Shown here: positions 1 to 64,000 of the stretch, piece after piece
How the letters are laid out: each line of letters begins with the position of its first letter
How positions within the stretch are numbered: position 1 is the stretch's first letter
Origin: SAR202 cluster bacterium bin87
Lineage (GTDB): Bacteria > Chloroflexota > Dehalococcoidia > Lucifugimonadales > UBA3495
DNA length: 64,000 nucleotides
NCBI GenBank assembly: GCA_002238825.1
Contig: MPNC01000002.1
Span: 611,180 to 675,179 of the forward strand
Direction of reading: 5' to 3'
The notes under the pieces: model-generated
Database searches by the model: none
Seen by the model: the letters and a program-made list of their open reading frames with translations, nothing else
What the model was told of the DNA's origin: nothing
Translations under genes and position numbers: made by a program

Positions 1-893
1 CGGCGCCCGTTTTCCCCGATGATCCGGAGCGTGCCCTGGTATACGGCATCAGCTATCCCACCCGGGATGTGTACGACAACCTGGTCTCGCGTCTCGGGCG
101 GGTGGACGATGGCGCGTTGGCCATCGGCCTGCTGCACGCCAACGTCGGCGGCAACACCGACCACGCGCTGTACGCGCCCTGCTCGCTGGACGACCTGGCG
201 CAGTCGGGGATCGACTACTGGGCGCTGGGCCACGTTCACACCCGCCAGGTCCTGCGCCAGCACGCTCCGACGGTGGTGTATCCCGGCAATCCTCAGGGCC
301 GGCACCCCAACGAGACCGGCGCCCGGGGCGTCTACCTGGTTGAATTCGACGATAACCGCAACATCAGCCTGGATTTCCGACCGACCGACACGGTCCGGTG
401 GGAGCAGGCCAGCATCGACATCAGTGCGCTGGAGACCGAGCAGGACCTGCTCAACGCAATAGACGACGCCTTGCAAAGCCTGCTCGATAGCTCGGAAGGC
501 AGGTCTGTGGTCGCCCGCGTGACCCTGACTGGCCGGGGCGAGCTGAACCGGTTCCTTCGCCAGCCGGCCGCGCCGGATGATCTACTGGCGAGTGTCAACG
601 ACCAATGGGCCCAACGGCTGCCGTTCGTGTGGTGCGAACGTATCCAGGACCAAACCGCGGCGGCCGTAGACCGCGACGCCATGCGTTCCGGCGAGGACTT
701 CCTGGCCGAGGTCCTGCGCACCGCCGATCAGATCAGGGAAGATCCCGCGACGCTACGGGATGGACTGGCTGAACTCTACCAACAGCGGCGATTCGGACAG
801 CATCTTGCCGCTCTGACCGAAGAGGAGATTGCCGTGCTGCTCGATGAGGCGGAGGCGCTGGCCGTGAACCTGCTTGCCGCGGACGACCGCTGA
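1..893 (+). CDS. YhaO/SbcD-like metallophosphoesterase, 5'-truncated by window edge
   Basis: This is the C-terminal part of a DNA-repair exonuclease of the calcineurin-like metallophosphoesterase superfamily (SbcD/YhaO type). The reading frame (codons from base 3) is open to the left edge, so the N-terminal metal-binding motifs are outside the window. The visible part contains the late metal-ligand motif, seen as WALGHVHTRQVL, followed by a pattern typical of the family (YPGNPQGRHPNE). After about residue 120 comes a helical capping region ending in ALAVNLLAADDR. The stop TGA overlaps the ATG of the next gene by one base (TGATG), so the two are translationally coupled. The partner is an SMC-like ATPase of YhaN type, so the pair probably forms a nuclease-ATPase complex acting on DNA ends. 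YhaO is preferred over SbcD because of the YhaN-type partner. Confidence 0.85.
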   Translation, partial: APVFPDDPERALVYGISYPTRDVYDNLVSRLGRVDDGALAIGLLHANVGGNTDHALYAPCSLDDLAQSGIDYWALGHVHTRQVLRQHAPTVVYPGNPQGRHPNETGARGVYLVEFDDNRNISLDFRPTDTVRWEQASIDISALETEQDLLNAIDDALQSLLDSSEGRSVVARVTLTGRGELNRFLRQPAAPDDLLASVNDQWAQRLPFVWCERIQDQTAAAVDRDAMRSGEDFLAEVLRTADQIREDPATLRDGLAELYQQRRFGQHLAALTEEEIAVLLDEAEALAVNLLAADDR

Positions 894-3800
894 TGAAAAT
901 AACCAGCCTGCACATTGACGGTTTCGGACGGTTCGCCGACCGCAGTTTCGGCCCGTTGGAGCGTCCCGTGACCGTCTTCTACGGCCCCAACGAAGCGGGC
1001 AAGAGCACGCTCCTCGAGTTCGTCCGGCGGGTCCTGTTTGGATTCCCGAACCGTCGCGGCCGAACCAACGAGTACCCTCCCCTGGCCGGGGGCCGGCACG
1101 GCGGCAGGGTCACCATCGCCACCGACGCTGGGGAAGTCATCACCATTGACCGGGCGCCGGGACGTGGAGCCGGTCCCGTGTCCCTCTCCACCGGCGCCGG
1201 CGAAACGCTTCCGGCCGGCGAGTTGCCGAGGTTGCTGGGGAATCATACGCAGAGCGTTTTCCAGAACATCTTCGCGTTCACGCTGGATGAGCTGAACGAC
1301 GAAAACACCCTGGACGACGACAGCGTCAACCTGCAGATCTACAGCGCCGGCATCGGAGCGATGAAGTTGCCGGGCGCCCTCAGCGCCCTGGATCGCCAGA
1401 AGCGCGAGATTTTCGTGCCACGTGGCAGCAGCCAATCGATCCCGAAGATCGCGAGCGAGATCGAACGGACCAACTCCGAGTTGCAGCAGATCGCCGCCTA
1501 CGCAACGGAGTATCGACGCCACTCGGACCGCCTGGCCGAGATCGAACGGGAATCGAGCGACGTGAGCGCCTGCCGCCTGCAAACCGCGTCGGAACAGGAT
1601 CGTCTCGAAAACCTGGAGCGGGCCTGGGAACCCTGGAACGAACTGATCAGCGCAGAACAACGGCTGTCGAATCTGCCTGCGGTTGAAGCGTTCCCGGAGA
1701 ACGGCGCAATCCGTTTGGAAACGTTGGAGGCGCAGGCCGAGACTGCCCGCGATGAACTGGCCTCTGCCGACGAACGGGTAAAGCGCATCAAGGCCAGTTT
1801 TGAGACGGAGATCGAGCACCTGACTATTTTGGAACAGTCGAGCAAGGTTCGCGATTTGACGTATGCTCGTAGCGCATTCGACCAGTCGGTCAAGGACCTG
1901 CCCGAGCGGCGGGCGGAGCTCGCCAGCAAGCGCTCCGAGCTGGAATCATCGCTGGCAAACCTGGGTCCCGATTGGGACACGGACCGCCTGACCGGGTTTG
2001 ATCTCTCGCTGGTGGTACGCGAGGAAGTTGCCAGCCACGGAGAGCGCCTCCAGAACGCCCGGGCCGACGTCGACCGATCCCGAACCGCGCTGGCGCAGGA
2101 AGAAGCGACGCTGACGGACGCCCGGGAGAGCCTGGAACGGGCGCAGGCCGAACGGGACCAGGCGGGCCCTCCCGAATTGAACGAAAACGACATTCGCGAA
2201 CGCCGCCGCAGAATACGTCAGTCCAGAGCCACCCTGGATGAACTGGGTCGTGTCCAGGACCGGAGCCGCGATCTGCAAGCGCAGGTTGGCAATGATCTGG
2301 AGCCCGGCGAGGCCGGGACGCCGGCCGGACGATCCCGGCTGCTGGCAGGGGTGCTGGGCGTGGTGGGCGTCGCGCTGCTCGTGGCCGGCCTTTGGCTGGC
2401 TGCCACCACCTTTGGCGCCGGCGCCATTCTCGCTGCAATCGGAGCCGTGCTGGCCACGGTGGCGGTTTTCTCGTTCATGCGCACCCGCTCCGACGGGCAA
2501 ACAGCGGCCTCGCCGGCGGCCTCGCGAATCCGCCGGCAGATCGGCGAAGCGGCCGAGCAATTGGCGGGGATACGTTCGCGACTCCAGGACGACGCCGACG
2601 CGTTGGGTCTGGATGCGCTCAACTCCGACACGCTGCTGGAAGCTGAGGAAGGTCTGGACGCGGCGGATGCGAGCCTCCGGGAGTGGGGGCAGCTGGAAAC
2701 CACGCTGGCCCAGGCTACCGAAATTGCCGAACGCCAGACCCAGCGACGGGACGACGCGCAGCACGCTTTACAGGACGCTCAGGCGGCGTTGGCCACTGAG
2801 CGCCAGGTATGGCAAGCATGGCTGCAACAGCGCGGAATGCACGGCGCCTTCACGCCGGATGGCATCCAGGAGTTGCGCACGCTGGTGGAACTGGCGAGGA
2901 CCCACCAGCGCGAAGTAGTCGACTTCGAGCGTCGCATCGCCGCCATCCAGAGGGACATCGATGAGTTCATCGCGATGTCCCGACCGCTGGCGGAAGCCCA
3001 CGGTTTTGAGGCGGAGTGGACCGACTACCCCAGGGTCGCAGGAATCGCCGACGACATCATCGACTTGCATCGCAACGTGACCGAGGCCGCCCGAACCCGG
3101 GCCGAGGCGGAGAAGGAACTGGAGGAGGCGCATCAGGATCTCGCGGCGCGGCAGAAGAGCCAGCAGGAGATCGCCGACCAGATCGCCGCGCTGTTGCAGT
3201 CCGCTGAGGCCGAGGACGCAGATGACTTCCGGAGGCGGGACCGCGTTTATCAGGATCGGTCCGGTCTCAAGGCGACGATCTCCGACGCCCAGGATCAGAT
3301 GCAGCGGATCAGCGGGCCCGGCCAAGCGCCGGAAACCCTCAAAGCCGCGTTGGCGAAAACCGATTTGCAGACCATTCGCGACGAGGTCCGCCAGCGCCAG
3401 GCACAGTTGGACGAGATTGACTCACAGCGGTCGGAACGAGACACCGAGCGCGGCTCCATCCTTGCCGCGCTGGACGGGCTCGCCAGCGAGGAGGACTCGT
3501 CGCGGCTGCGTCTGGAGCGGCATCGCCTGTCGGAAGAGCTGCGGGCGCACGCGCGGGATTGGGCCGTCCGTACCATCGCCGAAAACCTGATCCGGCGGGC
3601 GCAGAGCAAGTTCGAGAAGGAGCGGCAGCCCGACGTGATCCGCCACGCCGAGCGTTTCTTCGTGGATGTGACCGATGGCGCGTACCAGACCGTGTTTTCC
3701 CAGTTGGGCAGCTCTGAGATCAATGTCACGGACGCGGCCGGCAACGTCAGGACGGCCCAGCAGCTGAGCCGGGGCACCCGCGAGCAGCTGTTCCTGGCCC

Positions 3801-4036
3801 TGCGCTTCGGGCTGATCCTCGAAATGGGCCAGCACTCGGAACGCCTGCCGGTGATCGTGGACGAGGCGCTGGTCAACTTCGACCCGATCCGGGGCGCCCG
3901 GGCCGCCGGCTCATTCATCGACCTCTCCGAGACCAACCAGGTGCTGGTGTTCACCTGCCACCCGCAGATCGTGGACTGGTTCGTGGATGCGGCGGCACAG
4001 CGGGGTGTGGGCGAGCCGGAGGTGGTGGGGATTTGA
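893..4036 (+). CDS. YhaN-like SMC/Rad50-type AAA ATPase
   Basis: A 1047-residue ATPase of the YhaN branch of the SbcC/Rad50 superfamily, partner of the upstream nuclease. Walker A (GPNEAGKST) is at residues 31-39. Long charged, heptad-like coiled-coil segments run from about 170 to 460 and 540 to 930. The ABC-like signature (LSRGTREQLFLALRFG) is near 956 and Walker B (LPVIVDEALVNFD) near 983. A pair of hydrophobic segments at about 481-532 interrupts the coiled coil where Rad50 would have its hinge. Two membrane spans at this position are a known hallmark of YhaN and suggest membrane tethering. No zinc-hook CxxC is visible there. The ATG overlaps the upstream stop by one base. The product presumably processes DNA ends or assists replication and repair at the membrane; the precise substrate cannot be read from sequence. 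Confidence 0.88.
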   Translation: MKITSLHIDGFGRFADRSFGPLERPVTVFYGPNEAGKSTLLEFVRRVLFGFPNRRGRTNEYPPLAGGRHGGRVTIATDAGEVITIDRAPGRGAGPVSLSTGAGETLPAGELPRLLGNHTQSVFQNIFAFTLDELNDENTLDDDSVNLQIYSAGIGAMKLPGALSALDRQKREIFVPRGSSQSIPKIASEIERTNSELQQIAAYATEYRRHSDRLAEIERESSDVSACRLQTASEQDRLENLERAWEPWNELISAEQRLSNLPAVEAFPENGAIRLETLEAQAETARDELASADERVKRIKASFETEIEHLTILEQSSKVRDLTYARSAFDQSVKDLPERRAELASKRSELESSLANLGPDWDTDRLTGFDLSLVVREEVASHGERLQNARADVDRSRTALAQEEATLTDARESLERAQAERDQAGPPELNENDIRERRRRIRQSRATLDELGRVQDRSRDLQAQVGNDLEPGEAGTPAGRSRLLAGVLGVVGVALLVAGLWLAATTFGAGAILAAIGAVLATVAVFSFMRTRSDGQTAASPAASRIRRQIGEAAEQLAGIRSRLQDDADALGLDALNSDTLLEAEEGLDAADASLREWGQLETTLAQATEIAERQTQRRDDAQHALQDAQAALATERQVWQAWLQQRGMHGAFTPDGIQELRTLVELARTHQREVVDFERRIAAIQRDIDEFIAMSRPLAEAHGFEAEWTDYPRVAGIADDIIDLHRNVTEAARTRAEAEKELEEAHQDLAARQKSQQEIADQIAALLQSAEAEDADDFRRRDRVYQDRSGLKATISDAQDQMQRISGPGQAPETLKAALAKTDLQTIRDEVRQRQAQLDEIDSQRSERDTERGSILAALDGLASEEDSSRLRLERHRLSEELRAHARDWAVRTIAENLIRRAQSKFEKERQPDVIRHAERFFVDVTDGAYQTVFSQLGSSEINVTDAAGNVRTAQQLSRGTREQLFLALRFGLILEMGQHSERLPVIVDEALVNFDPIRGARAAGSFIDLSETNQVLVFTCHPQIVDWFVDAAAQRGVGEPEVVGI

Positions 4037-4156
4037 GGAAACTGAAGACCAGGCTTCGCTTCGGATCGCTGCTTGACTACCAGCAGACATTCCGACTGAC
4101 GGCCCGCGGTGACCCGTATCCCATCCTCAAGTCCGGCCATGGCAACTCCGGCCACG

Positions 4157-4307
4157 GTACTGTTCCTCACCCGTACCCATTTTGTCATCGCGAGGAACGC
4201 AGCGACGTGGCGATCTCGTTCCCGCAGCAGCGCTCCTTGCCCCAACGAGATTGCCGCGCTTCGCTCGCAATGACAGTTCAGGCGAAGTGGGTACGCGTGA
4301 GGGTACT
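4157..4307. repeat. Dispersed palindromic repeat (MITE/REP-like)
   Basis: An imperfect inverted repeat fills most of the gap between the ATPase and the hydrolase. The inner left arm (4183-4220) starts TGTCATCGCGAGGAACGC and the inner right arm (4244-4275) reads back as TGTCATTGCGAGCGAAGC; both end in ATCTCGTT. An outer pair of related arms (CTCACCCGTACCCA near 4166 and TGGGTACGCGTGAG near 4288) extends it. Translation gives the REERSDVAI phrase familiar from spurious ORFs made by this widespread intergenic repeat type. The frames open here are therefore not genes. Confidence 0.75.
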
Positions 4308-4383
4308 GCTCATCTTGACAACCCCATGGCCCAAGTTACAATCGCCCGGAGGCCCCTAGACACGACACCAAGGAGACACTCAC

Positions 4384-5142
4384 ATGCCGTTCTACACCAG
4401 AGGCGATGTCACCATCCATTATGAGGAACAGGGTTCCGGTTTCCCCCTGCTGTGTACGCCGGGCGGCGGCCTGAACTCGATCATGAGCGGTTGGCCCAGG
4501 CAGGTCATCAACGCGTTCGACGAATTCAAGGACGACTTCCGCTGCATCACCATGGACCAGCGCAACGCCCAGGGCGGCCAGTCCACCGGTCCGGTCCAGG
4601 TCGAGGACCCGTGGGGCGCGTTCGCCGACGACCAGTTGGGGCTCATGGACCACCTGGGGATCGACGAATTCCTCTTCATCGGCTTCTGCATCGGCGGTCC
4701 CTTCGCCATGACGCTGATCAAGAAGGCGCCCAATCGCGTGCGCGGTGCAGTCCTGTGCCAGCCGGTCGGCCACGCCGACGCGACGCCGGATGCCATGTAC
4801 GACTCTGGGATCGACCCCTGGGGGCCGGCGCTGATCGCCGGCCGGCCGGACATCTCGATGGATACCATTCGGCAGTACTTACACAACCTGTACCGAGTGC
4901 AGCCGGACTTCTTTTACAGCGTGGACAAGGACTTCGCGCGCAACTGCCAGACCCCGTTGCTGGTCATGCCCGACGACACGCCGTCTCACTCGCTTCAGGC
5001 CGCCATGGACATGGTGGCTTTGGCGCCCAACGCCCAGACGACGGCGTGGCCCTGGAAGGAAGACCCCGACCTGAAGGCCCTCACGATTGAGCAGGTGCGC
5101 GGGTTCCTCAAGGCCCATGCGGCGGTGGCTGCTGGCGTTTAG
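4384..5142 (+). CDS. Alpha/beta hydrolase with Cys in the nucleophile elbow
   Basis: A 252-residue alpha/beta hydrolase fold protein with no signal peptide, so cytoplasmic. The strand-turn-helix elbow is GFCIGG at residues 100-105, making Cys102 the predicted nucleophile where most relatives have Ser; Cys is used by dienelactone hydrolases. The oxyanion region PGGG (26-29) and the N-terminal strand pattern of the family are clear. The later acid and histidine are less obvious: a DD pair precedes TPSHS near residue 200, and the usual C-terminal His is not evident, so the enzyme may be atypical or lack classical esterase activity. A strong ribosome binding site (AAGGAGA) precedes the ATG. The gene stands alone, bounded by a repeat upstream and a strong terminator downstream. 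Substrate unknown. Confidence 0.8.
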   Translation: MPFYTRGDVTIHYEEQGSGFPLLCTPGGGLNSIMSGWPRQVINAFDEFKDDFRCITMDQRNAQGGQSTGPVQVEDPWGAFADDQLGLMDHLGIDEFLFIGFCIGGPFAMTLIKKAPNRVRGAVLCQPVGHADATPDAMYDSGIDPWGPALIAGRPDISMDTIRQYLHNLYRVQPDFFYSVDKDFARNCQTPLLVMPDDTPSHSLQAAMDMVALAPNAQTTAWPWKEDPDLKALTIEQVRGFLKAHAAVAAGV

Positions 5143-5172
5143 TTCCAGCATCCGCGGCATACTGCACCCTTC

Positions 5173-5206
5173 AACCGCCCCGGCCGTTATTGCCGGGGCG
5201 GTTTTG
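5173..5206 (+). terminator. Rho-independent terminator of the hydrolase gene
   Basis: A perfect 12-bp GC-rich stem (5173-5184 with 5192-5203, core CCGCCCCGGC) with a 7-nt loop, running straight into a short T run. It lies between the hydrolase and a convergent MFS gene. Confidence 0.88.
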
Positions 5207-5212
5207 CTATTC

Positions 5213-6406
5213 CTAATCGCCGCCGCGCTCAGGCTGCGGAACACTCGGCCCCGGCCCAGCGAAACGACCGGCTGATTCCCCGAATTGCCTGCCGAAGAAT
5301 GGAGTCATCAGCGCGCATGCAACCGTTACGGCGAGGCACAGGTAACCAATCCCGGCGTAGCCAAGGCTCGCCAGCAGGACGCCGGCGATGGCTGCCCCCA
5401 GCGCGCCGCCGGACTGGTTGCTCAAGCCCATGAGGCTAGCCCCGGTGGACTTGGATTCGCCCGAATATTCGGTGCTGGCTGCGACCATCGCCGGTATCGC
5501 CACACTCAGAAACGCGGCCGCCACCGCGACCACAGCCACCGCGGTCCAGAGTCCCAAATGGACAGAAAAGAACAGGAACGAACAGACCCCGCCCACGATT
5601 GAGGTGCTGGCAATGAGAGCGGCACGGTATCTATTTTTGGCAACATATGCGGCAGAATAACTTCCGACAATTTGACCGGCGGCGGTTATCACCAGCGGCA
5701 CGGCCACCAGTCCCAGGGGCACATCGTAGGTGAGTATCAGATGCGCCGGGAAAAAGCTGAGGGTCGCCCAGAAAGCGATGCGCTGCGTGGTGCCTACCAC
5801 TATCGCCACGCGGAAAAACCGCAACGAGAGCAGCGAAACATATCTGGAGAAGAATGCAAACCCCCGAAGCCGGTTCCGGCTGTCCTTCGGGAACCAGATC
5901 CAGTTGGTCAACAGTCCCGACGCCAGCAACAGTGCGGTTACCAGGAACGGAAGGCGCCAGTCGCCCAGGTCCGCCAGCACGGCCACCAATGGTACGGTGG
6001 TGGCCGACACCACTGCATTGAGGGCCAATATTGCGGTCACCGCCTGCGCCCGCCTGGCCGGGGAAATGACGTCGGACACTACCCCCACCGCGGTGGGCGG
6101 CAGCGTTCCGCCGGCCAGGCCCGTCAACATCCGAAGCGCCAACAGGGTTTCAATGTTGGGCGCAAATGCGGAAGCGAGTACGGACGCGAAGAGGATCGTC
6201 AGGCCGACCAGAGCCACGGGCCGGCGGCCGAAGGAATCGGACAGGGGCCCGACACAGATCAGGGAAACGGCCCAGGCAGCGAACGTGGCAGTAGCCAACT
6301 GTCCCGCCACCGCCACCGAGACCTCCAGATCAGTCGCGATTTCCACCAGCAGCGGCGGCACTATGAAAACCGCGCTCTGGGCGGCAAAAACGGCAAGCGA
6401 CAGCAC
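5213..6406 (-). CDS. MFS transporter, 12-TM type
   Basis: A major facilitator superfamily permease of about 397 residues. The loop between helices 2 and 3 carries motif A (GPLSDSFGRRP), and about twelve hydrophobic segments alternate with short loops. Similarity is to the drug/metabolite efflux type, but the substrate cannot be predicted. The start is uncertain. GTG at 6406 gives a protein starting almost inside TM1. The same frame stays open upstream to a TAA near 6549 and encodes a polar stretch followed by KAWFFAV, but holds no good ATG, so an unusual start slightly upstream is possible. The gene is convergent with the hydrolase and ends about 10 bp past its terminator. The 154 bp beyond its 5' end, before the SDR gene, show no other gene. 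Confidence 0.8.
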   Translation of the reverse strand: MLSLAVFAAQSAVFIVPPLLVEIATDLEVSVAVAGQLATATFAAWAVSLICVGPLSDSFGRRPVALVGLTILFASVLASAFAPNIETLLALRMLTGLAGGTLPPTAVGVVSDVISPARRAQAVTAILALNAVVSATTVPLVAVLADLGDWRLPFLVTALLLASGLLTNWIWFPKDSRNRLRGFAFFSRYVSLLSLRFFRVAIVVGTTQRIAFWATLSFFPAHLILTYDVPLGLVAVPLVITAAGQIVGSYSAAYVAKNRYRAALIASTSIVGGVCSFLFFSVHLGLWTAVAVVAVAAAFLSVAIPAMVAASTEYSGESKSTGASLMGLSNQSGGALGAAIAGVLLASLGYAGIGYLCLAVTVACALMTPFFGRQFGESAGRFAGPGPSVPQPERGGD

Positions 6407-6560
6407 GGCAAAAAACCAGGCCTTGTTTATCCCTTTTTCGGCGCCTCCGGGTGTTTGCGTCTCGATTTCGTTGATCTCCCTAATTCGCCGGCGCAGGCCC
6501 GAACCAATTGCTGGCGCCCGAAGACTCGCAGCTCCAGCTGGGTCTTAACGCGCGGATACT

Positions 6561-7313
6561 CTACTGGGCCGTCCGCCCCCCGTCGATCACCACCTCGGAG
6601 CCGGTCACGAACGACGACTCGTCGCTGGCCAGATACAGCACGCCGTAGGCGATCTCAATGGGCTGGCCCACGCGCCCCAATGGAACCCGTCCGACCTGGG
6701 CAGCAATCCGTTCCTCGTCATCCAGCGTCGTGCCCAGCATGGGCGTCTGCACAGGCCCGGGGTGAACCGAGTTGCACCGGATGCCCTCGCCGGCATACTG
6801 GATCGCGGTGGACTTGGTGAAAAGCCGCACTGCGCCCTTGCTGGCCGCGTAGGCCCCGGAAGTGCCCGGCGCCGGCGCGATGCCGGCTCCCGAGGAGATA
6901 TTAATGATGGAGCCGCCACCGGCGTCGCGCATGGCGGGTATCACCTCGCGGGTGCCCAGGAACACGCCCTTCACGTTGATGTCCATGGTGCGGTCCCATT
7001 GTTCCGTGGTCATGTCCTCTATGCCGCCCCGGGTGGAGATGCCGGCGTTGTTGACCAGGATGTCCACCTTGCCGAAGCGCGACACTGCCGCAGCCACCGC
7101 ACTCCGCCAGTCCTCCTCGCTGGTGACGTCGAGGTGAACGAACAGACACTCCGCGCCCGTCTCGTTGATCTCGGCTTCGGTCTGCCGTCCCGCGTCGTCC
7201 AGCACGTCGCCGATGACCACACGGGCGCCCTCGGCGGCGAACAGCCGGGCCTCCTGCGCGCCCATTCCCCTTGCTCCGCCGCTGATGATGGCGACCTTGT
7301 TTTCCAGCCGCAT
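6561..7313 (-). CDS. SDR family oxidoreductase
   Basis: A 250-residue classical short-chain dehydrogenase/reductase. The NAD(P)-binding turn is GGARGMG near residue 13, NNAG is near residue 90, and the catalytic Ser and YxxxK (YAASK) are present at the usual spacing. The C-terminus GSEVVIDGG is typical. The ATG at 7313 is preferred over upstream in-frame starts because an AGGAGG-type site (GCAGGAGGCGG) lies just before it. A good promoter lies at 7346-7373. The gene is divergent from another SDR; the substrate is unknown, and many such enzymes act on 3-hydroxyacyl or sugar alcohol substrates. Confidence 0.88.
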   Translation of the reverse strand: MRLENKVAIISGGARGMGAQEARLFAAEGARVVIGDVLDDAGRQTEAEINETGAECLFVHLDVTSEEDWRSAVAAAVSRFGKVDILVNNAGISTRGGIEDMTTEQWDRTMDINVKGVFLGTREVIPAMRDAGGGSIINISSGAGIAPAPGTSGAYAASKGAVRLFTKSTAIQYAGEGIRCNSVHPGPVQTPMLGTTLDDEERIAAQVGRVPLGRVGQPIEIAYGVLYLASDESSFVTGSEVVIDGGRTAQ

Positions 7314-7345
7314 GGTTCCGCCTCCTGCTACTCGATGGTGCAACG

Positions 7346-7373
7346 ATTGTAGCGGCGCCGTTGGGCGGGTCAA
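7346..7373 (-). promoter_or_regulatory. Sigma-70-type promoter for the SDR at 6561-7313
   Basis: On the minus strand TTGACC (7368-7373) and TACAAT (7346-7351) are separated by 16 bp, about 33 bp upstream of the ATG. On the opposite strand TATAAT at 7393-7398 may be the -10 of the divergent SDR, but it lacks a good -35. Confidence 0.65.
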
Positions 7374-7437
7374 GTTGAGCATCCCCGTTCGCTATAATCG
7401 GCGCACTCTGCAATGGCATGACATCGGGGTGATACAG

Positions 7438-8223
7438 ATGGAAATCAAGGACGGCGTATTCATCGTGACGGGATCGGCCACCGGCCTGGGCGCGGCCGTA
7501 GCCCAGCGTCTGGCGGCCAAGGGCGGCAACGTGGTCATCAATTACACCAAGAGCGAGGCCGAGGCGCAGGCCGCCGCGGAGGCATGCCGCAGCCTCGGCG
7601 GCGGGGCCATTCTGTGTCAGGCCGACGTGTCCTCGGACGACGACTGCCGGCGCATGGCGGCGACGGCGCTGGAACAGTGGGGCCGGATCGACGGCCTGGT
7701 GAACAACGCCGCCACATCGGTTATCGTTCCGCATTACGACCTGGAGGGTCTGACCTCCGAGGACTTCAGGCGCGTCCTCGACGTTAACGTCATCGGAGCG
7801 TTCCAGATGGTGCGAGCCGTGACGCCGGCGATGCAGGAACAGGGCCACGGCGCCATCGTCAACGTGTCGTCAGGGTCGGGCTTCAGCGGCTCCGGCAGTT
7901 CCATCGCTTACGCGGCGTCCAAGGCAGCGCTCAACGTGATGACCTATTCCTTGGCCCGAGCCCTGGCGCCGGAGATCCGGGTCAACGCGGTCTGTCCCGG
8001 CGTGATGCAGACCCGCTGGTGGCGCGAGGGCCTGGGCGAGGAAAATTACCAGGGCTTCATCGACCGCTACGCAGCATCCGCGCCGCTGGGCTCGGCCGGC
8101 ACGCCCGAAACCGTGTCAGAGCCGGTGGTCTGGCTCATCGAGGGCGCGGAGCACGTTACCGGGGAGACCATCCTGGTGGACGCGGGCAGCCACCTCGGTT
8201 CCGCGCCGGCACGTCCGCGTTGA
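7438..8223 (+). CDS. SDR family oxidoreductase
   Basis: A 261-residue classical SDR. The cofactor motif is TGSATGLG near residue 11, NNAA is near 88, catalytic Ser is in the VSSGSG segment, and YAASK follows about 13-16 residues later. The C-terminal ETILVDAG is the standard end. ATG 7438 is chosen because the family N-terminus aligns there; the ribosome site is weak (GGGGTG). TATAAT at 7393-7398 lies 40 bp upstream. The gene is divergently transcribed from another SDR but is not a close duplicate of it. NADP versus NAD preference and the substrate cannot be assigned. Confidence 0.87.
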   Translation: MEIKDGVFIVTGSATGLGAAVAQRLAAKGGNVVINYTKSEAEAQAAAEACRSLGGGAILCQADVSSDDDCRRMAATALEQWGRIDGLVNNAATSVIVPHYDLEGLTSEDFRRVLDVNVIGAFQMVRAVTPAMQEQGHGAIVNVSSGSGFSGSGSSIAYAASKAALNVMTYSLARALAPEIRVNAVCPGVMQTRWWREGLGEENYQGFIDRYAASAPLGSAGTPETVSEPVVWLIEGAEHVTGETILVDAGSHLGSAPARPR

Positions 8224-8298
8224 TGCCTGAATCATGGGTTTGATCGGGGCAACTCAACGGCGCGGGCAGCGCAGTCCGCGCCGGCTCGAATAATTTCC

Positions 8299-8328
8299 TT
8301 GACACAGTATCGGACGCGAGAGCATACT
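8299..8328 (+). promoter_or_regulatory. Promoter of the MFS gene at 8351
   Basis: TTGACA (8299-8304) and CATACT (8323-8328) with an 18-bp spacer, followed by GGGAGAGG just before the ATG. Confidence 0.65.
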
Positions 8329-8350
8329 GCGGCGCTTAAGGGAGAGGATT

Positions 8351-9883
8351 ATGGCCATAGTTAACCTCCGCCCCGATCAGTTCACGCTGATCGGCTATCG
8401 CGTCCACTACGCTTGGGCGATAGTCGCCATCACCGCGATGATGCGGCTGGTGTCATCGTCGTTCCGGATGTCGTTCCCGGCAATTGTCCCCATCATTTCC
8501 GAGGTGTTCGGCTGGAGCGAAGGGGTCATTCTGCTGGCATTCTCTTTGCAGTGGGTGGTGTCCGGCGTTTTCGGTCCCCCGTCCGGCTGGCTGGGTGATC
8601 GCTACGGCGCGCGGTTCACCATGACCCTGGGAGCGTCTCTGTACATCGCCGGGATGATTCTCACCGGCTTCATGACGGAGATCTGGCAACTCTACCTGTT
8701 CTTCGGAGTGATGCTGAGCGCATCAATGGGCATATTCCAGGTCCCGCTGACGGTGTCGGTTACGTCCTGGTTCCGCCGCCATCTCGGCTTGGGCATGGGC
8801 ATTTTGCAGTCGTCACAGGGGTTCGGCCCGGTGATCGCGCCGCCCGTCATGCTGGGACTGGTGGTGTTCTTCTCCGTGGGCCCCGGTCAGCATTGGACCG
8901 GTCTGTTCCCATGGCTGGAGCCCGACACCATCGGCATCAGGATGGCTTTCTGGATCCCCGGGATCCTGGGCGGAATCATCCTGCTGCTCCTGACCCGTGT
9001 TTTCTACAACTCCCCTGAAGACGCGGGGGTCCGCCAGCTGGGAGCCGATGCATCCGAAGCTCCCCGGCGTGCGCCTACCACCGGCGCCGGCGCCAAGGAG
9101 CGCGCGCGCGTGTTCCTGCAGCAGGTGCGCAAAACCCCGGCTTTCTGGAACCTTGTCGGCATCCACTACTGGGGGTGCGCCGGACACAGCATCGTTATCG
9201 TCTTCCTGCCCATTATGGTGGTGGAAGCCCTGCGACCCGCCGGCGGCTATCAGGGCATCCAGGACCCGGCGCTCCTCTCGGCCACGGCCATCGGCGCCGG
9301 CGCCGCGGCCACCATGAGCCTGGTGAGCACGATCACCCGGTTCGGCGTGCCCGTCGCCGCCGACCTGTTCGGCAGCAAGTGGGTGATGGCAATCTGCTTT
9401 GCGTTGCAGGTCCTGCCGGTGCTCATCCTGCTGTTCGCCAACGACGCCTGGATGTTCTACCTTTTCGCCATCCTGTTCGGCATCGGATTTGGCGGCGAGA
9501 TGTCCGCGTTCCCGATCATCAACCGTCAGTACTACGGCAGCGCGCCCATCGGCAGCGCCTACGGGTTCCAGATGATGGGAGCCGGCGCCGGCATGGCGTC
9601 GGGAGCGGGTCTGGGCAGCCTGTTGCTCATCGGCGTGCGGGAACTGGGATTCCCCACCATCCTGGACAACCCCTACTGCTGGACAATCCTGCTGTCGTTC
9701 ATCATGAGCCTGGGCGGCGTGGTCGCCATCCTGTTCCTGCCCGACACCCACCATCATCAGGTGCCCGACTGGGAGGAGGCCCTCCCGCCCGAGTTCCGCA
9801 CCGGCACGGAGCCTGCGGCCCCGGCAGCGCCCGCCCCTGCCGGCGGCGCTCCGGCTCCGGCAACTTCCGGCAACGGCGACTGA
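8351..9883 (+). CDS. MFS transporter (large, oxalate/formate-antiporter-like)
   Basis: A 510-residue major facilitator permease. About twelve hydrophobic helices are seen. The TM2-3 loop is PPSGWLGDRYGAR, close to motif A. A polar central loop (about 225-260) separates the halves, and the C-terminal tail is Pro/Ala-rich and cytoplasmic. The N-terminal architecture (VSSSFRMSFPAIVP, FGWSEGVI) resembles the monocarboxylate/oxalate-formate antiporter group, which would suit carboxylate transport; that is inference. A strong promoter and ribosome binding site are seen upstream. The gene appears monocistronic, and a GC-rich hairpin follows it. Confidence 0.85.
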   Translation: MAIVNLRPDQFTLIGYRVHYAWAIVAITAMMRLVSSSFRMSFPAIVPIISEVFGWSEGVILLAFSLQWVVSGVFGPPSGWLGDRYGARFTMTLGASLYIAGMILTGFMTEIWQLYLFFGVMLSASMGIFQVPLTVSVTSWFRRHLGLGMGILQSSQGFGPVIAPPVMLGLVVFFSVGPGQHWTGLFPWLEPDTIGIRMAFWIPGILGGIILLLLTRVFYNSPEDAGVRQLGADASEAPRRAPTTGAGAKERARVFLQQVRKTPAFWNLVGIHYWGCAGHSIVIVFLPIMVVEALRPAGGYQGIQDPALLSATAIGAGAAATMSLVSTITRFGVPVAADLFGSKWVMAICFALQVLPVLILLFANDAWMFYLFAILFGIGFGGEMSAFPIINRQYYGSAPIGSAYGFQMMGAGAGMASGAGLGSLLLIGVRELGFPTILDNPYCWTILLSFIMSLGGVVAILFLPDTHHHQVPDWEEALPPEFRTGTEPAAPAAPAPAGGAPAPATSGNGD

Positions 9884-9914
9884 CCGGGCTTCCAGTTTCA
9901 ATAACGCGACCAGG

Positions 9915-9940
9915 CCGGGGCGGTGTTTGTACCGCCCCGG
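9915..9940 (+). terminator. GC-rich hairpin after the MFS gene
   Basis: A perfect 10-bp stem (CCGGGGCGGT with its complement, 9915-9924 and 9931-9940) and a 6-nt loop. It lacks a following T run, so it may be a weak or Rho-assisted terminator. Confidence 0.45.
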
Positions 9941-9983
9941 TGCTGGTTAACCGCCCTGTGCTATTATCCGGGCAGAGGCCGTG

Positions 9984-10805
9984 ATGACTTTCCCAACAGG
10001 AACTGAAACGACCATCACCATCCTACCGGACGCCGACGCTGACGCCGTCCGGCGCAGCGCGAGCGCAGCCGGCAGCGCGATAGATGCCCGCTGCGTCATC
10101 CTGTTCGGGTCCAGAGCCAGGGGCGACCATCGCCACGACAGCGACATCGACCTGGCTATCGTTGCCGCCGAGGCCGAGCTTGATGCCCAGCAGCGGCACG
10201 ACCTGCGTGAGCGCGCCCGCGCCGCCGCCCGGTCCGCCGCTGCCGAACTGACCAACCACATCGACGTCATTATTTGGACTGACGCCGAGTACCGGATCAA
10301 GAAACGGTCCATCAACCACGTTGCCGGCCGCGCCTGGCGAGAGGGACTGATACTTTTTGGCGTTCACGAGACCCTCCCGGGGGAGGAGATAGTGTCGGAA
10401 CTGGATAACGCGCACGAGTTGATGCGCATGGCCCGGGGGCAGATTCGCGCCGTGTCCGCCATGGCCTTTGATGATGAGACTTTCATCGAGAACATTTTCG
10501 GCTTCCACGCCCAGCGCGGCGCCGAGCTGACGCTCAAGGCGTGGATCACGTTGCTGGGGCAGCGCTATGAGCGGACCCACAACGTCGCGGATCTGCTGGC
10601 CATTCTGGCGAGCGATGGAGTCAGCGAGGCCCAGCCGTTCGCGCACCTGGCCACCCTGACCCCGTACGCAGTCAAGTATGTCTACGAAGAAATCGAGAAC
10701 CCGACGATGGACCGCCACTTCATAGTCAGCGAGGTCAACGCGTTGGCCGACCTGGTGGAATCCCTGCTGCATCAGTCCGAAACGGCGAACGGAGTCGAGC
10801 TGTAG
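9984..10805 (+). CDS. Fused MNT nucleotidyltransferase-HEPN protein
   Basis: A 273-residue protein joining a minimal nucleotidyltransferase and a HEPN domain. The N-terminal half carries the Pol-beta-type motif GSRARGDHRHDSDIDLAIV at about residues 36-54, with the GSxxxG turn and the two catalytic Asp residues of DxD intact. The third Asp is probably in HIDVIIW near 94. The C-terminal half is helical; ERTHNVADLL matches the HEPN R-x-H type motif. In two-gene MNT/HEPN toxin-antitoxin modules the MNT AMPylates the HEPN RNase to silence it; here both sit in one chain, so autoinhibition by modification in cis is possible. ATG 9984 is preferred to GTG 9981 by spacing from AGAGG. TATTAT at 9962 is a possible -10. 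No separate toxin partner is adjacent. Confidence 0.8.
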   Translation: MTFPTGTETTITILPDADADAVRRSASAAGSAIDARCVILFGSRARGDHRHDSDIDLAIVAAEAELDAQQRHDLRERARAAARSAAAELTNHIDVIIWTDAEYRIKKRSINHVAGRAWREGLILFGVHETLPGEEIVSELDNAHELMRMARGQIRAVSAMAFDDETFIENIFGFHAQRGAELTLKAWITLLGQRYERTHNVADLLAILASDGVSEAQPFAHLATLTPYAVKYVYEEIENPTMDRHFIVSEVNALADLVESLLHQSETANGVEL

Positions 10806-10913
10806 CGGCATAGCAAACGCCGTTCTACCGCGTTATCATGTCGCCAAATAGACTGCATCCGCAATCCTTTACCCACAACACCTCAAGGTAATCGACGACA
10901 AGGAGGCATCACC

Positions 10914-11903
10914 ATGGCAGACGGAATCACTATTCTGGTAGGCACCGCCGGACAGGGAGTCATGCGCAGCGTCGACAGCGGCGACTCCTGGCGACGCGTG
11001 GGCATCACGCAGGGCATACACTCGGACGCCGTGGTGCGCTGCCTGACCCCCGTGCCCGGGACCGCGTCCAGCGTGCTGGCCGGTTGCGACAAGGGCATCA
11101 TCCGCAGCGACGACAACGGCGATACCTGGCGCTCAGTCAGCACACCCATGGACGGCACCGCCGTCTGGGCCATCGCCTTCGATCCTTCCAACCCGCAGGT
11201 CGGCTTCGCCGGCACCGGCACACCGGACCCGTGCCAGATCTACCGCACCAAAGACGGCGGTGCTTCCTGGGAACACCGTCCCTGCGAGGTGGCCGCCGAA
11301 TGCCCCGCCGTGGGCGTGCCGCGCGTCACCGGAATCGCCATCGACCCGACCAACGGCAACAGCATTTGGGTGGGCATCGAGGTGGACGGCCTGCGCCACA
11401 GCTCCGACGGCGGCGACACCTGGGAGACGGTGCCGCACCAGGAAATCCCCAACATGGACATCCACAACGTCACCGTGACGGCCGGCCCGCCCCACCGCGT
11501 GGTGGTCATGGTCAACGACGACGTGTTCCTGAGCGATGACGACGGCGGCTCGTGGCGGAACCTGAACGTGCGGCAGAACTTCCCCCTGGGATACCCGCGC
11601 GGCATCAAGGTGAAGGCCGACGACCCCCAGACCATCTTCACCACTTTCGGCGACACCACGCCCGGCTCCACCGGAGTGGTCATGCGCTCCACCGACGCCG
11701 GCGCGACCTGGAACAGTCTGCCCCTGCCGGTGGAACCCAACACGGCGATGTGGGTGGTGAACTCACAGCCAGAGAACCCCGATTTCCTGCTGGCGGGCAG
11801 CCGGTACGGTTACCTGTACCAGTCCGACGATGCCGGCGCATCGTGGAGCAAGTTCAACCGGGAGTTCAGCGAGATCTCGTCGGTGGCGTGGTTCCCCAAC
11901 TGA
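10914..11903 (+). CDS. Asp-box (BNR) beta-propeller protein
   Basis: A 329-residue beta-propeller built from repeated Asp boxes (S-x-D-x-G-x-T/S-W). Seven are visible: SVDSGDSW, SDDNGDTW, TKDGGASW, SSDGGDTW, SDDDGGSW, STDAGATW and SDDAGASW. The fold is that of sialidases, sortilin-like and Ycf48-like proteins. No sialidase catalytic set is evident and there is no signal peptide, so a cytoplasmic binding or scaffold role is more likely than glycoside hydrolysis. An ideal ribosome binding site (AAGGAGG) precedes the ATG. The gene ends with a strong terminator and appears monocistronic. Such proteins are often annotated as WD40/YVTN/BNR-like; function unknown. Confidence 0.8.
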   Translation: MADGITILVGTAGQGVMRSVDSGDSWRRVGITQGIHSDAVVRCLTPVPGTASSVLAGCDKGIIRSDDNGDTWRSVSTPMDGTAVWAIAFDPSNPQVGFAGTGTPDPCQIYRTKDGGASWEHRPCEVAAECPAVGVPRVTGIAIDPTNGNSIWVGIEVDGLRHSSDGGDTWETVPHQEIPNMDIHNVTVTAGPPHRVVVMVNDDVFLSDDDGGSWRNLNVRQNFPLGYPRGIKVKADDPQTIFTTFGDTTPGSTGVVMRSTDAGATWNSLPLPVEPNTAMWVVNSQPENPDFLLAGSRYGYLYQSDDAGASWSKFNREFSEISSVAWFPN

Positions 11904-11929
11904 ACAGCGCCAGATTTCTGACGGCTCGC

Positions 11930-11962
11930 GCGGGTCCGCATTCGATGCGGGCCCGCATTTTT
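11930..11962 (+). terminator. Rho-independent terminator
   Basis: An 11-bp stem with one G-T wobble (11930-11940 with 11946-11956), 5-nt loop TTCGA, followed by ATTTTTG. It ends the Asp-box gene. The rest of the gap to 12075 shows only a possible -10 (TACACT, 12022) and an AGGCG-type ribosome site. Confidence 0.88.
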
Positions 11963-12074
11963 GCGCCAGCGCGACCCCGGAACTAAACACCGCAACGGCG
12001 TGGGAAATTACACCGCCGTGATACACTTACGATGCCTTGGCACCGACCCTGAAAACGCTTGGAGGCGAAGCACG

Positions 12075-12935
12075 ATGCCCATGGACGTAGCAACGAAAAT
12101 TGCCCTGATCAAACGGCTGGCCGGAGACATTCACGGCCGCCTGTCCGCCAGTTCCGCGGACGACCTCAACGCCCAGTCCGCATGTTCCGAGTGGGACGTG
12201 GGAACCGTCGCCGCTCACCTGGCCGGCGGCGCCGTCCGCCAGCAGGAAGCCATGCGCCGCGGGCTGGCCGGCGAGGGTGGTCCGCCGGAAGGCGAGACCC
12301 TCCTGGCAACGCCGGACCAGGTTCAGGCTGCCAACGCCACGAGCAACGTGCAGATCCGGCACGATTGGGGCGACGACCTCCTTGATGTTTTCCAGCAGAA
12401 CTACGCAGACCTTGACGTGATGCTGCAGGGTTGGACCGACTGGACCATCGGCTGCTGGCACCGGCGGCGCGGCACCATGTCCGCTGAGAGTTACGTCGAC
12501 CTCCGGATCCAGGAACTGGTGATCCACGACTGGGACATGCGCGCCGGAGACACCGGCGTAGGCGACCTCGACCCCGAGGGTATCGTGGCCCTGCTCCCCG
12601 CGTCGGAAATGTGGTACCAGCTCTGCTTCCGGCCCACCGCTCCGCTGACCACACCGGCCGTCTACCGGTTCGAAATCGGCGGTGGAGGGGAAGGCGCGAC
12701 ACTGCAGCACGATGTCGTGGTTACCGGTGATTCGTACACGGTCTCCGAGTGCTCCCCGGAGAATCAACCCGAGTTGACCATCCGCGCCGACGCCAACACC
12801 TACCTGCAGTGCCTGTACAATCGGGTGGATTGGAACACGGCCAAACGCGCCGGCCGGGTGCGGGTATCTCAAACCGCCGACACCATTGCCCACGTATCAT
12901 TAAGAAACCTCGGCCGTTGGTTCGGCGGGTTGTAG
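12075..12935 (+). CDS. Maleylpyruvate isomerase/DinB-like (MDMPI) family protein
   Basis: A 286-residue protein of the mycothiol-dependent maleylpyruvate isomerase/DinB four-helix superfamily. The N-terminal helical domain carries the usual S-x-W-D-V-x-x-x-x-A-H-L pattern (SEWDVGTVAAHLAGG), whose His is a metal ligand in the family. A second block reads CWHRRRGTM, and a third LRIQELVIHDWDMR supplies the other likely His ligand. The C-terminal domain resembles the MDMPI C-terminal/SCP2-like region. ATG 12075 is set by GGAGG 9 bp upstream; the next ATG (12081) is too far. It is a tandem paralogue of the following gene. True thiol cofactor and substrate are unknown; isomerase activity should not be assumed. 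Confidence 0.75.
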   Translation: MPMDVATKIALIKRLAGDIHGRLSASSADDLNAQSACSEWDVGTVAAHLAGGAVRQQEAMRRGLAGEGGPPEGETLLATPDQVQAANATSNVQIRHDWGDDLLDVFQQNYADLDVMLQGWTDWTIGCWHRRRGTMSAESYVDLRIQELVIHDWDMRAGDTGVGDLDPEGIVALLPASEMWYQLCFRPTAPLTTPAVYRFEIGGGGEGATLQHDVVVTGDSYTVSECSPENQPELTIRADANTYLQCLYNRVDWNTAKRAGRVRVSQTADTIAHVSLRNLGRWFGGL

Positions 12936-12987
12936 ATCAACCATCCATCAGGCGAACCCGATAGCGTAATTACAGGTGCGGGATACC

Positions 12988-13839
12988 ATGACTTCCTATG
13001 ACGAAACGGTAATACGGCAGGAGGTAGCGGTCATCGGGACGCTGGCCCGAGGGCTGAACCAGTTCCTGAACGGTTTGTCACCAAATGATCTGCGTCGACA
13101 CTCGGCGTGCGACGCGTGGACCGTGCGCGATGTGGCCGGCCATCTGACCAACCGCGCCGAACGGCAGATAACCAGCATGACCCGTGGACGCCAGGGCGAT
13201 TCGGCGCCGCCTCCCGACTTCAGCGCACCCACCGACAACATGGCGATGTCCGCCGCCAACGCCGACGCCGACATCGCCTACTCGATCTCGCTGGGCGACG
13301 ATCTGGTACCCACCTTCGAGCGGAACTACCGGGAACTGCACCTGCTGTTGAGCAGCTTCGCCGGCGGCGATTGGAGTTGCGACTGCTGGCACCCGCGCCG
13401 GGGCACCATGACCGCGCGTGAGTACGTCAGCCAGCGCATACAGGAACTGGCGGTGCACGACTGGGACATCCGCAGCGCGTTTGATCCACAAGCCGCCCTT
13501 CACCCGGACGCTGTCCCGGTTCTGCTGGGCATGTCAGCTCGCTGGCTCGGGTCCGCCTACAATCCGGGCGACGATCCTCCGACCAGCGATATCCGCTACC
13601 TCTTCGCGCTTTCGGACGCCGATCCGATCGACGTGCTGGTGCAGCCCGAGGGAGTGCAGGTCGGCGCGGGGCTCCATCCCGATCCGGACGACATTGACAT
13701 GCTGGTTGCCTGCAACGCCAATACGTACCTGTTGCTGGCCTACGGGCGCATCGACGTCGATACCGCGGCGAACAACCTGGTCGCCATCGGTGAGGAAGGG
13801 CTGCTGGAACGTTTCGCCCAGTGGATGGTGGGGTTCTAG
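12988..13839 (+). CDS. MDMPI/DinB-like family protein, tandem paralogue
   Basis: A 283-residue paralogue of the preceding gene with the same layout: CDAWTVRDVAGHLTN near residue 40, then CWHPRRGTM and QRIQELAVHDWDIRS, preserving the predicted metal-ligand histidines. The C-terminal domain is more divergent than the N-terminal one, so this is an old duplication. ATG 12988 is preferred over GTG 12976 by distance from AGGTG. Only about 50 bp separate it from the upstream gene and about 45 bp from the SDR downstream, so the three may be co-transcribed. Function unknown beyond a likely thiol- or metal-dependent small-molecule role. Confidence 0.75.
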   Translation: MTSYDETVIRQEVAVIGTLARGLNQFLNGLSPNDLRRHSACDAWTVRDVAGHLTNRAERQITSMTRGRQGDSAPPPDFSAPTDNMAMSAANADADIAYSISLGDDLVPTFERNYRELHLLLSSFAGGDWSCDCWHPRRGTMTAREYVSQRIQELAVHDWDIRSAFDPQAALHPDAVPVLLGMSARWLGSAYNPGDDPPTSDIRYLFALSDADPIDVLVQPEGVQVGAGLHPDPDDIDMLVACNANTYLLLAYGRIDVDTAANNLVAIGEEGLLERFAQWMVGF

Positions 13840-13884
13840 CCGCGCGTCGCCGCCGCAACATTGGGACGGACGAGTCCGGGTGTC

Positions 13885-15360
13885 ATGACGGACACCACTG
13901 TCATCGGAGATGACCTCCGTATCCTCCTCACCGGCGCCACCGGTTACGTGGGCGGCAGGCTGCTGGGTGTGCTGCAACACTCCGGTTACCGCGTCCGTTG
14001 CCTGGCGCGCCGCCCCGAAAACCTGCGGAGCCGGCTATCCGAAACCACCGAGGTTGTTCAGGGAGACCTGCTGGACCGCGCTTCCCTCGTCAAAGCGATG
14101 TGCGGCCAGGATGTGGCCTTCTACCTGGTGCACTCTATGGGTTCATCGGGAGACTTCGCCGAGGAAGAGCGACAGTGCGCCCGGAACTTTGCCGAGGCCG
14201 CCCGTGAAGCCGGCATCCGCCGCATCATCTACCTGGGCGGCCTCGGTGTAGACGGGCCGGACCCCTCGGACCACCTGAGCAGCCGGCGCCGTGTGGGCGA
14301 CATACTCCGAGAATCCGGCGTCCCGGTCATCGAGTTTCGCGCCTCCATCATAGTCGGCTCGGGCGGCGTTTCCTTCGAAATGGTGCGGGCCCTGGTGGAG
14401 CGATTGCCGGTGATGATCACGCCGCGCTGGGTATCGGTTGCCGCCCAGCCCATCGCAATCAACGACCTGCTGGAATACCTGCGCCTCGCCATCGCCCTGC
14501 CGGTGGATGACCACCGAATATTCGAAATCGGCGGGGCGGACGTGGTGTCCTACGGCGCGTTGATGCAAGAGTACGCCCGATTGCGTGGCCTGCGCCGCGT
14601 GATGCTGCCGGTGCCGGTGCTCACACCGCGCCTGTCGAGCCTGTGGCTGGGCCTGGTGACACCCCTGTACGCGCGGGTCGGGCGCAAGCTCATCGACAGC
14701 CTGCGCAATGCCAGCGTGGTAACCGATCCGGCCGCCGCCGAGGCATTCCCCATCCGTCCCATGGGGGTCAGGGATGCCATCGCCGCGGCGATGCGCAACG
14801 AAGACCAGGAGGTAGCCGAAACCCGCTGGTCCGACGCTCTGTCGTCCTCGGGAAAAGTGCGGAGTTGGGGCGGCGCGCGCTTCGGCGCTCGCCTGGTGGA
14901 CCGGCGATCCGTGGTCGTACCTGCCGCGCCACCGGAAGCGTTTAATCCTATCAAGCACATCGGCGGCGATACCGGCTGGTATTTCGGCAACTGGTTGTGG
15001 CGCATGCGCGGTTTCATCGACCTTCTGGTTGGAGGCGTTGGCGTGCGCCGGGGCCGTCGCGACCCGTCCGACATGGCCGTGGGCGACGCCGTGGACTGGT
15101 GGCGGGTTGAAAAATACGAGCCGGGCTGCATGGTGCGGTTCGGCGCGGAGATGAAACTGCCCGGCCGGGCATGGCTGCAATTCGAGGTCACACCGGCGGA
15201 GGGCGGCAAGGGGTCGGTGATACACCAAATCGCCGAATTCGACCCGGTGGGGCTGGGCGGGTTGCTCTATTGGTACGCGGTGTGGCCGGTACACGCAGCC
15301 GTGTTCCGGGGAATGATTCGCGGCATCGCGAGAGCGGCGCGCCGATCGAACTCAGAATAG
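13885..15360 (+). CDS. NAD(P)-binding extended SDR fused to DUF2867
   Basis: A 491-residue two-domain protein. Residues about 8-300 form an atypical/extended SDR domain with LTGATGYVGGRL as nucleotide-binding motif and YLGGLGVDG after the fourth strand, as in NmrA/UbiB-associated SDRs. The C-terminal part (about 330-490), with W-rich segments such as GDTGWYFGNWLWRMRG, matches DUF2867, a SRPBCC-like pocket domain often fused to these SDRs. ATG 13885 follows a weak ribosome site. The protein is probably a soluble oxidoreductase or isomerase acting on a hydrophobic ligand held by the C-terminal domain; the ligand is unknown. It is likely the last gene of a short run starting at 12075. Confidence 0.8.
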   Translation: MTDTTVIGDDLRILLTGATGYVGGRLLGVLQHSGYRVRCLARRPENLRSRLSETTEVVQGDLLDRASLVKAMCGQDVAFYLVHSMGSSGDFAEEERQCARNFAEAAREAGIRRIIYLGGLGVDGPDPSDHLSSRRRVGDILRESGVPVIEFRASIIVGSGGVSFEMVRALVERLPVMITPRWVSVAAQPIAINDLLEYLRLAIALPVDDHRIFEIGGADVVSYGALMQEYARLRGLRRVMLPVPVLTPRLSSLWLGLVTPLYARVGRKLIDSLRNASVVTDPAAAEAFPIRPMGVRDAIAAAMRNEDQEVAETRWSDALSSSGKVRSWGGARFGARLVDRRSVVVPAAPPEAFNPIKHIGGDTGWYFGNWLWRMRGFIDLLVGGVGVRRGRRDPSDMAVGDAVDWWRVEKYEPGCMVRFGAEMKLPGRAWLQFEVTPAEGGKGSVIHQIAEFDPVGLGGLLYWYAVWPVHAAVFRGMIRGIARAARRSNSE

Positions 15361-15397
15361 CGTTCGGTATGGGCTGCGGCTCTATGGACCCGGTCGC

Positions 15398-15955
15398 TTA
15401 CACCTCAAAAATATCCCGCACCGGGCAGGTGAAACCCGGCAGCACGTCACCGCCGTCCAGCGTGTCGGCCTCCGTGAACGTCCGCGTCGGCCCGGACTGA
15501 GGCAACGCTGTAATCGTCCGCGCCTCCGGGTCGGTTAGCCAGACCAAACGGACGCCGTGGCGCAGCCACATTTGGGCTTTGTCGAACACGGGAAGCGGCC
15601 TGTCGTTGGGGGAAACTATCTCGACTACAAGGTCGGGAACCACCTGAGCATATCGTCGCTCACGCACATCCAGAGGCATCCGCTCGGCGGATATGAACGC
15701 CACGTCCGGCTCCCGAACCGTGTCCGGGCCACGCTCCAGCTGCACGCCGGTATCTGAGCCGAATACTCGGCCCAACCGGCGGGCCTTCACAAATGATCCC
15801 AACAATATTCCCCAATTTATCGCGATTTGGCCGTGTTCCAGTCCGCTCGACACCTTCTTGTGCAGCACCCCCATAATCAACTCGCCCTTCACCCCTTCGC
15901 TGTGCAGTCGCAGCAGGTCGTCGGCGGTCAGCAGTTGTGGTTTGGTAGTCGTCAT
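15398..15955 (-). CDS. Uma2-family (DUF820) endonuclease-like protein
   Basis: A 185-residue protein of the Uma2/DUF820 family with a PD-(D/E)xK nuclease core. The family signature is visible: ELIMGVLHKK near residue 27, EPDVAFIS near 77, then VVPDLVVEIVSPND near 100, containing the Asp and the E-x-V-S-P active-site strand. A later segment LRHGVRLVWLTDP supplies the usual end of the core. AAGGGGCAAGG precedes the ATG. It lies convergent to the SDR-DUF2867 gene. A second, longer Uma2 gene is at 20446. Such genes are often numerous in Cyanobacteria and Chloroflexota; biological role not established. Confidence 0.85.
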   Translation of the reverse strand: MTTTKPQLLTADDLLRLHSEGVKGELIMGVLHKKVSSGLEHGQIAINWGILLGSFVKARRLGRVFGSDTGVQLERGPDTVREPDVAFISAERMPLDVRERRYAQVVPDLVVEIVSPNDRPLPVFDKAQMWLRHGVRLVWLTDPEARTITALPQSGPTRTFTEADTLDGGDVLPGFTCPVRDIFEV

Positions 15956-16062
15956 AACCTTGCCCCTTCAAAATGAAACGGTTGCACCTGGCGAGGATGG
16001 CGCGATTATACCAACCGTTCGGCGGTGAGCCCGCAGCTATATGTCGCCTCAAGACCAGGACC

Positions 16063-16180
16063 TGTGCAAAGTAATGGACTTCTTTGGTTTCCGCTCATCC
16101 TGAGCCTGTCGAAGGATGTCGCCGTCGCCGGAGTCGTGGTTCGACAGGCTCACCATGAATGGCAAGACGGACTTTGCACA
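16063..16180. repeat. 118-bp inverted-repeat element (MITE-like)
   Basis: It is bounded by perfect 10-bp terminal inverted repeats (TGTGCAAAGT at 16063-16072 and ACTTTGCACA at 16171-16180). Inside is a second perfect 13-bp inverted pair (TGAGCCTGTCGAA at 16101-16113 and its complement at 16140-16152). The core resembles a common intergenic repeat type. No gene is seen between 15956 and 16286 apart from the Uma2 promoter region. Confidence 0.8.
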
Positions 16181-16286
16181 AGCCCTGCCGCAAGGCCCGG
16201 CGCCGGGCCAATACCGTTCCCTATGCTAAAATCCGCTCGATTGCTCATATCCGCAACTCCCATCCCCTCAAGGAGCGACACCAAGT

Positions 16287-17840
16287 ATGCAGTACGACTA
16301 CATCGTGGTCGGCGGCGGTTCCGCCGGCTGTGTCATGGCCACCCGCCTTTCCGAGATGACCGACAAGTCAGTGATCCTGCTGGAGGCCGGCCCGGACTAC
16401 CCTGACTTCGAGCATCTGCCCGAGGACCTGAAACAGGGAAACAACACCTGGCTTTCCGCCTACGGCCCGCACAGCTGGGACTTGCGCGGGCGCGCCAACC
16501 CGATGCAGGACGAGCCCATGGTCATCCCGCGCGGCAAGGCCATGGGCGGGTCGTCGTCCATCAACGGCCAGGTGGTCTTCCGCGGCATTCCCGAGGACTA
16601 TGACCTGTGGGCCGAATGGGGCAACGACGAGTGGAAGTTCACCGACTGCCTGCCCTTCTTCCGCAAGTTCGAGAACGACTGGGACTACAGCGGCGACGAC
16701 TTCCATGGCTCCGAGGGTCCGCTGCCAGTGCGACGGCCCAAGCGCCAGGACTGGCTGCCCTTCAATACAGCCTTCTACGACGCCTGCGTTCGCCTGGGCA
16801 TCCCGGAGCACCCCGACCAGAACGCGCCGGACTGTTACACCGCCGTCTCGCCGCGGCCGATGAACAACATCGACGGCGTCCGAATGAGCACCTCGCTGAC
16901 CTTCCTCAGCACCGCCCGCCACCGGCTCAACCTGACCGTGCGGGGCAACATCCACGCCCGGCGCGTGGTGCTGGACGGAAACAAGGCAGTGGGTGTCGAG
17001 GTGGAGAGCGGCGGCGAGATTTTCACCGTCGAGGGCAGGGAGATCGTCCTGTGCAGCGGCACCATCGGCTCCGCCCAGATCCTCCTGCTGTCGGGCATCG
17101 GCCCCGCCGATCACCTGCGCGAGATGGGCCTCCCGGTGAACCACGAACTGCCCGGCGTTGGCATGAACTTCCGCGACCACCCCGCCGCCTACATCCTGTT
17201 CCGCGGCGAGGGCGAGGAGCCCGACACCTTTGCGCCCAACATCCAGGTGGGCCTGCGCTGGAGCGCCGACGACTCGCCAACCAGGGCCGACTTCCAGATC
17301 ACGCCCACGCTGATGACCAGCGAGCACCGGCCCTCCAGCATCAGCTATGACGGCTCCGGCTTCCACTTCGGCCTGAGCGTGGGCCTGCAGAACGCGTTGG
17401 GAGCCGGCCGTCTTTCGCTGCAATCCACCGACCCGGCGGTGCAGCCGGACCTGGATTACCAGTTGTTCAGCGATTCCTACGACCGCCAGCGCATGCGCCA
17501 GGCCATCCGCAAGGCCCTGGAGATCGCCCAAGAATCACCATTCAAGGAGTTCATCGTCGAGCGACTGAACCCGGTAGATGCCGACCTGGTCAGCGACGAC
17601 GCCCTGGACAATTGGATCCTGCGCAACGCCTACACCCAGCACCACATCGCCGGCACCTGCAAGATGGGCCCCGCCAGCGACCCCATGGCGGTGGTCAGCC
17701 AGCACGGCCGGGTCCACGGCATCGAGGGCCTGCGCGTCGCCGACGCCTCCGTCATGCCAGATGTGATCCGCGCCAACACCAACGCGACGACGATCATGAT
17801 CAGCGAGCGCGTGTCGGAGTTCATCAAGGCGAGCGGGTAA
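16287..17840 (+). CDS. GMC-family FAD oxidoreductase (choline dehydrogenase-like)
   Basis: A 517-residue glucose-methanol-choline oxidoreductase. The FAD dinucleotide fold is at the N-terminus (VVGGGSAGCVMATRLSE, residues 7-23), GMC signature 1 around residue 88 (GKAMGGSSSINGQVVFRG) and signature 2 near 262 (GSAQILLLSGIGP). The C-terminal active-site region has HHIAGTCKMG and later NTNATTIMISER, with the catalytic His and the His/Asn partner position conserved in kind. There is no signal peptide. AAGGAG lies about 11 bp before the ATG. The gene is followed by a long hairpin. The enzyme likely oxidises an alcohol; choline itself is not implied, as there is no betaine aldehyde dehydrogenase nearby. 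Confidence 0.9.
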   Translation: MQYDYIVVGGGSAGCVMATRLSEMTDKSVILLEAGPDYPDFEHLPEDLKQGNNTWLSAYGPHSWDLRGRANPMQDEPMVIPRGKAMGGSSSINGQVVFRGIPEDYDLWAEWGNDEWKFTDCLPFFRKFENDWDYSGDDFHGSEGPLPVRRPKRQDWLPFNTAFYDACVRLGIPEHPDQNAPDCYTAVSPRPMNNIDGVRMSTSLTFLSTARHRLNLTVRGNIHARRVVLDGNKAVGVEVESGGEIFTVEGREIVLCSGTIGSAQILLLSGIGPADHLREMGLPVNHELPGVGMNFRDHPAAYILFRGEGEEPDTFAPNIQVGLRWSADDSPTRADFQITPTLMTSEHRPSSISYDGSGFHFGLSVGLQNALGAGRLSLQSTDPAVQPDLDYQLFSDSYDRQRMRQAIRKALEIAQESPFKEFIVERLNPVDADLVSDDALDNWILRNAYTQHHIAGTCKMGPASDPMAVVSQHGRVHGIEGLRVADASVMPDVIRANTNATTIMISERVSEFIKASG

Positions 17841-17859
17841 TCCAAACAACGCTTGCTGA

Positions 17860-17891
17860 GAGTAGGGGCGAACGTTGATTCGCCCCTACTC
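17860..17891 (+). terminator. Terminator-like hairpin, also a recurrent repeat type
   Basis: A perfect 13-bp stem (GAGTAGGGGCGAA, 17860-17872, with 17879-17891) and a 6-nt loop follow the GMC gene. The T run is poor (AACATTTAATG). The motif looks like a dispersed palindrome, so it may be a repeat serving as terminator. Confidence 0.6.
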
Positions 17892-17931
17892 AACATTTAA
17901 TGTTTGCGGAACTTCACAGGCGTAGCCTGCC

Positions 17932-19128
17932 ATGCCAGCAAACCACTATGAAATTCTGGGTATTGAGCGCAGCGCCACCTATACCGCTATCCGTGACGCA
18001 TACCGGAGGCTGGCGCGAGAACTCCATCCGGACGTCAGCGACGCCTCCGACGCCGAGGAGCGCTTCAAGCAGATAAACGAAGCCTACGACGTTCTCCGCG
18101 ACCCGCGGACACGCGCTGATTACGACGTGCATCTCCTGGCGCAAGATCGGGCTAGCGCGCGCCAACGATCGGCTGAGGATGAGCGTCAACGGCAGCAGGC
18201 GGAAAGAGAGAGGCAGCGGCAACGCGAGGAAGCCGAGCGGCGATATCGGGAACAGGTGGAGCGCCGGCAGCGCGAACTCCAAGAGCGCCGGGAACGCGAG
18301 GAGCGAGTGCGGCGCGTGGAGGAAGAACGCCGGAGACTCCAGGCTGAAGAACGACTGCGCGCCACGACCGAGAGCGAGAAACAGCGAGAGTCCGAACCTA
18401 AACCGGAGCCGCAGCCCGAACCCGCCGTTGCATCAACTGCGTCAGAAGCCGAAAAACAGCCGGCTCCTCCAGACCCGATTCCGGCGCGACAAAGGCGACC
18501 CATCAAAACGATCGTCGCCTTAGCCGTCGGCGCCGCGATTGCACTGCTCCTGGGGGCTCTAGGGATCGTTCTCTCGCTCCAACCGGATGAGGATGGTCCG
18601 GACATGGTGATCCAGACTACCCCGGACGTGGGAGCCACAATCTCTGCGGCGGTTGCGTCGGCTTTTGCCACTGCTGCGCCACCCCCAGCCCAAACGACCG
18701 AAGCGCCGGTTGTACGGGCTATCTCGCCGACTACGGCAGAGTTCAGCCGAGCCGAGTCGCCGAACGCAGCGCCGGCCACTGCGGCACTATCGGAACTCAC
18801 AGCCGCCGCCGCTGGTGCGCCGGCCTCTCACGACGGGACCAACCCGTTCACATTCGAGCTGCATTTCAGCCGGGGGTTGCCGCTCAACTACACGACACTA
18901 CAGGATCACGCGTTTGCGGTCGACGGCGGCGAGGTCACACGAGCGCGACGACTGGAAGAGGGCAGCAACACGGGGTGGGAGATACACGTCCAGCCCGGCA
19001 GTGACGGTTCCGTAACGGTTGTATTGCCGATCTCCACTGACTGCGCCGTTGTCAGCGCGATCTGCGCCGAAGATGGCCAGGCGCTTTCCAACCGGCTTGA
19101 GGTCGTTGTGCCTGGACCCGGCAACTAG
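17932..19128 (+). CDS. Membrane-anchored J-domain protein
   Basis: A 398-residue protein with an N-terminal J domain (residues 5-66) including HPD at 32-34, so it can stimulate a DnaK-type ATPase. It is followed by a very charged Arg/Glu/Gln-rich helix, probably coiled coil (about 65-150), a Pro/Ala linker, one membrane span (about 193-217, KTIVALAVGAAIALLLGALG) and a C-terminal domain of about 170 residues that would be outside the membrane. There is no Gly/Phe region or zinc finger, so it is a type-III J protein and not DnaJ. The orientation places the J domain in the cytoplasm by the positive-inside rule. It stands alone between a hairpin and the PLP enzyme gene. It may recruit DnaK to a membrane client; the client is unknown. 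Confidence 0.8.
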   Translation: MPANHYEILGIERSATYTAIRDAYRRLARELHPDVSDASDAEERFKQINEAYDVLRDPRTRADYDVHLLAQDRASARQRSAEDERQRQQAERERQRQREEAERRYREQVERRQRELQERREREERVRRVEEERRRLQAEERLRATTESEKQRESEPKPEPQPEPAVASTASEAEKQPAPPDPIPARQRRPIKTIVALAVGAAIALLLGALGIVLSLQPDEDGPDMVIQTTPDVGATISAAVASAFATAAPPPAQTTEAPVVRAISPTTAEFSRAESPNAAPATAALSELTAAAAGAPASHDGTNPFTFELHFSRGLPLNYTTLQDHAFAVDGGEVTRARRLEEGSNTGWEIHVQPGSDGSVTVVLPISTDCAVVSAICAEDGQALSNRLEVVVPGPGN

Positions 19129-19242
19129 GTCTGAAATCACATAGTGCCACACGTCGTCAGGGTGTAGATTAAACCGACAAGCATCCGCCCGTAGGATCGA
19201 ATAACGAATCGGATGACTCCCACTTCCGCCATAAGGGGCCCC

Positions 19243-20373
19243 ATGCACTTTGAAACCATCGCCGCACAGGCGGCCCACCAGATCGACGGGGAAACGGGCG
19301 CCGTCGCGCCGCCCATCTACCTCTCGACAACTTTCGAGCGGGACCCCGACGGCGATTATTCGCGCGGTTTCGTCTACTCCCGCGTGGACAATCCCAACCG
19401 CCGCGCCCTGGAGCAGTGCCTCGCGCTGCTGGAGGGCGGGGAAGCGGGAAACGCGGAGGCCGCAGCCTTCGGGTCCGGTTCGGCGGCGACGGCAGCCGTG
19501 TTCCAGGCCCTGGCCCCGGGCGACCACGTCATCGCGCCGGATGATTGTTACCACGGCACATCGAAGATGCTCCGCGAAATCTTTGCTCCCTGGGGCCTGG
19601 ATACCAGCTTCGTCGACATGACCGACTTGGATTCCGTTCGCCAGGCCGTGCGGCCCAACACCCGCCTGGTCTGGGTCGAAACCCCGTCCAACCCGCTGCT
19701 CAAGATCACCGACATCGCGCAGATGGCCGAAATCGCGAAATCCGCCGGCGCCCGGTGCGCCTGCGACAACACCTGGGCCAGTCCCATGCTGCAGCGTCCC
19801 TTCGAATCCGGCGCTGACCTGGTGGTGCACTCAACCACCAAGTACCTCAGCGGGCATGAGGACGTGACCGGCGGCGCGGTGGTCAGCCGCGAGGATTCCG
19901 ACATCTTCCAGCGGGTCCGGCTGATCCAGAACCTGTGTGGTGCGGTTCCCTCTCCTTTCGACTGCTGGCTCGCGCTGCGCGGTATCCGCACGCTGCCGGC
20001 GCGAATGCCGGTGCATTCCGCCAACGCCGGGCGGTTGGCCCGCTTTCTGCAGGACAACCCGAGGGTGTCGGCGGTGCACTATCCGGGGCTCCCGGACCAT
20101 CCGGGCCACGACATCGCTGCGCGGCAGATGTCCGACTTCGGCGGGATGCTGTCGTTCCAAGTTGCCGGCGGGCGGGATGCCGCCATGGATGTGGCCGCCA
20201 GGGTGCGGCTGTTTGTGCGCGCCACCAGCCTGGGCGGCACGCAGAGCCTCATCGAACACCGGGCATCCATTGAAGGGCCGGACAGTCCCACGCCTGACGA
20301 CCTGCTGCGAGTATCCGTCGGCCTGGAGAACGCCGACGACCTGATCGCCGATCTGGCGCAGGCGCTGGGCTGA
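19243..20373 (+). CDS. Cys/Met-metabolism PLP enzyme (cystathionine gamma-synthase-like)
   Basis: A 376-residue fold-type I PLP enzyme of the trans-sulfuration family (cystathionine gamma-synthase, gamma/beta-lyase, O-acylhomoserine sulfhydrylase). The cofactor Lys is in HSTTKYLSGH (Lys200 from this start), preceded by the PLP-contacting YSRVDNPNR and the ETPSNP segment. The C-terminal end has the family pattern SLGGTQSLIEHRAS, ending in RVSVGLENADDL. ATG 19243 is chosen because AAGGGG precedes it and the family N-terminus (HFETIAAQAAH) starts there; an in-frame ATG lies at 19213. The enzyme handles sulfur amino acids in the cytoplasm; which reaction is catalysed cannot be told from motifs alone. 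No other sulfur gene is adjacent. Confidence 0.87.
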   Translation: MHFETIAAQAAHQIDGETGAVAPPIYLSTTFERDPDGDYSRGFVYSRVDNPNRRALEQCLALLEGGEAGNAEAAAFGSGSAATAAVFQALAPGDHVIAPDDCYHGTSKMLREIFAPWGLDTSFVDMTDLDSVRQAVRPNTRLVWVETPSNPLLKITDIAQMAEIAKSAGARCACDNTWASPMLQRPFESGADLVVHSTTKYLSGHEDVTGGAVVSREDSDIFQRVRLIQNLCGAVPSPFDCWLALRGIRTLPARMPVHSANAGRLARFLQDNPRVSAVHYPGLPDHPGHDIAARQMSDFGGMLSFQVAGGRDAAMDVAARVRLFVRATSLGGTQSLIEHRASIEGPDSPTPDDLLRVSVGLENADDLIADLAQALG

Positions 20374-20445
20374 CCCACCGCCCGGCCGAGACCGGCCATG
20401 TGGTACTATCCGAGCATCGCTTCGGTCGGCGGCACCAGACAGGCC

Positions 20446-21219
20446 ATGACTACCAAATCACCCATATTCTCCCCCGGCGCTTTTATCCCCAAGTGGGTGG
20501 ACCCAGACACTTTTGTCTCGCCCGACCCGCCGCCCATGCCCGATGCCATGCACCAGGAACCCCATTTCACCGACATGATGAGCACCCTGCGCCGGCATCT
20601 GCGCGGTCGTCCCAATACCCTCATTTCAAGGGATAGTCACCTCTATTACGACCGCGACAACCTGAACAACCGCTACGAGCCTGATTGCTACATCGCCTTC
20701 GACGTCGACGTCAATGCCATCTGGCCGCGTAACGGCTACATGACCTGGGTGGCCGGCAAGCCGCCAGACTTCGCTCTTGAAATCGCCTCGGAAACCACCG
20801 GACAACGTGACATGGTGATCAAACGACGCGACTATGCACGTATCGGGATCGTGGAATATTGGCGGTTTGATCCCACCGGAGGCGAGTTCCATGATGCGCC
20901 CAAGGGCGGAGACCGGCTGGTCAGCGGTAGTTACGTTCCAATTGAAATGACGACGGAGCCGGATGGCTCCACCTGGGGATACAGTGCGATCCTCAACTTG
21001 TGGCTATGCTGGGACAGCGGGTTGCTGCTCTTCTGGGACCCCGCAACGCTGAGCTTTTTGCGCAACATAGATGCTGCCGATGACGACCGACAGGCCACGG
21101 AAGCGGCGTTGGTGGAAGCGCGCGCGGATCTGGAATATGAGCGATCCGCCCGGGAAACCGCTGAGGAAACCATCCGCCAACTGCGTGCCCAATTGGGCCA
21201 ATCAGAACCCAGTCCCTGA
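20446..21219 (+). CDS. Uma2-family protein with C-terminal coiled coil
   Basis: A 257-residue Uma2/DUF820 protein, longer than the one at 15398. The PD-(D/E)xK core is visible as YEPDCYIAFDVD near residue 80 and PDFALEIASETTGQRD near 105, with Asp and the E-x-A-S strand, then YARIGIVEYWRFDP. A C-terminal extension of about 40 residues is a charged coiled coil, as often seen in this family. An in-frame ATG at 20398 would add 16 residues; 20446 better matches the start of the family. It lies between the PLP enzyme and the amidohydrolase, all on the same strand with short gaps, but functional connection is doubtful. Confidence 0.8.
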   Translation: MTTKSPIFSPGAFIPKWVDPDTFVSPDPPPMPDAMHQEPHFTDMMSTLRRHLRGRPNTLISRDSHLYYDRDNLNNRYEPDCYIAFDVDVNAIWPRNGYMTWVAGKPPDFALEIASETTGQRDMVIKRRDYARIGIVEYWRFDPTGGEFHDAPKGGDRLVSGSYVPIEMTTEPDGSTWGYSAILNLWLCWDSGLLLFWDPATLSFLRNIDAADDDRQATEAALVEARADLEYERSARETAEETIRQLRAQLGQSEPSP

Positions 21220-21258
21220 TCCGAGCAGAATCCCGACGCACCACCCAGGAGGCTGACC

Positions 21259-22710
21259 ATGTTTGACTTGCTGATCACCGGTGGAACCGTTGTATTGCCC
21301 ACCGAGGCAGCCTCCGTTGATGTCGGCGTGCAGGATGGGCGCATCGTCGCCATCGGCGCGCCGGGCACGCTCACTGACGAGGCGGTGCAGACCATCGACG
21401 CCACTGGCCGTATCGTCACTCCCGGCGGCATTGAACCGCACATCCACGCCGCCGCCAACGTGCAGCCCGGCGTGCACCAGCAGGTGGAGGGCGTGCCCAA
21501 CGCCGGCCCGCTGGACCACTCCCTGGGCGCCATCTGGGGCGGCACCACCACCGTGGTCGACTTCGCGCCGGCCCCCAACGAGGGGGAACTGGTTGGCGGC
21601 ATCCTCGACTTCCTGTCGGTCTGGGAGGGGAATACCTACGCCGACTATTCGGCGCACGTCATCTATCGCACCAGCAATACCGCCGACAGCATCGCCCGGG
21701 TGGGCGAGTTGATCAACAACGATTTCCCCAGCGTGAAGATATTCACCACCAACATCCGCCCGCCGGCGGACCCACCGCTCAGCCTCACCCCCACCGGGCG
21801 CATCGACAACGGCCGTCTCACCGACCTGACCGCGCAGTTGGCCCGACACGACGGCGTGCTGGCCGTTCATGCCGAGGATGATGAGATCGTTATGTACAAC
21901 TACCTGCTGGCGCAGCAGCGCGGCATGTGGGACTGGTACAACGCCCACCTCATTCACTCCAAGGAAGTGGAGGACGTGGCCTTCCGCGACGTAATCCGCA
22001 TTGCCGAGCAGAATGGCGCCGGCATGTACTTCGTTCACGTCACGGGCAGCGACGGCGTCAACGCCGTGGCCGCCGCCCGCAGCCGTGGGCAGGCAGTATA
22101 TGGCGAGGTGCTGACGCTGGCCCTGTCCTTCAACGCCTTCCAGTACCGCGAACCCGACGGCATGAAGTACCACACCTATCCGTCTCTCAAATACCCCGAG
22201 GACGGCAGCGACCTGTGGAGCGGCCTGCTGGGCAACAACCTGACCTTCACCGCCACCGACAGCAGTTTCACCACGTACCTGGATAAGACCGCCGGCCTCA
22301 ACGTGCAGGACATGCGCGGCGGCAACATCGGCATTGAGATTCGCATGGGCGTCAACTACACCGAAGCCGTGGTGCGGCGGGGAATGCCCCTGACTCAGTT
22401 CGCCAACATCACCGCCACCAACGCCGCCCGCCTGCTGGGGATGTACCCGCAGAAGGGCGTCATCGCCCCCGGCAGCGACGCCGATTTCGCCATCATTGAC
22501 CCCACAATCCACAAGCGGCTCACCATGGACGACTTGCACCTGCGCGACTACAGCCCGTGGGAGGGCTGGGAGATCCTCGGCTGGCCGACCACGGTGATCC
22601 TGCGCGGCAAGGTGATGGTCGACAACGGGGAACTGCTGGGCACTCCCGACGACGGCCAGCGCGTCCGCCGCCGGATCGACCCGGCGGTGCTGCAACGCCC
22701 GGCTTTTTAG
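21259..22710 (+). CDS. Dihydropyrimidinase-like amidohydrolase
   Basis: A 483-residue metal-dependent amidohydrolase of the dihydropyrimidinase/hydantoinase subgroup. After a short N-terminal beta segment comes the HxH metal motif (PGGIEPHIHA, near residue 57-66; most relatives have D in place of the E). A likely carboxylated Lys lies in FPSVKIFTTN near 160, and further ligands in VHAEDDE near 200 and FVHVTGSDG near 255. The usual late Asp ligand is in the FTATDSS segment near 333. The composite C-terminal beta domain ends the chain. AGGAGG precedes the ATG. It hydrolyses a cyclic amide or related C-N bond in the cytoplasm; the substrate is not assignable. The E-for-D change in the first motif is worth noting. 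Confidence 0.83.
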   Translation: MFDLLITGGTVVLPTEAASVDVGVQDGRIVAIGAPGTLTDEAVQTIDATGRIVTPGGIEPHIHAAANVQPGVHQQVEGVPNAGPLDHSLGAIWGGTTTVVDFAPAPNEGELVGGILDFLSVWEGNTYADYSAHVIYRTSNTADSIARVGELINNDFPSVKIFTTNIRPPADPPLSLTPTGRIDNGRLTDLTAQLARHDGVLAVHAEDDEIVMYNYLLAQQRGMWDWYNAHLIHSKEVEDVAFRDVIRIAEQNGAGMYFVHVTGSDGVNAVAAARSRGQAVYGEVLTLALSFNAFQYREPDGMKYHTYPSLKYPEDGSDLWSGLLGNNLTFTATDSSFTTYLDKTAGLNVQDMRGGNIGIEIRMGVNYTEAVVRRGMPLTQFANITATNAARLLGMYPQKGVIAPGSDADFAIIDPTIHKRLTMDDLHLRDYSPWEGWEILGWPTTVILRGKVMVDNGELLGTPDDGQRVRRRIDPAVLQRPAF

Positions 22711-22776
22711 ACCGACCAACACCGCAAGCCGTCCCCGCCGGCTCAGCCCGGTCCACCGGAGGGTGTCGCTGCCACC

Positions 22777-24252
22777 ATGGCAAACGACACACAGGACAAC
22801 GTTCTATTCTGCCGGTTCTGCGGCCACCTCAACCGGGCAACCGAGCAGGGCGAGGTCGAAGCTGCTGGGGGCCGCTGCGCCCGCTGCGGCGCGTTCTCGG
22901 GTCTGGAGACGATGGCCGAATCCGAAGCCCGTGAACGCTCCCGGCGCATCCGGCTGGACTTCCTGCGCAGCCGATTGGTGCGTCTCGCCATAATCGTGCT
23001 TCCCGTCCTCGGCCTGGTCATATGGGTCCTGTGGCAATACACCGGTCTGCCGCCGGACCCGCCCGCTCCATCAACTCGGATCGGCGACGCATCAGCCCCC
23101 ATACCCCCTGGCGACTGGCCACAGGCCGGCCGCAATGCGACCAACCTGGCCTCCGCCGGCGCCCTCGACCTGCCGCCGGAAACGGCTCCCCAGGCCGCAT
23201 GGAAATACATCGCCGGCGCGCCCATAGTCTCCCCACCGGCGGTCTCGGGCGATAGCGTATATCTGACCGACGAGGCGGGGAACCTGACGGCGCTGGATCT
23301 CAGAACCGGAATCCTCCTCTGGCAGTACGACTCCCGGCTTCCGGCCGGCGTGACTCCGGCGGTGGCGGACGGCCTGGTGTTCGTCGTATTCCGACCCGGC
23401 CTCGTGTCGGCGCTTGAGGCAGACACCGGAGAGGTCGTGTGGTCGAAGCGGCTGCGAACCGCATCGCTGCCTTCTCCCACCATCGCCGACGGCAGGCTGT
23501 ACGTGGCCGAAAGCGACAAGAACCGTGTGCTGGCCCTGGACGCCGCCAACGGCGAAACCCTGTGGGAGTACCGCCTGGGGGACTGGACCATCGCGCCGCC
23601 GGCAGTGATCGATGGCAAGGTGATCGCAACGGCCAACGACGCCAACGTGCACGTTATCGACGCTGAAACCGGACGCCGGCGCATGATCTATGACGCTGGC
23701 CGGTCTCGGTGGGTGCGCGGCGGCCCCATCGCCACCGAAGATCTGCTCCACTTCAGCAGTTTCAACGGACGGATTTGGGGCATCGACTACCAGGGCCACC
23801 GGTATCCGCTGGAGCGGCAGATCCTTTATTTCAAGACGCTGATGTGGTTGTGGGGTTTCACGACTCAGGGACCGGTGCAACAGGGACTGGTCTGGTCCTC
23901 ATGGAGCGTGGACGACCAGCCCTACCAGCCGGCGCTGTCGGGTACGACCCTGGTGGTGGCGGACGCCGTGGGCCCGGTAACCGCGTTGGATTCCGGCGAC
24001 GGAACAATCCTCTGGGAGATCGACGTCGGCGCGGACATCACCGCTCCTGCCACCACCGCCGGTCCCATCGCGTTGGTGGGCGACGAGCTGGGGCGCTTGA
24101 CCGCTCTTTCCATCGCCGACGGCTCGACCGCATGGGAAACGCGACTGGACGATCCCATAACGGCGTCCCCAATCGCGGCGGGAGGCATGGTCCTCGTTCC
24201 CACCGCCGCGGACGGCGGAACCCTCGTTGCACTGGCGGAGAATCGCCAGTGA
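22777..24252 (+). CDS. Zinc-ribbon, single-span membrane protein with PQQ-type propeller
   Basis: A 491-residue protein. The N-terminus is a zinc ribbon with CxxC pairs at Cys12/15 and Cys34/37. A basic segment follows, then one membrane helix (about 68-87, IIVLPVLGLVIWVLW). The rest is a PQQ-like beta-propeller outside the membrane with repeated blades ending in W: RTGILLWQY, DTGEVVWSK, ANGETLWEY, GDGTILWEI and ADGSTAWET. The fold resembles BamB and quinoprotein propellers, but no PQQ-ligand set of a dehydrogenase is evident, so binding or assembly is more likely than catalysis. It is the last gene before a strong terminator. The joining of a cytoplasmic zinc ribbon and an external propeller suggests a transmembrane scaffold or sensor. 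Confidence 0.78.
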   Translation: MANDTQDNVLFCRFCGHLNRATEQGEVEAAGGRCARCGAFSGLETMAESEARERSRRIRLDFLRSRLVRLAIIVLPVLGLVIWVLWQYTGLPPDPPAPSTRIGDASAPIPPGDWPQAGRNATNLASAGALDLPPETAPQAAWKYIAGAPIVSPPAVSGDSVYLTDEAGNLTALDLRTGILLWQYDSRLPAGVTPAVADGLVFVVFRPGLVSALEADTGEVVWSKRLRTASLPSPTIADGRLYVAESDKNRVLALDAANGETLWEYRLGDWTIAPPAVIDGKVIATANDANVHVIDAETGRRRMIYDAGRSRWVRGGPIATEDLLHFSSFNGRIWGIDYQGHRYPLERQILYFKTLMWLWGFTTQGPVQQGLVWSSWSVDDQPYQPALSGTTLVVADAVGPVTALDSGDGTILWEIDVGADITAPATTAGPIALVGDELGRLTALSIADGSTAWETRLDDPITASPIAAGGMVLVPTAADGGTLVALAENRQ

Positions 24253-24276
24253 GCACACAACCGGCTTGACCTTCGA

Positions 24277-24309
24277 GAGGGGCGCCTACCACTGGGCGCC
24301 CCTCATTTT
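24277..24309 (+). terminator. Rho-independent terminator
   Basis: A perfect 10-bp stem (GAGGGGCGCC, 24277-24286, with 24295-24304), 8-nt loop, then ATTTTTG. It ends the propeller gene. Confidence 0.9.
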
Positions 24310-24347
24310 TGCGACCGCGCGCAGCGGATTCGCGCGCTGCAGCGAGC

Positions 24348-24371
24348 ATATTGTGCAGGATTTCACAATAT
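24348..24371. promoter_or_regulatory. 24-bp palindrome, candidate operator of ABC operon 1
   Basis: ATATTGTG and CACAATAT, perfect 8-bp arms with an 8-bp spacer, lie in a markedly AT-rich stretch (about 24345-24500) in an otherwise GC-rich window. It is 220 bp before the binding-protein gene. Several -10-like words follow (TATAAC at 24408 and 24438, TATATC at 24461) but none has a convincing -35. The rest of 24253-24591 holds only the terminator and no gene. Confidence 0.5.
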
Positions 24372-24591
24372 AAATTATCGTTTTCGTCGATATTGCAATG
24401 CCAATAGTATAACGATATTCGTCTTTACAATGAAGTTTATAACGGTTTAGGCTTGCTCGATATATCCTGACATCGAAAATCGCTTCCATTTTTGGGAATT
24501 ATTATCGAATATCTGTAAACGAGATGACTGGCAATGATCGGGTTGTCCACCCAGCTGGCTGCCTGTCGCAGCGCACACGGAGGTTAGCATC

Positions 24592-26511
24592 ATGAAACGA
24601 CGCCGCAAAACGACCCCGAGCGCCCTGATCCTGATCACAATCTCGCTGACACTGGTATTCCTGATCGCCTGCGGCGGAGCGGCAACCGCCCCCGCTCCCG
24701 AATCGGACACCTCGGCGGCTCCCGCCAGCGCGGCTGCAGGGTCGCAATCAGCGCCCACCGCCGCGCCTTCCGGCAGCTCCTCCCAGGCGAGCCAACCCAC
24801 CGCTGCCGCAGCTGCTGCCCAGCCGGCAGCGTCTTCCGGTAGTTCCGCGGCGGCGGCCGAACCGACACCCACGGTACAGCCGGTGGAAGTTCAGGCTCCG
24901 GAAACCGACTGGGTCACTCGTGGCAAGCACGGTCGGACCATGAAGTGGGTGGCCCGGAACAACCCCGGCTTCTGGGACGTGCACTACGGCGCCAGCCTGA
25001 CCACCACCCTCACACCCTCCGGCCCCAGGTTCAACCAACTGGTTGAGTACAACCCGGTCAACCCGGAGGAGATCATCGGGGACCTGGCGGAGAGCTGGGA
25101 CGTCAGCGAGGACGGTACGGTGTACACCTTCTACCTGGCCGAAGCAAACTGGACCGACGGGCAACCGGTCAAGGCCAGCGACATCGTCTACAGCCTGGAT
25201 CGCATCACCCTTCCCGACGCGTTCCGCGGCCGCACCAACAGCCTGCGCAACTTCTACGAGCACAAGACCGCAGAGGTGATCGACGAGCGGACGGTGCGGA
25301 TGCCCATCAAGTTCCCCGCGGCCACCTTCATGGTCAACCTCGCCTCCGACTACATGAAGATGTACCCGGAGCACGTGGCCGGCCAACTGACCCAGGAAGA
25401 CGCCAACTGCTGCCCGGAGAACATGATCGGCTCCGGCCCCTTCATCTTCAAGGATGGCAGCTGGCAGAAGCAGGAGGCCTATGAGTACGTCCGCAACGAC
25501 GACTACTTCAAGGCTCCGCGTCCCTATTTTGACGGGTTCAAGGTCTTCCTGATCCAGGACGTGGCCCGGGCCATCGCCACCCTGAAGGTCGGGCAGGCCG
25601 ACGGAACCTACTACCCGGTGCTGTCCACCTACACCGAATTCGTCGAGCAGCTGGAGCATGACACCGACGGCCGGATGCGCGCCCTGTTCATGGAAAACGT
25701 GCAACGCGCCGGCCTCAACTTCAACTGGCTGGTCGAACCCTACGACGACCCCCGGGTGCGGACCGCTCTCTGGATGGTGATCGACCAGGAGGAAATCGTC
25801 GAGAAGATCCTGCGCGGCAACGGAACCGTGGGCACGCACTTCCACGTCGGGTTCGCCCCCAACGAAAGTGTCGAAGCCCTGTACGAACTGCCGGGTTACC
25901 GCCGGGACGCAGACGGCGCCAAGGCGCAGGCGGACTTGGACGAAGCCCGCCGGCTGCTGGCCGAAGCCGGCTATCCTGAAGGCTTCAGCGGCACCATCAC
26001 GTCCATCCTGACGGGCTGCACCGCAACCTCCGCCCAGCTGGTCAAAGACATCTGGAAGCGCGAACTCAACCTGGAAATGACCATCGAGTCCAGCGACGTC
26101 GCAACCCTGTACGCCAAGTGGCGCAGCAACGACTACGGGGTCATCGTCGGCTGCGGCAGCGGCATCATCCTTCCGGACCCGTCCGACATCCTGAACCAAT
26201 GGTACGGGCTCGACACCATGCGCAACTCCGGCAACTGGACCACCACGGAGTTCGAGGCTCTCAAGGCCGCTCAGGCCAAGGAGTTGGACCCGGACAAGCG
26301 CAAGGAACTCTTCTCCCAGATGGTCGAACTCCTGCGTGACGAGGTACCTCACTACCTGCCCACGGGTTGGATGCACGCCGGTGGGACCCTCGACTACCGC
26401 ATTCGCAACTACCACGTCCCCAGGACCATCCAGATGATCCACAAGCTGGACCACATGTGGTGGGACGAGGATGCCGAGAAGCCGCCGATCGGGACGGGTT
26501 ACCAGCCGTAG
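24592..26511 (+). CDS. Peptide-type ABC transporter binding lipoprotein 1
   Basis: A 639-residue solute-binding protein of family SBP_bac_5 (DppA/OppA type). A lipoprotein signal peptide is clear: basic MKRRRK, hydrophobic core, lipobox LIAC with Cys27. A low-complexity Ala/Ser/Pro linker of about 75 residues then tethers the domain to the membrane. The mature domain begins near residue 105; family landmarks include RFNQLVEYNP, a WTDGQPVKASDI segment and LNQWYG near the C-terminus. Downstream lie DppB- and DppC-type permeases, so this delivers a peptide or other small ligand to that transporter. No ATPase gene is present, so the energising subunits must be encoded elsewhere. It is a paralogue of the broken gene at 28764. 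Confidence 0.9.
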   Translation: MKRRRKTTPSALILITISLTLVFLIACGGAATAPAPESDTSAAPASAAAGSQSAPTAAPSGSSSQASQPTAAAAAAQPAASSGSSAAAAEPTPTVQPVEVQAPETDWVTRGKHGRTMKWVARNNPGFWDVHYGASLTTTLTPSGPRFNQLVEYNPVNPEEIIGDLAESWDVSEDGTVYTFYLAEANWTDGQPVKASDIVYSLDRITLPDAFRGRTNSLRNFYEHKTAEVIDERTVRMPIKFPAATFMVNLASDYMKMYPEHVAGQLTQEDANCCPENMIGSGPFIFKDGSWQKQEAYEYVRNDDYFKAPRPYFDGFKVFLIQDVARAIATLKVGQADGTYYPVLSTYTEFVEQLEHDTDGRMRALFMENVQRAGLNFNWLVEPYDDPRVRTALWMVIDQEEIVEKILRGNGTVGTHFHVGFAPNESVEALYELPGYRRDADGAKAQADLDEARRLLAEAGYPEGFSGTITSILTGCTATSAQLVKDIWKRELNLEMTIESSDVATLYAKWRSNDYGVIVGCGSGIILPDPSDILNQWYGLDTMRNSGNWTTTEFEALKAAQAKELDPDKRKELFSQMVELLRDEVPHYLPTGWMHAGGTLDYRIRNYHVPRTIQMIHKLDHMWWDEDAEKPPIGTGYQP

Positions 26512-26575
26512 GCTCGTGCGCCTCAATGTCTAGAGACGATTTCGACGATCGCCAGGCCCGGTCCCGGGAGGAATG

Positions 26576-27541
26576 ATGACCACCTATATCGTGAGGAGGC
26601 TGCTCCTCTTCATCCCCACGATCCTCATCGTAACCATCATCATCTTCCTGCTGATGTGGATCGTGCCTGGCGACACGGCCATGCTCATCCTCACGGGTAA
26701 CGACCCGAATGAGGGCGGACGGGTCAGCCTGGAGGACGTCGAACGGCTGCGCGCCAAGCTGGGACTGGACCGGCCCGTCCACATCCAGTACGCGGACTGG
26801 CTATGGGACATGCTCCGCGGCGACCTGGGCGAGTCGCTCTGGTACCAGACACCGGTGATCGACGAGCTTGGAGGACGGTTCGTCACCACCGTGCAACTTG
26901 CCGTGATGGGCATGGGTCTGGCCTTCATCATCGCGGTGCCCCTGGGGATCATATCTGCGGTCAAGCAGGATACCAAATTGGACTACATCAGCCGGATTGT
27001 GGCCTTGCTGGGCATTGCCATGCCCACGTTCCTCATCGCGATCGTCGTAACCTACGTTCTGGCCTACGTATTCGACTGGTTACCGCCGCTGGATTACGCC
27101 AACCTGTGGGAGCAACCGCTGACCAACCTGCAGCAGATGGTGTTCCCCGCTTTGGCCATCGCATTCCATGATCTTGCGTTCACCGCTCGAGTCACTCGCT
27201 CGTCCATGCTGGAAACCATGCGGGACGACTACGTTCGCACGGCTCGGGCCAAAGGCCTCACGGAGATGGGCGTAATCGGTCGACACGCCCTGAAAAACGC
27301 CCTGCTGCCGATCATCACGGTGTCCGGCTACCAGTTCGGCCGGCTGTTGGGCGGCGTCGTAATCGTCGAGGTGATCTTCCTCGTCCCCGGCATCGGCAAC
27401 ATGCTGATCGACGCAATCATCCACCGTGATTTCGTCGTGATCCAGGCGGTCGTGGTGCTGGTGGCGGCGGTGGTCATGTTCCTGAACCTGGTTATCGACC
27501 TTATCTACGGAGTGCTCGACCCGAGAATCCGCTATCAGTAG
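26576..27541 (+). CDS. ABC transporter permease, DppB type, operon 1
   Basis: A 321-residue inner-membrane permease of the oligopeptide/dipeptide type. The N-terminus TYIVRRLLLFIPT is the standard start of this family. Six hydrophobic spans are visible and the cytoplasmic EAA loop is in YVRTARAKGLTEMGVIGRHALKN cut near its centre (key residues A-R-A-K-G-L and R-H-A-L-K-N). It ends LDPRIRYQ. Two ATGs are adjacent (26573, 26576); GGGAGG at 26566-26571 favours the second by spacing. It lies 64 bp after the binding-protein gene and 26 bp before the DppC-type gene. Substrate as for the operon. Confidence 0.9.
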   Translation: MTTYIVRRLLLFIPTILIVTIIIFLLMWIVPGDTAMLILTGNDPNEGGRVSLEDVERLRAKLGLDRPVHIQYADWLWDMLRGDLGESLWYQTPVIDELGGRFVTTVQLAVMGMGLAFIIAVPLGIISAVKQDTKLDYISRIVALLGIAMPTFLIAIVVTYVLAYVFDWLPPLDYANLWEQPLTNLQQMVFPALAIAFHDLAFTARVTRSSMLETMRDDYVRTARAKGLTEMGVIGRHALKNALLPIITVSGYQFGRLLGGVVIVEVIFLVPGIGNMLIDAIIHRDFVVIQAVVVLVAAVVMFLNLVIDLIYGVLDPRIRYQ

Positions 27542-27567
27542 CGCACCGCATATCAACGGAGCAGATC

Positions 27568-28479
27568 ATGGCTACTCGCGACATCACCGCAGAGGGCGGC
27601 TCCCCGGCTCGCAATGTGCTGTTGGGTATCCCCGCTGCGTACCGGTCCACCGTGGACCTCGCCCGTCGGAAACCCCTCGGCGCGGTCGGCGGCGCCATCG
27701 CCCTCATCCTCATTTTTGTCGCCATTGCATCCCGGTTGGCCATCCTGCCGGTCCCGGACCCCTACGCCTCCGTCGGCGACATATTCCTCTCTCCCAGCCC
27801 GGAATACCCCATGGGGACGGACGTCATCGGAAGGGACATTCTGTCGCGCGTCCTGTACGGCACCTGGATATCCCTGTACGTCGGCCTGGGCAGTGTCCTG
27901 ATCGGGATTACCGCGGGCTTCGTGCTGGGCATCACCAGCACCTACGCGGGCGGCTTCGTTGACCTCGCTTTCCAGCGGGTGGTGGATGCGTTGATGTCCA
28001 TACCCGGCCTGATCCTGGCGCTGTCCATCATGGCGGTGCTCGGGTCCTCCCTGAATAACGTGATCCTGGCCATCGTCATCGGGATGCTGGCTCCCGTGAT
28101 CCGCACCGTGCGCTCCCAGGTGCTCACCCTCAAGGAAATGGACTACGTGACCGCCGCAAGAGCCATCGGCGCGCGTCCCCAGCGCATTGTGTTCCGGCAC
28201 ATCATGCCCAACTGCCTCGCCATCTACATCATCATGGCGACCTACTACCTGGGGTTCGCCATCATTATCGAGGCGTCGCTGAGCTTCCTCGGTGTGGGCG
28301 CTCCTCCCGACGAGCCCAGCTGGGGCGGCATCCTGACCGTGGCCAGCCGGGAAACGCCGGAGACGGGCATCTGGCTGCTGGTCTTCCCCGGCATTTTCAT
28401 CTTCATCGCCGTGCTGGCCTTCAACGTACTGGGCGACGCCCTGCGCGACGTGCTCGACCCGAGGCTTCGCGGGCGCTAG
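27568..28479 (+). CDS. ABC transporter permease, DppC type, operon 1
   Basis: A 303-residue permease of DppC/OppC type. A first hydrophobic segment follows RRKPLGAVGG-like sequence. An external loop containing YPMGTDVIGRDILSRVLYG is typical, and the EAA loop is in the DYVTAARAIGARP segment with RHIMPNC after it. The C-terminus LGDALRDVLDPRLRGR is family-standard. It forms the heterodimeric channel with the preceding DppB-type protein. It is followed within 50-80 bp by a strong terminator, so operon 1 ends without ATPases. Confidence 0.9.
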   Translation: MATRDITAEGGSPARNVLLGIPAAYRSTVDLARRKPLGAVGGAIALILIFVAIASRLAILPVPDPYASVGDIFLSPSPEYPMGTDVIGRDILSRVLYGTWISLYVGLGSVLIGITAGFVLGITSTYAGGFVDLAFQRVVDALMSIPGLILALSIMAVLGSSLNNVILAIVIGMLAPVIRTVRSQVLTLKEMDYVTAARAIGARPQRIVFRHIMPNCLAIYIIMATYYLGFAIIIEASLSFLGVGAPPDEPSWGGILTVASRETPETGIWLLVFPGIFIFIAVLAFNVLGDALRDVLDPRLRGR

Positions 28480-28525
28480 TTGCACACTCCGTTCCCAGAA
28501 CATATCCCCCAGGCGCGCGCCCTCC

Positions 28526-28559
28526 GCCCCGACGCTGAATGAGCGTCGGGGCGCTTTTT
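28526..28559 (+). terminator. Rho-independent terminator of ABC operon 1
   Basis: A perfect 11-bp stem (GCCCCGACGCT, 28526-28536, with 28542-28552), 5-nt loop, then GCTTTTTG. Confidence 0.92.
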
Positions 28560-28643
28560 GCCTTGCGTCGGCACGGTTGAGTCCCTCAATGGCGTGGCAA
28601 TATCCACCGGCGCCCATGCTGGCGTGACATTGCCATCAGCCAA

Positions 28644-28672
28644 TTGACAAGCGGCTACCTTGTGAGTAGCAT
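28644..28672 (+). promoter_or_regulatory. Promoter of ABC operon 2
   Basis: TTGACA (28644-28649) and TAGCAT (28667-28672) with a 17-bp spacer, about 90 bp before the binding-protein start. Upstream, TGGCAAT and ATTGCCA form a widely spaced inverted pair (about 28595-28635) that could be regulatory. Confidence 0.65.
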
Positions 28673-28763
28673 CCCCCACACTGGCTGTTCCAGCCAGCGT
28701 TCGGGCGGCTGGCGGCCGTCCCGTCACTTCTATTCGATTAGCATGCAAATGGAGGGTTCGCCA

Positions 28764-30614
28764 ATGAATTTCCGACGAATCGGGAGACCGCAATGGTTGT
28801 TGCTGGTTAGCTGCGCAGCCTTGCTGATGGTCGGGCTGGCTTGCGGAGGAACCGCTGCGCCCACATCCAGCACCACATCAAGCCAGGCCGAGCAATCCCA
28901 ACCGGCGGCCTCCGATAGTTAGGCCGCGGCGGCTCCGACTCCCACATTCACGCCCATCCCAACTCGGGTACTTGACGCCACGCCGACCGCGATTCCTGTT
29001 CCAACCGCCGTGGCAATCGACGAACGTCCCGATTGGTGGCGCGAAGGCGAGGGCAAGCACTACCGTGGAACATTCCCGATGGTCGGCAACAGCAACCCCG
29101 GCTTCTGGGACGTCCACTACGGTGGTTCGCTCAACACCACTCTCATGCCGTCCAGCCCCCGGTTCAACCAACTGGTTGAGTACAACCCGGTCAGTCCCAC
29201 CGAGATCATCGGCGACCTTGCGACTACCTGGGACGTCAATGACGACGGCACCGAGTTCACCTTCCATCTGAACGAAGCCACTTGGTCCGACGGCCAGCCC
29301 GTCACCGCCGAGGACATCAAGTTCAGCCTGGACCGCATCACGCTGCCCGGCGCGCAACGGGCTCGCACCGGCTTCCTGCGCGCGTTCTACGAGCACCAGT
29401 CTGCAGAAGTGGTGGACGACAAGACCGTCAAGGTACCGCTGAAATTCCCCGCTCCCACCTTTATGCCCAACCTTGCTTCGGACTACATGAAGATGTACCC
29501 CAAGCACATCGCCGAAGATCTGACGCAGGAAGAGGCCAACCAGCCCGAGTCGCTGATCGGCTCCGGACCGTGGCTGTTTGGCGGGTGGCAGAAGGACGTG
29601 AGCTACACCTTCGACCGCAATCCCACGTACTTCAAGTCGGGCCGTCCTTTCTTCGACGGCATCATCGTGTACCTGATCCCTGATACCGCGCGGCGGATCG
29701 CCGCCCTTCAGGCAGGCCAGGTTCTGGGCACATTCAACCCCTTCACCGGAGTGAACCGTCCCGAAGACATGGCCATCCTGGAAGAGCAAACCGACGGCCA
29801 GATGCGCGCCCTGATCCTGCCCGACTCCGGCTTCGAGGCCTACTTCCTGAACAACGCCAAGCCGCCGTTCGACGACGAACGCGTGCGCCAGGCCTTCTAC
29901 CTCGGTCTCGACCGCGATCTTGGAATTGAGCGGGCCGTCAAGGGCTTCGGCACGCCGGGAACGTACTTCGCTCCTGGAGTTGTCGAAAGCATGGACGACC
30001 TGCGGGCCAACAACTCCGCCTTCGCCGAAGATCGCACCGCAGCGATTGAGCAAGCCAAGGCGCTGTTGGCGGAAGCCGGGTATCCGGACGGCATCAAGGT
30101 CAAGATGAACACACGCAACTCCAACCCCACGCTGCCGGCCGCCGAAGTCGCCAGTGCGCAACTGCGCCGGGACGTGGGTATCGACATCGAAATTCTCCCC
30201 AACGACCTCGCGACCACCTATGCGGTGATGCGTGACGGCACCCACGAAATCTCCACGGTGGGCACCGGTATCATCCTTCGGGATCCGGCAGACATCCTGA
30301 ACCAGTTCTACCTCCAGGACGTGCTGAGGAACCCACAAAACTGGCAGGATGACCGGATCGACGAGCTCATCGACCTCCAGAACCGCGCCATCGACCAGCG
30401 TGTCCGCCAGGATCATCTGCAAGAAATCGCCGACATCCTTCACACTGGCAAGAGCCATCTGGTGGTCTATTTCTGGGGATCCAACGGCGGAGCGCTGGAC
30501 TACCGCATCCGGAACTTCCACACTCCACCGACCCTCCAGCAGGTCCACAAGTGGGACCACGTCTGGTTTGACCCCGACCGCGAACAGCCTGCAGAATCCG
30601 GATACCAGCCGTAG
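28764..30614 (+). pseudogene. ABC binding lipoprotein 2, interrupted by one in-frame TAG
   Basis: This is a paralogue of the binding protein at 24592. The first part is intact: GGAGGG, ATG 28764, signal peptide and lipobox GLAC (Cys27), then a Ser/Gln/Thr linker. An amber codon at 28920-28922 stops it after 52 residues. The same frame then continues without a break through a Thr/Pro linker and the complete binding domain (RFNQLVEYNP, WSDGQPVTAEDI, LNQFYL) to TAG at 30612. GTG 29010 could start the domain, but without a signal peptide. The body shows no other damage, so the stop is recent, suppressed, or a sequence error. It is not UGA and no Cys is expected at this linker site, so selenocysteine does not apply. 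The operon's permeases downstream are intact. Confidence 0.85.
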
Positions 30615-30681
30615 TCTCGCCAGCAGTCTGGCTACGTCTATGGGACCGCACCAGACACGACCGTGAAATAAAAGGACAAAG

Positions 30682-30721
30682 GCGGCCGGCCCAATAGTCT
30701 CTTGACGCTGGGACCGGCCGC
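30682..30721 (+). promoter_or_regulatory. Intercistronic hairpin between binding protein and permease
   Basis: A GC-rich stem of 11 bp with one bulged base (GCGGCCGGCCC at 30682-30692 with 30710-30721) and a 17-nt loop, with no T run. Such hairpins after binding-protein genes usually protect the upstream message or reduce read-through to the permease genes. Confidence 0.6.
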
Positions 30722-30773
30722 ATGTCCATCAATTTGTCGTTGGCGTTATTCGCTGACGACATGAGGCCAGACC

Positions 30774-31736
30774 ATGTACGCCTACATTGCCCGCCGCGGC
30801 CTGCTATTCATACCCACCATTCTCCTGGCAACTATCCTGGTGTTCGCGCTGTTCTGGATCGTTCCCGGAGACGCGGCCATGATGATCCTCACCGGCGAGG
30901 AAGGTGACGGCGGCAAAGTTACCCAGGCGGACCTCGACAACCTCAAGCGTGAACTCGGGTTGGACCGCCCAGTGTACATCCAGTACGGGGAATGGCTTTG
31001 GAAAATCCTGCAGGGAGACTTCGGGGACTCCGTCTGGTACGGCACTCCGGTTCTGGATGACCTGAAGGACCGGTTCTTCATCACCCTGGAACTCTCGGTG
31101 TTGGCCATAATCCTGGCCTTCATCGCTGCGGTGCCGTTGGGCGTGCTTTCAGCAGTCAAGCAGGATACGTTCCTGGACCACATCAGCCGGCTGTTGGCCC
31201 TTGTGGGCATAGCTCTGCCCACCTTCTGGCTGGGAATCCTGGTGATTTATGGGTTGACCTATTTGGCCGGGTGGCTGCCTCCTTTGGGCTATGCCACCTT
31301 GTGGGGCGATCCGTTTACCAACCTCCAGCAATTGATCTTCCCGGCGCTGGTTCTCGCCTTTCACGACATGGCATTCACGGCTCGCGTGGCCCGCTCGGCC
31401 ATGCTCGAAGTCATGCGCGAAGACTACATGAGAACCGCCCGGTCCAAGGGCCTGAACGAATGGATGGTCGTGGGGCGCCACGCGCTGAAAAACGCCCTGC
31501 TTCCGGTGATCACGGTTTCCGGCTACCAGTTCGGCCGGCTGTTGGGCGGCACCATCATCATCGAATCCATCTTCGTGATACCCGGTGTGGGCCGGTACCT
31601 GATCGACGCCATCATCCACCGCGACTTCGTCGTGGTTCAAGGTGTTGTCCTGCTCGCTGCCGCCGTGGTGTTGCTTCTTAACCTGGTCATTGACATCCTG
31701 TATGGAATACTGGACCCCAGGATCAGGTACTCGTAG
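30774..31736 (+). CDS. ABC transporter permease, DppB type, operon 2
   Basis: A 320-residue DppB/OppB-type permease, clearly paralogous to the one at 26576. It shares IPTI-L---I--WIVPGD near the N-terminus, the EAA-loop residues A-R-S-K-G-L-N with G-R-H-A-L-K-N, and the end LDPRIRYS. Six spans are predicted. GAGG precedes ATG 30774. It works with the DppC-type protein just downstream. Since the cognate binding-protein gene is broken by a stop codon, this transporter may be served by binding protein 1 or another one, or depend on suppression. Confidence 0.9.
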   Translation: MYAYIARRGLLFIPTILLATILVFALFWIVPGDAAMMILTGEEGDGGKVTQADLDNLKRELGLDRPVYIQYGEWLWKILQGDFGDSVWYGTPVLDDLKDRFFITLELSVLAIILAFIAAVPLGVLSAVKQDTFLDHISRLLALVGIALPTFWLGILVIYGLTYLAGWLPPLGYATLWGDPFTNLQQLIFPALVLAFHDMAFTARVARSAMLEVMREDYMRTARSKGLNEWMVVGRHALKNALLPVITVSGYQFGRLLGGTIIIESIFVIPGVGRYLIDAIIHRDFVVVQGVVLLAAAVVLLLNLVIDILYGILDPRIRYS

Positions 31737-31800
31737 GTTGCAGGCGTATCGGAACACCCTGCGCTTGCTGGCCAGTGTTCCGTGAGGAGTGTTCGTACTC

Positions 31801-32730
31801 ATGGCGAATCAACCCACTCAGCGCGTTGAAGTAGCGCCCCCGCCGCGCGCGGGGATGCTGCAGCCGGCCGCAGCCGGCCTCAGAGAGGTGAACCGGTTTG
31901 CGCGTCGCAAGCCCCTGGGCGCCATAGGCGGTCTCCTGGTGCTGGCGCTGGTGATCGTTGCCGTGTTGGCGCCGGTGCTTGCTCCATACGGAGCCCGCGA
32001 TCTCCCGGACAGCCGCCAGGGTGGTTCCACCGTCTACATCCCGCCCAATTCCCAGTTTCTGCTCGGCACCGATCACGTCGGGCGCGACGTTCTCAGCCGG
32101 TTGATTTACGGAGCGCGCATCAGCCTGTACGTCGGCCTGGGAAGCGTCCTCATCGGCATTACCGCCAGTTTCATCATCGGGGTGACCCTGACTTATGCCG
32201 GCGGCATCATCGACATGTCGTCTCAGCGTGTGGTCGATGCGCTCATGGCCCTGCCCGGCCTGATCATCGCGCTGGCGATTGTCGCGGTGCTCGGTTCTTC
32301 TTTGAACAACGTCATCCTCGCCATCGTCATCGGAATGATCGCTCCGGTGATCCGAACTGTGCGTTCGCAGGTTCTCTCGGTTAAAGAGCTCGACTATGTG
32401 ACGGCAGCCGTAGCGATCGGCGCGCCCCCATGGCGGATCGTTTTCCGGCATATTGTCCCCAACTGCTTGGCGATCTATCTGGTGTTGGCTACCTACTACC
32501 TGGGTTTCGCCATCATCATCGAAGCGTCTCTGTCGTTCCTCGGCGTCGGGGCTCCCCCAGACCAGCCCAGCTGGGGCGGAATGCTCACCCGGGCCGCCCA
32601 GGAGCACGTGCTGACCGCCCCGTGGGTCGGCATCTTCCCGGGCGTCGCAATCTTCGTAGTCGTGATGGGCTTCAATCTGCTGGGCGATGCCCTGCGCGAC
32701 GTGCTGGACCCCCGCCTGCGCGGACGCTAG
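31801..32730 (+). CDS. ABC transporter permease, DppC type, operon 2
   Basis: A 309-residue DppC/OppC-type permease paralogous to the one at 27568. Shared features are the RRKPLGAIGG start of TM1, the LLGTDHVGRDVLSRLIYG external loop, the EAA-type segment DYVTAAVAIGAPP and the end RDVLDPRLRGR. ATG 31801 is preferred over GTG 31789 because GAGGAG sits 10 bp before it. The stop is immediately followed (2 bp) by the TTG start of the DUF3179 selenoprotein candidate, so translation is probably coupled and the redox genes belong to this operon. Confidence 0.9.
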   Translation: MANQPTQRVEVAPPPRAGMLQPAAAGLREVNRFARRKPLGAIGGLLVLALVIVAVLAPVLAPYGARDLPDSRQGGSTVYIPPNSQFLLGTDHVGRDVLSRLIYGARISLYVGLGSVLIGITASFIIGVTLTYAGGIIDMSSQRVVDALMALPGLIIALAIVAVLGSSLNNVILAIVIGMIAPVIRTVRSQVLSVKELDYVTAAVAIGAPPWRIVFRHIVPNCLAIYLVLATYYLGFAIIIEASLSFLGVGAPPDQPSWGGMLTRAAQEHVLTAPWVGIFPGVAIFVVVMGFNLLGDALRDVLDPRLRGR

Positions 32731-32732
32731 GC

Positions 32733-34139
32733 TTGCTGACGCCAATCCGCAAACTGCTGACTGAAATCGCCGCCGGCCCGCTGTTCACGCTGGCCGGCAT
32801 AATTCTGCTGGTCTCTGTGATGCTGGCTTGCGCTCCGTCTGAAGACGCCTCCGGCAGCGAGCCATGGACGGTTCCACTGGCGGCAACCGATGCGCCCTTC
32901 CCCACGCTGCAACCCGCCGCCGACCTGCCTACCGCAGCGATGGCCGACCCAGCCAAACCGCTGCCCACCGCAGCCCTCGCGTCACCCGCCACCGCGCTGC
33001 CTGCGGCCACCTCTCTCCCGGCAGTAACCGAGGTCAACGTCCAGACAATCACCGCAGATGAGGCCGAAGAGGCCCGTACCCGCTACCAGCGCCTCCTTCG
33101 AGCGACCTGGGACACCGACTTCACGCGCACGACGATCGCCTTCGACGAGATCATGACCGGCGGGCCGCCCAAAGACGGCATCCCGTCGATCGACAACCCG
33201 CAGTTCGAATCAATTGCGGACGCTGACTTCTGGCTCGACGATCTCGAGCCCGTGCAGGTGGTCGATCTCAACGGCGATGTTCGCGCGTATCCGGTCCAGG
33301 TGATGGTGTGGCACGAACTGGTCAACGACACCGTCGGCGGCGAGCCGGTGGTCATCACCTTTTGACCACTCTGCAATACCGCCTTCGTGTACAGGCGGAC
33401 GGTTGACGGAACGATCCTCGACTTCGGTACCACCGGCGCGCTCCGCGACAGCAACCTGCTGATGTACGACCGCCAGACCGAGACGTGGTGGCAGGAAGTG
33501 GGCGGCGAGGGAGTGATCGGGCATTTCGCCGGCCGCAAGCTGGAGCAGCTCTACCTGTCCATTGTGTCGTGGGGAGATTTCAAAGCGGCCCACCCTGAAG
33601 GGCAGGTGCTTTCCCGACCCGACTCCGGTCGCGCCTACGGCAGTAACCCCTACGCCGGATACGACCGTCCGGGCAGCCAACCGTTCCTGTTCCGTGGCGA
33701 GGAAGACCCTCGCTTGCCGGCAGTGGAGCGGGTAGTGGCGGTGGAGCGCGGCAACGAAGCCTGGGCCGTGTCCTTCACGACGCTGGCCGAGGAGCGCGTG
33801 GTCACTACATCAGTTGCCGGCGAGGACATTGTGGTGTTCTGGTCACCGGGAACCGCGTCCGCGCTGGATTCCGGATCGATATCCCGGGGACGGGATGTGG
33901 GCACCGCCGGCATATTCTCGCCTCAGGGTCCCGACGGCAACTCGCTGACCTTCGCGCCGGACGCGGAAGGCCGCATCGTAGACCAACAGACCAGCAGCCA
34001 GTGGGACATATTCGGCCGCGCGGTAGACGGACCGCTGGAGGGCGCGAAATTGACCCCGGTGCCGGGCCGCATCGGCCAACTGTGGTTCTCCTGGGCAGTG
34101 TACCGGCCGGATACCGTCGTGTATCCCGCCACCGGCTGA
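32733..34139 (+). CDS. DUF3179 lipoprotein with in-frame UGA (selenoprotein candidate)
   Basis: A 468-residue reading frame of the DUF3179 family if UGA at 33363-33365 is read as selenocysteine (residue 211). The N-terminus has a lipoprotein signal peptide (lipobox MLAC, Cys33) and a Pro/Ala/Thr linker. Before the UGA the frame reads GGEPVVITF; after it, PLCNTAFVYRRTVDG. The family has a conserved C-P-L-C at this place, so the codon falls on the first Cys and gives U-P-L-C (Cys214). The downstream half matches the family: GVIGHFAGRKLEQL, then SWGDFKAAHPEG, then YGSNPYAGYD. A hairpin suited to a bacterial SECIS follows at 33379-33398. The start is TTG 32733, 2 bp after the ABC permease stop; the redoxin gene follows after 9 bp. 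The protein would be extracytoplasmic, membrane-anchored and redox-active. DUF3179 function is unknown. Confidence 0.85.
33379..33398 (+). promoter_or_regulatory. Predicted SECIS hairpin of the DUF3179 gene
   Basis: CCGCCT (33379-33384) pairs perfectly with AGGCGG (33393-33398); the 8-nt loop TCGTGTAC contains G. The loop begins 19 nt after the UGA, within the range known for bacterial SECIS elements, which lie inside the coding region just downstream of the Sec codon. Confidence 0.65.
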
Positions 34140-34148
34140 GCTACCGGC

Positions 34149-34862
34149 ATGGCGCGGCTTTGCTCGGTCATCGTGACCTTTGCCGTGGCGGTCGCCCTCT
34201 GCCTCGCAATGGTGGGTTGCCAGACACCGACCAACGACCCAGGCGCCGGCGACGCCCAGGCCGATCCGCCCAACATCGAGGCCACCGTGTCGGCCGCGCT
34301 GCGGTCCCTGGAAGAGACGCAGCCGGCGTCCTCAGTCGGTGGTACAAACCCAGCCTCCATGTCCCCGCCGTCTGCGGCGTCTGCCGCGACACCCGCCCTG
34401 CAACCGACGGCGCGGCTCCGGTCTGCGTCCGACGGAGCCGCGCAACGCCCGACGGCGCCAATGTTCGCGGGGACCTTCATGGACGGCAACGACTATCAGC
34501 TCGAGGACACCGTGGGCACCCCGACGTTGTTGATGTTCTGGGCTCCCTGGTGACCGCATTGCCAGCGGCAGTTGCCGGCTGTCCAGGGTTTCCACGAGGA
34601 GTACCACGGCGTCGACGCCGACATAGTGGGGATTGCCATCAGCGCTCCCGAGCCGGAGGTCCGCGCACTGATGGATAAACAGGGCCTGACCTTCCCGATC
34701 GCCCACGACCCGGACGGGCAACTCGCCACCGTATACGGCGTCTCCGGCGTGCCCTTCTACATCTTCATCGACAAGGCCGGTCGGGTCGCCCACACCATCC
34801 CCGGGGCACCGACCGACGTGAACACGATCCGGGGTTGGATCGAAGACCTGAAGGCGGAATAG
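34149..34862 (+). CDS. TlpA-like redoxin lipoprotein with in-frame UGA (selenoprotein candidate)
   Basis: A 237-residue thioredoxin-fold protein if UGA 34551-34553 is selenocysteine (residue 135). The N-terminus is a lipoprotein signal peptide (MVGC, Cys24) and a long Ala/Ser/Pro linker. The thioredoxin-like domain starts near 105. The active site reads FWAPW-U-PHCQRQLPAVQ, so UGA replaces the first (attacking) Cys of the W-C-x-x-C motif and Cys138 is the resolving partner. The later cis-Pro region GVSGVPFYIFIDKAGRV is intact, and the chain ends in a normal C-terminal helix. Without read-through the gene would give only a linker and a second ORF with no start signal. A hairpin lies at 34563-34581. 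The gene follows DUF3179 by 9 bp, so the two redox proteins are probably partners outside the membrane, for example in thiol-disulfide or peroxide chemistry. Confidence 0.88.
34563..34581 (+). promoter_or_regulatory. Predicted SECIS hairpin of the redoxin gene
   Basis: CAGCGGC (34563-34569) pairs with GCC, one bulged G, then GCTG (34574-34581). The apical loop AGTT has G in its second place and begins 16 nt after the UGA, the same distance as in the BtuF-like gene. Confidence 0.65.
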
Positions 34863-34903
34863 CGCGCCGTCGGCCGCTCGGTTGAAACGCCGGTAGAATC
34901 AGG

Positions 34904-34934
34904 GAGCCCCACGGTTCGAATTACCGTGGGGCTC
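34904..34934. terminator. Terminator between convergent redoxin and dehydrogenase genes
   Basis: A perfect 12-bp stem (GAGCCCCACGGT, 34904-34915, with 34923-34934) and a 7-nt loop between two convergent genes. The T run is short (TTCC), so it may act on both strands. Confidence 0.75.
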
Positions 34935-34960
34935 TTCCGATTGCGGGGTTTCCGACAGGG

Positions 34961-36028
34961 TTAACCCCGCCAGATCCGACGCATGCGGCGCACGGAGTCC
35001 AGGCGAGACTCCGCCAGGAGATCCGCCGCCTGCGCCGTGGATATCTCCTGCTTCCGCGACGTGGTCAGCACCGCCGACATCTGCTCGTAGATCCGCTCCG
35101 TCTGCTGGCGCGAACGATCGGGGTTGTACGGCTGGCCGATCTCGGCGGCGGCGTTGATGATGCCGCCGGCGTTGATCAGGAAATCGGGGGCATAGACGAT
35201 CCCCCGGCGATGCAGCTCCTCGCCGTCTTCCGCTGTCATCAGCTGGTTGTTGGCCCCGCCGGCCACGATCTGACAGCGCAGGCGGTCGATGGTGGCCGAG
35301 TTGATGACCCCGCCCAGCGCGCATGGAGCGAAAATATCGCAGTCCACGTCGTAGATCTCATCGGGTCCGACGACCTTGACGCCCATCTGGCGGGCCCGGT
35401 CAAGCGCCGCCTCGCTGATATCCGTGACCACGATGCGAACGTCGTCCTCGATCAGATGACCCGCGGTGTGCGTGGCCACCTTTCCGAACCCCTGCATCGC
35501 AACGGTGCGCCCGCGCAGATCGTCCCTGCCCCAAACGTCGGAGGCGCAGGCCTTCATGCCCATGTAGATCCCGAGGCCGGTCATAACGGAAGTGTCGCCG
35601 CTGCCGCCCAGGGTGACGTCGAGTCCCACCACATGCTCGGTTTCCTGGCGCACGGCCTCCAGGTCCCGCCCGGTGGTGCCAACGTCGGTGGTGGTCAGGT
35701 AGCGGCCCCCCAGCGTGTCCACGAACCGACCCCAGGCGCGCATCAGGGATTCGGTCTTGGCGGTGCGGGGGTCGCCGATGATGACGCCCTTGCCGCCGCC
35801 GAGGTGCAGGCCGGCCGCCGCCGATTTGTATGTCATGGCCCGGGACAGGTTCAGGGCGTCGGCAAGCGCTTCCTGTTCGGTGGCGTAGGGCCACATGCGG
35901 GTTCCGCCGCAAGACGGCCCCAGGGTGGTGTCGTGGATGGCGATGATGCCCCGCAGGCCGGATTCAGGGTCGTTGTACATCGTCACCTGTTCGTGACCGC
36001 GGCTGGCCATCGTATTCAGTACGTCCAT
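34961..36028 (-). CDS. Leu/Glu/Phe/Val dehydrogenase family enzyme
   Basis: A 355-residue NAD(P)-dependent amino-acid dehydrogenase. The catalytic glycine-rich loop with active Lys is LHLGGGKGVIIGDP near residue 85, and an earlier Lys (TYKSAAAG) is also family-conserved. The Rossmann domain follows with AMQGFGKVATHTA near 180 and the late APCALGGVIN and GGANNQL segments. The length fits leucine/phenylalanine dehydrogenases better than the 420-450 residue glutamate dehydrogenases. ATG 36028 is selected by GGAGGTGG upstream; an earlier in-frame ATG (36061) lacks a site. TATAAT at 36065-36070 on the minus strand is a possible -10. It deaminates a branched or aromatic amino acid reversibly; branched-chain preference is inferred only. 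Confidence 0.87.
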   Translation of the reverse strand: MDVLNTMASRGHEQVTMYNDPESGLRGIIAIHDTTLGPSCGGTRMWPYATEQEALADALNLSRAMTYKSAAAGLHLGGGKGVIIGDPRTAKTESLMRAWGRFVDTLGGRYLTTTDVGTTGRDLEAVRQETEHVVGLDVTLGGSGDTSVMTGLGIYMGMKACASDVWGRDDLRGRTVAMQGFGKVATHTAGHLIEDDVRIVVTDISEAALDRARQMGVKVVGPDEIYDVDCDIFAPCALGGVINSATIDRLRCQIVAGGANNQLMTAEDGEELHRRGIVYAPDFLINAGGIINAAAEIGQPYNPDRSRQQTERIYEQMSAVLTTSRKQEISTAQAADLLAESRLDSVRRMRRIWRG

Positions 36029-36061
36029 GCTTTCCACCTCCTGCGAATATCCTCCGCTCAA

Positions 36062-36544
36062 TTAATTATATGACACGGTCTGGCCCATTACAGGCAGCAG
36101 CGGCACGCAGGCGGGCTGGAACGCATCGCTCCATCCCACATGCTTCGACGTTATGTTGAGTCAGCAACGTCGAATAGACGGTCTCTGCCTCCCAGCACGC
36201 GAGAAGCCGGCACCGACGCCAATATTGCCAGGCAAGGAGACGGAAGATGCCCAGATAGGGGACGAGTCGAGTAAATTATTCGCGCCACCCCAGGGCAGCG
36301 GACGCCCACCCCGCAGAGCAACGCCCTGACCACGGCGACCTACAGAATGGTCCACGCGACACTGGCCACTGAGACCGCCTGCGGAGCAGTGACTTGGGAA
36401 TATGAAAGTCGCGGCGCGAAGCGCTTGGATGGACGGGCAGCGTTACGGCGCGTCTGCCCGTTCCCACCGCATCAGGCAACGTTGCCTTTGGAGCGGGTAT
36501 GGACCCGGACTCTGCGAAGCAATCCGAACTCCACCCCACAGCGA
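36062..36544. other. Intergenic stretch without a recognised gene
   Basis: About 480 bp. It contains the dehydrogenase promoter region near 36065 and one perfect 9-bp inverted pair (TTCGACGTT at 36144-36152, AACGTCGAA at 36166-36174). Several short frames are open but none has a ribosome site or a recognisable product. Confidence 0.5.
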
Positions 36545-37447
36545 TCACATATTGTTGCGCCGCAGACCGGTTGATCTGCGTTCCGCACCCTCCGGCAAAT
36601 TACGCTTCGAAGCTAAAACGACAGCGATCGCTCCAGCGATGAGAGCCAGGACAACCACCGCGAGAGCTATGGCCGTCCACATCCACATCGCTGAAACCCC
36701 TCCTCCAACACTCCCTGACTCCAGTGCCAGCACGTCGCTGGCAATCTGCGGGTAACCCTGTTCCAACAGAGCGTTGGCCAGGGCAACCACTTCGCTTTGG
36801 CCCGTAGCGTCAGGAGCAAAACGGCTGCCGAAAACCAACTGGTGAGCGCTGATATACGCGGCGCTGGCGGACTGAACACTCTCTTCAAGACGGTCCAAGC
36901 GCCCGTCCGGGGTGATTATGGTAACTTCCAACAGCCGGAAGGGACGCGGTACCTGTACTTGGTGCTCGTACCCATCGCGAAGGGTGCGCAACTTAACGCT
37001 GCGAGGCGTGACGCCCGTGTGATTCACCTCGATGCGCATACTACCCTGCAGGCCCGCTATCTCATTTTTGCCGGGATGCAGGGTGAAGGGTCGCGGCATC
37101 CCCGGTTCCTGGATGACTTCTACTTCGGAGCTCCAATCAGTCAGTTCCGAAACCAGGACCAGCGTCGCCTCCTCCTGGGTGTTGAGCCTGACCTCGCAAC
37201 CGCCGACGACGGGCATCTCCTGTCTGATGTATTTGTCAGGGTGGATTTCTACCGCTTCGTCACCTTCACCGTCACCGTCAAAATCGAGCCAAAAAGCGCA
37301 CTCAGTTTCGGAGATATCCACGACGGCATCTCCCTGCATGGGTCCGGATGCCTCGAGGGTCAGTGGTATGATCGCGAACCCTGCCACCGACGCAGCGAGC
37401 AGCAGCCAGACCACCGTCCGGATGAAGCGACTATCGGCTGACCTCAT
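36545..37447 (-). CDS. Unknown two-span membrane protein
   Basis: A 300-residue protein that I do not recognise. There is one hydrophobic segment at the N-terminus (about 10-30, VVWLLLAASVAGFAIIPL), likely a signal anchor. The external region of about 220 residues contains an acidic Ca-binding-like loop (DFDGDGEGDEA) near residue 55. A second span lies near the C-terminus (about 255-282) with a basic tail. The start codon overlaps the stop of the upstream gene by one base (TGATG), so it is translationally coupled to the 674-residue protein and the two probably act together at the membrane. Confidence 0.65.
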   Translation of the reverse strand: MRSADSRFIRTVVWLLLAASVAGFAIIPLTLEASGPMQGDAVVDISETECAFWLDFDGDGEGDEAVEIHPDKYIRQEMPVVGGCEVRLNTQEEATLVLVSELTDWSSEVEVIQEPGMPRPFTLHPGKNEIAGLQGSMRIEVNHTGVTPRSVKLRTLRDGYEHQVQVPRPFRLLEVTIITPDGRLDRLEESVQSASAAYISAHQLVFGSRFAPDATGQSEVVALANALLEQGYPQIASDVLALESGSVGGGVSAMWMWTAIALAVVVLALIAGAIAVVLASKRNLPEGAERRSTGLRRNNM

Positions 37448-39471
37448 CAGGCGTCATCCCGACCTGTAGCGCTCGCAGGCTCAGCGTCACTAGGGTCGAG
37501 GGCGCCGTCGTCCTTCAGTTCCCGGGGCGGAATGATACCGTAGTATCGAGCGTGTTCGCGCCAGCGTGACAGGTCTGCGATCAGGTCGTGGTAGACCGAT
37601 GCCAGCTCTTCGTAAGCACTGACGTCCTTGAAACTGTCGCCATCTCGTACCCGCGCCAAAACCAGGATGCTGTATTCCACGGGCACGTCGTGGTCAACAT
37701 CGCTCAATTTCCATTGCAACGCGGCGGGATGCTCGGCGACTACTCCTTCTTGTTGCTGCGGATCGCCCGGAGATTGCCGTTCGCCAGCATCTTTGGTCAT
37801 GCGGTGAGACGTGGTCAGTACTTTGCTCAGGTCAAAGTTCAATTCGGAGAACGAACCGGGAACGTTCCGCCGATTTTCAGCAATGAAATCACGCAGAACT
37901 TCACGCGTCGGACGAAAGGCGTCATTGCTGGCGCCTCGGCTCCAATCTCCGATGGAAATCGACATTATCTCGTCAAACAGCGCTTCCGAGTTGACATCCA
38001 TGGACGCGCAGTCTGCGCGACGGAGTACTCCATTGCACAGGTCAGTGAGACGATGCCGCACAGTGGTGATGCCGGCGTCTCCGATTACTTCGGCGATGGG
38101 GCCGGGAATCCCGTTATCGCGGGCAATTTCGGCGGCTTCGACACGCTGGCTTTCGGGCAGGATGATGTTGATGCAGAACAGGTCCTCTCTGGCAATAATG
38201 CTGTCCGTGTCCCTACTGGCTTTGCGTGCGTCCAAATAATTGTCCTGATCTTTCTCGAATGCATCCGCCAATTTGGTAGCAGCCAGGGCCCGATCGCTTT
38301 TCAAACGTCCGTTCAACCGGTTCAACAACCCGGGTTCCAGCGAGATTCTTTCCAACTCGTCGGCTACTGCCGTCAATTCCTCAAACTGAGACCTGACGGT
38401 CGAGTTCGGTTCGAACGTCAGTAGCGGTGCAATCTCCCTTTTTACGCGCTCTATGAAAGCGTCGTGCTTGGGTCTCACGTCCTCCCCTTCCCAGGCATTC
38501 CGGTCCCGATGCCACGGCAAGGATGTCCGATAGCGCAGATAGCGGCAAGCCTGGCTGTAAGATCGTTCGGAAACCACGTGTGCCAAATAAGCGTTCCAGC
38601 GCTGCCCCGCTTTGAGTTGCACGGTGGATTCAGGCCGGTCGCCCCCGCCAGCTCCGTTGAGCAAACAGGCAGTCACTTGCGCCGCCGCCCGATCCAGCGC
38701 GCTCCAGGCAACTTCCCGAGACGTCGTAGCCGACCTGGCGGTCCCGCCGTCGAAGACGATGTTGATGTCGAAGCACTGCGTGCGCTCGTCGTGATCCGGC
38801 ATTTCCGAAAGCGGAACGCCCTCAAGTAGCTCTTGCCGGCCCACGAAACCACGAAATGCGTTTTGTACCGCCATCCGGTCCATGTCGCCGGATTCCCCCC
38901 TGTGGACGGGAGGACAAAGTTCTATTCCCCAGACCACAAGCTGATCGGCTTTACCCTGGTCGGCAAAATAGGACCTCAATGCGGCGCCCAGGTACATACT
39001 GACGGTCCCCGAGGTCGGCCCTTCTGGACAGAACGGTATGACCACGGCGAGTTGATAGGAGGAAGTGAGACCCTCTCGGCTCTTGAACTGCTCCCAGAGG
39101 CGCTCGGTATCGCGACAATACTGGTTGATCTGTCTGCGGCACCAAGCTCCCAGCTGAGCCGGTGAGTCGGCCAATTCCGTAGCCTGGGCAGCGAGCGGAT
39201 TAATCTGCTCTAACAGACGGCGACTGGGCGACGTATCGGTTTCCATCCTGGATCCCGGTGGCGACACTCCGATGTTGAAGATACCGCTCCAATCGCCCCG
39301 CACCCTCCCGCGCGTTCGTGATACTAGCGAATCTATTTCATCCTGATCATGGTCAATAGCCCAAGGCGCCAATTGGGGTATGCCTTGCGCCAACAGTTCG
39401 TCAACAAAGAACGGCAAGCTCTCCAGGCCGGCCTTGCCAGCCGCCATCACTCGTACTGCTCCAATAGCCAT
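37447..39471 (-). CDS. Unknown 674-residue protein, possibly divergent tubulin-like
   Basis: A large soluble protein with no signal peptide and no confident family. Its order of features loosely recalls bacterial tubulin-like (Tubulin_2) proteins: an N-terminal Gly-containing strand-turn (RVMAAGKAGLESLPFFVDEL), WAIDHDQDEI near residue 37 where those proteins have their acidic strand end, and PEGPTSGTVSMYLGAALRSYF near 155 at the place of the Gly-rich GTP loop. The Gly loop is degenerate, so GTP binding is doubtful. The remainder is mostly helical. GGAGG precedes the ATG. It is coupled by stop/start overlap to the membrane protein downstream, a pairing like that of tubulin-like or Ter-type systems with membrane partners. 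The family call is tentative; the gene itself is well supported by length and coupling. Confidence 0.6.
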   Translation of the reverse strand: MAIGAVRVMAAGKAGLESLPFFVDELLAQGIPQLAPWAIDHDQDEIDSLVSRTRGRVRGDWSGIFNIGVSPPGSRMETDTSPSRRLLEQINPLAAQATELADSPAQLGAWCRRQINQYCRDTERLWEQFKSREGLTSSYQLAVVIPFCPEGPTSGTVSMYLGAALRSYFADQGKADQLVVWGIELCPPVHRGESGDMDRMAVQNAFRGFVGRQELLEGVPLSEMPDHDERTQCFDINIVFDGGTARSATTSREVAWSALDRAAAQVTACLLNGAGGGDRPESTVQLKAGQRWNAYLAHVVSERSYSQACRYLRYRTSLPWHRDRNAWEGEDVRPKHDAFIERVKREIAPLLTFEPNSTVRSQFEELTAVADELERISLEPGLLNRLNGRLKSDRALAATKLADAFEKDQDNYLDARKASRDTDSIIAREDLFCINIILPESQRVEAAEIARDNGIPGPIAEVIGDAGITTVRHRLTDLCNGVLRRADCASMDVNSEALFDEIMSISIGDWSRGASNDAFRPTREVLRDFIAENRRNVPGSFSELNFDLSKVLTTSHRMTKDAGERQSPGDPQQQEGVVAEHPAALQWKLSDVDHDVPVEYSILVLARVRDGDSFKDVSAYEELASVYHDLIADLSRWREHARYYGIIPPRELKDDGALDPSDAEPASATGRDDA

Positions 39472-40086
39472 AATTCCTCCGCTTCGTCCAGGGGATGCCA
39501 GTCAATAACGGAAATAAACGACTAATTCACCTGGGAGGTTTGCCCGTCAGATCCCAGACGTCAGATGGAACCGTAAAGGGTTGGGCACTCACGACATTTG
39601 GATCTGCGCGTCGGCGTGTGACGGGTGTAAATTCCTGCCAGTAGCTGTGCATGCTGCTTCACCCCGGAGGCTAATGTCTCTAGAACCACACGACATTGAC
39701 GCACTACCGATTCGATCGCCGAGTCGAATCCTCCACCGGAACGAATCCTAGGCATCCAATTGCCGAAAGTCTGTGCATGTACAGATTTGCACACTCAACA
39801 TTCGCTTCGTGCACAAAACCGGTAACACTCCAGAACCCCTGCATGACCTGTGTGGCAGAAATGCGCGCCCCTAACGGAGGATTGGTCACTAATTGTCACA
39901 ATCTGAGGCCAACATGTGACCCAAAACGCCGCCCAGAGACACGCCACGGCATTTCCAGGTCTACCGAACCCGCGCCGCCGCGCTGCTCCAGACGAGAGCG
40001 GATGTTCCCGCCCCGGAAACGCCGCCGCTGCTACAATGAGTATGGTGACGTGCGCCAACCCTGTCGTGCACCGATGACCCGGCACC
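39472..40086. other. Intergenic stretch without a recognised gene
   Basis: About 615 bp between the divergent unknown gene and the P-type ATPase. Short frames are open on both strands, but none has a convincing start or a recognisable product. TACAAT near 40030 may be the -10 of the ATPase gene. Confidence 0.5.
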
Positions 40087-42414
40087 ATGCCTCAATCGAC
40101 CGAAAACACCCTCGTTCTCGCCGTTGGCGGGATGACGTGCGCCGCGTGCGTGTACCATGTCGGCGAGGCGCTGCGCTCCGTTGACGGGGTGACCGAGGTC
40201 AGTATCAACCTCGCCACCGAGCGGGCGACGATCAGCCTGGACGACGGCGATGCCGCCGGTACGCCTGACCTGGAGACATTGGCCAGGGCCGTCGCCGACG
40301 CCGGATACCGTCTCGATACCAACCCTCAATCGGCGGCTGACGGCAGCGGAAGTGATGGGCCGCGGGCGCGGGAGGAAAAACGCGTCCGGGTCCGGTTCAT
40401 CTTCGCAGCCCTGAGCGGGGGCGCGCTGCTGCTCGGTAGCTTCCCCGCGCTGCCCTGGGTCCCCGCACTGTTCGCGATGGGGTGGTGGTATCCGGTACTG
40501 TTATGGGCAGTAGCCACCCCGGTGCAGTTCTGGGCCGGCTGGTCGTTCTACTCTGCCGGCTGGGCCGGTCTGCGGCGGTTGCAGCCCAACATGCACACGC
40601 TGATCGCCCTGGGCACGTCGGTGGCGTACGGGTACAGCGTCGTTGTTATCGTTTTGACGCTGCTATCCCCGGGCGCGCTGGGTTCGCCGGGAGCGCACCA
40701 ACTGCACTTCGACATGACGGCCATAATCGTCGCGCTGATTCTGTTGGGACGCTGGCTGGAAGCGCGCGCGCTGTCCCGCACTTCGGGCGCCATCGAAAGG
40801 CTGTTGGATCTGCGGCCCCAAACGGCGCACCTCATGGCCGCGGACGGCTCCATATCGGATGTGCCAATTGATCAGGTTGAAACCGGTGACACCCTGGCGG
40901 TTCGCCCCGGCGAGCAGATCCCGACTGACGGCGATGTGACCAGCGGCGCAACGATCGTCGACCAGTCAGCGGTGACCGGCGAGAGTATTCCCGCCGAAAA
41001 ATCAGTCGGTGATTCCGTTTTTGCCGGCACCCTGAACGAAACCGGAGCCGTACTCATCCGCGCCACCCGCGTCGGCGCGGACACGACACTGGCCCAGGTG
41101 ATACGGCTTGTGGAAGAAGCCCAGGGCTCGGCGGCGCCGGTACAGCGACTGGCCGATCGGGTCGCGGCCTGGTTCGTGCCGGCGGTGGGTCTGATCGCGC
41201 TGGCGGCGGCGGTGCTCTGGCTGTTCCTCGGGCCGGACCCGTCGGTGCGGTACGCGATGCTGACCCTGGTTGCGGTGTTCATCATCGCGTGCCCGTGCGC
41301 ACTGGGGTTGGCAACTCCCACCGCAATCATCGTGGGCGTGGGCAGAAGCGCGGAGCGAGGCATTCTGATCCGCAGCGCCGCCGCGTTGGAAACCGCCCAC
41401 CGCGTGGACGTGGTTGCCCTCGACAAAACCGGAACCCTCACCACCGGTCAACCGGAGGTCACGGAGACCGTGGCCGCCTCGGGCGTCTCATCTACCGACG
41501 TGCTGCGATACGCCGCCTCGGTTGAGACCCTGTCGGAACACCCCATCGGTCGGGCCGTGCTGCGTCGGGCTCAATCCGAAGGTCTGGTGGTCACGCCGTC
41601 CACGGATTTCGTTGCCCACGTCGGCGCCGGTGTCACGGCCGTGATGGCTGAGGAAGGAATAGCGGTCGGCAACGCCGCACTGATGGAGAAGGTCGGCGCG
41701 TCGCCGGACGCCGAGCTTACCGCGGCGGCAACACGGCTGGCGGAGAGCGGCAACACGCCCATGTTCGTAGCCCGGGGCGGTCTTGTTGTCGGCGTGATCG
41801 CAGTCGCCGACACGGTAAAGCCCGGGGCGCTCGCGGCGGTGGCGGCTCTGCATGCGATGGGTGTCCGGACGGTGATGCTCTCCGGAGATCGCCCGGAGGT
41901 GGCAGCGGCGGTGGCTGCAGAGTGCGATATCGACGATTACCACGCCGGCATGATGCCGGCCGACAAAGCGGATGCCATTGCCAGGATGCAGGATGAAGGC
42001 CACACCGTGGCCATGGTGGGCGACGGGATCAATGACGCACCGGCGCTGGCCCGGGCCAACGTCGGTGTGGCCATGGGCGGCGGGACCGACATCGCCCGGG
42101 AAACTGCGGACGTCACGCTGATGCGGGACGAACTCATGGGCGTGGCTACCGCCCTGAGGATGTCTCGCAACACGATGCGCACCATCCGGCAGAACCTGTT
42201 CTGGGCCTTCTTCTACAACACGTTGCTGATCCCGGTGGCCGCGGGGGCGCTGTATCCGGTGTTCGCCGCGCTGGGGGGCGTGCCGGGCGGGCTGGCGTTT
42301 TTCTTCGGCGATGCCGGGTTCCTCAATCCCATCCTGGCGGCCCTGGCCATGGCTTTCAGCTCAGTCAGCGTGGTGAGCAACTCGCTGCGGCTGCGACGGG
42401 CCAACCTGGAGTGA
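40087..42414 (+). CDS. copA: Copper-type P1B ATPase (CopA-like)
   Basis: A 775-residue heavy-metal P-type ATPase. The N-terminal HMA domain has GMTCAAC (Cys18/Cys21). Membrane helices follow, then the actuator domain with the TGES loop (VTGES). The intramembrane metal site CPC is at Cys402/Cys404, the phosphorylated Asp in DKTGT is Asp446, the soft-metal SEHPIG motif comes after it, and GDGINDAPAL is in the hinge. CPC plus a single GMTCxxC HMA domain indicates Cu(I) export from the cytoplasm. No clear ribosome site is seen before the ATG. A small YHS protein gene follows 90 bp downstream and probably supports metal handling. No copper regulator is adjacent. Confidence 0.92.
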   Translation: MPQSTENTLVLAVGGMTCAACVYHVGEALRSVDGVTEVSINLATERATISLDDGDAAGTPDLETLARAVADAGYRLDTNPQSAADGSGSDGPRAREEKRVRVRFIFAALSGGALLLGSFPALPWVPALFAMGWWYPVLLWAVATPVQFWAGWSFYSAGWAGLRRLQPNMHTLIALGTSVAYGYSVVVIVLTLLSPGALGSPGAHQLHFDMTAIIVALILLGRWLEARALSRTSGAIERLLDLRPQTAHLMAADGSISDVPIDQVETGDTLAVRPGEQIPTDGDVTSGATIVDQSAVTGESIPAEKSVGDSVFAGTLNETGAVLIRATRVGADTTLAQVIRLVEEAQGSAAPVQRLADRVAAWFVPAVGLIALAAAVLWLFLGPDPSVRYAMLTLVAVFIIACPCALGLATPTAIIVGVGRSAERGILIRSAAALETAHRVDVVALDKTGTLTTGQPEVTETVAASGVSSTDVLRYAASVETLSEHPIGRAVLRRAQSEGLVVTPSTDFVAHVGAGVTAVMAEEGIAVGNAALMEKVGASPDAELTAAATRLAESGNTPMFVARGGLVVGVIAVADTVKPGALAAVAALHAMGVRTVMLSGDRPEVAAAVAAECDIDDYHAGMMPADKADAIARMQDEGHTVAMVGDGINDAPALARANVGVAMGGGTDIARETADVTLMRDELMGVATALRMSRNTMRTIRQNLFWAFFYNTLLIPVAAGALYPVFAALGGVPGGLAFFFGDAGFLNPILAALAMAFSSVSVVSNSLRLRRANLE

Positions 42415-42503
42415 CCGCCCGGCGACCATTGGCGTGTGCGCCCACCGTGCTACCATTGGTACAATCGGCCTGATCATCAACCGTACACTTTCGGAGAAAA
42501 GCC

Positions 42504-42737
42504 ATGGCAACCGCGACCGACCCCATTTGCCAGATGCAGGTGGATACCGATAACCCCAACGGCGGGACCAGCGAGCACGCGGGGCAGACCTACTACTTCT
42601 GCGCGCCGGGATGTCGCATCGCCTTCGAACGAGACCCCGAGGGATGGGCTTCGGGTCGCAACAAGCCCATCACCATGGGAGAGCCGCAACCCCAGCCGGT
42701 CACGTTCGTGCGGCGTCTGTTCCGCCGCGGCCAATAG
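42504..42737 (+). CDS. Small YHS-domain metal-binding protein
   Basis: A 77-residue protein made of one YHS domain: DPICQMQV at the N-terminus and YYFCAPGCRIAFERDPE in the middle, with three Cys that can bind metal. YHS domains are often fused to the N-terminus of CopA-type ATPases; here it is a separate gene just downstream of one, so a role as metal chaperone or sensor for copper export is likely. The C-terminus is a basic tail. TACCATTGGTACAAT upstream near 42450-42466 contains a possible -10. Confidence 0.8.
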   Translation: MATATDPICQMQVDTDNPNGGTSEHAGQTYYFCAPGCRIAFERDPEGWASGRNKPITMGEPQPQPVTFVRRLFRRGQ

Positions 42738-42758
42738 GCGGCGTTCACCCCAACCACA

Positions 42759-42782
42759 AGAGGCGGGCCTGGACCCGCCTCT
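42759..42782 (+). terminator. Terminator after the YHS gene
   Basis: A perfect 9-bp stem (AGAGGCGGG, 42759-42767, with 42774-42782), 6-nt loop, then CGCGTTTTC, between convergent genes. Confidence 0.75.
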
Positions 42783-42811
42783 CGCGTTTTCACAAAGCCT
42801 GGAGCCGACGG

Positions 42812-45460
<2,649 letters not shown>

Positions 45461-45563
45461 CGGAATCCCTCACCCTACCGTCCCCCTTCATTGCCGGGGG
45501 ATACCTATTGGGCAGTTGCGTGTCAGGCAGTATATCAATTCTGCGGGGACGTCTGTGGAGCGC

Positions 45564-45595
45564 AAAAAACCCCGGCCGGAGTCCCGACCGGGGTT
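45564..45595 (-). terminator. Rho-independent terminator of the DUF3800 gene
   Basis: Read on the minus strand, AACCCCGG (45588-45595) pairs with CCGGGGTT (45568-45575), with further partial pairing inside the loop, followed by TTTTGCG. Confidence 0.82.
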
Positions 45596-45628
45596 CAATT
45601 CAATCCTGGGCTATCGAAGCCCAGACCC

Positions 45629-46399
45629 CTAATCGAACTGATAAGGGTAAACCACCTGGAGAACCCGCCCGTCCCGCAAGGCGTCGAAGTACCCGTGGGT
45701 AATCTGGGGCTGCTGGAGCCATCGCCGAATGATATAGACGCACAGCGACGCCAGTTGCCCGCCGACGCTGGTGGCGGCAGGCGCCACCATCAGGTCGTCA
45801 TACAGGTTGGGGTTGATGGAATCGTTTTCGTCGCTCAGGAAATCGTTCAGAGCCAACGAAATCGACGTGGACGGCGAACCCGCCATCAGCATCGCATAGT
45901 CGTTGACGTTCCACACCGACTCCATGATGTCATCCGGATTCATCTGGGACATGACGTTTTCATCAAGGAACATCGTCAGAGCCAACAGCAAACGGCTGAA
46001 CGCCAGTTGCGATGGGTCCGAATTGCCGTAGATTGAGTTGCCCTCCGTCTTGCTGGCGGTGAGATACTGCGCCTTGTCGATGTATGACACCAGCAGCGGG
46101 ACTTCGCGGCGGATCAGGATGCTCAGGCAATCCTGGATGAGCTCGCCGCGACGCTCCGGCCGCCACGAGCGGAAGTACCCTTTGCCCTGATACAAATCCG
46201 CGGGGCGCAACTCGGTCGGCACGCCGTCGGAACCGCCGGGGGCGCCAAAGTGACGGCGCAGCAAAGCGTCGTACTCGCCCGTCATGGAGATGTACTGGCT
46301 CTCCTGCACCAGCAGTCCGGCGTGGACATGGTGCGGCTGGTTGGGATCGTCGGCGCTGAGGCCGGTCAGGCCGGATTCACTGAGGAAAACCAGGTACAT
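45629..46399 (-). CDS. DUF3800 protein
   Basis: A 256-residue DUF3800 family protein, an RNase H-like fold often found in mobile or defence contexts. The N-terminal strand reads YLVFLSESGLTG, where the family usually has D-E-S-G; here the first acidic residue is Ser, which could weaken metal binding. Downstream are the family-like segments near residues 95 (CLSILIRREVPLL) and 145 (MFLDENVM), then an Asp/Asn-rich C-terminal part. GGGAGG precedes the ATG. No mobile element is seen around it. It is followed by its own terminator before secA. Confidence 0.7.
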   Translation of the reverse strand: MYLVFLSESGLTGLSADDPNQPHHVHAGLLVQESQYISMTGEYDALLRRHFGAPGGSDGVPTELRPADLYQGKGYFRSWRPERRGELIQDCLSILIRREVPLLVSYIDKAQYLTASKTEGNSIYGNSDPSQLAFSRLLLALTMFLDENVMSQMNPDDIMESVWNVNDYAMLMAGSPSTSISLALNDFLSDENDSINPNLYDDLMVAPAATSVGGQLASLCVYIIRRWLQQPQITHGYFDALRDGRVLQVVYPYQFD

Positions 46400-46492
46400 G
46401 GTAGCCTCCCAGGCTGGCGCGGCGGGCTCTATCTGCCCTGACTGGGGTTGGCAGTGACGGCGGCGATTGCCAGCGTCAGCGGCTCGGACCGA

Positions 46493-46801
46493 CTATTGAG
46501 CAACGGTCCGAAAGTCGACGTGCAGCACGTCTCCGGTGCGGGGTTGCCACTGGATCTCCGAAGCGACGGCGGTGTACTCGCTCGTTTCGCCGGCGATGGT
46601 CACGCGCATGGGCTGGCCGAATTCGCCGCCGGCGCTGCTGATGGCCAACAGCAAGGTGCGTGCCTGGCACTGCAGTGAGCGGGATTCGACACCCTTGCCG
46701 TAGAGATGCACGGGCACTATGCCCTTGCGGCGCAGGACTTTAACCTTCTTGCCCAGGGTGTCGCGGGGTTCGAGTTGGACGGAAACCGTCGGGGTGGTCA
46801 T
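46493..46801 (-). CDS. rplY: 50S ribosomal protein L25
   Basis: A 102-residue bL25, the short form without the C-terminal CTC domain. It binds 5S rRNA in the large subunit. The family pattern is visible: RDTLGKKVKVLRRKGIVPVHLYGKG near the N-terminus (key residues G-K-K and R-R-K-G-x-V-P) and a terminal VLHVDFRTV. ATG 46801 has AGGAG upstream; an earlier in-frame ATG at 46873 is too far from any site. It lies between DUF3800 and a dehydrogenase on the same strand. The 226 bp upstream contain no other gene. Confidence 0.88.
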   Translation of the reverse strand: MTTPTVSVQLEPRDTLGKKVKVLRRKGIVPVHLYGKGVESRSLQCQARTLLLAISSAGGEFGQPMRVTIAGETSEYTAVASEIQWQPRTGDVLHVDFRTVAQ

Positions 46802-47027
46802 CGTAATCGGAACTCCTGGAGAACATGTGGCGGGGGTAACCCTGATTGGAGCGCATATCATAGCATATGCCATCGAATATGCGGGTCAGCCCCTTCGGGA
46901 CCCCACACGTATCACCAACCGCGCCGGTCATCAGCCGGGCCGGGGTCCGCCAAACCCGTAACGGTTGTTGCCTGGTTTGCTCCCAGCCGGCCACCGGTCC
47001 ATCGTGAACGACAAAATGAGGTCAGAT

Positions 47028-48008
47028 CTACCCCACCGCCTCCACGTTGGCGCAGGCTTCCATGGGTTCGCCCTTGAGGCCGGCCACCAGGTTGCGCGCA
47101 GCCAGTTTCATGGTGTTCAGGCGCGTGGGCAGGGCGGCGCTGCCGATGTGCGGTGTGATGACCAGGCTGTCGAGTGTCAGCAGAGGGTCATCCAGTGCGA
47201 TGGGTTCTGGTGACGTCACGTCCAGGGCGGCCCGCGCGATCTGCCCGTCGCGCAACGCTTCGTATAGCGCCGCGGGATCGACCACCGGCCCGCGCGACAC
47301 GTTGATCAGGATGGCCGACGGTTTCATCATGGCCAGTTGCGGCCCGCTGATCAGGTGATGCGTTTGCGGGGTCAGGGGCACGCTGAGTACCACGAAATCG
47401 GCCTGCGCCAGGACATCGTTGAATTCGGCGTAACGCAAACCGTATACGGCCTCCGCGTCGGGATAACGGGTCCGCGAGTGGTAAACGATGTCCATGTCAA
47501 ACCCGCCGGCGCGTTTCGCGATCTCCCGGCCGATCTGGCCCAAACCCACGATGCCCAGACAGGCTTCGTGCACGTCCTGTCCCAGCCAGTGGGTGGGGTG
47601 GAACTGGATCTGCCAGCCGCCGCCTCGCAACCAGCGCTCGCTTTCCGACGTGCGCCGGGCCGCGCCCAGCAGCAAAGCCATGGCCAGGTCGGCGGTTGAC
47701 TTCGCCAGCACGCCGGGAGTGTAGCCCACGGGAATGCCCCGTCGCGTCGCCTCGGCCACGTCGACATTGTCCAGCCCTACCGCCAATTGGCTGATCGCCC
47801 TCAGGCGGGGCGCCGCGTCCAGCAGGTCTCCGTCCACACGGTCCATGATGGTGGTCAGGATGCCTTCGGAATCACCGGCATGCCGGCGCAAATCCTCCAC
47901 CGACGGCGGCGTTTCTTCCGGCCACACGGTCACGTCGGCGACTTCCCGGATGACGTCCAACGCCTCGGGAAGCAGGGTACGGGTCACGAAAGCGCGAGGG
48001 GTCGACAT
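47028..48008 (-). CDS. D-2-hydroxyacid dehydrogenase (glyoxylate reductase-like)
   Basis: A 326-residue NAD(P)-dependent D-isomer specific 2-hydroxyacid dehydrogenase. The cofactor motif is GIVGLGQIGREIAKR near residue 147, the catalytic Arg is in NVSRGPVVD near 235, and the catalytic His is in HIGSA near 285, with the Glu of the relay in the TSPEPI segment. The layout fits glyoxylate/hydroxypyruvate reductase and does not include the ACT domain of serine-pathway SerA. There are no linked serine genes, so the substrate is uncertain. GGTGAG precedes the ATG. It lies after the terminator of the small unknown gene and is probably monocistronic. Confidence 0.87.
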   Translation of the reverse strand: MSTPRAFVTRTLLPEALDVIREVADVTVWPEETPPSVEDLRRHAGDSEGILTTIMDRVDGDLLDAAPRLRAISQLAVGLDNVDVAEATRRGIPVGYTPGVLAKSTADLAMALLLGAARRTSESERWLRGGGWQIQFHPTHWLGQDVHEACLGIVGLGQIGREIAKRAGGFDMDIVYHSRTRYPDAEAVYGLRYAEFNDVLAQADFVVLSVPLTPQTHHLISGPQLAMMKPSAILINVSRGPVVDPAALYEALRDGQIARAALDVTSPEPIALDDPLLTLDSLVITPHIGSAALPTRLNTMKLAARNLVAGLKGEPMEACANVEAVG

Positions 48009-48143
48009 GGCAACTCACCGCCGAATGTAGTGGCGACGCCTGATTCGGACGCCGTGTCCCCGATTGTAGTATCGGGCGGTGTCCGTTGCCAGTATTACGG
48101 TCCGGACCTTTGGCCGGATGTTGCGCCACCGGATGTTTGCGCC

Positions 48144-48178
48144 AATATAAAAGGGCCGCCGCATTGCTGCGACGGCCC
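48144..48178 (-). terminator. Rho-independent terminator of the small gene at 48238
   Basis: On the minus strand GGGCCGTCGCA pairs with TGCGGCGGCCC (one G-T wobble; 48168-48178 with 48153-48163), 4-nt loop, then TTTTATATT. Confidence 0.88.
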
Positions 48179-48237
48179 CTGCCAACTCTCGGGCAGCGCA
48201 GGGAGGGCGGCGCTACCCGGTGGTCAGTGTTGGCTGA

Positions 48238-48519
48238 TTAGACCAGCTTGGTGAAACCATCCCGGTAGCCGCGGGTTTCGGCAATCTCGCGCTCCAGGCG
48301 CGCCTGGTCGGTCATAGCGGGACCGGCCACGACGTTCCAGAGAGCGACGAAGCTCGCGACGATGGTCGCCTGGACCGACGGCTTGCGGGAGGCTTCCCAC
48401 TGCCCGAGCAGCTCGGCCGGGGTTTCCGGGATCGCGGAAACGTCGACGGCAGCCGGCGCCTCGGCGGTTTCGGCAACCGCGGGCTTGTTTTCGGTTTCGT
48501 GATTGATTGCGGTAACCAT
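48238..48519 (-). CDS. Small protein of unknown function
   Basis: A 93-residue protein that I do not recognise. The N-terminal third is polar, followed by a Glu/Ala/Pro-rich stretch (residues about 10-40) and an amphipathic C-terminal half (VQATIVASFVALWNVVAG and a charged end). No signal peptide or membrane span is certain. ATG 48519 follows AAGAGGAGC, and a near-consensus promoter lies at 48569-48597. With its own promoter and terminator it is a real single-gene unit, and the promoter quality suggests high expression. Confidence 0.7.
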   Translation of the reverse strand: MVTAINHETENKPAVAETAEAPAAVDVSAIPETPAELLGQWEASRKPSVQATIVASFVALWNVVAGPAMTDQARLEREIAETRGYRDGFTKLV

Positions 48520-48568
48520 TTGCTTGCTCCTCTTGGCTAATACTAATAGCCCATGATCATTTGTAAAT

Positions 48569-48597
48569 ATGATAGCGCGCCCGCCGTATTCCGTCAA
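48569..48597 (-). promoter_or_regulatory. Strong promoter of the small gene at 48238
   Basis: TTGACG (48592-48597) and TATCAT (48569-48574) on the minus strand with an exact 17-bp spacer, about 50 bp before the ATG. Confidence 0.75.
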
Positions 48598-48695
48598 CAG
48601 ATATTGAACGATCAAGTGTATAGATTTTGTGAATAATTTAGGGGCGAGTTGTGAACCCGCCCCCAGCGATGACCCTGACCCGGCCCGCGGATGCG

Positions 48696-50147
48696 CTACA
48701 ACGTTAATTTCCCTGGATTCATGATGCCGGCCGGGTCCAGCGCTCGCTTGATATCCAGCAGCGCATCCCGGCTGACACCCAGCTCACGACCCAACAGATG
48801 GTGCAGCTTGATGCCCACGCCGTGGCAGTATTCCATTATCCCGCCCATATCCTGAGCCAGGGTGAGCACCTCATCCACTCCGGCAGCCAGGTTCGTCCGC
48901 ACGTCGGGATCATAGCCGTCCCGACCAACTACCCGACGGTCACCGTCGGGCACCACCAGCATCGAGAAGAACTCGGGACGGCTCCAAAGGCAGTATTCCA
49001 CCACCTTGATCTTCCGGGCCTCCAGCATCCGGTCGGCGCGGCGCCGGTACTCCAGGACCCGGTTGGTTGGCAGGCTCATGTGCAGGTAGTCGAAGGTGCG
49101 GCCCCACTGCCGCTGCCAGCGCTCTTCGCGGGGGCGTCCCAGTGCCGTCTGCCGGTAGTTTACGGCGGAGTCGTGCCGGTGTTTCCAATAGGACAGGGTC
49201 GGCTCCGGGCCCACGTCCCACCCGCCGGCGGCATCGCAAACGGATATGGTGCGGCGCAGCGCGGCATACACGCCTTCGCGATAGCCTTCAAACAGCAGGT
49301 GCAGCAAAACGCCTTCGCTATCCTCGGTCAGGTCCAGGAGCGCAGGGCGGATACCCAGGGCCGCGATTTCCGATACGGCGGCGAAACCGGCATCGAAATC
49401 GGCGAACTCCATGGTCGCGTACTCGGCCGCCTCGGGTTGGCGGAACACGCGCAGCGTGGCCCGGGTTATCACGCCAAAGACGCCCTCGCTGCCGATGAAC
49501 AGGTGGTTCAAATCGGGGCCGGAAGACTGCTTGGGAACGGCCCGGGTTTCGATCACGCGGCCATCGGGCAGGACAACCTCCAGCGCCACCACCTGGTCAC
49601 CCATGGGGCCGAAGGCGGCGGCACGGTAGCCCACCCCGTTGGTGGAGATGGTGCCGGCCACGCTGGCGATGGGCACGCTGTACGGGTCGTGGCCCGGCAT
49701 GAGCCCGTGGGGTTCCAGCGCGTCGTACAGGTCTTGCAGGATCAAACCCGCCTCGACCTCGGCGGTTTGCGACACCGGGTCGATATTGACCACCCGGTTC
49801 AGCCGCCCGAGATCCAGGATAATCCCGCCTTGCACCGGCAGGATCCCGCCCATCACCCCGGTACCGCCGCCGTACGGAATCAGCGGAACCGCTGCGCTCT
49901 GGGCCAGCGCAACGATCTGAGAAACCTGGGCGGTGTCTGCCGGCCGCGCCACAACGTCGGCCAGTCGATCAAAAGCGGCGTCGGCGTAATAGGCCCGGTA
50001 CGGCGTCAGGGCGTCGGCCGAATAGCGATCCAACTCGGCCGGCCCGGTGAGAACGTGCTCCGCTCCGACTAATGAGGCGAGGCTGGCAGCCAGATCGCCC
50101 GGCGGCGGCCGTTCGGTTTCGGAATCGGACTGGCTGGAGGACGACAC
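48696..50147 (-). CDS. FAD-linked oxidase (GlcD/D-lactate dehydrogenase type)
   Basis: A 483-residue flavoprotein of the VAO/PCMH family. The FAD-binding half has IPYGGGTGVMGG near residue 93 (the diphosphate loop), LDLGRLNRV, GHDPYSVP-ASVAGTISTNGVG near 155-170 and FIGSEGVFGVITRATLRVF. The C-terminal half is the FAD-oxidase C domain, ending in ALDPAGIMNPGKLTL. This matches glycolate oxidase GlcD and D-lactate dehydrogenases; no GlcE/GlcF partner is adjacent. It starts 10 bp after cysS and is the last gene of the ispD-ispF-cysS cluster, but is functionally distinct from it. Confidence 0.88.
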   Translation of the reverse strand: MSSSSQSDSETERPPPGDLAASLASLVGAEHVLTGPAELDRYSADALTPYRAYYADAAFDRLADVVARPADTAQVSQIVALAQSAAVPLIPYGGGTGVMGGILPVQGGIILDLGRLNRVVNIDPVSQTAEVEAGLILQDLYDALEPHGLMPGHDPYSVPIASVAGTISTNGVGYRAAAFGPMGDQVVALEVVLPDGRVIETRAVPKQSSGPDLNHLFIGSEGVFGVITRATLRVFRQPEAAEYATMEFADFDAGFAAVSEIAALGIRPALLDLTEDSEGVLLHLLFEGYREGVYAALRRTISVCDAAGGWDVGPEPTLSYWKHRHDSAVNYRQTALGRPREERWQRQWGRTFDYLHMSLPTNRVLEYRRRADRMLEARKIKVVEYCLWSRPEFFSMLVVPDGDRRVVGRDGYDPDVRTNLAAGVDEVLTLAQDMGGIMEYCHGVGIKLHHLLGRELGVSRDALLDIKRALDPAGIMNPGKLTL

Positions 50148-50157
50148 GGGGACAACG

Positions 50158-51531
50158 CTATTCCGTCGTCTGCCTCTGCCACTGGGTACCCTGGGCGCTG
50201 TCTTCCAGGGTCACTCCCTGCTCGGCCAAGCCGTCCCGGATCTGGTCCGCCAGGGCGAATTCACGGGCCGCCCGCAGTTCGGTACGTACCGATACCAGAA
50301 GATCGATGAATGGGGCCGCAGCGAGGTCGTCCTCCCGAACCGGCCGGTCCTCAAAGGTCAGGCCCAGCACGCTGCCCAGCTCACGCAGGGCAGTTTGGCC
50401 TTCGTCGATACTCTGACCCGAGTCCCGGCCCCGGTTGATATCGCGCGCCAGGTCAAACAGGGCGGCAACGGCCTGGGGAGTGTTGAGATCATCGTCCATG
50501 GCCGCGGCGAATCTCGCGCGGTGGGTTTCCGCGTCAACCTCAGGGCCAGCACCATTGCCGGGGATAAGCGCCCGGCGTACCCGCTCCAGGCTACGCTCCA
50601 CTGCGGCAGCGCCCTCGTCGCTGTAGGCCAGTGGGCTGCGGTAGTGGCTAGTGAGGAAGTACAGCCGCATGGCGTCCGGGCTGTAGCGTTCCAGAGCCTC
50701 CACTACGGACACCAGGTTGCCCAGCGACTTGCTCATCTTGTCGGAGCCCAACTGCAGGAGGCCGTTGTGCATCCAATAGCGGGCGAAGGGTTTCATCCCG
50801 GTGTAGCATTCGCTCTGTGCGATCTCGTTTTCGTGATGCGGGAACACCAGATCGTGTCCGCCGCCGTGGATGTCAATCTGCTCTCCCAGGTACTCCAGGG
50901 ACATGGCGGTGCATTCGATGTGCCAGCCGGGCCGGCCCGGTCCCCACGGGCTCTCCCACGAGGGCTCGCCGGGCTTGGCGCCCTTCCACAGGACGAAGTC
51001 CATGGGATGCTCTTTGTTCTCGTCCACCTGGATGCGCGCGCCGGCGATCATGCTGTCCAGGGTGCGGTGGCTGAGCTTGCCGTAGTCATCCTTGCTGGTC
51101 ACGCGGAAGTAGACGTCCCCGGCGGCGGGATAGGCGTGGCCACGGTCAATCAGGCCGGCTATGGCGTCTATGATCCGGGGAATCTCGCGCGTGGCGCGGG
51201 GATATTCAGCGGCGCGCTGGATATTCAGCGCGTCCATCGTTTGGAAGTAATCTCCGATGAACTCCTCGACCAGTTCGTCCTCGGAGACGCCGGACTCCTG
51301 CGCTCGCTGGATTATCTTGTCGTCGATATCGGTGAAGTTCTGGACGTGGCGGACTTCATAGCCCGTGTGTTCCAGGTAGCGCCGCAGGGTATCGAATACC
51401 ACGTAGCTGAGGGCGTGACCGACGTGAGTGGAGGAGTACGGGGTGACTCCGCACACGTACATCTTGACCAGGTTGCCGTCGGAGGGAACGAAATCCTCGA
51501 CCTGTCCGCTCAGAGTGTTGTAGAGCTTCAT
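50158..51531 (-). CDS. cysS: Cysteinyl-tRNA synthetase
   Basis: A 457-residue class I aminoacyl-tRNA synthetase that charges tRNA-Cys. The N-terminal zinc Cys and HIGH box appear as YVCGVTPYSSTHVGHA (HVGH) near residue 25-40, NFTDIDDKII follows, further zinc ligands are in WHIECTAM and the HGGGHDLVFPHHENE block, and KMSKSLGN is near residue 265. A helical C-terminal domain completes the normal length. It follows ispF by about 50 bp; ispDF-cysS linkage is common in bacteria. Confidence 0.96.
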   Translation of the reverse strand: MKLYNTLSGQVEDFVPSDGNLVKMYVCGVTPYSSTHVGHALSYVVFDTLRRYLEHTGYEVRHVQNFTDIDDKIIQRAQESGVSEDELVEEFIGDYFQTMDALNIQRAAEYPRATREIPRIIDAIAGLIDRGHAYPAAGDVYFRVTSKDDYGKLSHRTLDSMIAGARIQVDENKEHPMDFVLWKGAKPGEPSWESPWGPGRPGWHIECTAMSLEYLGEQIDIHGGGHDLVFPHHENEIAQSECYTGMKPFARYWMHNGLLQLGSDKMSKSLGNLVSVVEALERYSPDAMRLYFLTSHYRSPLAYSDEGAAAVERSLERVRRALIPGNGAGPEVDAETHRARFAAAMDDDLNTPQAVAALFDLARDINRGRDSGQSIDEGQTALRELGSVLGLTFEDRPVREDDLAAAPFIDLLVSVRTELRAAREFALADQIRDGLAEQGVTLEDSAQGTQWQRQTTE

Positions 51532-51579
51532 ACTAAAGGTGGACGACGGCGCTTGCGCTCGTCTGATTATCGTATGGTG

Positions 51580-52059
51580 TCAAGGCCGCCATAGCATCGC
51601 CACGGCCAAAGCCGCGATCCCTTCTTCCCGTCCGGTGAATCCCAGGTAGTCGGTGGTGGTGGCTTTGACACTGACCTGCGACTGTTCTACCGACAGAGCG
51701 GTGGCGATATTCTGGCGCATCTCCGGCACGTGAGGGGACAGCCGGGGACGTTGCGCGAGCATTGTAGCATCAACGTTGGCGATGCACCAACCACCATCGG
51801 CCAGCGCCACGGCCGTCCGTTCCAGCAGAATCAAGCTGCTAATCCCGGCCAGGGACGGGTCTCCCGGAGGGAAGTGAGCCCCGATGTCCCCGGCGCCGGC
51901 CGCGCCCAACAAGGCGTCGATCACGGCGTGGCTGAGCGCGTCGCCGTCGCTATGGCCGGCCAGCCCGGTGGGATGAGGTATGTTGACGCCGCCAAGCACC
52001 AGCGCCCGCCCGTCAACCAGGGCATGGGCATCGGCTCCGGTCCCTACTCGATACTGCAC
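51580..52059 (-). CDS. ispF: 2-C-methyl-D-erythritol 2,4-cyclodiphosphate synthase
   Basis: A 159-residue IspF of the non-mevalonate (MEP) isoprenoid pathway, making the cyclic diphosphate from CDP-ME 2-phosphate. The metal ligands Asp and His are in GTGADAHAL near residue 8-10, and GHSDGDALSHAVIDALLGA with GDIGAHFP follows, all conserved. The substrate-binding end KATTTDYLGFTGREEGIAA is present. GTG 52059 is chosen because it gives the normal length; the frame is open further upstream but encodes no family sequence. It lies between a small membrane protein gene and cysS. Confidence 0.93.
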   Translation of the reverse strand: MQYRVGTGADAHALVDGRALVLGGVNIPHPTGLAGHSDGDALSHAVIDALLGAAGAGDIGAHFPPGDPSLAGISSLILLERTAVALADGGWCIANVDATMLAQRPRLSPHVPEMRQNIATALSVEQSQVSVKATTTDYLGFTGREEGIAALAVAMLWRP

Positions 52060-52100
52060 CGAAGGATTCGCCGGGGCAGACCGCGACCCGCGGCCAGCGC

Positions 52101-52547
52101 CTACCCTCGCTCGATTGACCTGAGAACCTGGTGCGCCTGCTCGATGTCGTTCAGCGGGCCGCCGTAGACTATGATCGGCGCATAGCCGATGACGACCGCC
52201 GTGAGGAAAGCCAGCGCCGAGCCTGACGCCACGAAGTCGGCATTGGTGGGTTCTTCGCCAATTCGGAGCTGGGAGTACAGGACATCGCTTTGGGCCACGA
52301 TCAGTTCGGGCGCCGGCAAGCCCATATGGGCAATCAGGAGCATCACCAGTGGCGCCACACAAACCAGAGCAAGTACGGACCAGATGATGACCCATGCCAG
52401 GAACATATTCCGCTCGGCATTGACCTTCGAGCGCAAATGCTCCAGCCGGCCCGGGGCTACCGCCATGTCCAGTCGGTCAGCGCTCAGCCGCAGGAATTGA
52501 GCGTACTCCCGGTAACGGGAGCGACGGTTGATGGTGCTGGCCACCAT
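52101..52547 (-). CDS. Small membrane protein of unknown function
   Basis: A 148-residue protein not recognised. A basic, helical N-terminus (RRSRYREYAQFLRLSADRLD) leads to a first span at about 48-73 (FLAWVIIWSVLALVCVAPLVM) and a second at 108-129 (SGSALAFLTAVVIGYAPIIVY). Both termini are probably cytoplasmic. It sits between ispD and ispF on the same strand, with gaps of 42 and about 150 bp, so it may share their transcript without sharing their function. Confidence 0.6.
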   Translation of the reverse strand: MVASTINRRSRYREYAQFLRLSADRLDMAVAPGRLEHLRSKVNAERNMFLAWVIIWSVLALVCVAPLVMLLIAHMGLPAPELIVAQSDVLYSQLRIGEEPTNADFVASGSALAFLTAVVIGYAPIIVYGGPLNDIEQAHQVLRSIERG

Positions 52548-52700
52548 TCTGATCCTCCGCTTGTCGGAACCCTTCGTCCAAACGTGCGCGTTTTACTCAG
52601 GCGCACGCCCATGCGTGACATAGGGACGACATGAAACATCGTATGCAAATCAGTCGCATTGTTGCAAGCAAACCGACACGCTATTTGTCGCAGTTTCGGA

Positions 52701-53378
52701 TTATCGCCGGCCCAACAACAAGCTGACAATATCCAAGTCTTCAGGAGTAGTTACCTTCAGGTTGTGGTAATCGCCCCAGAAAACAGTAACCCGGTGGCCT
52801 GCCGCTTCGACCATGGCCGCGTCATCGGTGTATTCGACCTCCGCTGCGCGATGGGCATCCAGGAGGGTTTGATAATCAAAAGCCTGGGGAGTCTGCGCCG
52901 CCCACAGGGTGGAGCGATCGGGGGTGCCTGAAATAAACTGCTGGTCGCCCACTACCTTGATCGTATCCTTCACCGGCACCGCGGCGATCGCTGCGCCCGA
53001 TCCCCGGACTTCGTCCAGCGCGCGCTCGAGGATGTCTGCGGAGACGCACGGGCGGGCTCCGTCATGAATGGCTACCCATTGGCGCTGGCCCATGGCCACC
53101 AGGCCGGCCAGGACCGAATCCTGGCGGCGGGCGCCACCGGCGCACACCTCGGCAATTTTGGGAATGTCCGAATCCCGTACCATCATTTCAACGTCGGGGA
53201 CCGCATCGGCAGCCACCACCAGCACTATGCGATCCACCACATCCGACGCGGCGATGCGCCTGAGCGTGTGCGTAATCAGCGGCGCCCCGAGAATATCTGC
53301 GAAGGTTTTGTCTGTGCCGCCCATCCGGGAACTACGTCCCGCGGCCACCACGACAACACCCAGTAGATCGTTGGACAT
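52701..53378 (-). CDS. ispD: 2-C-methyl-D-erythritol 4-phosphate cytidylyltransferase
   Basis: A 225-residue IspD of the MEP isoprenoid pathway, transferring CMP to methylerythritol phosphate. The nucleotide-binding start is VVVVAAGRSSRMGG, and DKTFADILGAPLI follows. Central landmarks are GGARRQDSVLAGL, IHDGARPCV and VPVKDTIKVV; TPQAFDYQTLLDAH and YTDDAAMVEAAG complete the active site. ATG 53378 is used; TTG 53399 in the same frame would add seven residues. It is divergent from the OsmC-like selenoprotein candidate. Confidence 0.93.
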   Translation of the reverse strand: MSNDLLGVVVVAAGRSSRMGGTDKTFADILGAPLITHTLRRIAASDVVDRIVLVVAADAVPDVEMMVRDSDIPKIAEVCAGGARRQDSVLAGLVAMGQRQWVAIHDGARPCVSADILERALDEVRGSGAAIAAVPVKDTIKVVGDQQFISGTPDRSTLWAAQTPQAFDYQTLLDAHRAAEVEYTDDAAMVEAAGHRVTVFWGDYHNLKVTTPEDLDIVSLLLGRR

Positions 53379-53418
53379 TTCGTTCACGGCAGTTTCCAAT
53401 TTACCACACGTCGCAAAA

Positions 53419-53448
53419 TTGCAGGCTTGGCGTTCAAGCCTCTATAGT
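53419..53448 (+). promoter_or_regulatory. Promoter with internal dyad before the OsmC-like gene
   Basis: TTGCAG (53419-53424) and TATAGT (53443-53448) with an 18-bp spacer. A perfect 6-bp dyad GGCTTG-N5-CAAGCC (53424-53440) fills the spacer, as for regulators such as MerR/SoxR-type proteins that bind between the -35 and -10. Confidence 0.5.
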
Positions 53449-53525
53449 TTATGATCTAGCCGTTGTGAGTATCAATATCAGACGAGTGGAACATCCGCGG
53501 AGCGCGTTACGACAAAGGGGGCATG

Positions 53526-53984
53526 ATGGCTGCATTGGAAATGGCCTATCACGTGGAAACGTACAGCTCAGGGACCCACGGCAGAGCAATCTGCAACGCC
53601 CGCACGCATCACTGGGTTGCCGATGATGGCGGCGGTGACGCGGTGGGAGCCGGCGAGTTGTTCCTTTCCGGAATTACGGCTTGCGCCGTGAACATGGTGG
53701 AGCGCATCGCGCTAACCGACGACGCCCCGGTGGACTTCATGGAAGTAACCGCTGAAGCCTTCAGGGACCCGGAAGCAACCCCCGGGGACGTGAGCCTCTA
53801 CGCCGACGTGCGCATCCACTTCAAAATCTGGGGCGTGGACGACGACCAGGGCAACTACCTGGTAGACACCTGGAAGAAGCGTTGACCACTGTATGGTTCG
53901 GTCGCCGTGGCGACCCCCAGCACTTCCGTCACCGCCGAGTTCGTCGCCGAGTCGCGCCAGAAGCACGCCGGCCGCGTCGCATAA
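53526..53984 (+). CDS. OsmC-like protein with in-frame UGA (selenoprotein candidate)
   Basis: A 152-residue OsmC/Ohr-family protein if UGA 53883-53885 is selenocysteine (residue 120). Ended at the UGA it would be only 119 residues and lack the last strand; reading through gives the normal length and TAA at 53982. The first redox Cys is Cys53 in LFLSGITACAVNMVE, the family position. The UGA falls in DTWKKR-U-PLYGSVAVATP, where relatives have the second Cys (C-P-x-Y). OsmC-like proteins reduce organic hydroperoxides with this Cys pair. OsmC-type selenoproteins are known from other bacteria. ATG 53526 is preferred to 53523 by spacing from AAAGGGG. A SECIS-like hairpin is at 53900-53915, and a promoter with a dyad lies upstream. 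It is followed by hairpins. Confidence 0.88.
53900..53915 (+). promoter_or_regulatory. Predicted SECIS hairpin of the OsmC-like gene
   Basis: GGTCGC (53900-53905) pairs perfectly with GCGACC (53910-53915), with loop CGTG carrying G in its second place. The loop begins 20 nt after the UGA. Confidence 0.65.
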
Positions 53985-54025
53985 CCCCCTCGACAAAGTG
54001 TTCGCCGCGGGGCGGCGAAGACATG

Positions 54026-54061
54026 TGCCCCCGGCCGGCGCGGTTTCGCCAGCCGGGGGCA
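54026..54061 (+). terminator. Hairpins after the OsmC-like gene
   Basis: A perfect 10-bp stem (TGCCCCCGGC, 54026-54035, with 54052-54061) and 16-nt loop. Just upstream TTCGCCGC (54001-54008) pairs with GCGGCGAA (54012-54019). There is no T run, so termination is likely but not certain. Confidence 0.55.
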
Positions 54062-54136
54062 ATACGCAGCAACGCATGTAATGAGCGTTGTCGGAACGGT
54101 CATTCGACTAGCCCATAGGTTGTCAATAGGGCGGAT

Positions 54137-56242
54137 TTGGCGCCCATACCGGGCGCGCGCACTACAATACCGGCAGGGAGATCTGAGATAGAGTTCCCGC
54201 TTATCATATTTGCAGCCGGCCTGTCCGACGCATCAGCCGGATTGCTGAAAGACTTCGCGATCGCGATGGCTATCGCGGCCGTGGGGTTGGCGCTAGCCCG
54301 GCTGGTATGGCAGCCACCGGTACTCGGTTACCTCATTGCCGGGGTAATCATCGGGCCATATACCCTGCCGCACCCGATTATCAGCAACCTGGACACCATC
54401 GAGTTGCTGGCCGAACTGGGACTGATCCTGCTGCTGTTCGGCATAGGCCTGGAGTTGGGATGGCGGCGGATCCGCGAGATAGGTCTGCGCGTGCTGGTAA
54501 TCGGTGTGGTGGAGATCTCCACCCTGACCTACCTGGGAGTGCTGATAGCCGACAAGGTTCTGGGCATATCCGGAGCCAACGCTCTGTACCTGGGCGGGGC
54601 CATGGCCATCAGCAGTTCGGCGATTCTGCTGAAGGGCTTGCGGGACAGCGGCAACCTGCGCGCCGGATGGGGACAAACCATAGTTGGCATCCTCCTGGTG
54701 GAGGACTTCGCCGCGGTCGTCCTGCTGACACTGTTGGCCGGACTTGCGACCACGGGTTCCACCAACCTGGCGGACGTGGGGTGGTTGGCCGCTAAGCTGG
54801 GCATCTTCTGCATCGCGGCCCTGGCTTTCGGCGCGCTGCTGGCGCCACGCCTGATGCGATTCCTTTCGCGGATGCAGTCTGACGAGACCCTGCTGGTGGC
54901 TTCACTGGGCTGCTGCTTCGGCCTCGCCTTGACTGCCGAATTCCTCGGGTTGTCGGCGGCGGCCGGTGCCTTCCTGATCGGCGTGGTCATCGGCGACACC
55001 GACGCCGCCGGCCGGGTGACACGGCTGGTCAACCCGGTGCGCGACATGTTCGGCGCGCTGTTCTTCCTGTCCATCGGGATGCTCATCGACTATCGGACGC
55101 TGGACGACTACATCGTGCCGGCCCTGGTGGTGGTGGGAGTGTTCATGAGCGGCAAGATCCTGGCCAACACCATCGGAGCGGTGCTGGCGGGGCGACGGTC
55201 GCGCACCGCAGTGCAAGTCGGGATGACCATGCCGCAAATGGGCGAATTTTCGCTGGCCATCGGTCACCTGAGCGCCACCAACGCCGCGGTGGGTCCGGTG
55301 GTAGCGCCGGTGCTGGCAATCGCCACCGCGATCACAGCTGTGTTTGCCCCCCTGACCTCAAAGATCGCGACGCCCACCTACGACTGGTTGGAGCGGCACG
55401 CGCCGCCGGCGGTCCTGGCGGTCAACCTGGTAATCTTCCTGGGCATCCAATCGTTCTGGGCCGCGTTCTCGCTGCCCGGGGAGACGGGCCGGCTGCTAAA
55501 AAACTCGGTGCGCCGCATCATCATCGATATCTGCATCATCGCGGTGCTCACGGCCATTGGCACCGCAGCGGTGTTTACCCTGCCCGACCTGCTGGCCGAC
55601 CCGGAGTCGGTAACCCACGCGCTGCTGGGCGTGATCCTGGGCGGCGCCACGGTGGGGATCAACCTCCCGGCCGCCATTGCCATCTGGCGGGAATTGCGGG
55701 TGGTCGCCAGCCTGACCGTTCGGGCGACAGTACGCGACACCGCGGGTCAGCCGGCGCGATACACCCTTCGCACTCTGCTCCGCGACGGCATGGCCACAGC
55801 GTTTTTGCTCGTCGGCGTCCTGCTGATGATACCGCTGATAATCCAGCTTTTCTCTCTGGGAAGCCTGTCGGTTCCACTGTCGTTGTTCCTGCTGTTGGCG
55901 TCCGCAGGCGCCCTGGTGTTCGCCGGCTTCCACGTCCACCGCGTCCTGCGACCGGTGTTCCGCAACACGTTCATTGCTCCGTCGGCGCCCCGTCGTACCG
56001 ATCCGCCAGCCTCCAGCGCCTTCGAGGCAATGGACGTGGAGAGCCCGTCCTTCAACCACTGGGCCGACCCGGATGCGCAGCCGGTCCAGCAGGAGCGCGC
56101 CGCAGCCGCAGCGGCCAAGGAAGCGGAAGAGTCGACCGAGGATCTGTGGAGATTCCTGGAAGAGCGCATCGAATTGTTCACTCCGGCGCCGGCGCGGCCA
56201 CCCGAGGGCGCCGAGCCGGCTGCCCAGAGGGATGCGGATTAG
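54137..56242 (+). CDS. CPA2-family cation:proton antiporter (KefB-like)
   Basis: A monovalent cation:proton antiporter of the CPA2/KefB type, up to 701 residues. About thirteen hydrophobic helices are seen. Family landmarks are GYLIAGVIIGPYTLP near residue 65, LGLILLLFGIGLELGWRRI, GGAMAISSSAILLKGL with the following LLVEDFAAVVLL, and AAGAFLIGVVIGDT. After the transporter core are extra membrane segments (about 470-610) and a cytoplasmic Ala/Glu-rich tail; no TrkA-N nucleotide-binding domain is present, unlike KefB/KefC. The start is uncertain: TTG 54137 is the outer limit, but TACAAT at 54162 could be a promoter -10, in which case the real start lies later, near 54188 or beyond. It lies between two selenoprotein candidates. 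Confidence 0.82.
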   Translation: MAPIPGARTTIPAGRSEIEFPLIIFAAGLSDASAGLLKDFAIAMAIAAVGLALARLVWQPPVLGYLIAGVIIGPYTLPHPIISNLDTIELLAELGLILLLFGIGLELGWRRIREIGLRVLVIGVVEISTLTYLGVLIADKVLGISGANALYLGGAMAISSSAILLKGLRDSGNLRAGWGQTIVGILLVEDFAAVVLLTLLAGLATTGSTNLADVGWLAAKLGIFCIAALAFGALLAPRLMRFLSRMQSDETLLVASLGCCFGLALTAEFLGLSAAAGAFLIGVVIGDTDAAGRVTRLVNPVRDMFGALFFLSIGMLIDYRTLDDYIVPALVVVGVFMSGKILANTIGAVLAGRRSRTAVQVGMTMPQMGEFSLAIGHLSATNAAVGPVVAPVLAIATAITAVFAPLTSKIATPTYDWLERHAPPAVLAVNLVIFLGIQSFWAAFSLPGETGRLLKNSVRRIIIDICIIAVLTAIGTAAVFTLPDLLADPESVTHALLGVILGGATVGINLPAAIAIWRELRVVASLTVRATVRDTAGQPARYTLRTLLRDGMATAFLLVGVLLMIPLIIQLFSLGSLSVPLSLFLLLASAGALVFAGFHVHRVLRPVFRNTFIAPSAPRRTDPPASSAFEAMDVESPSFNHWADPDAQPVQQERAAAAAAKEAEESTEDLWRFLEERIELFTPAPARPPEGAEPAAQRDAD

Positions 56243-56298
56243 GGTTGCTCCGGGCGCGGTGCTACAATGCGTGCAATCAACCTTAGGCAGGCGACGCG

Positions 56299-57231
56299 AT
56301 GCGCATCTGTTCTTTTCTACCCTCCGCCACCGAGATTGTTTACGCATTGGGGCTGGAGGACCAGCTCTACGGTGTAACCCACGAGTGCGACTACCCGGCC
56401 CAGGCGAAAGACAAGCCTTGGGTGGTGCGCAGCGTTTTCGAAGGAACTCAGCCCAGCAGCGGCGAGATCAGCCGCGTGATTTCAGAGCGCCTCGCCGAGG
56501 GGCTTGGGATCTACCACATCGACCAGGAAATCCTGGACGCGGCCAACCCGGACCTGCTGCTCACCCAGGCTATCTGCGAGGTTTGAGCGGTGTCTTCTCG
56601 GCAGGTCGCCGAGTCCACCGCCAACATGGATAAGGAACCCACCGTCCTGTCGCTGGACCCGCAGTACCTTGGCGACGTGTTGGAAGACGTCCGGCGGGTG
56701 GGACGGGCCACAGGCGCCGAGTCCGTCGCCGAGCAGGTCACGACCCGGATGCAGGATCGCATCGACGCCATTACCCAGCGGTCGGAACTGGCTGACACCC
56801 ACCCGAAAGTGCTGCACCTGGAGTGGACCGACCCGTTGATGTGCGGTGGTCATTGGGTTCCGGAGATGGTGGAACTGGCCGGCGGAACCAACTGCTTCGG
56901 CGACAAAGAGATGGGCTCTTTCCCCCTGGAGTGGGACGCGGTCGTTGAGAGCCAACCGGAAGTCATCGTGGTCATGCCCTGCGGTTTTGAGGTACCCCGT
57001 GGCATGGAAGACATCCCCCTGCTCACGGAAAAACCGGGCTGGGCTGAGCTGCCGGCGGTGCAGAATGACCGGGTGTACGTGATCGACGCCAGCAACTACA
57101 CCAGCAGGTCGGGACCCCGGCTCGTCACCGGTCTGGAGATACTCGCGGAGATGATCCATCCTGAGCTCTTCGCCGGGATGATCCCGGAGGCGGGCGCACG
57201 CCGCATCTACGGCTCCGGCCAGAAAGCGTAG
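56299..57231 (+). CDS. BtuF-like (cobalamin-type) binding protein with in-frame UGA (selenoprotein candidate)
   Basis: A 310-residue periplasmic-binding-protein fold of the BtuF/FepB class, in the subgroup that lacks a signal peptide and is annotated as cobalamin-binding. The frame runs through UGA 56584-56586 (residue 96). Before it: [10 protein letters not shown]; after it: [10 protein letters not shown]. Relatives have C-x-x-C-A-V here, so the codon falls on the second Cys and gives C93-E-V-U96. Other family Cys are at 4 and 30 (THECDYP). The second half is intact ([19 protein letters not shown], then [12 protein letters not shown]). A compact hairpin is at 56597-56613. A normal GCGATGCGC start follows an AGGCGA site. 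Without read-through both halves would be non-functional. A cytoplasmic redox-linked or metal/corrinoid-binding role is possible; the ligand is inferred from family names only. Confidence 0.87.
56597..56613 (+). promoter_or_regulatory. Predicted SECIS hairpin of the BtuF-like gene
   Basis: CTCGGC (56597-56602) pairs perfectly with GCCGAG (56608-56613), loop AGGTC. The loop begins 16 nt after the UGA and resembles the GGUC-containing loop of the E. coli fdhF SECIS. Confidence 0.72.
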
Positions 57232-57259
57232 GCGCGCGTGGAGACTTGTGCGAAGTCAT

Positions 57260-57323
57260 TGTCAGAATCAGGATTACCCGGATTAGAGGGTTGTCAGGAC
57301 CTGATTAAATCCCGATTCTGACA
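57260..57323. repeat. Intergenic inverted repeat, about 64 bp
   Basis: Perfect 10-bp ends (TGTCAGAATC at 57260-57269, GATTCTGACA at 57314-57323) enclose an imperfectly symmetrical AGGATTA-rich core. It is a recognisable type of dispersed intergenic repeat. Confidence 0.7.
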
Positions 57324-57376
57324 GTTGCCGCCGGGATGGAATCGGCGCGGGCCCTCGCCGCGGGCTGGAACGCGTT

Positions 57377-57414
57377 GCCCACTGGATCCCCGCTTTCACG
57401 GGAATCCAGTGGGC
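57377..57414. repeat. Intergenic inverted repeat, 38 bp
   Basis: 16-bp arms with one mismatch (GCCCACTGGATCCCCG at 57377-57392 and its near complement at 57399-57414) around a 6-nt loop. It resembles the common ATTCCCGCTTTCGCGGGAAT type of dispersed repeat. The whole gap 57232-57505 is filled by repeats and holds no gene. Confidence 0.7.
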
Positions 57415-57505
57415 ACAAAATCCGGCCGACGTTGCTCTCGTGCAAACTGTCTGGGTTCCTGCTGAACCGGGAACGCCGATGTGACTCGCGTAATGTCAAC
57501 AGGCC

Positions 57506-58195
57506 TTAATTGAGCCTCGGCCCTTTGAACGGCGTGTTCTGCTCCGCCTGTTCCGCAACGATGCGGTTGGCCTGCCGCATCAGCGTCTGCAGCTTTTCCA
57601 ACTGCCCGCCGGCGGTGGGGGTTTCCAGCAGGGATTGCCGCACATCGGGGGGCAGGGGGAGACTGACGGCCAGTGTTGCCGAGGCCGTGCGGGCCAGAGC
57701 TATGGGTTCGTCGGGAACCGTCACTTCACGGTCCCATCCGCCGGCCATGGCGGTAAGTTGACGCTGCAACTGGATAAATTGCTCGCGCACGCCGGCCAGC
57801 GCGGTTGCGGAAACGTCACCCTCGTCGTCTTCCATGAACCGGACCAACCCCACCAGGTGAGGTACGGTCTGCACAGTTTGCAGCAACTCGAAACGGGTTT
57901 CGCCACGGGTCAGGATGTTCAGGCGGCCCTCCTGCAGGCGCTGGACCTGCGAGACCCGCGCGGTGGTACCGACCGAATGAGGTTCGGCAGCCTCGCCGAC
58001 CTCGTTGCCTTCCCTGATGAGCAGCACCCCGAACGGTTCGTCCCGTTCGACACAGTCGCCGATCATCGCTTTGTACCGCTCCTCAAAGATGTGCAGCGGT
58101 AGCGGCATGCCGGGGAAAAGCACCACGTTGTTCAGTGGGAACAGGGGCAGTTCGTGGTAGGTGCCCGGCGGGAAATCGTCAGGATTGATCGCCAT
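57506..58195 (-). CDS. LON substrate-binding-domain protein
   Basis: A 229-residue stand-alone LON N-terminal (substrate-binding) domain protein, without the ATPase or protease domains of Lon. The N-terminus has the family pattern LPLFPLNNVVLFPGMPLPLHIFEERY, cut here to its key part PLFPLNNVVLFPG, and continues with VGTTARVSQVQRL and RGETRFELL. A helical C-terminal part follows. Such proteins may act as adaptors that bind unfolded clients; this is not established. ATG 58195 lies only 8 nt beyond a -10 box, so the message has almost no leader. Confidence 0.85.
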   Translation of the reverse strand: MAINPDDFPPGTYHELPLFPLNNVVLFPGMPLPLHIFEERYKAMIGDCVERDEPFGVLLIREGNEVGEAAEPHSVGTTARVSQVQRLQEGRLNILTRGETRFELLQTVQTVPHLVGLVRFMEDDEGDVSATALAGVREQFIQLQRQLTAMAGGWDREVTVPDEPIALARTASATLAVSLPLPPDVRQSLLETPTAGGQLEKLQTLMRQANRIVAEQAEQNTPFKGPRLN

Positions 58196-58203
58196 GATGC
58201 CGC

Positions 58204-58232
58204 AGTATAACCACGGGCGGATAGCGCAGCAA
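58204..58232 (-). promoter_or_regulatory. Promoter of the LON-domain gene, nearly leaderless
   Basis: TTGCTG (58227-58232) and TATACT (58204-58209) on the minus strand with a 17-bp spacer. The A of ATG is 9 nt after the -10, so transcription should start within about 3 nt of the start codon. Confidence 0.65.
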
Positions 58233-58299
58233 CCCGCCCACCAGAACGCCCCCGTCCAGGAAGAACGGGGGCGCAATTCATTAGCCGTATTTTGCCGCG

Positions 58300-58551
58300 T
58301 TACTTGACCGGTTCGGCATCCGGCGGGCGGTTGTGGATGGCCTTGGTGCCCTTCTTGAAGATGCACGTCCGGATGTTGTTCTCGAGCTCCTTCGGATCGT
58401 CCACGCCGGGGTAGCGTGCCTGAGCCTCGGGGCTGGCCAGGTAGGCGAACATTTTCTCGAGTACTTCATCCTCGGACTCACCCACGATCACCGTACGGTC
58501 TCGGGGATCGGAAAGGAAATTGCTGGGCCTGGCGTAATAGATGTCTGGCAT
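58300..58551 (-). CDS. Small protein of unknown function
   Basis: An 83-residue protein not recognised, rich in charged residues, with no membrane span. It begins MPDIYYARPSNFLSDPRDR and contains an SEDEVLEKMFAYLASPEA helix and one Cys (RTCIFKK). AGGAGGAACC precedes the ATG. A GC-rich hairpin (58247-58255 with 58265-58273) follows it. It is oriented as if to lead into the LON-domain gene, but that gene has its own promoter. Confidence 0.65.
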   Translation of the reverse strand: MPDIYYARPSNFLSDPRDRTVIVGESEDEVLEKMFAYLASPEAQARYPGVDDPKELENNIRTCIFKKGTKAIHNRPPDAEPVK

Positions 58552-58680
58552 GGTTCCTCCTCCGTGACAAGGCTACCAATTCTAGGAATTGGGGCGCGCA
58601 AGCAGTAGCAGATTGATACACCAAAATCGTTCACGTTGTCAATATAGCGGCCACCTTTGATGTGTCTGCAGCGGGCAACC

Positions 58681-61131
58681 TCAGTCCAGCCTCACCGGGT
58701 CGACGTCAATCCGGCAGTTCCTCGGGATGGTCCGCCCTTCCAGGAACTGCCAGATCCGGCGGCCGCGGAGCAATAGCCGCCACCGGTACCGGCCCCGAAC
58801 CCGCTCCGGCATGCAGGGAGTGGGCCCGATTATGTCAACGTCCACCCGACCATCCTGCGCGGCCTGTTCGCGCCAGGACTGGGCCAGGTCTCCCAAGGTC
58901 TGCTGTACGGCGCGCACGCTGAGATCAGCGCACAAGACCTGGGCGAGCCGGTTGAAGGGCGGGTTGCCCTGGAGCTGCCTCGCCGCAATTTCGATACCAT
59001 AAAACGCGGCATAGTCTTGCTCAGCGGCAGCCGCGATGGCGTAGTGGTCCGGTTGGTAGGTCTGGATGAGCGCCCGCCCGGGCACGCTGCCCCGGCCGGA
59101 CCTGCCCGCCACCTGGCAGAGCAGCGCAAACGCCCGCTCTCCGGCGCGGAAATCCGGCAGGTTCAGTCCCAGGTCAGCCAGCAGCACGGCTGACAGCGTG
59201 ACGTTGGGCAGGTCCAATCCGCGAGCCACCATCTGCGTCCCCACCAGGACCTGCGCCTGCCCACTGGCCAAACGTTCCATCGCCGCCTCCAGCTCTGTCG
59301 GATTTCGAACCGAATCCGAGTCCCAACGTTCGACGGTGACGCCGGGGTAGCGCTCCTGCAACTCCGCCGTGATCGTTTCCGTCCCGGCGCCCATCTCGCG
59401 GATCCTGCCCCCGCGACACTGCGGGCAGGCCCGAGGCAATCGCCGTTGCAGGTTGCAGTAGTGGCAGATCAACCGACCCGCCTCACGATGAAAGGCGTAG
59501 GTCACGGAGCACCGGCTGCAATTGATCGCGCACCCGCAATCCCGGCATTGCATGAACGCCGCGCTTCCCCGGCGATTTAGAAAGAGGACCGCCTGCTGGC
59601 CGGCGGCGATGGTCGAGTCCAGCGCTTTGGCGAGGTCGCGGCTGAAAACACTGCGGTTGCCTTCCCGCAGTTCCCGGCGCATGTCGATCACGCTGATTTC
59701 AGGCAGGGGCGTCGCGCTTCCATCAGGGCGCGGCACTCGCTTCGGCAATCCCAGCAGGTGATGCCGACCCCGCGATGCCTCGTGGTACGTGCTCACGTCG
59801 GGCGTGGCCGAACCCATGACCACCACCGCTCCGGAGCGGCGAGCCAGCGCCAGGGCCGCGTCCCGCGCGTGATAGTAGGGCGGGTGCTCATCCTGCTTGT
59901 AAGACGGTTCGTGCTCCTCGTCGACAATGATGATGCCCAGATCAATCACCGGAGCGAACAGCGCGCTGCGCGGACCCACTATCACGTCGGCCAACCCGTC
60001 ACGAATGTTCCACCACTGTTCGAACCGCTGCCGCTCGGTGAGGCGATGGTGCAGGACCGCAACACGCCCGGGAAAGCGGTCGTTCACCATGCCGACAGTC
60101 TGCGGTGTCAGCGAGATCTCCGGCACCAGGTAAATCGCCTGCTTGCCTTGCTCCACCGCATGGGCGATGGCCCGCAGATACACCTCGGTCTTGCCGCTGC
60201 CGGTGACGCCATGCAGCAGAAAGCTTCGCGGCAGCACATCCGGATCGTCCAGGGCCGCGGTTATCCCGGCCACGGCTTGATCCTGAGCCGCGGTCAGCCA
60301 ATCCGGCGGCGGGTTGGACGGGGTCACGCCGGGAGGAACCTCGGGTTCCTGTCGCTGCCATTCCTCTGCCACCAGTCCGCGTTCGAGCAGGGCGTCGGCT
60401 GCGGTCCCCAAGCGGCCGGCGGCGCCCGTGGTGTCGTATCCGACCGTCGACTCCCGCACCGCCGCCAGCAACTCGACCTGACGCGACCCCCGCATCGGCG
60501 GTGGATCTGCCCCTTCGTCGTTGGAATCAGGGAAATGTCCCGGAATCAGCAGCCGACGGTAACGGTGTGTTCGCGGTCGCGGCAGACTGACCTCCTTGCG
60601 TACCAGCCCACACCCGACCAACCGCTGCAGTTCACGTCGGGCCACGTTGGCGCGGTTTGGATCGATCCGTTTCAGGAACGTGATTTCCTCCCAGGCCGTG
60701 GAGGAGGCGGCCAGTTCCTGCCACGCGATACGCGTGGGTTCTCGGAAAGACGCCAACTCGCCCGCATCCGCGACGCCGGAGATCGCGGTTAGTCTTGACC
60801 GCTGCTGCGCCCGAAAGCCGGGGGGCAGCATTGGCACGACTGCTTCAAAGGGGGAGCACCGGTAGGTTTGGCCCAGCCATTCGGCCAACTCCAGGCCCAG
60901 CGAACCGACCACAGGCGACGGCTCCACCGGGTGCAGGATGTCCCGAGTTTCCTCTTCCGACACTGCCGACGCATCCGCCAGGCTGAGCACCAGCCCCTGC
61001 ACGACGTTGCGGCCGAATTGGACCCACACCAACTGCCCGGGTTCCACCGGCAGATGCCGCGGTACCCGATAGGAAAAGGTCTTTCCCGGCGGGATCCAGT
61101 CAGCGTCTATGGCGACATCGGCGTAGTTCAC
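58681..61131 (-). CDS. priA: Primosomal protein N' (replication restart helicase PriA)
   Basis: An 816-residue PriA, the superfamily 2 helicase that reloads the replisome at stalled forks. The N-terminal 3'-DNA-binding domain begins NYADVAIDADWIPPGKTFSYRVP. Walker A is in HGVTGSGKTEVYL near residue 310, the DEEH motif is in IIVDEEHEPSYKQDEHPPYYHARD cut here to VDEEHEPSYK, and the zinc-binding Cys are in CRDCGCAINCSRC and CHYC--CPQC. Motifs V-VI appear as GTQMVARGLDLPNVTL and QVAGRSGRG. GTG 61131 with GAGGT upstream is chosen; the frame is open further upstream but gives unrelated sequence. It lies after rplS and its terminator. Confidence 0.95.
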   Translation of the reverse strand: MNYADVAIDADWIPPGKTFSYRVPRHLPVEPGQLVWVQFGRNVVQGLVLSLADASAVSEEETRDILHPVEPSPVVGSLGLELAEWLGQTYRCSPFEAVVPMLPPGFRAQQRSRLTAISGVADAGELASFREPTRIAWQELAASSTAWEEITFLKRIDPNRANVARRELQRLVGCGLVRKEVSLPRPRTHRYRRLLIPGHFPDSNDEGADPPPMRGSRQVELLAAVRESTVGYDTTGAAGRLGTAADALLERGLVAEEWQRQEPEVPPGVTPSNPPPDWLTAAQDQAVAGITAALDDPDVLPRSFLLHGVTGSGKTEVYLRAIAHAVEQGKQAIYLVPEISLTPQTVGMVNDRFPGRVAVLHHRLTERQRFEQWWNIRDGLADVIVGPRSALFAPVIDLGIIIVDEEHEPSYKQDEHPPYYHARDAALALARRSGAVVVMGSATPDVSTYHEASRGRHHLLGLPKRVPRPDGSATPLPEISVIDMRRELREGNRSVFSRDLAKALDSTIAAGQQAVLFLNRRGSAAFMQCRDCGCAINCSRCSVTYAFHREAGRLICHYCNLQRRLPRACPQCRGGRIREMGAGTETITAELQERYPGVTVERWDSDSVRNPTELEAAMERLASGQAQVLVGTQMVARGLDLPNVTLSAVLLADLGLNLPDFRAGERAFALLCQVAGRSGRGSVPGRALIQTYQPDHYAIAAAAEQDYAAFYGIEIAARQLQGNPPFNRLAQVLCADLSVRAVQQTLGDLAQSWREQAAQDGRVDVDIIGPTPCMPERVRGRYRWRLLLRGRRIWQFLEGRTIPRNCRIDVDPVRLD

Positions 61132-61189
61132 GGTGCGACCTCGTTTTCCACCCCTTCCCTCGGGACCGGCGTGAGTCGCAGGATGTGAT

Positions 61190-61236
61190 AATACAAAACC
61201 GCCGCAGCCGCACCGGTAACGGGTGCGGGCGGCGGT
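61190..61236 (-). terminator. Rho-independent terminator of rplS
   Basis: On the minus strand ACCGCCGC (61229-61236) and an inner CCGCACC pair with GGTGCGG and GCGGCGGT (61198-61205), giving about 15 bp with a 2-nt bulge, followed by TTTTGTATTAT. Confidence 0.87.
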
Positions 61237-61256
61237 CGACGCTTCGAATGAGTTGC

Positions 61257-61616
61257 CTACCGGTTGGCGCGGTAAGTCGTCCGTTCCTTGATGCGCGCCG
61301 CACGACCCTGTCGCCCTCGCAGGTAGTAGAGCTTGGCCCTTCGCACTTTGCCCTGCCGGGTCACTTCCAGCGACTCGATCAGCGGGGAGTGCAGCGGGAA
61401 CACACGCTCGATACCGATCCCGGCGGTAATGCGGCGAACCGTGAAATTGGCGGCCGGCCCAGTGCCATGGGTGCGCCGGATGCACACCCCCTGGAAGGCC
61501 TGCACGCGTTCGCGGGTACCCTCCCGAATCCGGAAGTTCACGCGAACCGTGTCGCCAGGACCGAATTCGGGGATATTTTCGTTGACCTCTGGGGGAACAA
61601 GTTCAGATGCTTTCAT
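61257..61616 (-). CDS. rplS: 50S ribosomal protein L19
   Basis: A 119-residue bL19, at the 30S-50S interface. Family landmarks are [51 protein letters not shown] cut here to [13 protein letters not shown], and [19 protein letters not shown] near the C-terminus. Length is normal. TAGAAT on the minus strand near 61695 may be the -10, giving a leader of about 70 nt, but no clear leader structure was found. No rimM or trmD gene is linked as in many bacteria. Confidence 0.96.
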
Positions 61617-61729
61617 GAGTACCGACTTATCGTGTTGTGCGCTGGTTCGGCGTCAGGTGAAACCCAAACCGACATGCTTCGAAACAGAGTTGGTATTCTA
61701 GCACATTCAGTCTCCGCTCGGGGAGCAGA

Positions 61730-62605
61730 TTACTGCCGCACGTACTTGTCCACCCGCTCCTGGGCTCCCAGGGCCATGTAGATGTTGCCGTGGGGATCGA
61801 CCCAGCTGCCGTGGGCGGACTGCGAGTCCCAGCGCGCCAGCACGTTGCCCTCAGGGTCCATGATGCTGACGCGGGGGGACATTCCATTCGCGCCGCCCTC
61901 GCTGATGACCAGGTTGTCCTCGCTGTCGATGGAGATATCCAGCGGTCGCCGCATGTCCTCCCACATGGTGATGTACTCGCCGTCGGACGAATAGATCTGC
62001 ATCCGGTTGTTTTCGCGGTCGCACAGGTAGAGGTTGCCGTTGGGATGCGCCACGATGCTGTGGGGCAGGTGGAACTCGCCCGGGCCGCCCTTGCCCGGCT
62101 CGCCCCAGGATTGCTTCAGTTCTCCGTCGCGGGAGAACCGGTGCACGCGGGCGTTGCGATATCCGTCCGAGACGTACAGGTCGCCGTTGGGCGCGGGCAC
62201 GATCTCCGTGGGATAGTTGAACGGACCAGCCGAGCGCGGGCACACCTCGCCGGGGATCTCGCAGCCGGTGTCGGAGTGGACGCCGCGGTCGCCGATGACC
62301 TGCAGCGGCTTGCCGTCCAGGGTGAAAATGACGCAGACCGAATCGGTCCGGTCGGTGATGTAGACGATGTCGTCCTGGATGTAGATGCCGTGGGCCTCGT
62401 CGATGGCGTGGACACCCCAGGAGCCCACGTAGTTGCCGCCTGATCCGAATATCAGAACGGGTGGGTCCTTGCGCTGGAACACATAGACCCGGTCGTGCGA
62501 GTCGGTGGCCACCGCCGAGGCGTTGCCCATGGTCATGCCCTCGGGCAGGCGCGCCCAATTCTCTTCCAGGGTGTAGGTGTACTTGCCGGAGCCTACGGTG
62601 GTCAT
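61730..62605 (-). CDS. NHL-type 6-bladed beta-propeller protein
   Basis: A 291-residue beta-propeller with NHL-like blades (for example YTFS-type segments GDLYVSDGYRNARVHRFSRDG, cut here to its key part DLYVSDGYRNARVHRF, then GNLYLCDRENNRMQIYSSDG, key part LYLCDRENNRMQIY). It is usually annotated as peptidyl-alpha-hydroxyglycine alpha-amidating lyase-like; no signal peptide is present and the lyase activity is unproven. ACAGGAGGC precedes the ATG. It is followed on the minus strand by rplS and preceded by the hydrolase at 62652, about 46 bp away, so those two may be co-transcribed. Confidence 0.82.
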   Translation of the reverse strand: MTTVGSGKYTYTLEENWARLPEGMTMGNASAVATDSHDRVYVFQRKDPPVLIFGSGGNYVGSWGVHAIDEAHGIYIQDDIVYITDRTDSVCVIFTLDGKPLQVIGDRGVHSDTGCEIPGEVCPRSAGPFNYPTEIVPAPNGDLYVSDGYRNARVHRFSRDGELKQSWGEPGKGGPGEFHLPHSIVAHPNGNLYLCDRENNRMQIYSSDGEYITMWEDMRRPLDISIDSEDNLVISEGGANGMSPRVSIMDPEGNVLARWDSQSAHGSWVDPHGNIYMALGAQERVDKYVRQ

Positions 62606-62651
62606 GATCAGCCTCCTGTTTCGCTGTGAGCTGTGACGAATTGTCCGGTGT

Positions 62652-63533
62652 CTACGCTTTGCGGTCGAAGAACCCGTTGTTGATGTGCTCCCGGATGGTG
62701 TTCGCCACCAGTTCGGGACGTTGCAATGGCACGTCGTGGATGCTGTCTTCCAGCCACACGATCTCGCTCACCGGCAACAGCGACGCCGCCCTCGCCATCG
62801 ACTCTTCGCGCCGGAACCGCCGGTCCATGGCGTCGGGCGTGGACTGCCTCGCCGGCAGCATCAGCACCGGGCACTGCAGGGTCGGGTAGAGCTGCGAAGG
62901 CTTGTGGTCCCACAGCGCGTCGATGATGCGCAGGTGGTTCTCCCGCCGCAGGTTGGACTGGATGGTGCCGTCCTCCAGCACGCGGAAGTTGGCGAGCACC
63001 GCCTCGACCACCGTTTCCGAGGGATTAGGCCCGAAGCGCGCGCCCTCGATCACGCGGGACCGCATCATCTCCGGCGTGAATCCGGTGAAGATCGGCGGAG
63101 CCATGTCCTCGCGAGCCTGCTCCGGGGACCAGCCGGGCCGCGCCGACGGCTCAATGGTGCCGCCGTCCACGAAGATCAGGCCCGACGCCATATCCGGCTG
63201 GGCAGCCGCCAACTCCAGCGCCACGTCCGCGCCCCACGAGTGGCCGGCCACGATGGGCCGCTCCCATCCCAGGTGCTTGATGAACGCGGCCGCGTCGCCG
63301 GATACCGTGGCGAAGTCATAGCCCTCGTCCACCTGCACGGACTGGCCGTGGCCCCGCTGGTCCAGCGCAACCACGCGGAACTGTTCCGCCAGCAACGGCG
63401 CCACCAGGTCCCAGATGTGGCAGGTTGACGCCAGCCCGTGCAGCAGCAGGACCGGTCGTCCGTCGCCTCCCCAGTCACGGTAGTGGAAGGGAAGGCCGCG
63501 CAGGTCGATAAAACAGTCGTTGGGGGTGGGCAT
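62652..63533 (-). CDS. Alpha/beta hydrolase
   Basis: A 293-residue alpha/beta hydrolase. The oxyanion HGLAST follows the third strand, the nucleophile elbow is GHSWGAD (Ser near residue 98), the acid is in the VLMLPARQS region, and the late His is in LEDSIHDVPLQRPE. A helical cap lies between residues about 130 and 210. It resembles esterases and C-C hydrolases of the epoxide-hydrolase-like group; the substrate is unknown. GAGGAG precedes the ATG. It is divergent from the monooxygenase gene at 63642. Confidence 0.87.
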   Translation of the reverse strand: MPTPNDCFIDLRGLPFHYRDWGGDGRPVLLLHGLASTCHIWDLVAPLLAEQFRVVALDQRGHGQSVQVDEGYDFATVSGDAAAFIKHLGWERPIVAGHSWGADVALELAAAQPDMASGLIFVDGGTIEPSARPGWSPEQAREDMAPPIFTGFTPEMMRSRVIEGARFGPNPSETVVEAVLANFRVLEDGTIQSNLRRENHLRIIDALWDHKPSQLYPTLQCPVLMLPARQSTPDAMDRRFRREESMARAASLLPVSEIVWLEDSIHDVPLQRPELVANTIREHINNGFFDRKA

Positions 63534-63641
63534 GGGCAGTCTCCTCGCGGCATTTTAGCACGGGGTCGCCTGCTATAATTCTGCCCGGCGGCCGATCCGA
63601 ACTGTCTCACGCCGCCTCAATCCACAGGAGGAATCCCGACC

Positions 63642-63980
63642 ATGTACGCCATTTTCGTGACCATCAACATCAAGGACGGCTACGCCGACGAGTTCTCCAA
63701 GGCGAGCCTGGGCGACGGCCAGGGCAGCGTCCGCGACGAGGAAAACTGCTTCCGCTTCGACATCCTGCGCAGCCCTGACAACCCCAACCAGTTCTACCTC
63801 TACGAGGTGTACGCCAACCGCGAGGCCCACGCCACGCACCGCGAGCAGCCCCACTACGTCGCCTGGCGCTCCGCCGTCGAGCACATGTTTGAAGGCGACC
63901 TTGGCCGCGTGGAAATGGAGACCGTCTTCCCCTCCGACGCCGGCTGGAAGGCGCAGAAACCCGGCCTGGTCAACTGGTAA
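63642..63980 (+). CDS. Antibiotic biosynthesis monooxygenase-type (ABM) protein
   Basis: A 112-residue dimeric alpha/beta-barrel protein of the ABM superfamily. The pattern is visible as FVTINIKDGYADEF near the N-terminus, CFRFDILRSPDNPNQFYLYEVYANREA with key part FRFDILRSPDNPNQFYLYE, then AHATHREQPHY. Relatives include quinol monooxygenases and LsrG-type isomerases; the reaction is unknown. AGGAGGA precedes the ATG, and TATAAT near 63574 is a likely -10 with a weak -35. It is divergent from the hydrolase. Confidence 0.85.
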   Translation: MYAIFVTINIKDGYADEFSKASLGDGQGSVRDEENCFRFDILRSPDNPNQFYLYEVYANREAHATHREQPHYVAWRSAVEHMFEGDLGRVEMETVFPSDAGWKAQKPGLVNW

Positions 63981-64000
63981 GGCGGCTTACGCGTACCCAG

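What the first reader, a model, noticed from the sequence alone, without database searches (positions are those of the whole stretch)
32733..34139. DUF3179 protein as a membrane-anchored selenoprotein with U-P-L-C
The UGA replaces the first Cys of the conserved CxxC of DUF3179, and the family sequence is intact on both sides. The lipobox (Cys33) places the Sec site outside the cytoplasm. The hairpin CCGCCT/AGGCGG starts its loop 19 nt after the UGA. DUF3179 has no assigned function; a Sec variant would be direct evidence that this CxxC is a redox centre. I cannot check whether a Sec form has been described.
Basis: partly seen in the sequence, partly recalled or inferred. Interest (0 to 1): 0.88.

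Follow-up and report, generated by a model that had tools for sequence, protein, structure and literature searches.

The report
Selenocysteine DUF3179 lipoprotein with thioredoxin-like neighbour
A Chloroflexota bacterium reads a UGA codon as selenocysteine in an outward-facing lipoprotein of unknown function, and a thioredoxin-like selenoprotein gene lies directly behind it; selenocysteine forms of this family were predicted years ago, so this is a well-supported new member with a new clue to its redox partner.

Summary
An in-frame TGA (33363-33365) replaces the first Cys of the DUF3179 CxxC in a gene intact on both sides (325.8 bits). Fourteen close homologues from other genomes all carry TGA there; the nearest Cys relatives carry TGC/TGT. 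The RNA hairpin fits the published bacterial SECIS model. It is complete in 35/41 TGA genes and 0/33 Cys genes, covaries at 6 of 7 pairs in sister clades, and coincides with the gene's minimum of synonymous change. The genome has SelA, SelB, SelD and tRNA-Sec. Sec decoding is near certain by comparison, not shown by experiment.

It is not new as a kind: DUF3179 (UxxC/T) has been a listed predicted selenoprotein since Zhang & Gladyshev 2007.

This tandem occurs only in two close genomes, but Cys-type TlpA genes lie beside DUF3179 in other families, once with a CcdA/DsbD-type membrane protein. The likely role is a thioredoxin-fed thiol/selenol redox step outside the cytoplasm (inference). DUF3179 is an internal duplication whose predicted fold resembles Rieske domains without their cluster motifs.

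The parts
32733..34139 (+). DUF3179 (PF11376) lipoprotein gene with in-frame UGA; TTG start directly after the permease stop
   Evidence: 325.8 bits over the whole profile when TGA is read through
32829..32831 (+). Cys33 codon, lipobox VMLA-C (predicted lipid-anchored, extracytoplasmic)
   Evidence: PROSITE-type lipobox pattern, Cys kept in relatives where read
33231..33575 (+). N-terminal repeat of the DUF3179 domain (carries His194, Sec211, Cys214)
   Evidence: the two repeats align at 99.8% probability, E 1.8e-28; model
33363..33365 (+). UGA (Sec211), first position of U-P-L-C; Cys214 follows
33379..33398 (+). SECIS-type hairpin CCGCCTT-CGTGT-A(C)AGGCGG, 7 bp with one bulge, apical-loop G at position 2, loop 20 nt after UGA
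   Evidence: criteria from PMC13188914
33711..34094 (+). C-terminal repeat of the DUF3179 domain, without the Cys pair
34149..34859 (+). second Sec gene: ResA/TlpA-like lipoprotein (PF00578/PF08534), motif FWAPW-U-PHC
34551..34553 (+). UGA (Sec135) of the thioredoxin-like protein; a TGA form of this subfamily is in all 14 sampled genomes of the genus
34563..34581 (+). SECIS-type hairpin CAGCGGC-AGTT-GCC(G)GCTG, loop 16 nt after UGA
29010..32730 (+). upstream peptide-type ABC importer genes (SBP_bac_5, two permeases), syntenic with DUF3179 in the genus; functional link untested

Best explanation
32733-34139 encodes a lipid-anchored, extracytoplasmic DUF3179 selenoprotein. Step 1 (strongly supported): SelB with tRNA-Sec, guided by the hairpin just after the codon, decodes UGA 33363 as selenocysteine, giving a U-P-L-C pair where relatives have C-P-L-C. 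Step 2 (inferred): the Sec/Cys pair cycles between selenol/thiol and selenenylsulfide, with Sec as the attacking residue. Step 3 (inferred): it is re-reduced by a membrane-anchored ResA/TlpA-type thioredoxin, here the Sec protein encoded directly downstream, which in some relatives is in turn fed by a CcdA/DsbD-type membrane protein. The substrate (a protein disulfide, a peroxide or another oxidant) is unknown.
For: Sec decoding: 14 close homologues from other MAGs carry TGA at column 211 while L015/L016 carry TGC/TGT; every sampled genome of the genus has the TGA form; a complete hairpin in 35/41 TGA genes against 0/33 Cys genes; 6 of 7 stem pairs change on both sides, 94.4% of cells paired against 27-54% when slid; zero synonymous change over codons 216-222 against a mean of 0.446, the lowest window of the gene; own genome has SelB 352.7 bits, SelA 544.5, SelD 373.1 (itself with one TGA) and tRNA-Sec with anticodon tca; the published SECIS criteria are met. 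Redox role: Sec replaces the first Cys of a CxxC invariant in a diverse set; Sec-ResA gene directly downstream with its own SECIS; thioredoxin-like genes within the flanks of 10 of 81 DUF3179 loci outside the genus, about 0.4 expected; contiguous DsbD_TM - Redoxin - DUF3179 in L170, and Redoxin - DUF3179 - thioredoxin in L171.
Against: No proteomics or biochemistry. The Sec-Sec tandem is found only in the window genome and one close relative (G254/L004); elsewhere in the genus the Sec thioredoxin lies apart. The background rate for thioredoxin neighbours is a rough estimate from family-wide hit density, related loci are not independent, and one of the ten (L065) lacks the CxxC. His194 near the Cys pair leaves a metal site possible. 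The association of TGA with SelB is weak over all genomes (p = 0.16; p = 0.035 among genomes at least 90% complete), since SelB is common in the class.
Confidence: 0.75

Rival explanations
1. Sec211 and Cys214, with His194 and perhaps other invariant residues, ligate a metal or cofactor instead of running a dithiol cycle; Sec tunes a metal site.
For: H85, E86, N89, D90, C102, C105, M135 and D137 (alignment numbering) are invariant; predicted folds of both repeats match only Rieske-type domains above background; the 2026 review notes that Sec may act as a metal ligand in some predicted selenoproteins.
Against: The Rieske C-x-H...C-x-x-H motif is absent and profile comparison with the genome's own Rieske proteins gives nothing. 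Thioredoxin and CcdA-type neighbours favour thiol chemistry.
Confidence: 0.2
2. The TGA is a real stop, a pseudogene scar, or a sequencing error in a Cys gene.
For: A TGA is formally a stop, and MAGs contain errors.
Against: The same TGA and hairpin in tens of genomes, conserved protein sequence after the TGA, no other stops, and full Sec machinery.
Confidence: 0.01
3. UGA is read through as another amino acid (a code change, TGA = W or G) in this lineage.
For: Some bacterial lineages reassign TGA (general knowledge).
Against: TGA also ends genes here, including this one (34137-34139); the recoding seen stands at Cys columns followed by SECIS-type hairpins; SelA, SelB, SelD and tRNA-Sec are present.
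Confidence: 0.01
4. DUF3179-Sec serves the upstream peptide-type ABC importer, for example by handling oxidised cargo, rather than a general thiol relay.
For: SBP_bac_5 and two permeases precede DUF3179 across the genus; the known SAO system pairs ABC importer parts with selenoproteins.
Against: The link was only seen within the genus, where synteny may be inherited; other families have different neighbours.
Confidence: 0.12

Closest known systems
DUF3179 domain-containing selenoprotein (PF11376, UxxC/T), predicted in the Olavius symbiont (Zhang & Gladyshev 2007, cited in PMC9312934 and PMC13188914)
   Same: same Pfam family, Sec at the first position of UxxC
   Different: a Chloroflexota lineage, nested among Cys relatives and apart from other Sec clades in the class, with a SECIS backed by covariation and a Sec-ResA gene next door. 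I could not read the 2007 paper itself.
Redoxin/TlpA-type selenoproteins (PF08534 UxxC and ResA-like entries in the PMC13188914 table)
   Same: the second gene is a thioredoxin-fold lipoprotein with UxxC
   Different: motif FWAPWUPHC; scores under the cut-offs of NCBI's ResA and WAxxUGC models; a Sec subfamily present throughout this genus
Selenoprotein operons such as SAO, Tso and grdA-grdB (PMC13188914, section 9)
   Same: neighbouring selenoprotein genes suggest a shared pathway
   Different: none of the operons named there contains DUF3179; here the pair is limited to two close genomes
Rieske-fold domains (for example PetC3, naphthalene dioxygenase ferredoxin)
   Same: both predicted repeats align best with this fold (Z 8.6 and 8.2; isolated N repeat Z 7.1, best unrelated row 4.2)
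   Different: cluster motifs absent, no sequence similarity found, Foldseek E 0.03 at best: a lead on fold only

Membership tests
DUF3179 (PF11376) | full-length profile match above the gathering score | tested here: met
   325.8 bits against 27, positions 1-292
bacterial selenoprotein gene | in-frame UGA aligned with a conserved Cys of Cys homologues | tested here: met
bacterial selenoprotein gene | SECIS: 4-16 bp stem, 3-9 nt loop with G in its first two positions, 16-37 nt after UGA | tested here: met
   7 bp with one bulge, loop CGUGU, 20 nt; covariation in sister clades; criteria
bacterial selenoprotein gene | SelA, SelB, SelD and tRNA-Sec in the genome | tested here: met
bacterial selenoprotein gene | Sec present in the protein | not testable with these tools
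   needs mass spectrometry or 75Se labelling
bacterial lipoprotein | signal peptide with lipobox and Cys | tested here: met
   pattern match IILLVSVMLAC and in relatives; processing not shown
ResA/TlpA thioredoxin family (second gene) | AhpC-TSA/Redoxin domain with CxxC (here UxxC) | tested here: met
   PF00578 82.0 bits, PF08534 77.1 bits
ResA subfamily of NCBIfam (second gene) | score above the subfamily cut-off | tested here: not met
   86.1 bits against 170: membership at the broad family level only
Rieske [2Fe-2S] protein | C-x-H and C-x-x-H cluster motifs | tested here: not met
   no such conserved motif in alignment A2
Rieske-type fold | fold | tested here: inconclusive
   VIA Z 7.1-8.6, Foldseek E 0.03 or more, modest models (pLDDT 73-77)
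SAO selenoprotein/ABC system | Sao family members | tested here: inconclusive
   no Sao model listed for the two Sec proteins in NCBIfam; the ABC proteins were not scanned there

The most novel reading that the evidence does not exclude
DUF3179 is a duplicated Rieske-like fold that has a surface Cys/Sec pair in place of an iron-sulfur cluster, and works as the terminal partner of an extracytoplasmic CcdA - TlpA/ResA - DUF3179 electron relay; in this lineage both soluble steps have been converted to selenocysteine, giving a two-selenoprotein relay outside the cytoplasm.
Probability: 0.3. Interest if true: 0.65.

Novelty: new member of a known kind. Interest (0 to 1): 0.45.

Why it matters
DUF3179 is widespread and without assigned function. 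A Sec form under strong RNA-level selection marks its CxxC as functionally important, and neighbouring TlpA/CcdA-type genes name a testable electron donor. Reading UGA as stop splits both genes, so this lineage's extracytoplasmic selenoproteins are easily missed in annotation.

Tried and rejected
Rfam scan of the locus found no known RNA family, which is uninformative because bacterial SECIS elements differ so much between genes. Sequence search of the PDB found no relative. Profile-profile comparison of either repeat with Rieske proteins of the same genome found nothing, so the Rieske likeness rests on predicted structure alone; I first thought U-P-L-C might sit where Rieske C-x-x-H sits, but the aligned ranges place it earlier in the fold, so that idea was dropped. 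Foldseek with the isolated N repeat gave no significant match. A general Sec-Sec tandem was rejected: it occurs only in the two closest genomes. The TGA/SelB association test was weak because SelB is common in the class. In neighbour scans the ORFs picked by length in L168, L169 and L172 gave no Pfam hits; some are wrong-frame ORFs. The 2007 source paper is not held.

Full report
WHAT IS THERE. The frame 32733-34139 (+, TTG start) carries one internal TGA at 33363-33365. Read through, the 468-residue product matches DUF3179 (PF11376) over the whole profile with 325.8 bits. The TGA stands at the first Cys of the family's C-P-L-C. The N-terminus has a lipobox ending in Cys33; relatives whose N-terminus the scan reached keep a lipobox Cys.

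IS THE TGA SELENOCYSTEINE? Four lines agree. (1) Conservation: 14 close homologues from other MAGs, titled Dehalococcoidia or Chloroflexi, all have TGA at this column, every sampled genome of the same genus has a TGA-bearing copy, and the nearest Cys relatives have TGC or TGT there. A second DUF3179 gene in the same genome (L002, 29% identical) also has TGA at this column, and a third, half-length copy (L003) has TGC. (2) RNA structure: at one fixed distance after the codon, 35 of 41 TGA genes have a complete 6-7 bp stem, against 0 of 33 Cys genes and 0.5% of shuffled segments. In 18 distinct sister-clade sequences 6 of 7 pairs change on both sides, 94.4% of cells are paired (27-54% when the partners are slid), and no shuffle of 500 reaches the covariation score. 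The loop is nearly always CGUGU. The element meets the published bacterial SECIS criteria quoted from PMC13188914. (3) Codon constraint: across 24 close sequences (some are duplicate records of one locus) there is no synonymous difference at codons 216-222, against a gene mean of 0.446, and the lowest 11-codon window of the gene lies on the hairpin. (4) Machinery: the genome has SelA (544.5 bits), SelB (352.7), SelD (373.1, itself with one internal TGA) and a tRNA-Sec with anticodon tca. Among DUF3179-bearing genomes at least 90% complete, TGA forms occur in 16 with SelB and in 0 of 11 without (Fisher p = 0.035; p = 0.16 if incomplete genomes are included). Step 1, Sec decoding, I hold at about 0.97; it is not shown by experiment.

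A SECOND SEC GENE. A few bases downstream of the stop, 34149-34859 encodes a lipoprotein of the AhpC-TSA/Redoxin family (82.0 and 77.1 bits), nearest to ResA among NCBI models but below their cut-offs. Its CxxC reads W-U-P-H-C, with TGA at 34551-34553. TGA forms of this subfamily occur in all 14 sampled genomes of the genus; the hairpin after the codon, with loop AGUU(G), is kept with some compensating changes, although the fixed-register count is weaker because some members use a bulged register. It fits the SECIS criteria with the loop 16 nt after UGA. The direct tandem with DUF3179 is found only here and in G254/L004.

WHAT IT MAY DO. The redox reading rests on three things. Sec replaces an invariant Cys of a CxxC. 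Thioredoxin-like genes occur near DUF3179 in other families: 10 of 81 loci outside the genus within short flanks, about 0.4 expected from a rough family-wide density; these loci are partly related to each other, and one of the ten lacks the CxxC. In L170 the order is DsbD_TM, Redoxin, DUF3179, contiguous and on one strand; in L171 it is Redoxin, DUF3179, thioredoxin. From established knowledge of CcdA/DsbD and TlpA/ResA proteins, this suggests that electrons pass from the membrane protein to the thioredoxin-like lipoprotein and on to DUF3179. That flow is an inference. The genus-wide neighbour upstream is a peptide-type ABC importer, whose connection is unknown.

FOLD. The DUF3179 domain is an internal duplication: profile comparison of the two halves gives 99.8% probability and E 1.8e-28, and only the first half holds the Cys pair. 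AlphaFold2 models are of medium quality (pLDDT 73.3 and 76.5). Both repeats match Rieske-type domains best (Z 8.6 and 8.2 in the full model; Z 7.1 for the isolated N repeat, where the rows down to Z 4.4 are Rieske-type and the best unrelated row is 4.2). Foldseek itself is not significant (E 0.03 and above), and the Rieske ligand motifs are absent. So this is a lead on fold; it does not make DUF3179 a Rieske protein.

EVOLUTION. In a tree of 102 sequences the window's Sec clade (24 Sec, one Cys) lies inside a large Cys group and apart from the other Sec clades; the tree needs at least four Sec/Cys changes, two of them forced by well-supported branches. Sampling was not random (TGA genes were fetched on purpose) and the tree was a quick one. 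The direction is not proven by the count, but the nesting favours a Cys ancestor for this clade.

KNOWN OR NEW. DUF3179 with UxxC/T is listed as a predicted selenoprotein in two reviews, which trace it to Zhang & Gladyshev 2007; that paper is not in the library. Only three held papers mention DUF3179. I found no description of the Chloroflexota clade, the covarying SECIS, the Sec-ResA neighbour, the internal duplication or the CcdA/TlpA context, within a library that lacks most subscription papers.

Noticed in passing
L002 (G000:C65:43621-44544, -): A second, distant DUF3179 gene in the same genome has TGA at the same column (Y-U-T-L-C) with its own 7-bp hairpin and loop CGUGU.
   Followed up: yes
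L003 (G000:C21:1247-1687): A third DUF3179 gene matches only the first half of the profile and has Cys; several genomes of the genus hold such half-length copies, in line with the domain being a duplication.
   Followed up: partly
G000:C32:485420-486088 (-): A second TGA-bearing thioredoxin-like lipoprotein gene (41% identical to the window's) elsewhere in the genome.
   Followed up: partly
L166 (G000:C42:681408-682328), about 6 kb beyond the window's end: SelD in this genome has one internal TGA, so it is probably a selenoprotein itself.
   Followed up: no
L163 (G000:C9:5397-5525): A weak partial Rieske match contains one TGA in frame; not examined.
   Followed up: no
L172 (G074:C140:47297-50350): A Cys-type DUF3179 gene lies directly upstream of selB.
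   Followed up: no
L171:3769-4407: A protein with a TNT domain (PF14021) is encoded near a DUF3179/thioredoxin cluster.
   Followed up: no
L067, L068: Two TGA-bearing DUF3179 genes (G027, G039) lack the common hairpin; they may use a differently shaped SECIS.
   Followed up: partly

Follow-up and report, generated by a model that had tools for sequence, protein, structure and literature searches.

A redoxin gene directly downstream of a DUF3179 gene

The window (the whole stretch of 64,000 nucleotides analyzed here, from SAR202 cluster bacterium bin87) carries on its forward strand a TlpA/ResA-like redoxin gene at positions 34149 to 34862, which runs from an ATG start to a TAG stop, encodes 237 amino acids, and contains exactly one in-frame TGA. 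This codon (codon 135; 34551 to 34553, forward strand) lies in the motif FWAPW-U-PHC, at the N-terminal active-site position, where the homologues have an aligned Cys; the gene thus agrees with the earlier note, which had described a TlpA-like redoxin with selenocysteine (Sec) at the attacking Cys. The product consists of a lipoprotein-type N terminus, a linker rich in Pro, Ala, and Ser, and a thioredoxin-fold domain at about residues 100 to 237, and its Pfam match (AhpC-TSA, 82 bits; Redoxin, 77 bits) spans the TGA.

The ORF coordinates also confirm the reported 9-bp spacing between the redoxin start and the TGA stop (34137 to 34139) of the preceding gene, a DUF3179 gene at 32733 to 34139 on the same strand, which itself begins with TTG 2 nt past the stop of a permease gene. 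Its match to Pfam DUF3179 (326 bits) spans another in-frame TGA (33363 to 33365, forward strand), which occupies the first position of a UPLC motif (ITF-U-PLCNTAF), such that the two adjacent genes do both contain UxxC, UPHC in the redoxin and UPLC in DUF3179.

Two Opp/Nik-type ABC permease genes (30774 to 32730, forward strand) lie directly upstream of DUF3179 in the same operon-like run, and the block through DUF3179, permeases included, is colinear in two close relatives (L128 and L129) and largely colinear in two others (L130 and L131). Farther upstream, an Opp/Nik-type substrate-binding lipoprotein gene (28764 to 30614) has an in-frame TAG in its linker (28920 to 28922) that is a sense codon in L128 and L129; the TAG may be an error or mark a broken gene. 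On the other side, a Glu/Leu/Trp-dehydrogenase-like gene (34961 to 36061, reverse strand; it scores 356 bits with the ScyB model, whose cutoff is 600) faces the redoxin gene, and close relatives differ in the sequence that separates this gene from DUF3179. An Rfam scan of the window found no family.

Both proteins are of kinds already on record. A TlpA-like (cd02966) thiol-disulfide isomerase-like UxxC selenoprotein is listed in PMC13188914, a Redoxin family UxxC selenoprotein in PMC9312934 and PMC13188914, and DUF3179 UxxC/T in both, so the redoxin belongs to a known selenoprotein type (its likeness, a TlpA-like fold with Sec first in UxxC, is to the listing and not to individual sequences) and the upstream gene is a member of the DUF3179 family. 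The entries for cd02966 and Redoxin in these two listings say nothing of a DUF3179 neighbor, nor do their passages on DUF3179 mention adjacency to a Sec-containing TlpA-like gene.

Decoding of UGA as selenocysteine

The genome to which the window belongs (G000; 4.96 Mb) encodes SelA (544 bits), SelB (353 bits), SelD (373 bits), and a tRNA-Sec (66 bits) with the anticodon tca (UCA). The TGA at codon 135 recurs in the ortholog of L128 and in all five orthologs of a paralogous redoxin, which is more than chance would produce, and the assemblies that share it are independent and differ by approximately 0.6 to 1.4 synonymous changes per site. Past the UGA, the reading frame is under purifying selection, with a Ka/Ks of 0.18 for the window copy (copy A) against that of L128 and of 0.08 to 0.13 for pairs of related genomes in the paralog (copy B); from the corresponding DUF3179 comparisons, we omitted the G000/G295 pair, in which the stretch overran the TGA stop.

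These observations strongly support, at the level of comparative sequence evidence, the reading of UGA135 as Sec. A sequencing error at the TGA, or a redoxin pseudogene, for which there is little to cite beyond the codon itself and the unexplained TAG in the nearby transporter gene, is hardly credible given the conservation across independent assemblies and the selection downstream. Genome-wide reassignment of TGA (e.g., to Trp or Gly) would account for in-frame TGA codons in several genes but is similarly far-fetched: TGA serves as an ordinary stop in DUF3179 and in the gene at 40087 to 42414 and is thus not reassigned throughout the genome, the in-frame sites align with Cys and are followed by hairpins, and the Sec machinery is complete.

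A SECIS-like hairpin, CAGC-GGC-AGTT-GCC-g-GCTG, occurs downstream of the Sec135 TGA (34563 to 34581, forward strand), and another, CCGCCT-TCGTGTAC-AGGCGG, downstream of the TGA in DUF3179 (33379 to 33398, forward strand). We compared 13 distinct Sec redoxin sites with 41 Cys homologs: a complete stem of 6 bp closing a loop of five bases, at constant spacing from the UGA, is present in 8 of the 13 and in none of the 41. The Sec paralogs have this 6-bp stem, with an AGUUG loop, in the same place as the window hairpin, whereas the window copy and that of L128 have a shifted hairpin with a four-base loop, imperfect in the window, where the stem also contains one bulge. At the second stem position, all 13 Sec redoxins have a G-C, C-G, or T-A pair, i.e., compensatory combinations, and 12 of them have TTG as the loop codon and the other has TTA, as opposed to ATG in 37 of the 41 Cys genes; TTG makes up only about one-tenth of the Leu codons in the genes of the window. 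Compared with synonymous-codon shuffles, the redoxin hairpins are no more stable (mean z of −0.3 across 21 motif hits, which include spurious ones), and those of Sec-containing DUF3179 genes are more stable on average (mean z of −1.7; 29 sites). Support for a SECIS-like role of the redoxin hairpin comes from covariation and codon choice, stability by itself being not significant.

A strong SelB match is present in 20 of the 24 other genomes with a listed UGA-containing DUF3179, versus 198 of 294 genomes over the cutoff in the class; the four lacking one are incomplete assemblies, and this co-occurrence is weakly informative. Overall, the two genes add well-supported selenoproteins to the uncultured Chloroflexota, ones that standard annotation would truncate at the UGA.

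Several other genes of G000 relate to selenium. Two adjacent Sec redoxins of a different clade (L006; G000:C16:25164-28649) have the motifs YFATW-U-PVC and WFATW-U-PEC, on a contig that also carries SelA, and a peroxiredoxin-like ORF (L007; G000:C32:557568-557900) with FYRGLW-U-PYC and a strong hairpin past the UGA is likely a selenoprotein. SelD (L232; G000:C42:681408-682328), with one in-frame TGA, is probably one as well, and a Cys-type thioredoxin gene (WCGPC; L008/L009, G000:C28:58944-59654) ends just ahead of the tRNA-Sec gene.

Fold, family, and anchoring of the two proteins

AlphaFold2 predicts a thioredoxin fold for the redoxin (pLDDT of 90.6 for the best model, with the five models ranging from 56 to 91), and the best PDB matches to this model are to ResA (TM score of 0.90). 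The active-site helix (37 to 53) comes right after model residue 36, placing Sec at the helix start, and a Pro, the candidate cis-Pro opposite the active site, is invariant in the redoxin alignment (GVPF in the window). The redoxin scores below the NCBIfam cutoffs of three related families, with 86.1 bits against 170 for ResA (PRK03147), 63.5 against 210 for StoA, and 49.8 against 300 for the WAxxUGC family (NF041054); we therefore file the protein as TlpA/ResA-like rather than as ResA. With ResA, StoA, and TlpA it shares the fold, an active site placed where a helix begins, the conserved Pro loop, and a predicted membrane anchor, but it differs in having Sec for the first Cys, the dipeptide of UPHC, and a lipoprotein-type anchor followed by a long linker. 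NF041054 likewise comprises ResA-like selenoproteins but is distinguished by its motif, UGC in place of UPHC.

Both proteins had been considered lipoproteins, and extracytoplasmic anchoring is likely. The N terminus of the redoxin is hydrophobic and contains a Cys, in the manner of lipoproteins, and its relatives have canonical lipoboxes (ISGC in the ortholog of L128 and LIGC in the paralog L002), but the window copies are weaker, MVGC before Q in the redoxin and MLAC before A in DUF3179, each with Met at −3. From these features we infer that the redoxin is exported and held by a lipid anchor at the outward-facing side of the membrane.

The DUF3179 protein, modeled from window positions 33114 to 34124 (pLDDT of 96), is an internal duplication of two repeats (profile match with 99.3% probability), only the first of which contains the C/UPLC motif; the invariant His67 and Glu68 are close to this motif in the sequence. 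In structural comparisons, Rieske-type domains rank first for both repeats (highest Z, 7.4, across some 94 residues), with Foldseek E values of 0.07 or worse, which are not significant. Neither the Pfam scan nor the profile comparison supports a Rieske relationship, and a search of the DUF3179 sequence against the sequences of solved structures found nothing. The CxH...CxxH cluster ligands of Rieske proteins are absent, the invariant [C/U]PLC being present without a second CxxH. The Rieske-like fold, a middling structural match, may be taken as a lead only.

Association of the redoxin with DUF3179

In the four close relatives (L128 to L131) identified by scanning genome contigs with a DUF3179 alignment, DUF3179 is 82 to 93% identical to that of the window and always contains UPLC, such that the Sec-containing DUF3179 is kept in all five close genomes, the genome of the window included. 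A redoxin beside it is found in only two of the five, G000 and G294: among the four relatives, L128 alone (OX638345.1, Dehalococcoidia) has a downstream redoxin, with the motif UPHC. The unlinked Sec paralog, copy B, is present in all five. In the tree, copies A and B form one clade, with copy A outside all copies B, which, if rates are equal, favors an older duplication and later loss of copy A from three close genomes over its gain in G000 and G294.

Beyond these close relatives, 80 DUF3179 loci from several phyla (419 kb of flanking sequence) include 11 TlpA-like genes within 3 kb, 10 of them on the same strand, and a control of 84 kb around unrelated loci in the genome of the window contains none. 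A class-wide search yields from about one to a few TlpA-like matches per 2- to 3-Mb genome, so that at most 1 to 2 such neighbors would be expected where 11 were observed. The class sample contributes further neighbors (e.g., the Cys/Cys pairs L040, L046, L055, and L115), and the redoxins linked to DUF3179 are scattered over several clades of the tree. A check of co-occurrence, proposed in the earlier note, gives a divided answer: the DUF3179/TlpA-like neighborhood recurs elsewhere, and of the five close genomes just two have the genes linked.

Most DUF3179/TlpA-like pairs are Cys/Cys. Sec/Sec pairs occur in the window and in L128 and also in L101 and L102, where the genes are on opposite strands and 1 to 2.4 kb apart. 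Sec DUF3179 is accompanied by a Cys redoxin in L088 and L151, as well as in L089 and L090, where roughly 1 kb separates the genes, and the converse, Cys DUF3179 with a Sec redoxin 1.6 kb away, is found in L150. Because mixed pairs of either kind exist, the two genes do not strictly switch together, and the idea that they change jointly between Cys and Sec is rejected.

We consider it probable that the redoxin is a Sec-containing, anchored ResA/TlpA-like protein, decoded with the guidance of its hairpin, for which DUF3179 is the likeliest single client or partner. SelB and tRNA-Sec, both encoded in the genome, would decode UGA135 under the direction of the hairpin just downstream, and the product would be exported and anchored outside the cytoplasm. 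There, as in its family, Sec135, placed at the N-terminal end of the active-site helix, would carry out the attack on a client disulfide or another oxidized sulfur or selenium site, and Cys138, assigned by analogy as the resolving residue, would then break the mixed selenenyl-sulfide. By general selenium chemistry, Sec as the attacking residue would make thiol-disulfide exchange faster. The operon position and the recurrent neighborhood point to the adjacent DUF3179 selenoprotein as the likeliest single client or partner in this host, and the neighborhood lends some weight to a functional link.

Two or more adjacent selenoprotein genes, a layout that points to a shared pathway, are on record in multi-selenoprotein operons (grdA-grdB, prdB-prdC, SAO, and Tso; PMC13188914), but those on record there are of other families, and among the five close genomes just two have the arrangement seen in the window. 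A dedicated extracytoplasmic selenium redox pair, as put forward in the earlier note, is plausible: tight adjacency and the recurrent neighborhood speak for it, and the linkage in two of five genomes, the mixed Sec/Cys pairs, and the unlinked Sec paralog in all five speak against. Genomically, neither gene is dependent on the other.

The strongest competing explanation, to which we assign a chance not far short of even, is that the redoxin acts independently of DUF3179, belonging to a set of several Sec redoxins that serve general clients outside the cytoplasm, and came to lie beside it by accident at a labile insertion site. A dehydrogenase gene follows DUF3179 almost directly in L129 and L130, and a different gene occupies that spot in L131; copy B, which is sister to copy A, lies apart from DUF3179 in all five genomes. 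Against this explanation, TlpA-like genes adjoin DUF3179 across several phyla, mostly in the same orientation, and the redoxins involved come from several distinct clades.

Considerably less likely is a DsbA-like thiol oxidase in an oxidizing pathway. UPHC has the dipeptide of the DsbA motif CPHC and occurs in all seven members of the clade of the window redoxin, and the solved ResA structures include a CPHC variant (3c71); the model, however, is ResA-like in fold and lacks the helical insertion that DsbA would have, and Sec is not known to be needed for oxidase function. An oxidase would also be in keeping with the electron supply: G000 contains no match to DsbD_TM/CcdA (PF02683), which is present in 10 of 14 control genomes, so the usual outward supply of electrons is not evident, within a search that covered PF02683 only; this counts as well against the preferred reading.

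Under the preferred reading, in which DUF3179 is the partner of the redoxin, a widespread family without known function gains a candidate redox partner, and, should the pair be real, DUF3179 could be tested as an extracytoplasmic thiol/selenol redox enzyme. The part most worth following is the recurrent DUF3179/TlpA-like neighborhood. It could, speculatively and with rather low probability, reflect a widespread extracytoplasmic module in which either partner may take Sec independently, DUF3179 being a tandem-repeat protein of Rieske-like fold without the iron-sulfur ligands, whose C/UPLC redox or metal site is serviced by the redoxin, with both partners selenium based in this lineage.

DUF3179 itself occurs further in G000 and in the class. 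A second DUF3179 selenoprotein of G000 (L026/L125; C65:43621-44544, reverse strand) has the motif LVY-U-TLCGTG and no adjacent redoxin, and a third copy (L027; C21:1247) contains Cys and looks interrupted. Among the DUF3179 matches listed for genomes of the class, at least 25 (L088 to L112) have one TGA, and at nearly all sites read it occupies the first position of [C/U][P/T]LC.

Follow-up and report, generated by a model that had tools for sequence, protein, structure and literature searches.

The question raised by this locus is whether the UGA that interrupts a small OsmC-like reading frame marks its end or encodes selenocysteine (Sec) at a catalytic position. The gene occupies positions 53526-53984 on the plus strand of the window, that is, of the whole 64,000-nucleotide stretch that was analysed, and starts either at the ATG at 53526 or, equally possibly, at 53523 (ATGATG). 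As read in the window sequence, the frame 53526-53984 contains a single in-frame UGA (53883-53885, plus strand), which is codon 120 and lies within the motif RUPLYGS, where OsmC proteins have their second cysteine. If this codon is taken as Sec, the product has 152 residues and the frame closes with a TAA at 53982-53984; gene calling that is unaware of Sec would cut the gene to 119-120 residues. The sequence-only reading of this DNA had proposed an OsmC-like selenoprotein with UGA at the second Cys, in which read-through would restore the usual length of about 150 residues ending in TAA and the first cysteine, Cys53, would be kept; the translated frame bears out both the length and the retained cysteine, the codon of which, at the peroxidatic position, is located at 53682-53684 (plus strand). 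Our answer is that this gene of an uncultured marine bacterium very probably encodes a selenoprotein of the OsmC fold, with Sec in place of the second cysteine.

The UGA could, of course, be a real stop, resulting from a premature termination, decay into a pseudogene or a sequencing error, as the mechanically called ORF (53523-53885), which ends at this very codon, would have it. This explanation can be judged by the fate of the codon in the relatives of the gene, found in SAR202-type Chloroflexota and in marine Alphaproteobacteria. In 57 non-redundant stretches of 165 nt, derived from 84 loci, the aligned codon is TGA in 55 cases and TGC in two. Among 60 near-relative genomes, 32 (the genome of the window included) yielded a match; all 32 matches contain a TGA, and it stands at the aligned codon in all 30 loci read from them (G044 and G038 being left out). 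A scan of the species-genome collection returned 50 loci, from SAR202/Dehalococcoidia records and ten alphaproteobacterial ones, with TGA at the aligned codon in 49 and TGC in one (L097); Ile replaces Leu two residues past the UGA in 10 of these 49 TGA loci. The class-wide search matched five of 393 genomes, again including the genome under study: among the more distant members of the class, G176 and G063 carry TGA and G093 carries TGC, while the match in G060 is partial and lacks a TGA. The Cys form in L097 (3001-3423) belongs to a record labelled Proteobacteria, the genome of which still has selB. No match to the OsmC selenoprotein was found by tblastn in plasmid records, and the 16 pattern matches in IMG/VR viral contigs included no relatives.

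The sequence beyond the UGA behaves as coding sequence. Its pN/pS is 0.471 in the SAR202-type and 0.293 in the alphaproteobacterial genes, higher than before the UGA (0.307 and 0.207, respectively); being well below 1, these values indicate that the post-UGA part is under purifying selection. Such selection, together with the covarying hairpin and the loss of a significant Pfam score upon removal of the tail (see below for both), speaks against a real stop; as the same UGA is maintained in many independent records, this explanation can be regarded as refuted, its probability being practically nil.

Assignment of the protein to the OsmC superfamily depends on the part downstream of the UGA. The read-through protein, with Sec given as C, scores 35.7 bits against the Pfam OsmC family (PF02566), covering profile positions 1-94 of 100, and thus exceeds the gathering score of 27.5 bits; the UGA-terminated form, with 25.1 bits and positions 1-67, falls below it. 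The sequence-only reading would have failed if the post-UGA part had been unlike OsmC C-termini; instead, this part extends the Pfam match from 1-67 to 1-94. Alignment of the profile of the relatives with solved OsmC/Ohr chains places Cys53 and residue 120 on both conserved cysteines, the segment 'krCPlyGs' being aligned to the second Cys of the solved proteins, in keeping with what had been expected from the letters of the window. An AlphaFold2 model of the read-through protein (pLDDT 77.6, with residues 26-40 poor) retrieves OsmC/Ohr structures as top matches both with Foldseek (best E-value 1.7e-5, to 6mjn) and with VIA-align (2egt, Z 11.9, 1.7 A over 98 residues), where unrelated MAT structures start at Z 9.1. 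In the model, Cys53 is on the central helix and Sec120 immediately precedes helix 121-129; the last strand comprises residues 134-140, so that the UGA-terminated form would lack this strand along with the second Cys, as had been claimed. At the level of narrower families, no NCBIfam model covers the protein above its own cut-off; in particular, it scores 15.3 bits against the Ohr model TIGR03561, for which the cut-off is 88.85.

The RNA context of the UGA was considered next to the protein. A bSECIS-like hairpin, GGUCGC-CGUG-GCGACC, is located at 53900-53915 (plus strand), with its loop at 53906-53909, and the first loop base lies 20 nt past the UGA, exactly where the sequence-only reading had put it. 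The comparison involved 54 distinct sequences (excluded were both Cys forms and one row that duplicated another across the 48 nt), in all of which (54/54) the six-pair stem is intact: 324 of 324 cells are standard pairs, and in 15 of the 324 both sides have changed in a compensatory manner. None of 500 shuffles reached the observed percentage of paired cells, number of compensatory cells or covariation score, and versions of the hairpin slid along the alignment score far worse. Of the five measures of covariation, the two weaker ones are unremarkable because only two of the six pairs vary: as many pairs with a double change were seen in 113 of 500 shuffles, and as many further pair types in 470 of 500. 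On the protein tree, the A-U states of the outer pair require at least three changes and the U-A states of the inner pair at least two; hence, the compensatory states do not go back to one inherited event. The loop positions 2 and 3 are invariably G and U; PMC1088965 gives a small apical loop that contains a G as a feature of bacterial SECIS elements, and the present hairpin, with its 6-bp stem and invariant G at loop position 2, has the hallmarks of a bacterial selenoprotein hairpin. Codon usage points in the same direction: two codons within the hairpin are nearly fixed (GTC in 49 of 53 and GCG in 49 of 53), a valine 15 codons past the UGA is encoded by all four codons (25/13/12/3), and pS in the 43 SAR202-type sequences is 0.328 in codons +1 to +11 as compared to 0.619 before the UGA. 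Judged by these comparative patterns, selection acts on the hairpin at the RNA level. When the 48-nt segment of the window was folded in isolation, the signal was not significant (z -0.78, with 32 of 200 shuffles as good), and, since the hairpin is not unusually stable by itself, its support comes from comparison; a scan of the window with Rfam models found no match at gathering scores.

Was the machinery for Sec insertion available? The same genome encodes SelA (544.5 bits), SelB (352.7 bits) and SelD (373.1 bits, with an in-frame TGA of its own, read as UAAK), as well as a tRNA-Sec with the anticodon TCA, which was recovered by both the Rfam model and ARAGORN; the complete selA, selB, selC and selD set expected of a bacterium that makes selenoproteins is, accordingly, present. 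The selD gene, G000:C42:681408-682328 (L014), is itself a selenoprotein gene (HCAGUAAK), situated some 6 kb past the end of the window. SelB scored above the cut-off in 15 of 15 genomes tested (those of nine of the ten Alphaproteobacteria, of L097 and of distant relatives) and in 30 of the 32 near-relative genomes with the OsmC gene, the two without it being G023 (73% complete) and G027 (85% complete); because 56 of all 60 relatives have selB, its co-occurrence with the OsmC gene is uninformative as a test. With this machinery at hand, it is highly unlikely that the UGA encodes a different amino acid under a reassigned code or is leaky without Sec: in 7 of 57 relatives UGA serves as the true stop of the same gene, tryptophan is encoded by TGG (53 of 53 at codon -4), and both relatives that lack the UGA have Cys at the aligned residue. 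Thus, Sec at residue 120, as predicted from sequence, is strongly supported both by the comparative data and by the Sec machinery of the genome, and the initial proposal of an OsmC-like selenoprotein is upheld by the gain in Pfam score, the alignment of the cysteines, the covarying hairpin and the Sec genes.

A second selenoprotein gene is found in the window at 56299-57228 (plus strand), 2.3 kb downstream of the OsmC gene. Its product is a BtuF-like periplasmic-binding protein (PF01497, 85.6 bits) with an in-frame TGA at 56584-56586, corresponding to U96 in the motif CEVU. Recognized by motif, the BtuF-like gene accompanies the OsmC gene at 28 of the 50 loci and contains the TGA in all 28; a BtuF selenoprotein with CxxU is already listed in PMC13188914 and PMC9312934. 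The upstream neighbours, which from their sequences we take to be cysS, ispF and ispD, are common to the genus and point to no function for the OsmC selenoprotein. In the protein tree, for which midpoint rooting was used solely for display, a single branch with support of 100/100 unites the ten alphaproteobacterial sequences; it is nested in a SAR202-type group (support 93/89). This topology fits a transfer of the gene between phyla, the direction of which it does not prove.

What could the enzyme do? In the Ohr/OsmC thiol peroxidases, the peroxidatic cysteine is the first one. As set out in the parts of PMC8945050 devoted to these enzymes, it has a neighbouring Arg and Glu, both cysteines are required, oxidation gives rise to an intramolecular disulfide, and this disulfide is reduced by lipoylated proteins or AhpD. 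In the relatives of the window protein, R20, R26, E44, C53 and P121 are invariant (57 of 57), which, combined with the Ohr/OsmC chemistry, favours a hydroperoxidase with Cys53 as the attacking residue. The following sequence of events can be envisaged. SelB and tRNA-Sec would decode the UGA as Sec, guided by the downstream hairpin; in the mature protein, Cys53, aided by the invariant Arg and Glu, would attack the peroxide, and Sec120 would resolve the sulfenic acid to yield a Cys-Sec selenenylsulfide; by analogy with the Ohr/OsmC family, the enzyme would then be recycled by a dithiol, for example a lipoylated protein or an AhpD-type reductase. By the same analogy, this small OsmC-type selenoprotein is probably a peroxide-detoxifying, hydroperoxide-reducing enzyme, and the 'Cys/Sec peroxidase pair' of the sequence-only reading is reasonable but unproven. 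A third cysteine, Cys23 (codon 53592-53594), is found in 53 of 57 relatives and could take part in the reaction.

The order of attack is less certain. In redox enzymes, Sec commonly occupies the attacking position, and the model has Sec120 just ahead of helix 121-129, with a Pro as the next residue. Furthermore, in the HMMER alignment the invariant Glu sits at -9 relative to Cys53, one residue nearer than the Glu of the aligned Ohr, at -10 from its Cys; therefore, the catalytic triad of Ohr is not strictly reproduced and the catalytic site may differ. These features would suit a mechanism in which Sec120 attacks and Cys53 resolves, or else a selenol oxidoreductase other than a hydroperoxidase, which we consider a rather doubtful alternative given that it is the peroxidatic Cys of Ohr/OsmC that neighbours the Arg and Glu and that Cys53, Arg and Glu are all invariant here. 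On balance, attack by Cys53 and resolution by Sec120 is the order that we prefer, by a modest degree of confidence.

Set against the Ohr/OsmC thiol peroxidases (PF02566, TIGR03561), the window protein has the same fold and two-cysteine layout and also carries an invariant Arg and Glu, but Sec replaces the second Cys and the Glu is one residue closer to the first. The YhfA-type OsmC proteins also share the fold and the two cysteines; they are described, in the pertinent section of PMC8945050, as lacking the Arg and Glu beside the peroxidatic Cys. The window protein, unlike YhfA, has an invariant Arg and Glu, though with the Glu in a shifted register. Sec-containing peroxiredoxins and AhpD-like selenoproteins have folds other than OsmC. 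Both are listed in PMC13188914; their selenol-dependent thiol redox chemistry, predicted or demonstrated, is of the kind predicted here.

The closest precedent is the only OsmC selenoprotein that appears in the relevant sections of surveys and reviews, with the motif UxxT (PMC1088965, PMC2398784, PMC9312934, PMC13188914); an OsmC-like UxxT selenoprotein was reported in the Sargasso Sea study (PMC1088965). From its name and motif, we infer that the NCBIfam family NF041052, 'OsmC-related (seleno)protein' (OsmC_like_Se), is this Sargasso UxxT family. Could the window protein be a plain member of it? Both are OsmC-fold selenoproteins with two conserved redox positions and Sec encoded by UGA, and there is a weak NCBIfam match (E 0.0053). 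Its score of 16.7 bits, however, falls far short of the cut-off of 95, and the relatives tell the same story (L101, 18.0; L058, 32.2; L057, 36.3; L097, 23.1). Within the phylum, 27 of 400 genomes have an NF041052 match above the cut-off; in these 27 loci, the first position is Sec in 26 and Cys in one (UxxT in 23, UxxS in three, CxxT in one), and the second is always Cys (27 of 27), whereas the relatives of the window gene have Cys at the first position in 57 of 57. When 14 proteins from both families were aligned jointly, no cysteines other than those at these two positions proved invariant. Finally, the genome of the window holds a separate, true NF041052 member, G000:C42:387712-388143 (L116), with Sec first in the motif UEMT and scores of 150.8 and 159.9 bits in two comparisons; each Sec arrangement is thus represented by one gene in the same genome. 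Membership of the window protein in NF041052 is, therefore, extremely unlikely.

Hence, comparison with the described OsmC-type selenoprotein, the check that the sequence-only reading had suggested, shows Sec at the opposite cysteine: Sec first (ULLT and similar) and Cys second in NF041052, Cys first and Sec second (UPLYGS) in the window protein. Given this arrangement in the NF041052 loci and the joint alignment of both positions, the two families, as predicted from their sequences, place Sec at opposite ends of one cysteine pair. Table 1 of PMC13188914, with its 119 families, gives the UxxT form and no Sec at the second OsmC cysteine, and text searches of the literature, in a scope outside preprints and most subscription papers, found no other description of an OsmC protein with Sec second. 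By the rule stated in that review (PMC13188914), the same domain with a different Sec position makes a distinct subfamily; thus, Sec at another OsmC position adds a selenoprotein subfamily. Tentatively, and with somewhat more doubt than trust, the SAR202-type bacteria can be thought to possess a reciprocal pair of OsmC-fold selenoenzymes, in which selenium was recruited independently at both ends for differing roles, and of which the Sec-second type crossed between phyla. If so, the two roles would be attack versus resolution, or the action on different substrates, and the Sec-second type would have moved to or from the marine Alphaproteobacteria. The presence of both arrangements inside one genome would make a natural test of what Sec contributes at the attacking as opposed to the resolving site of one fold.
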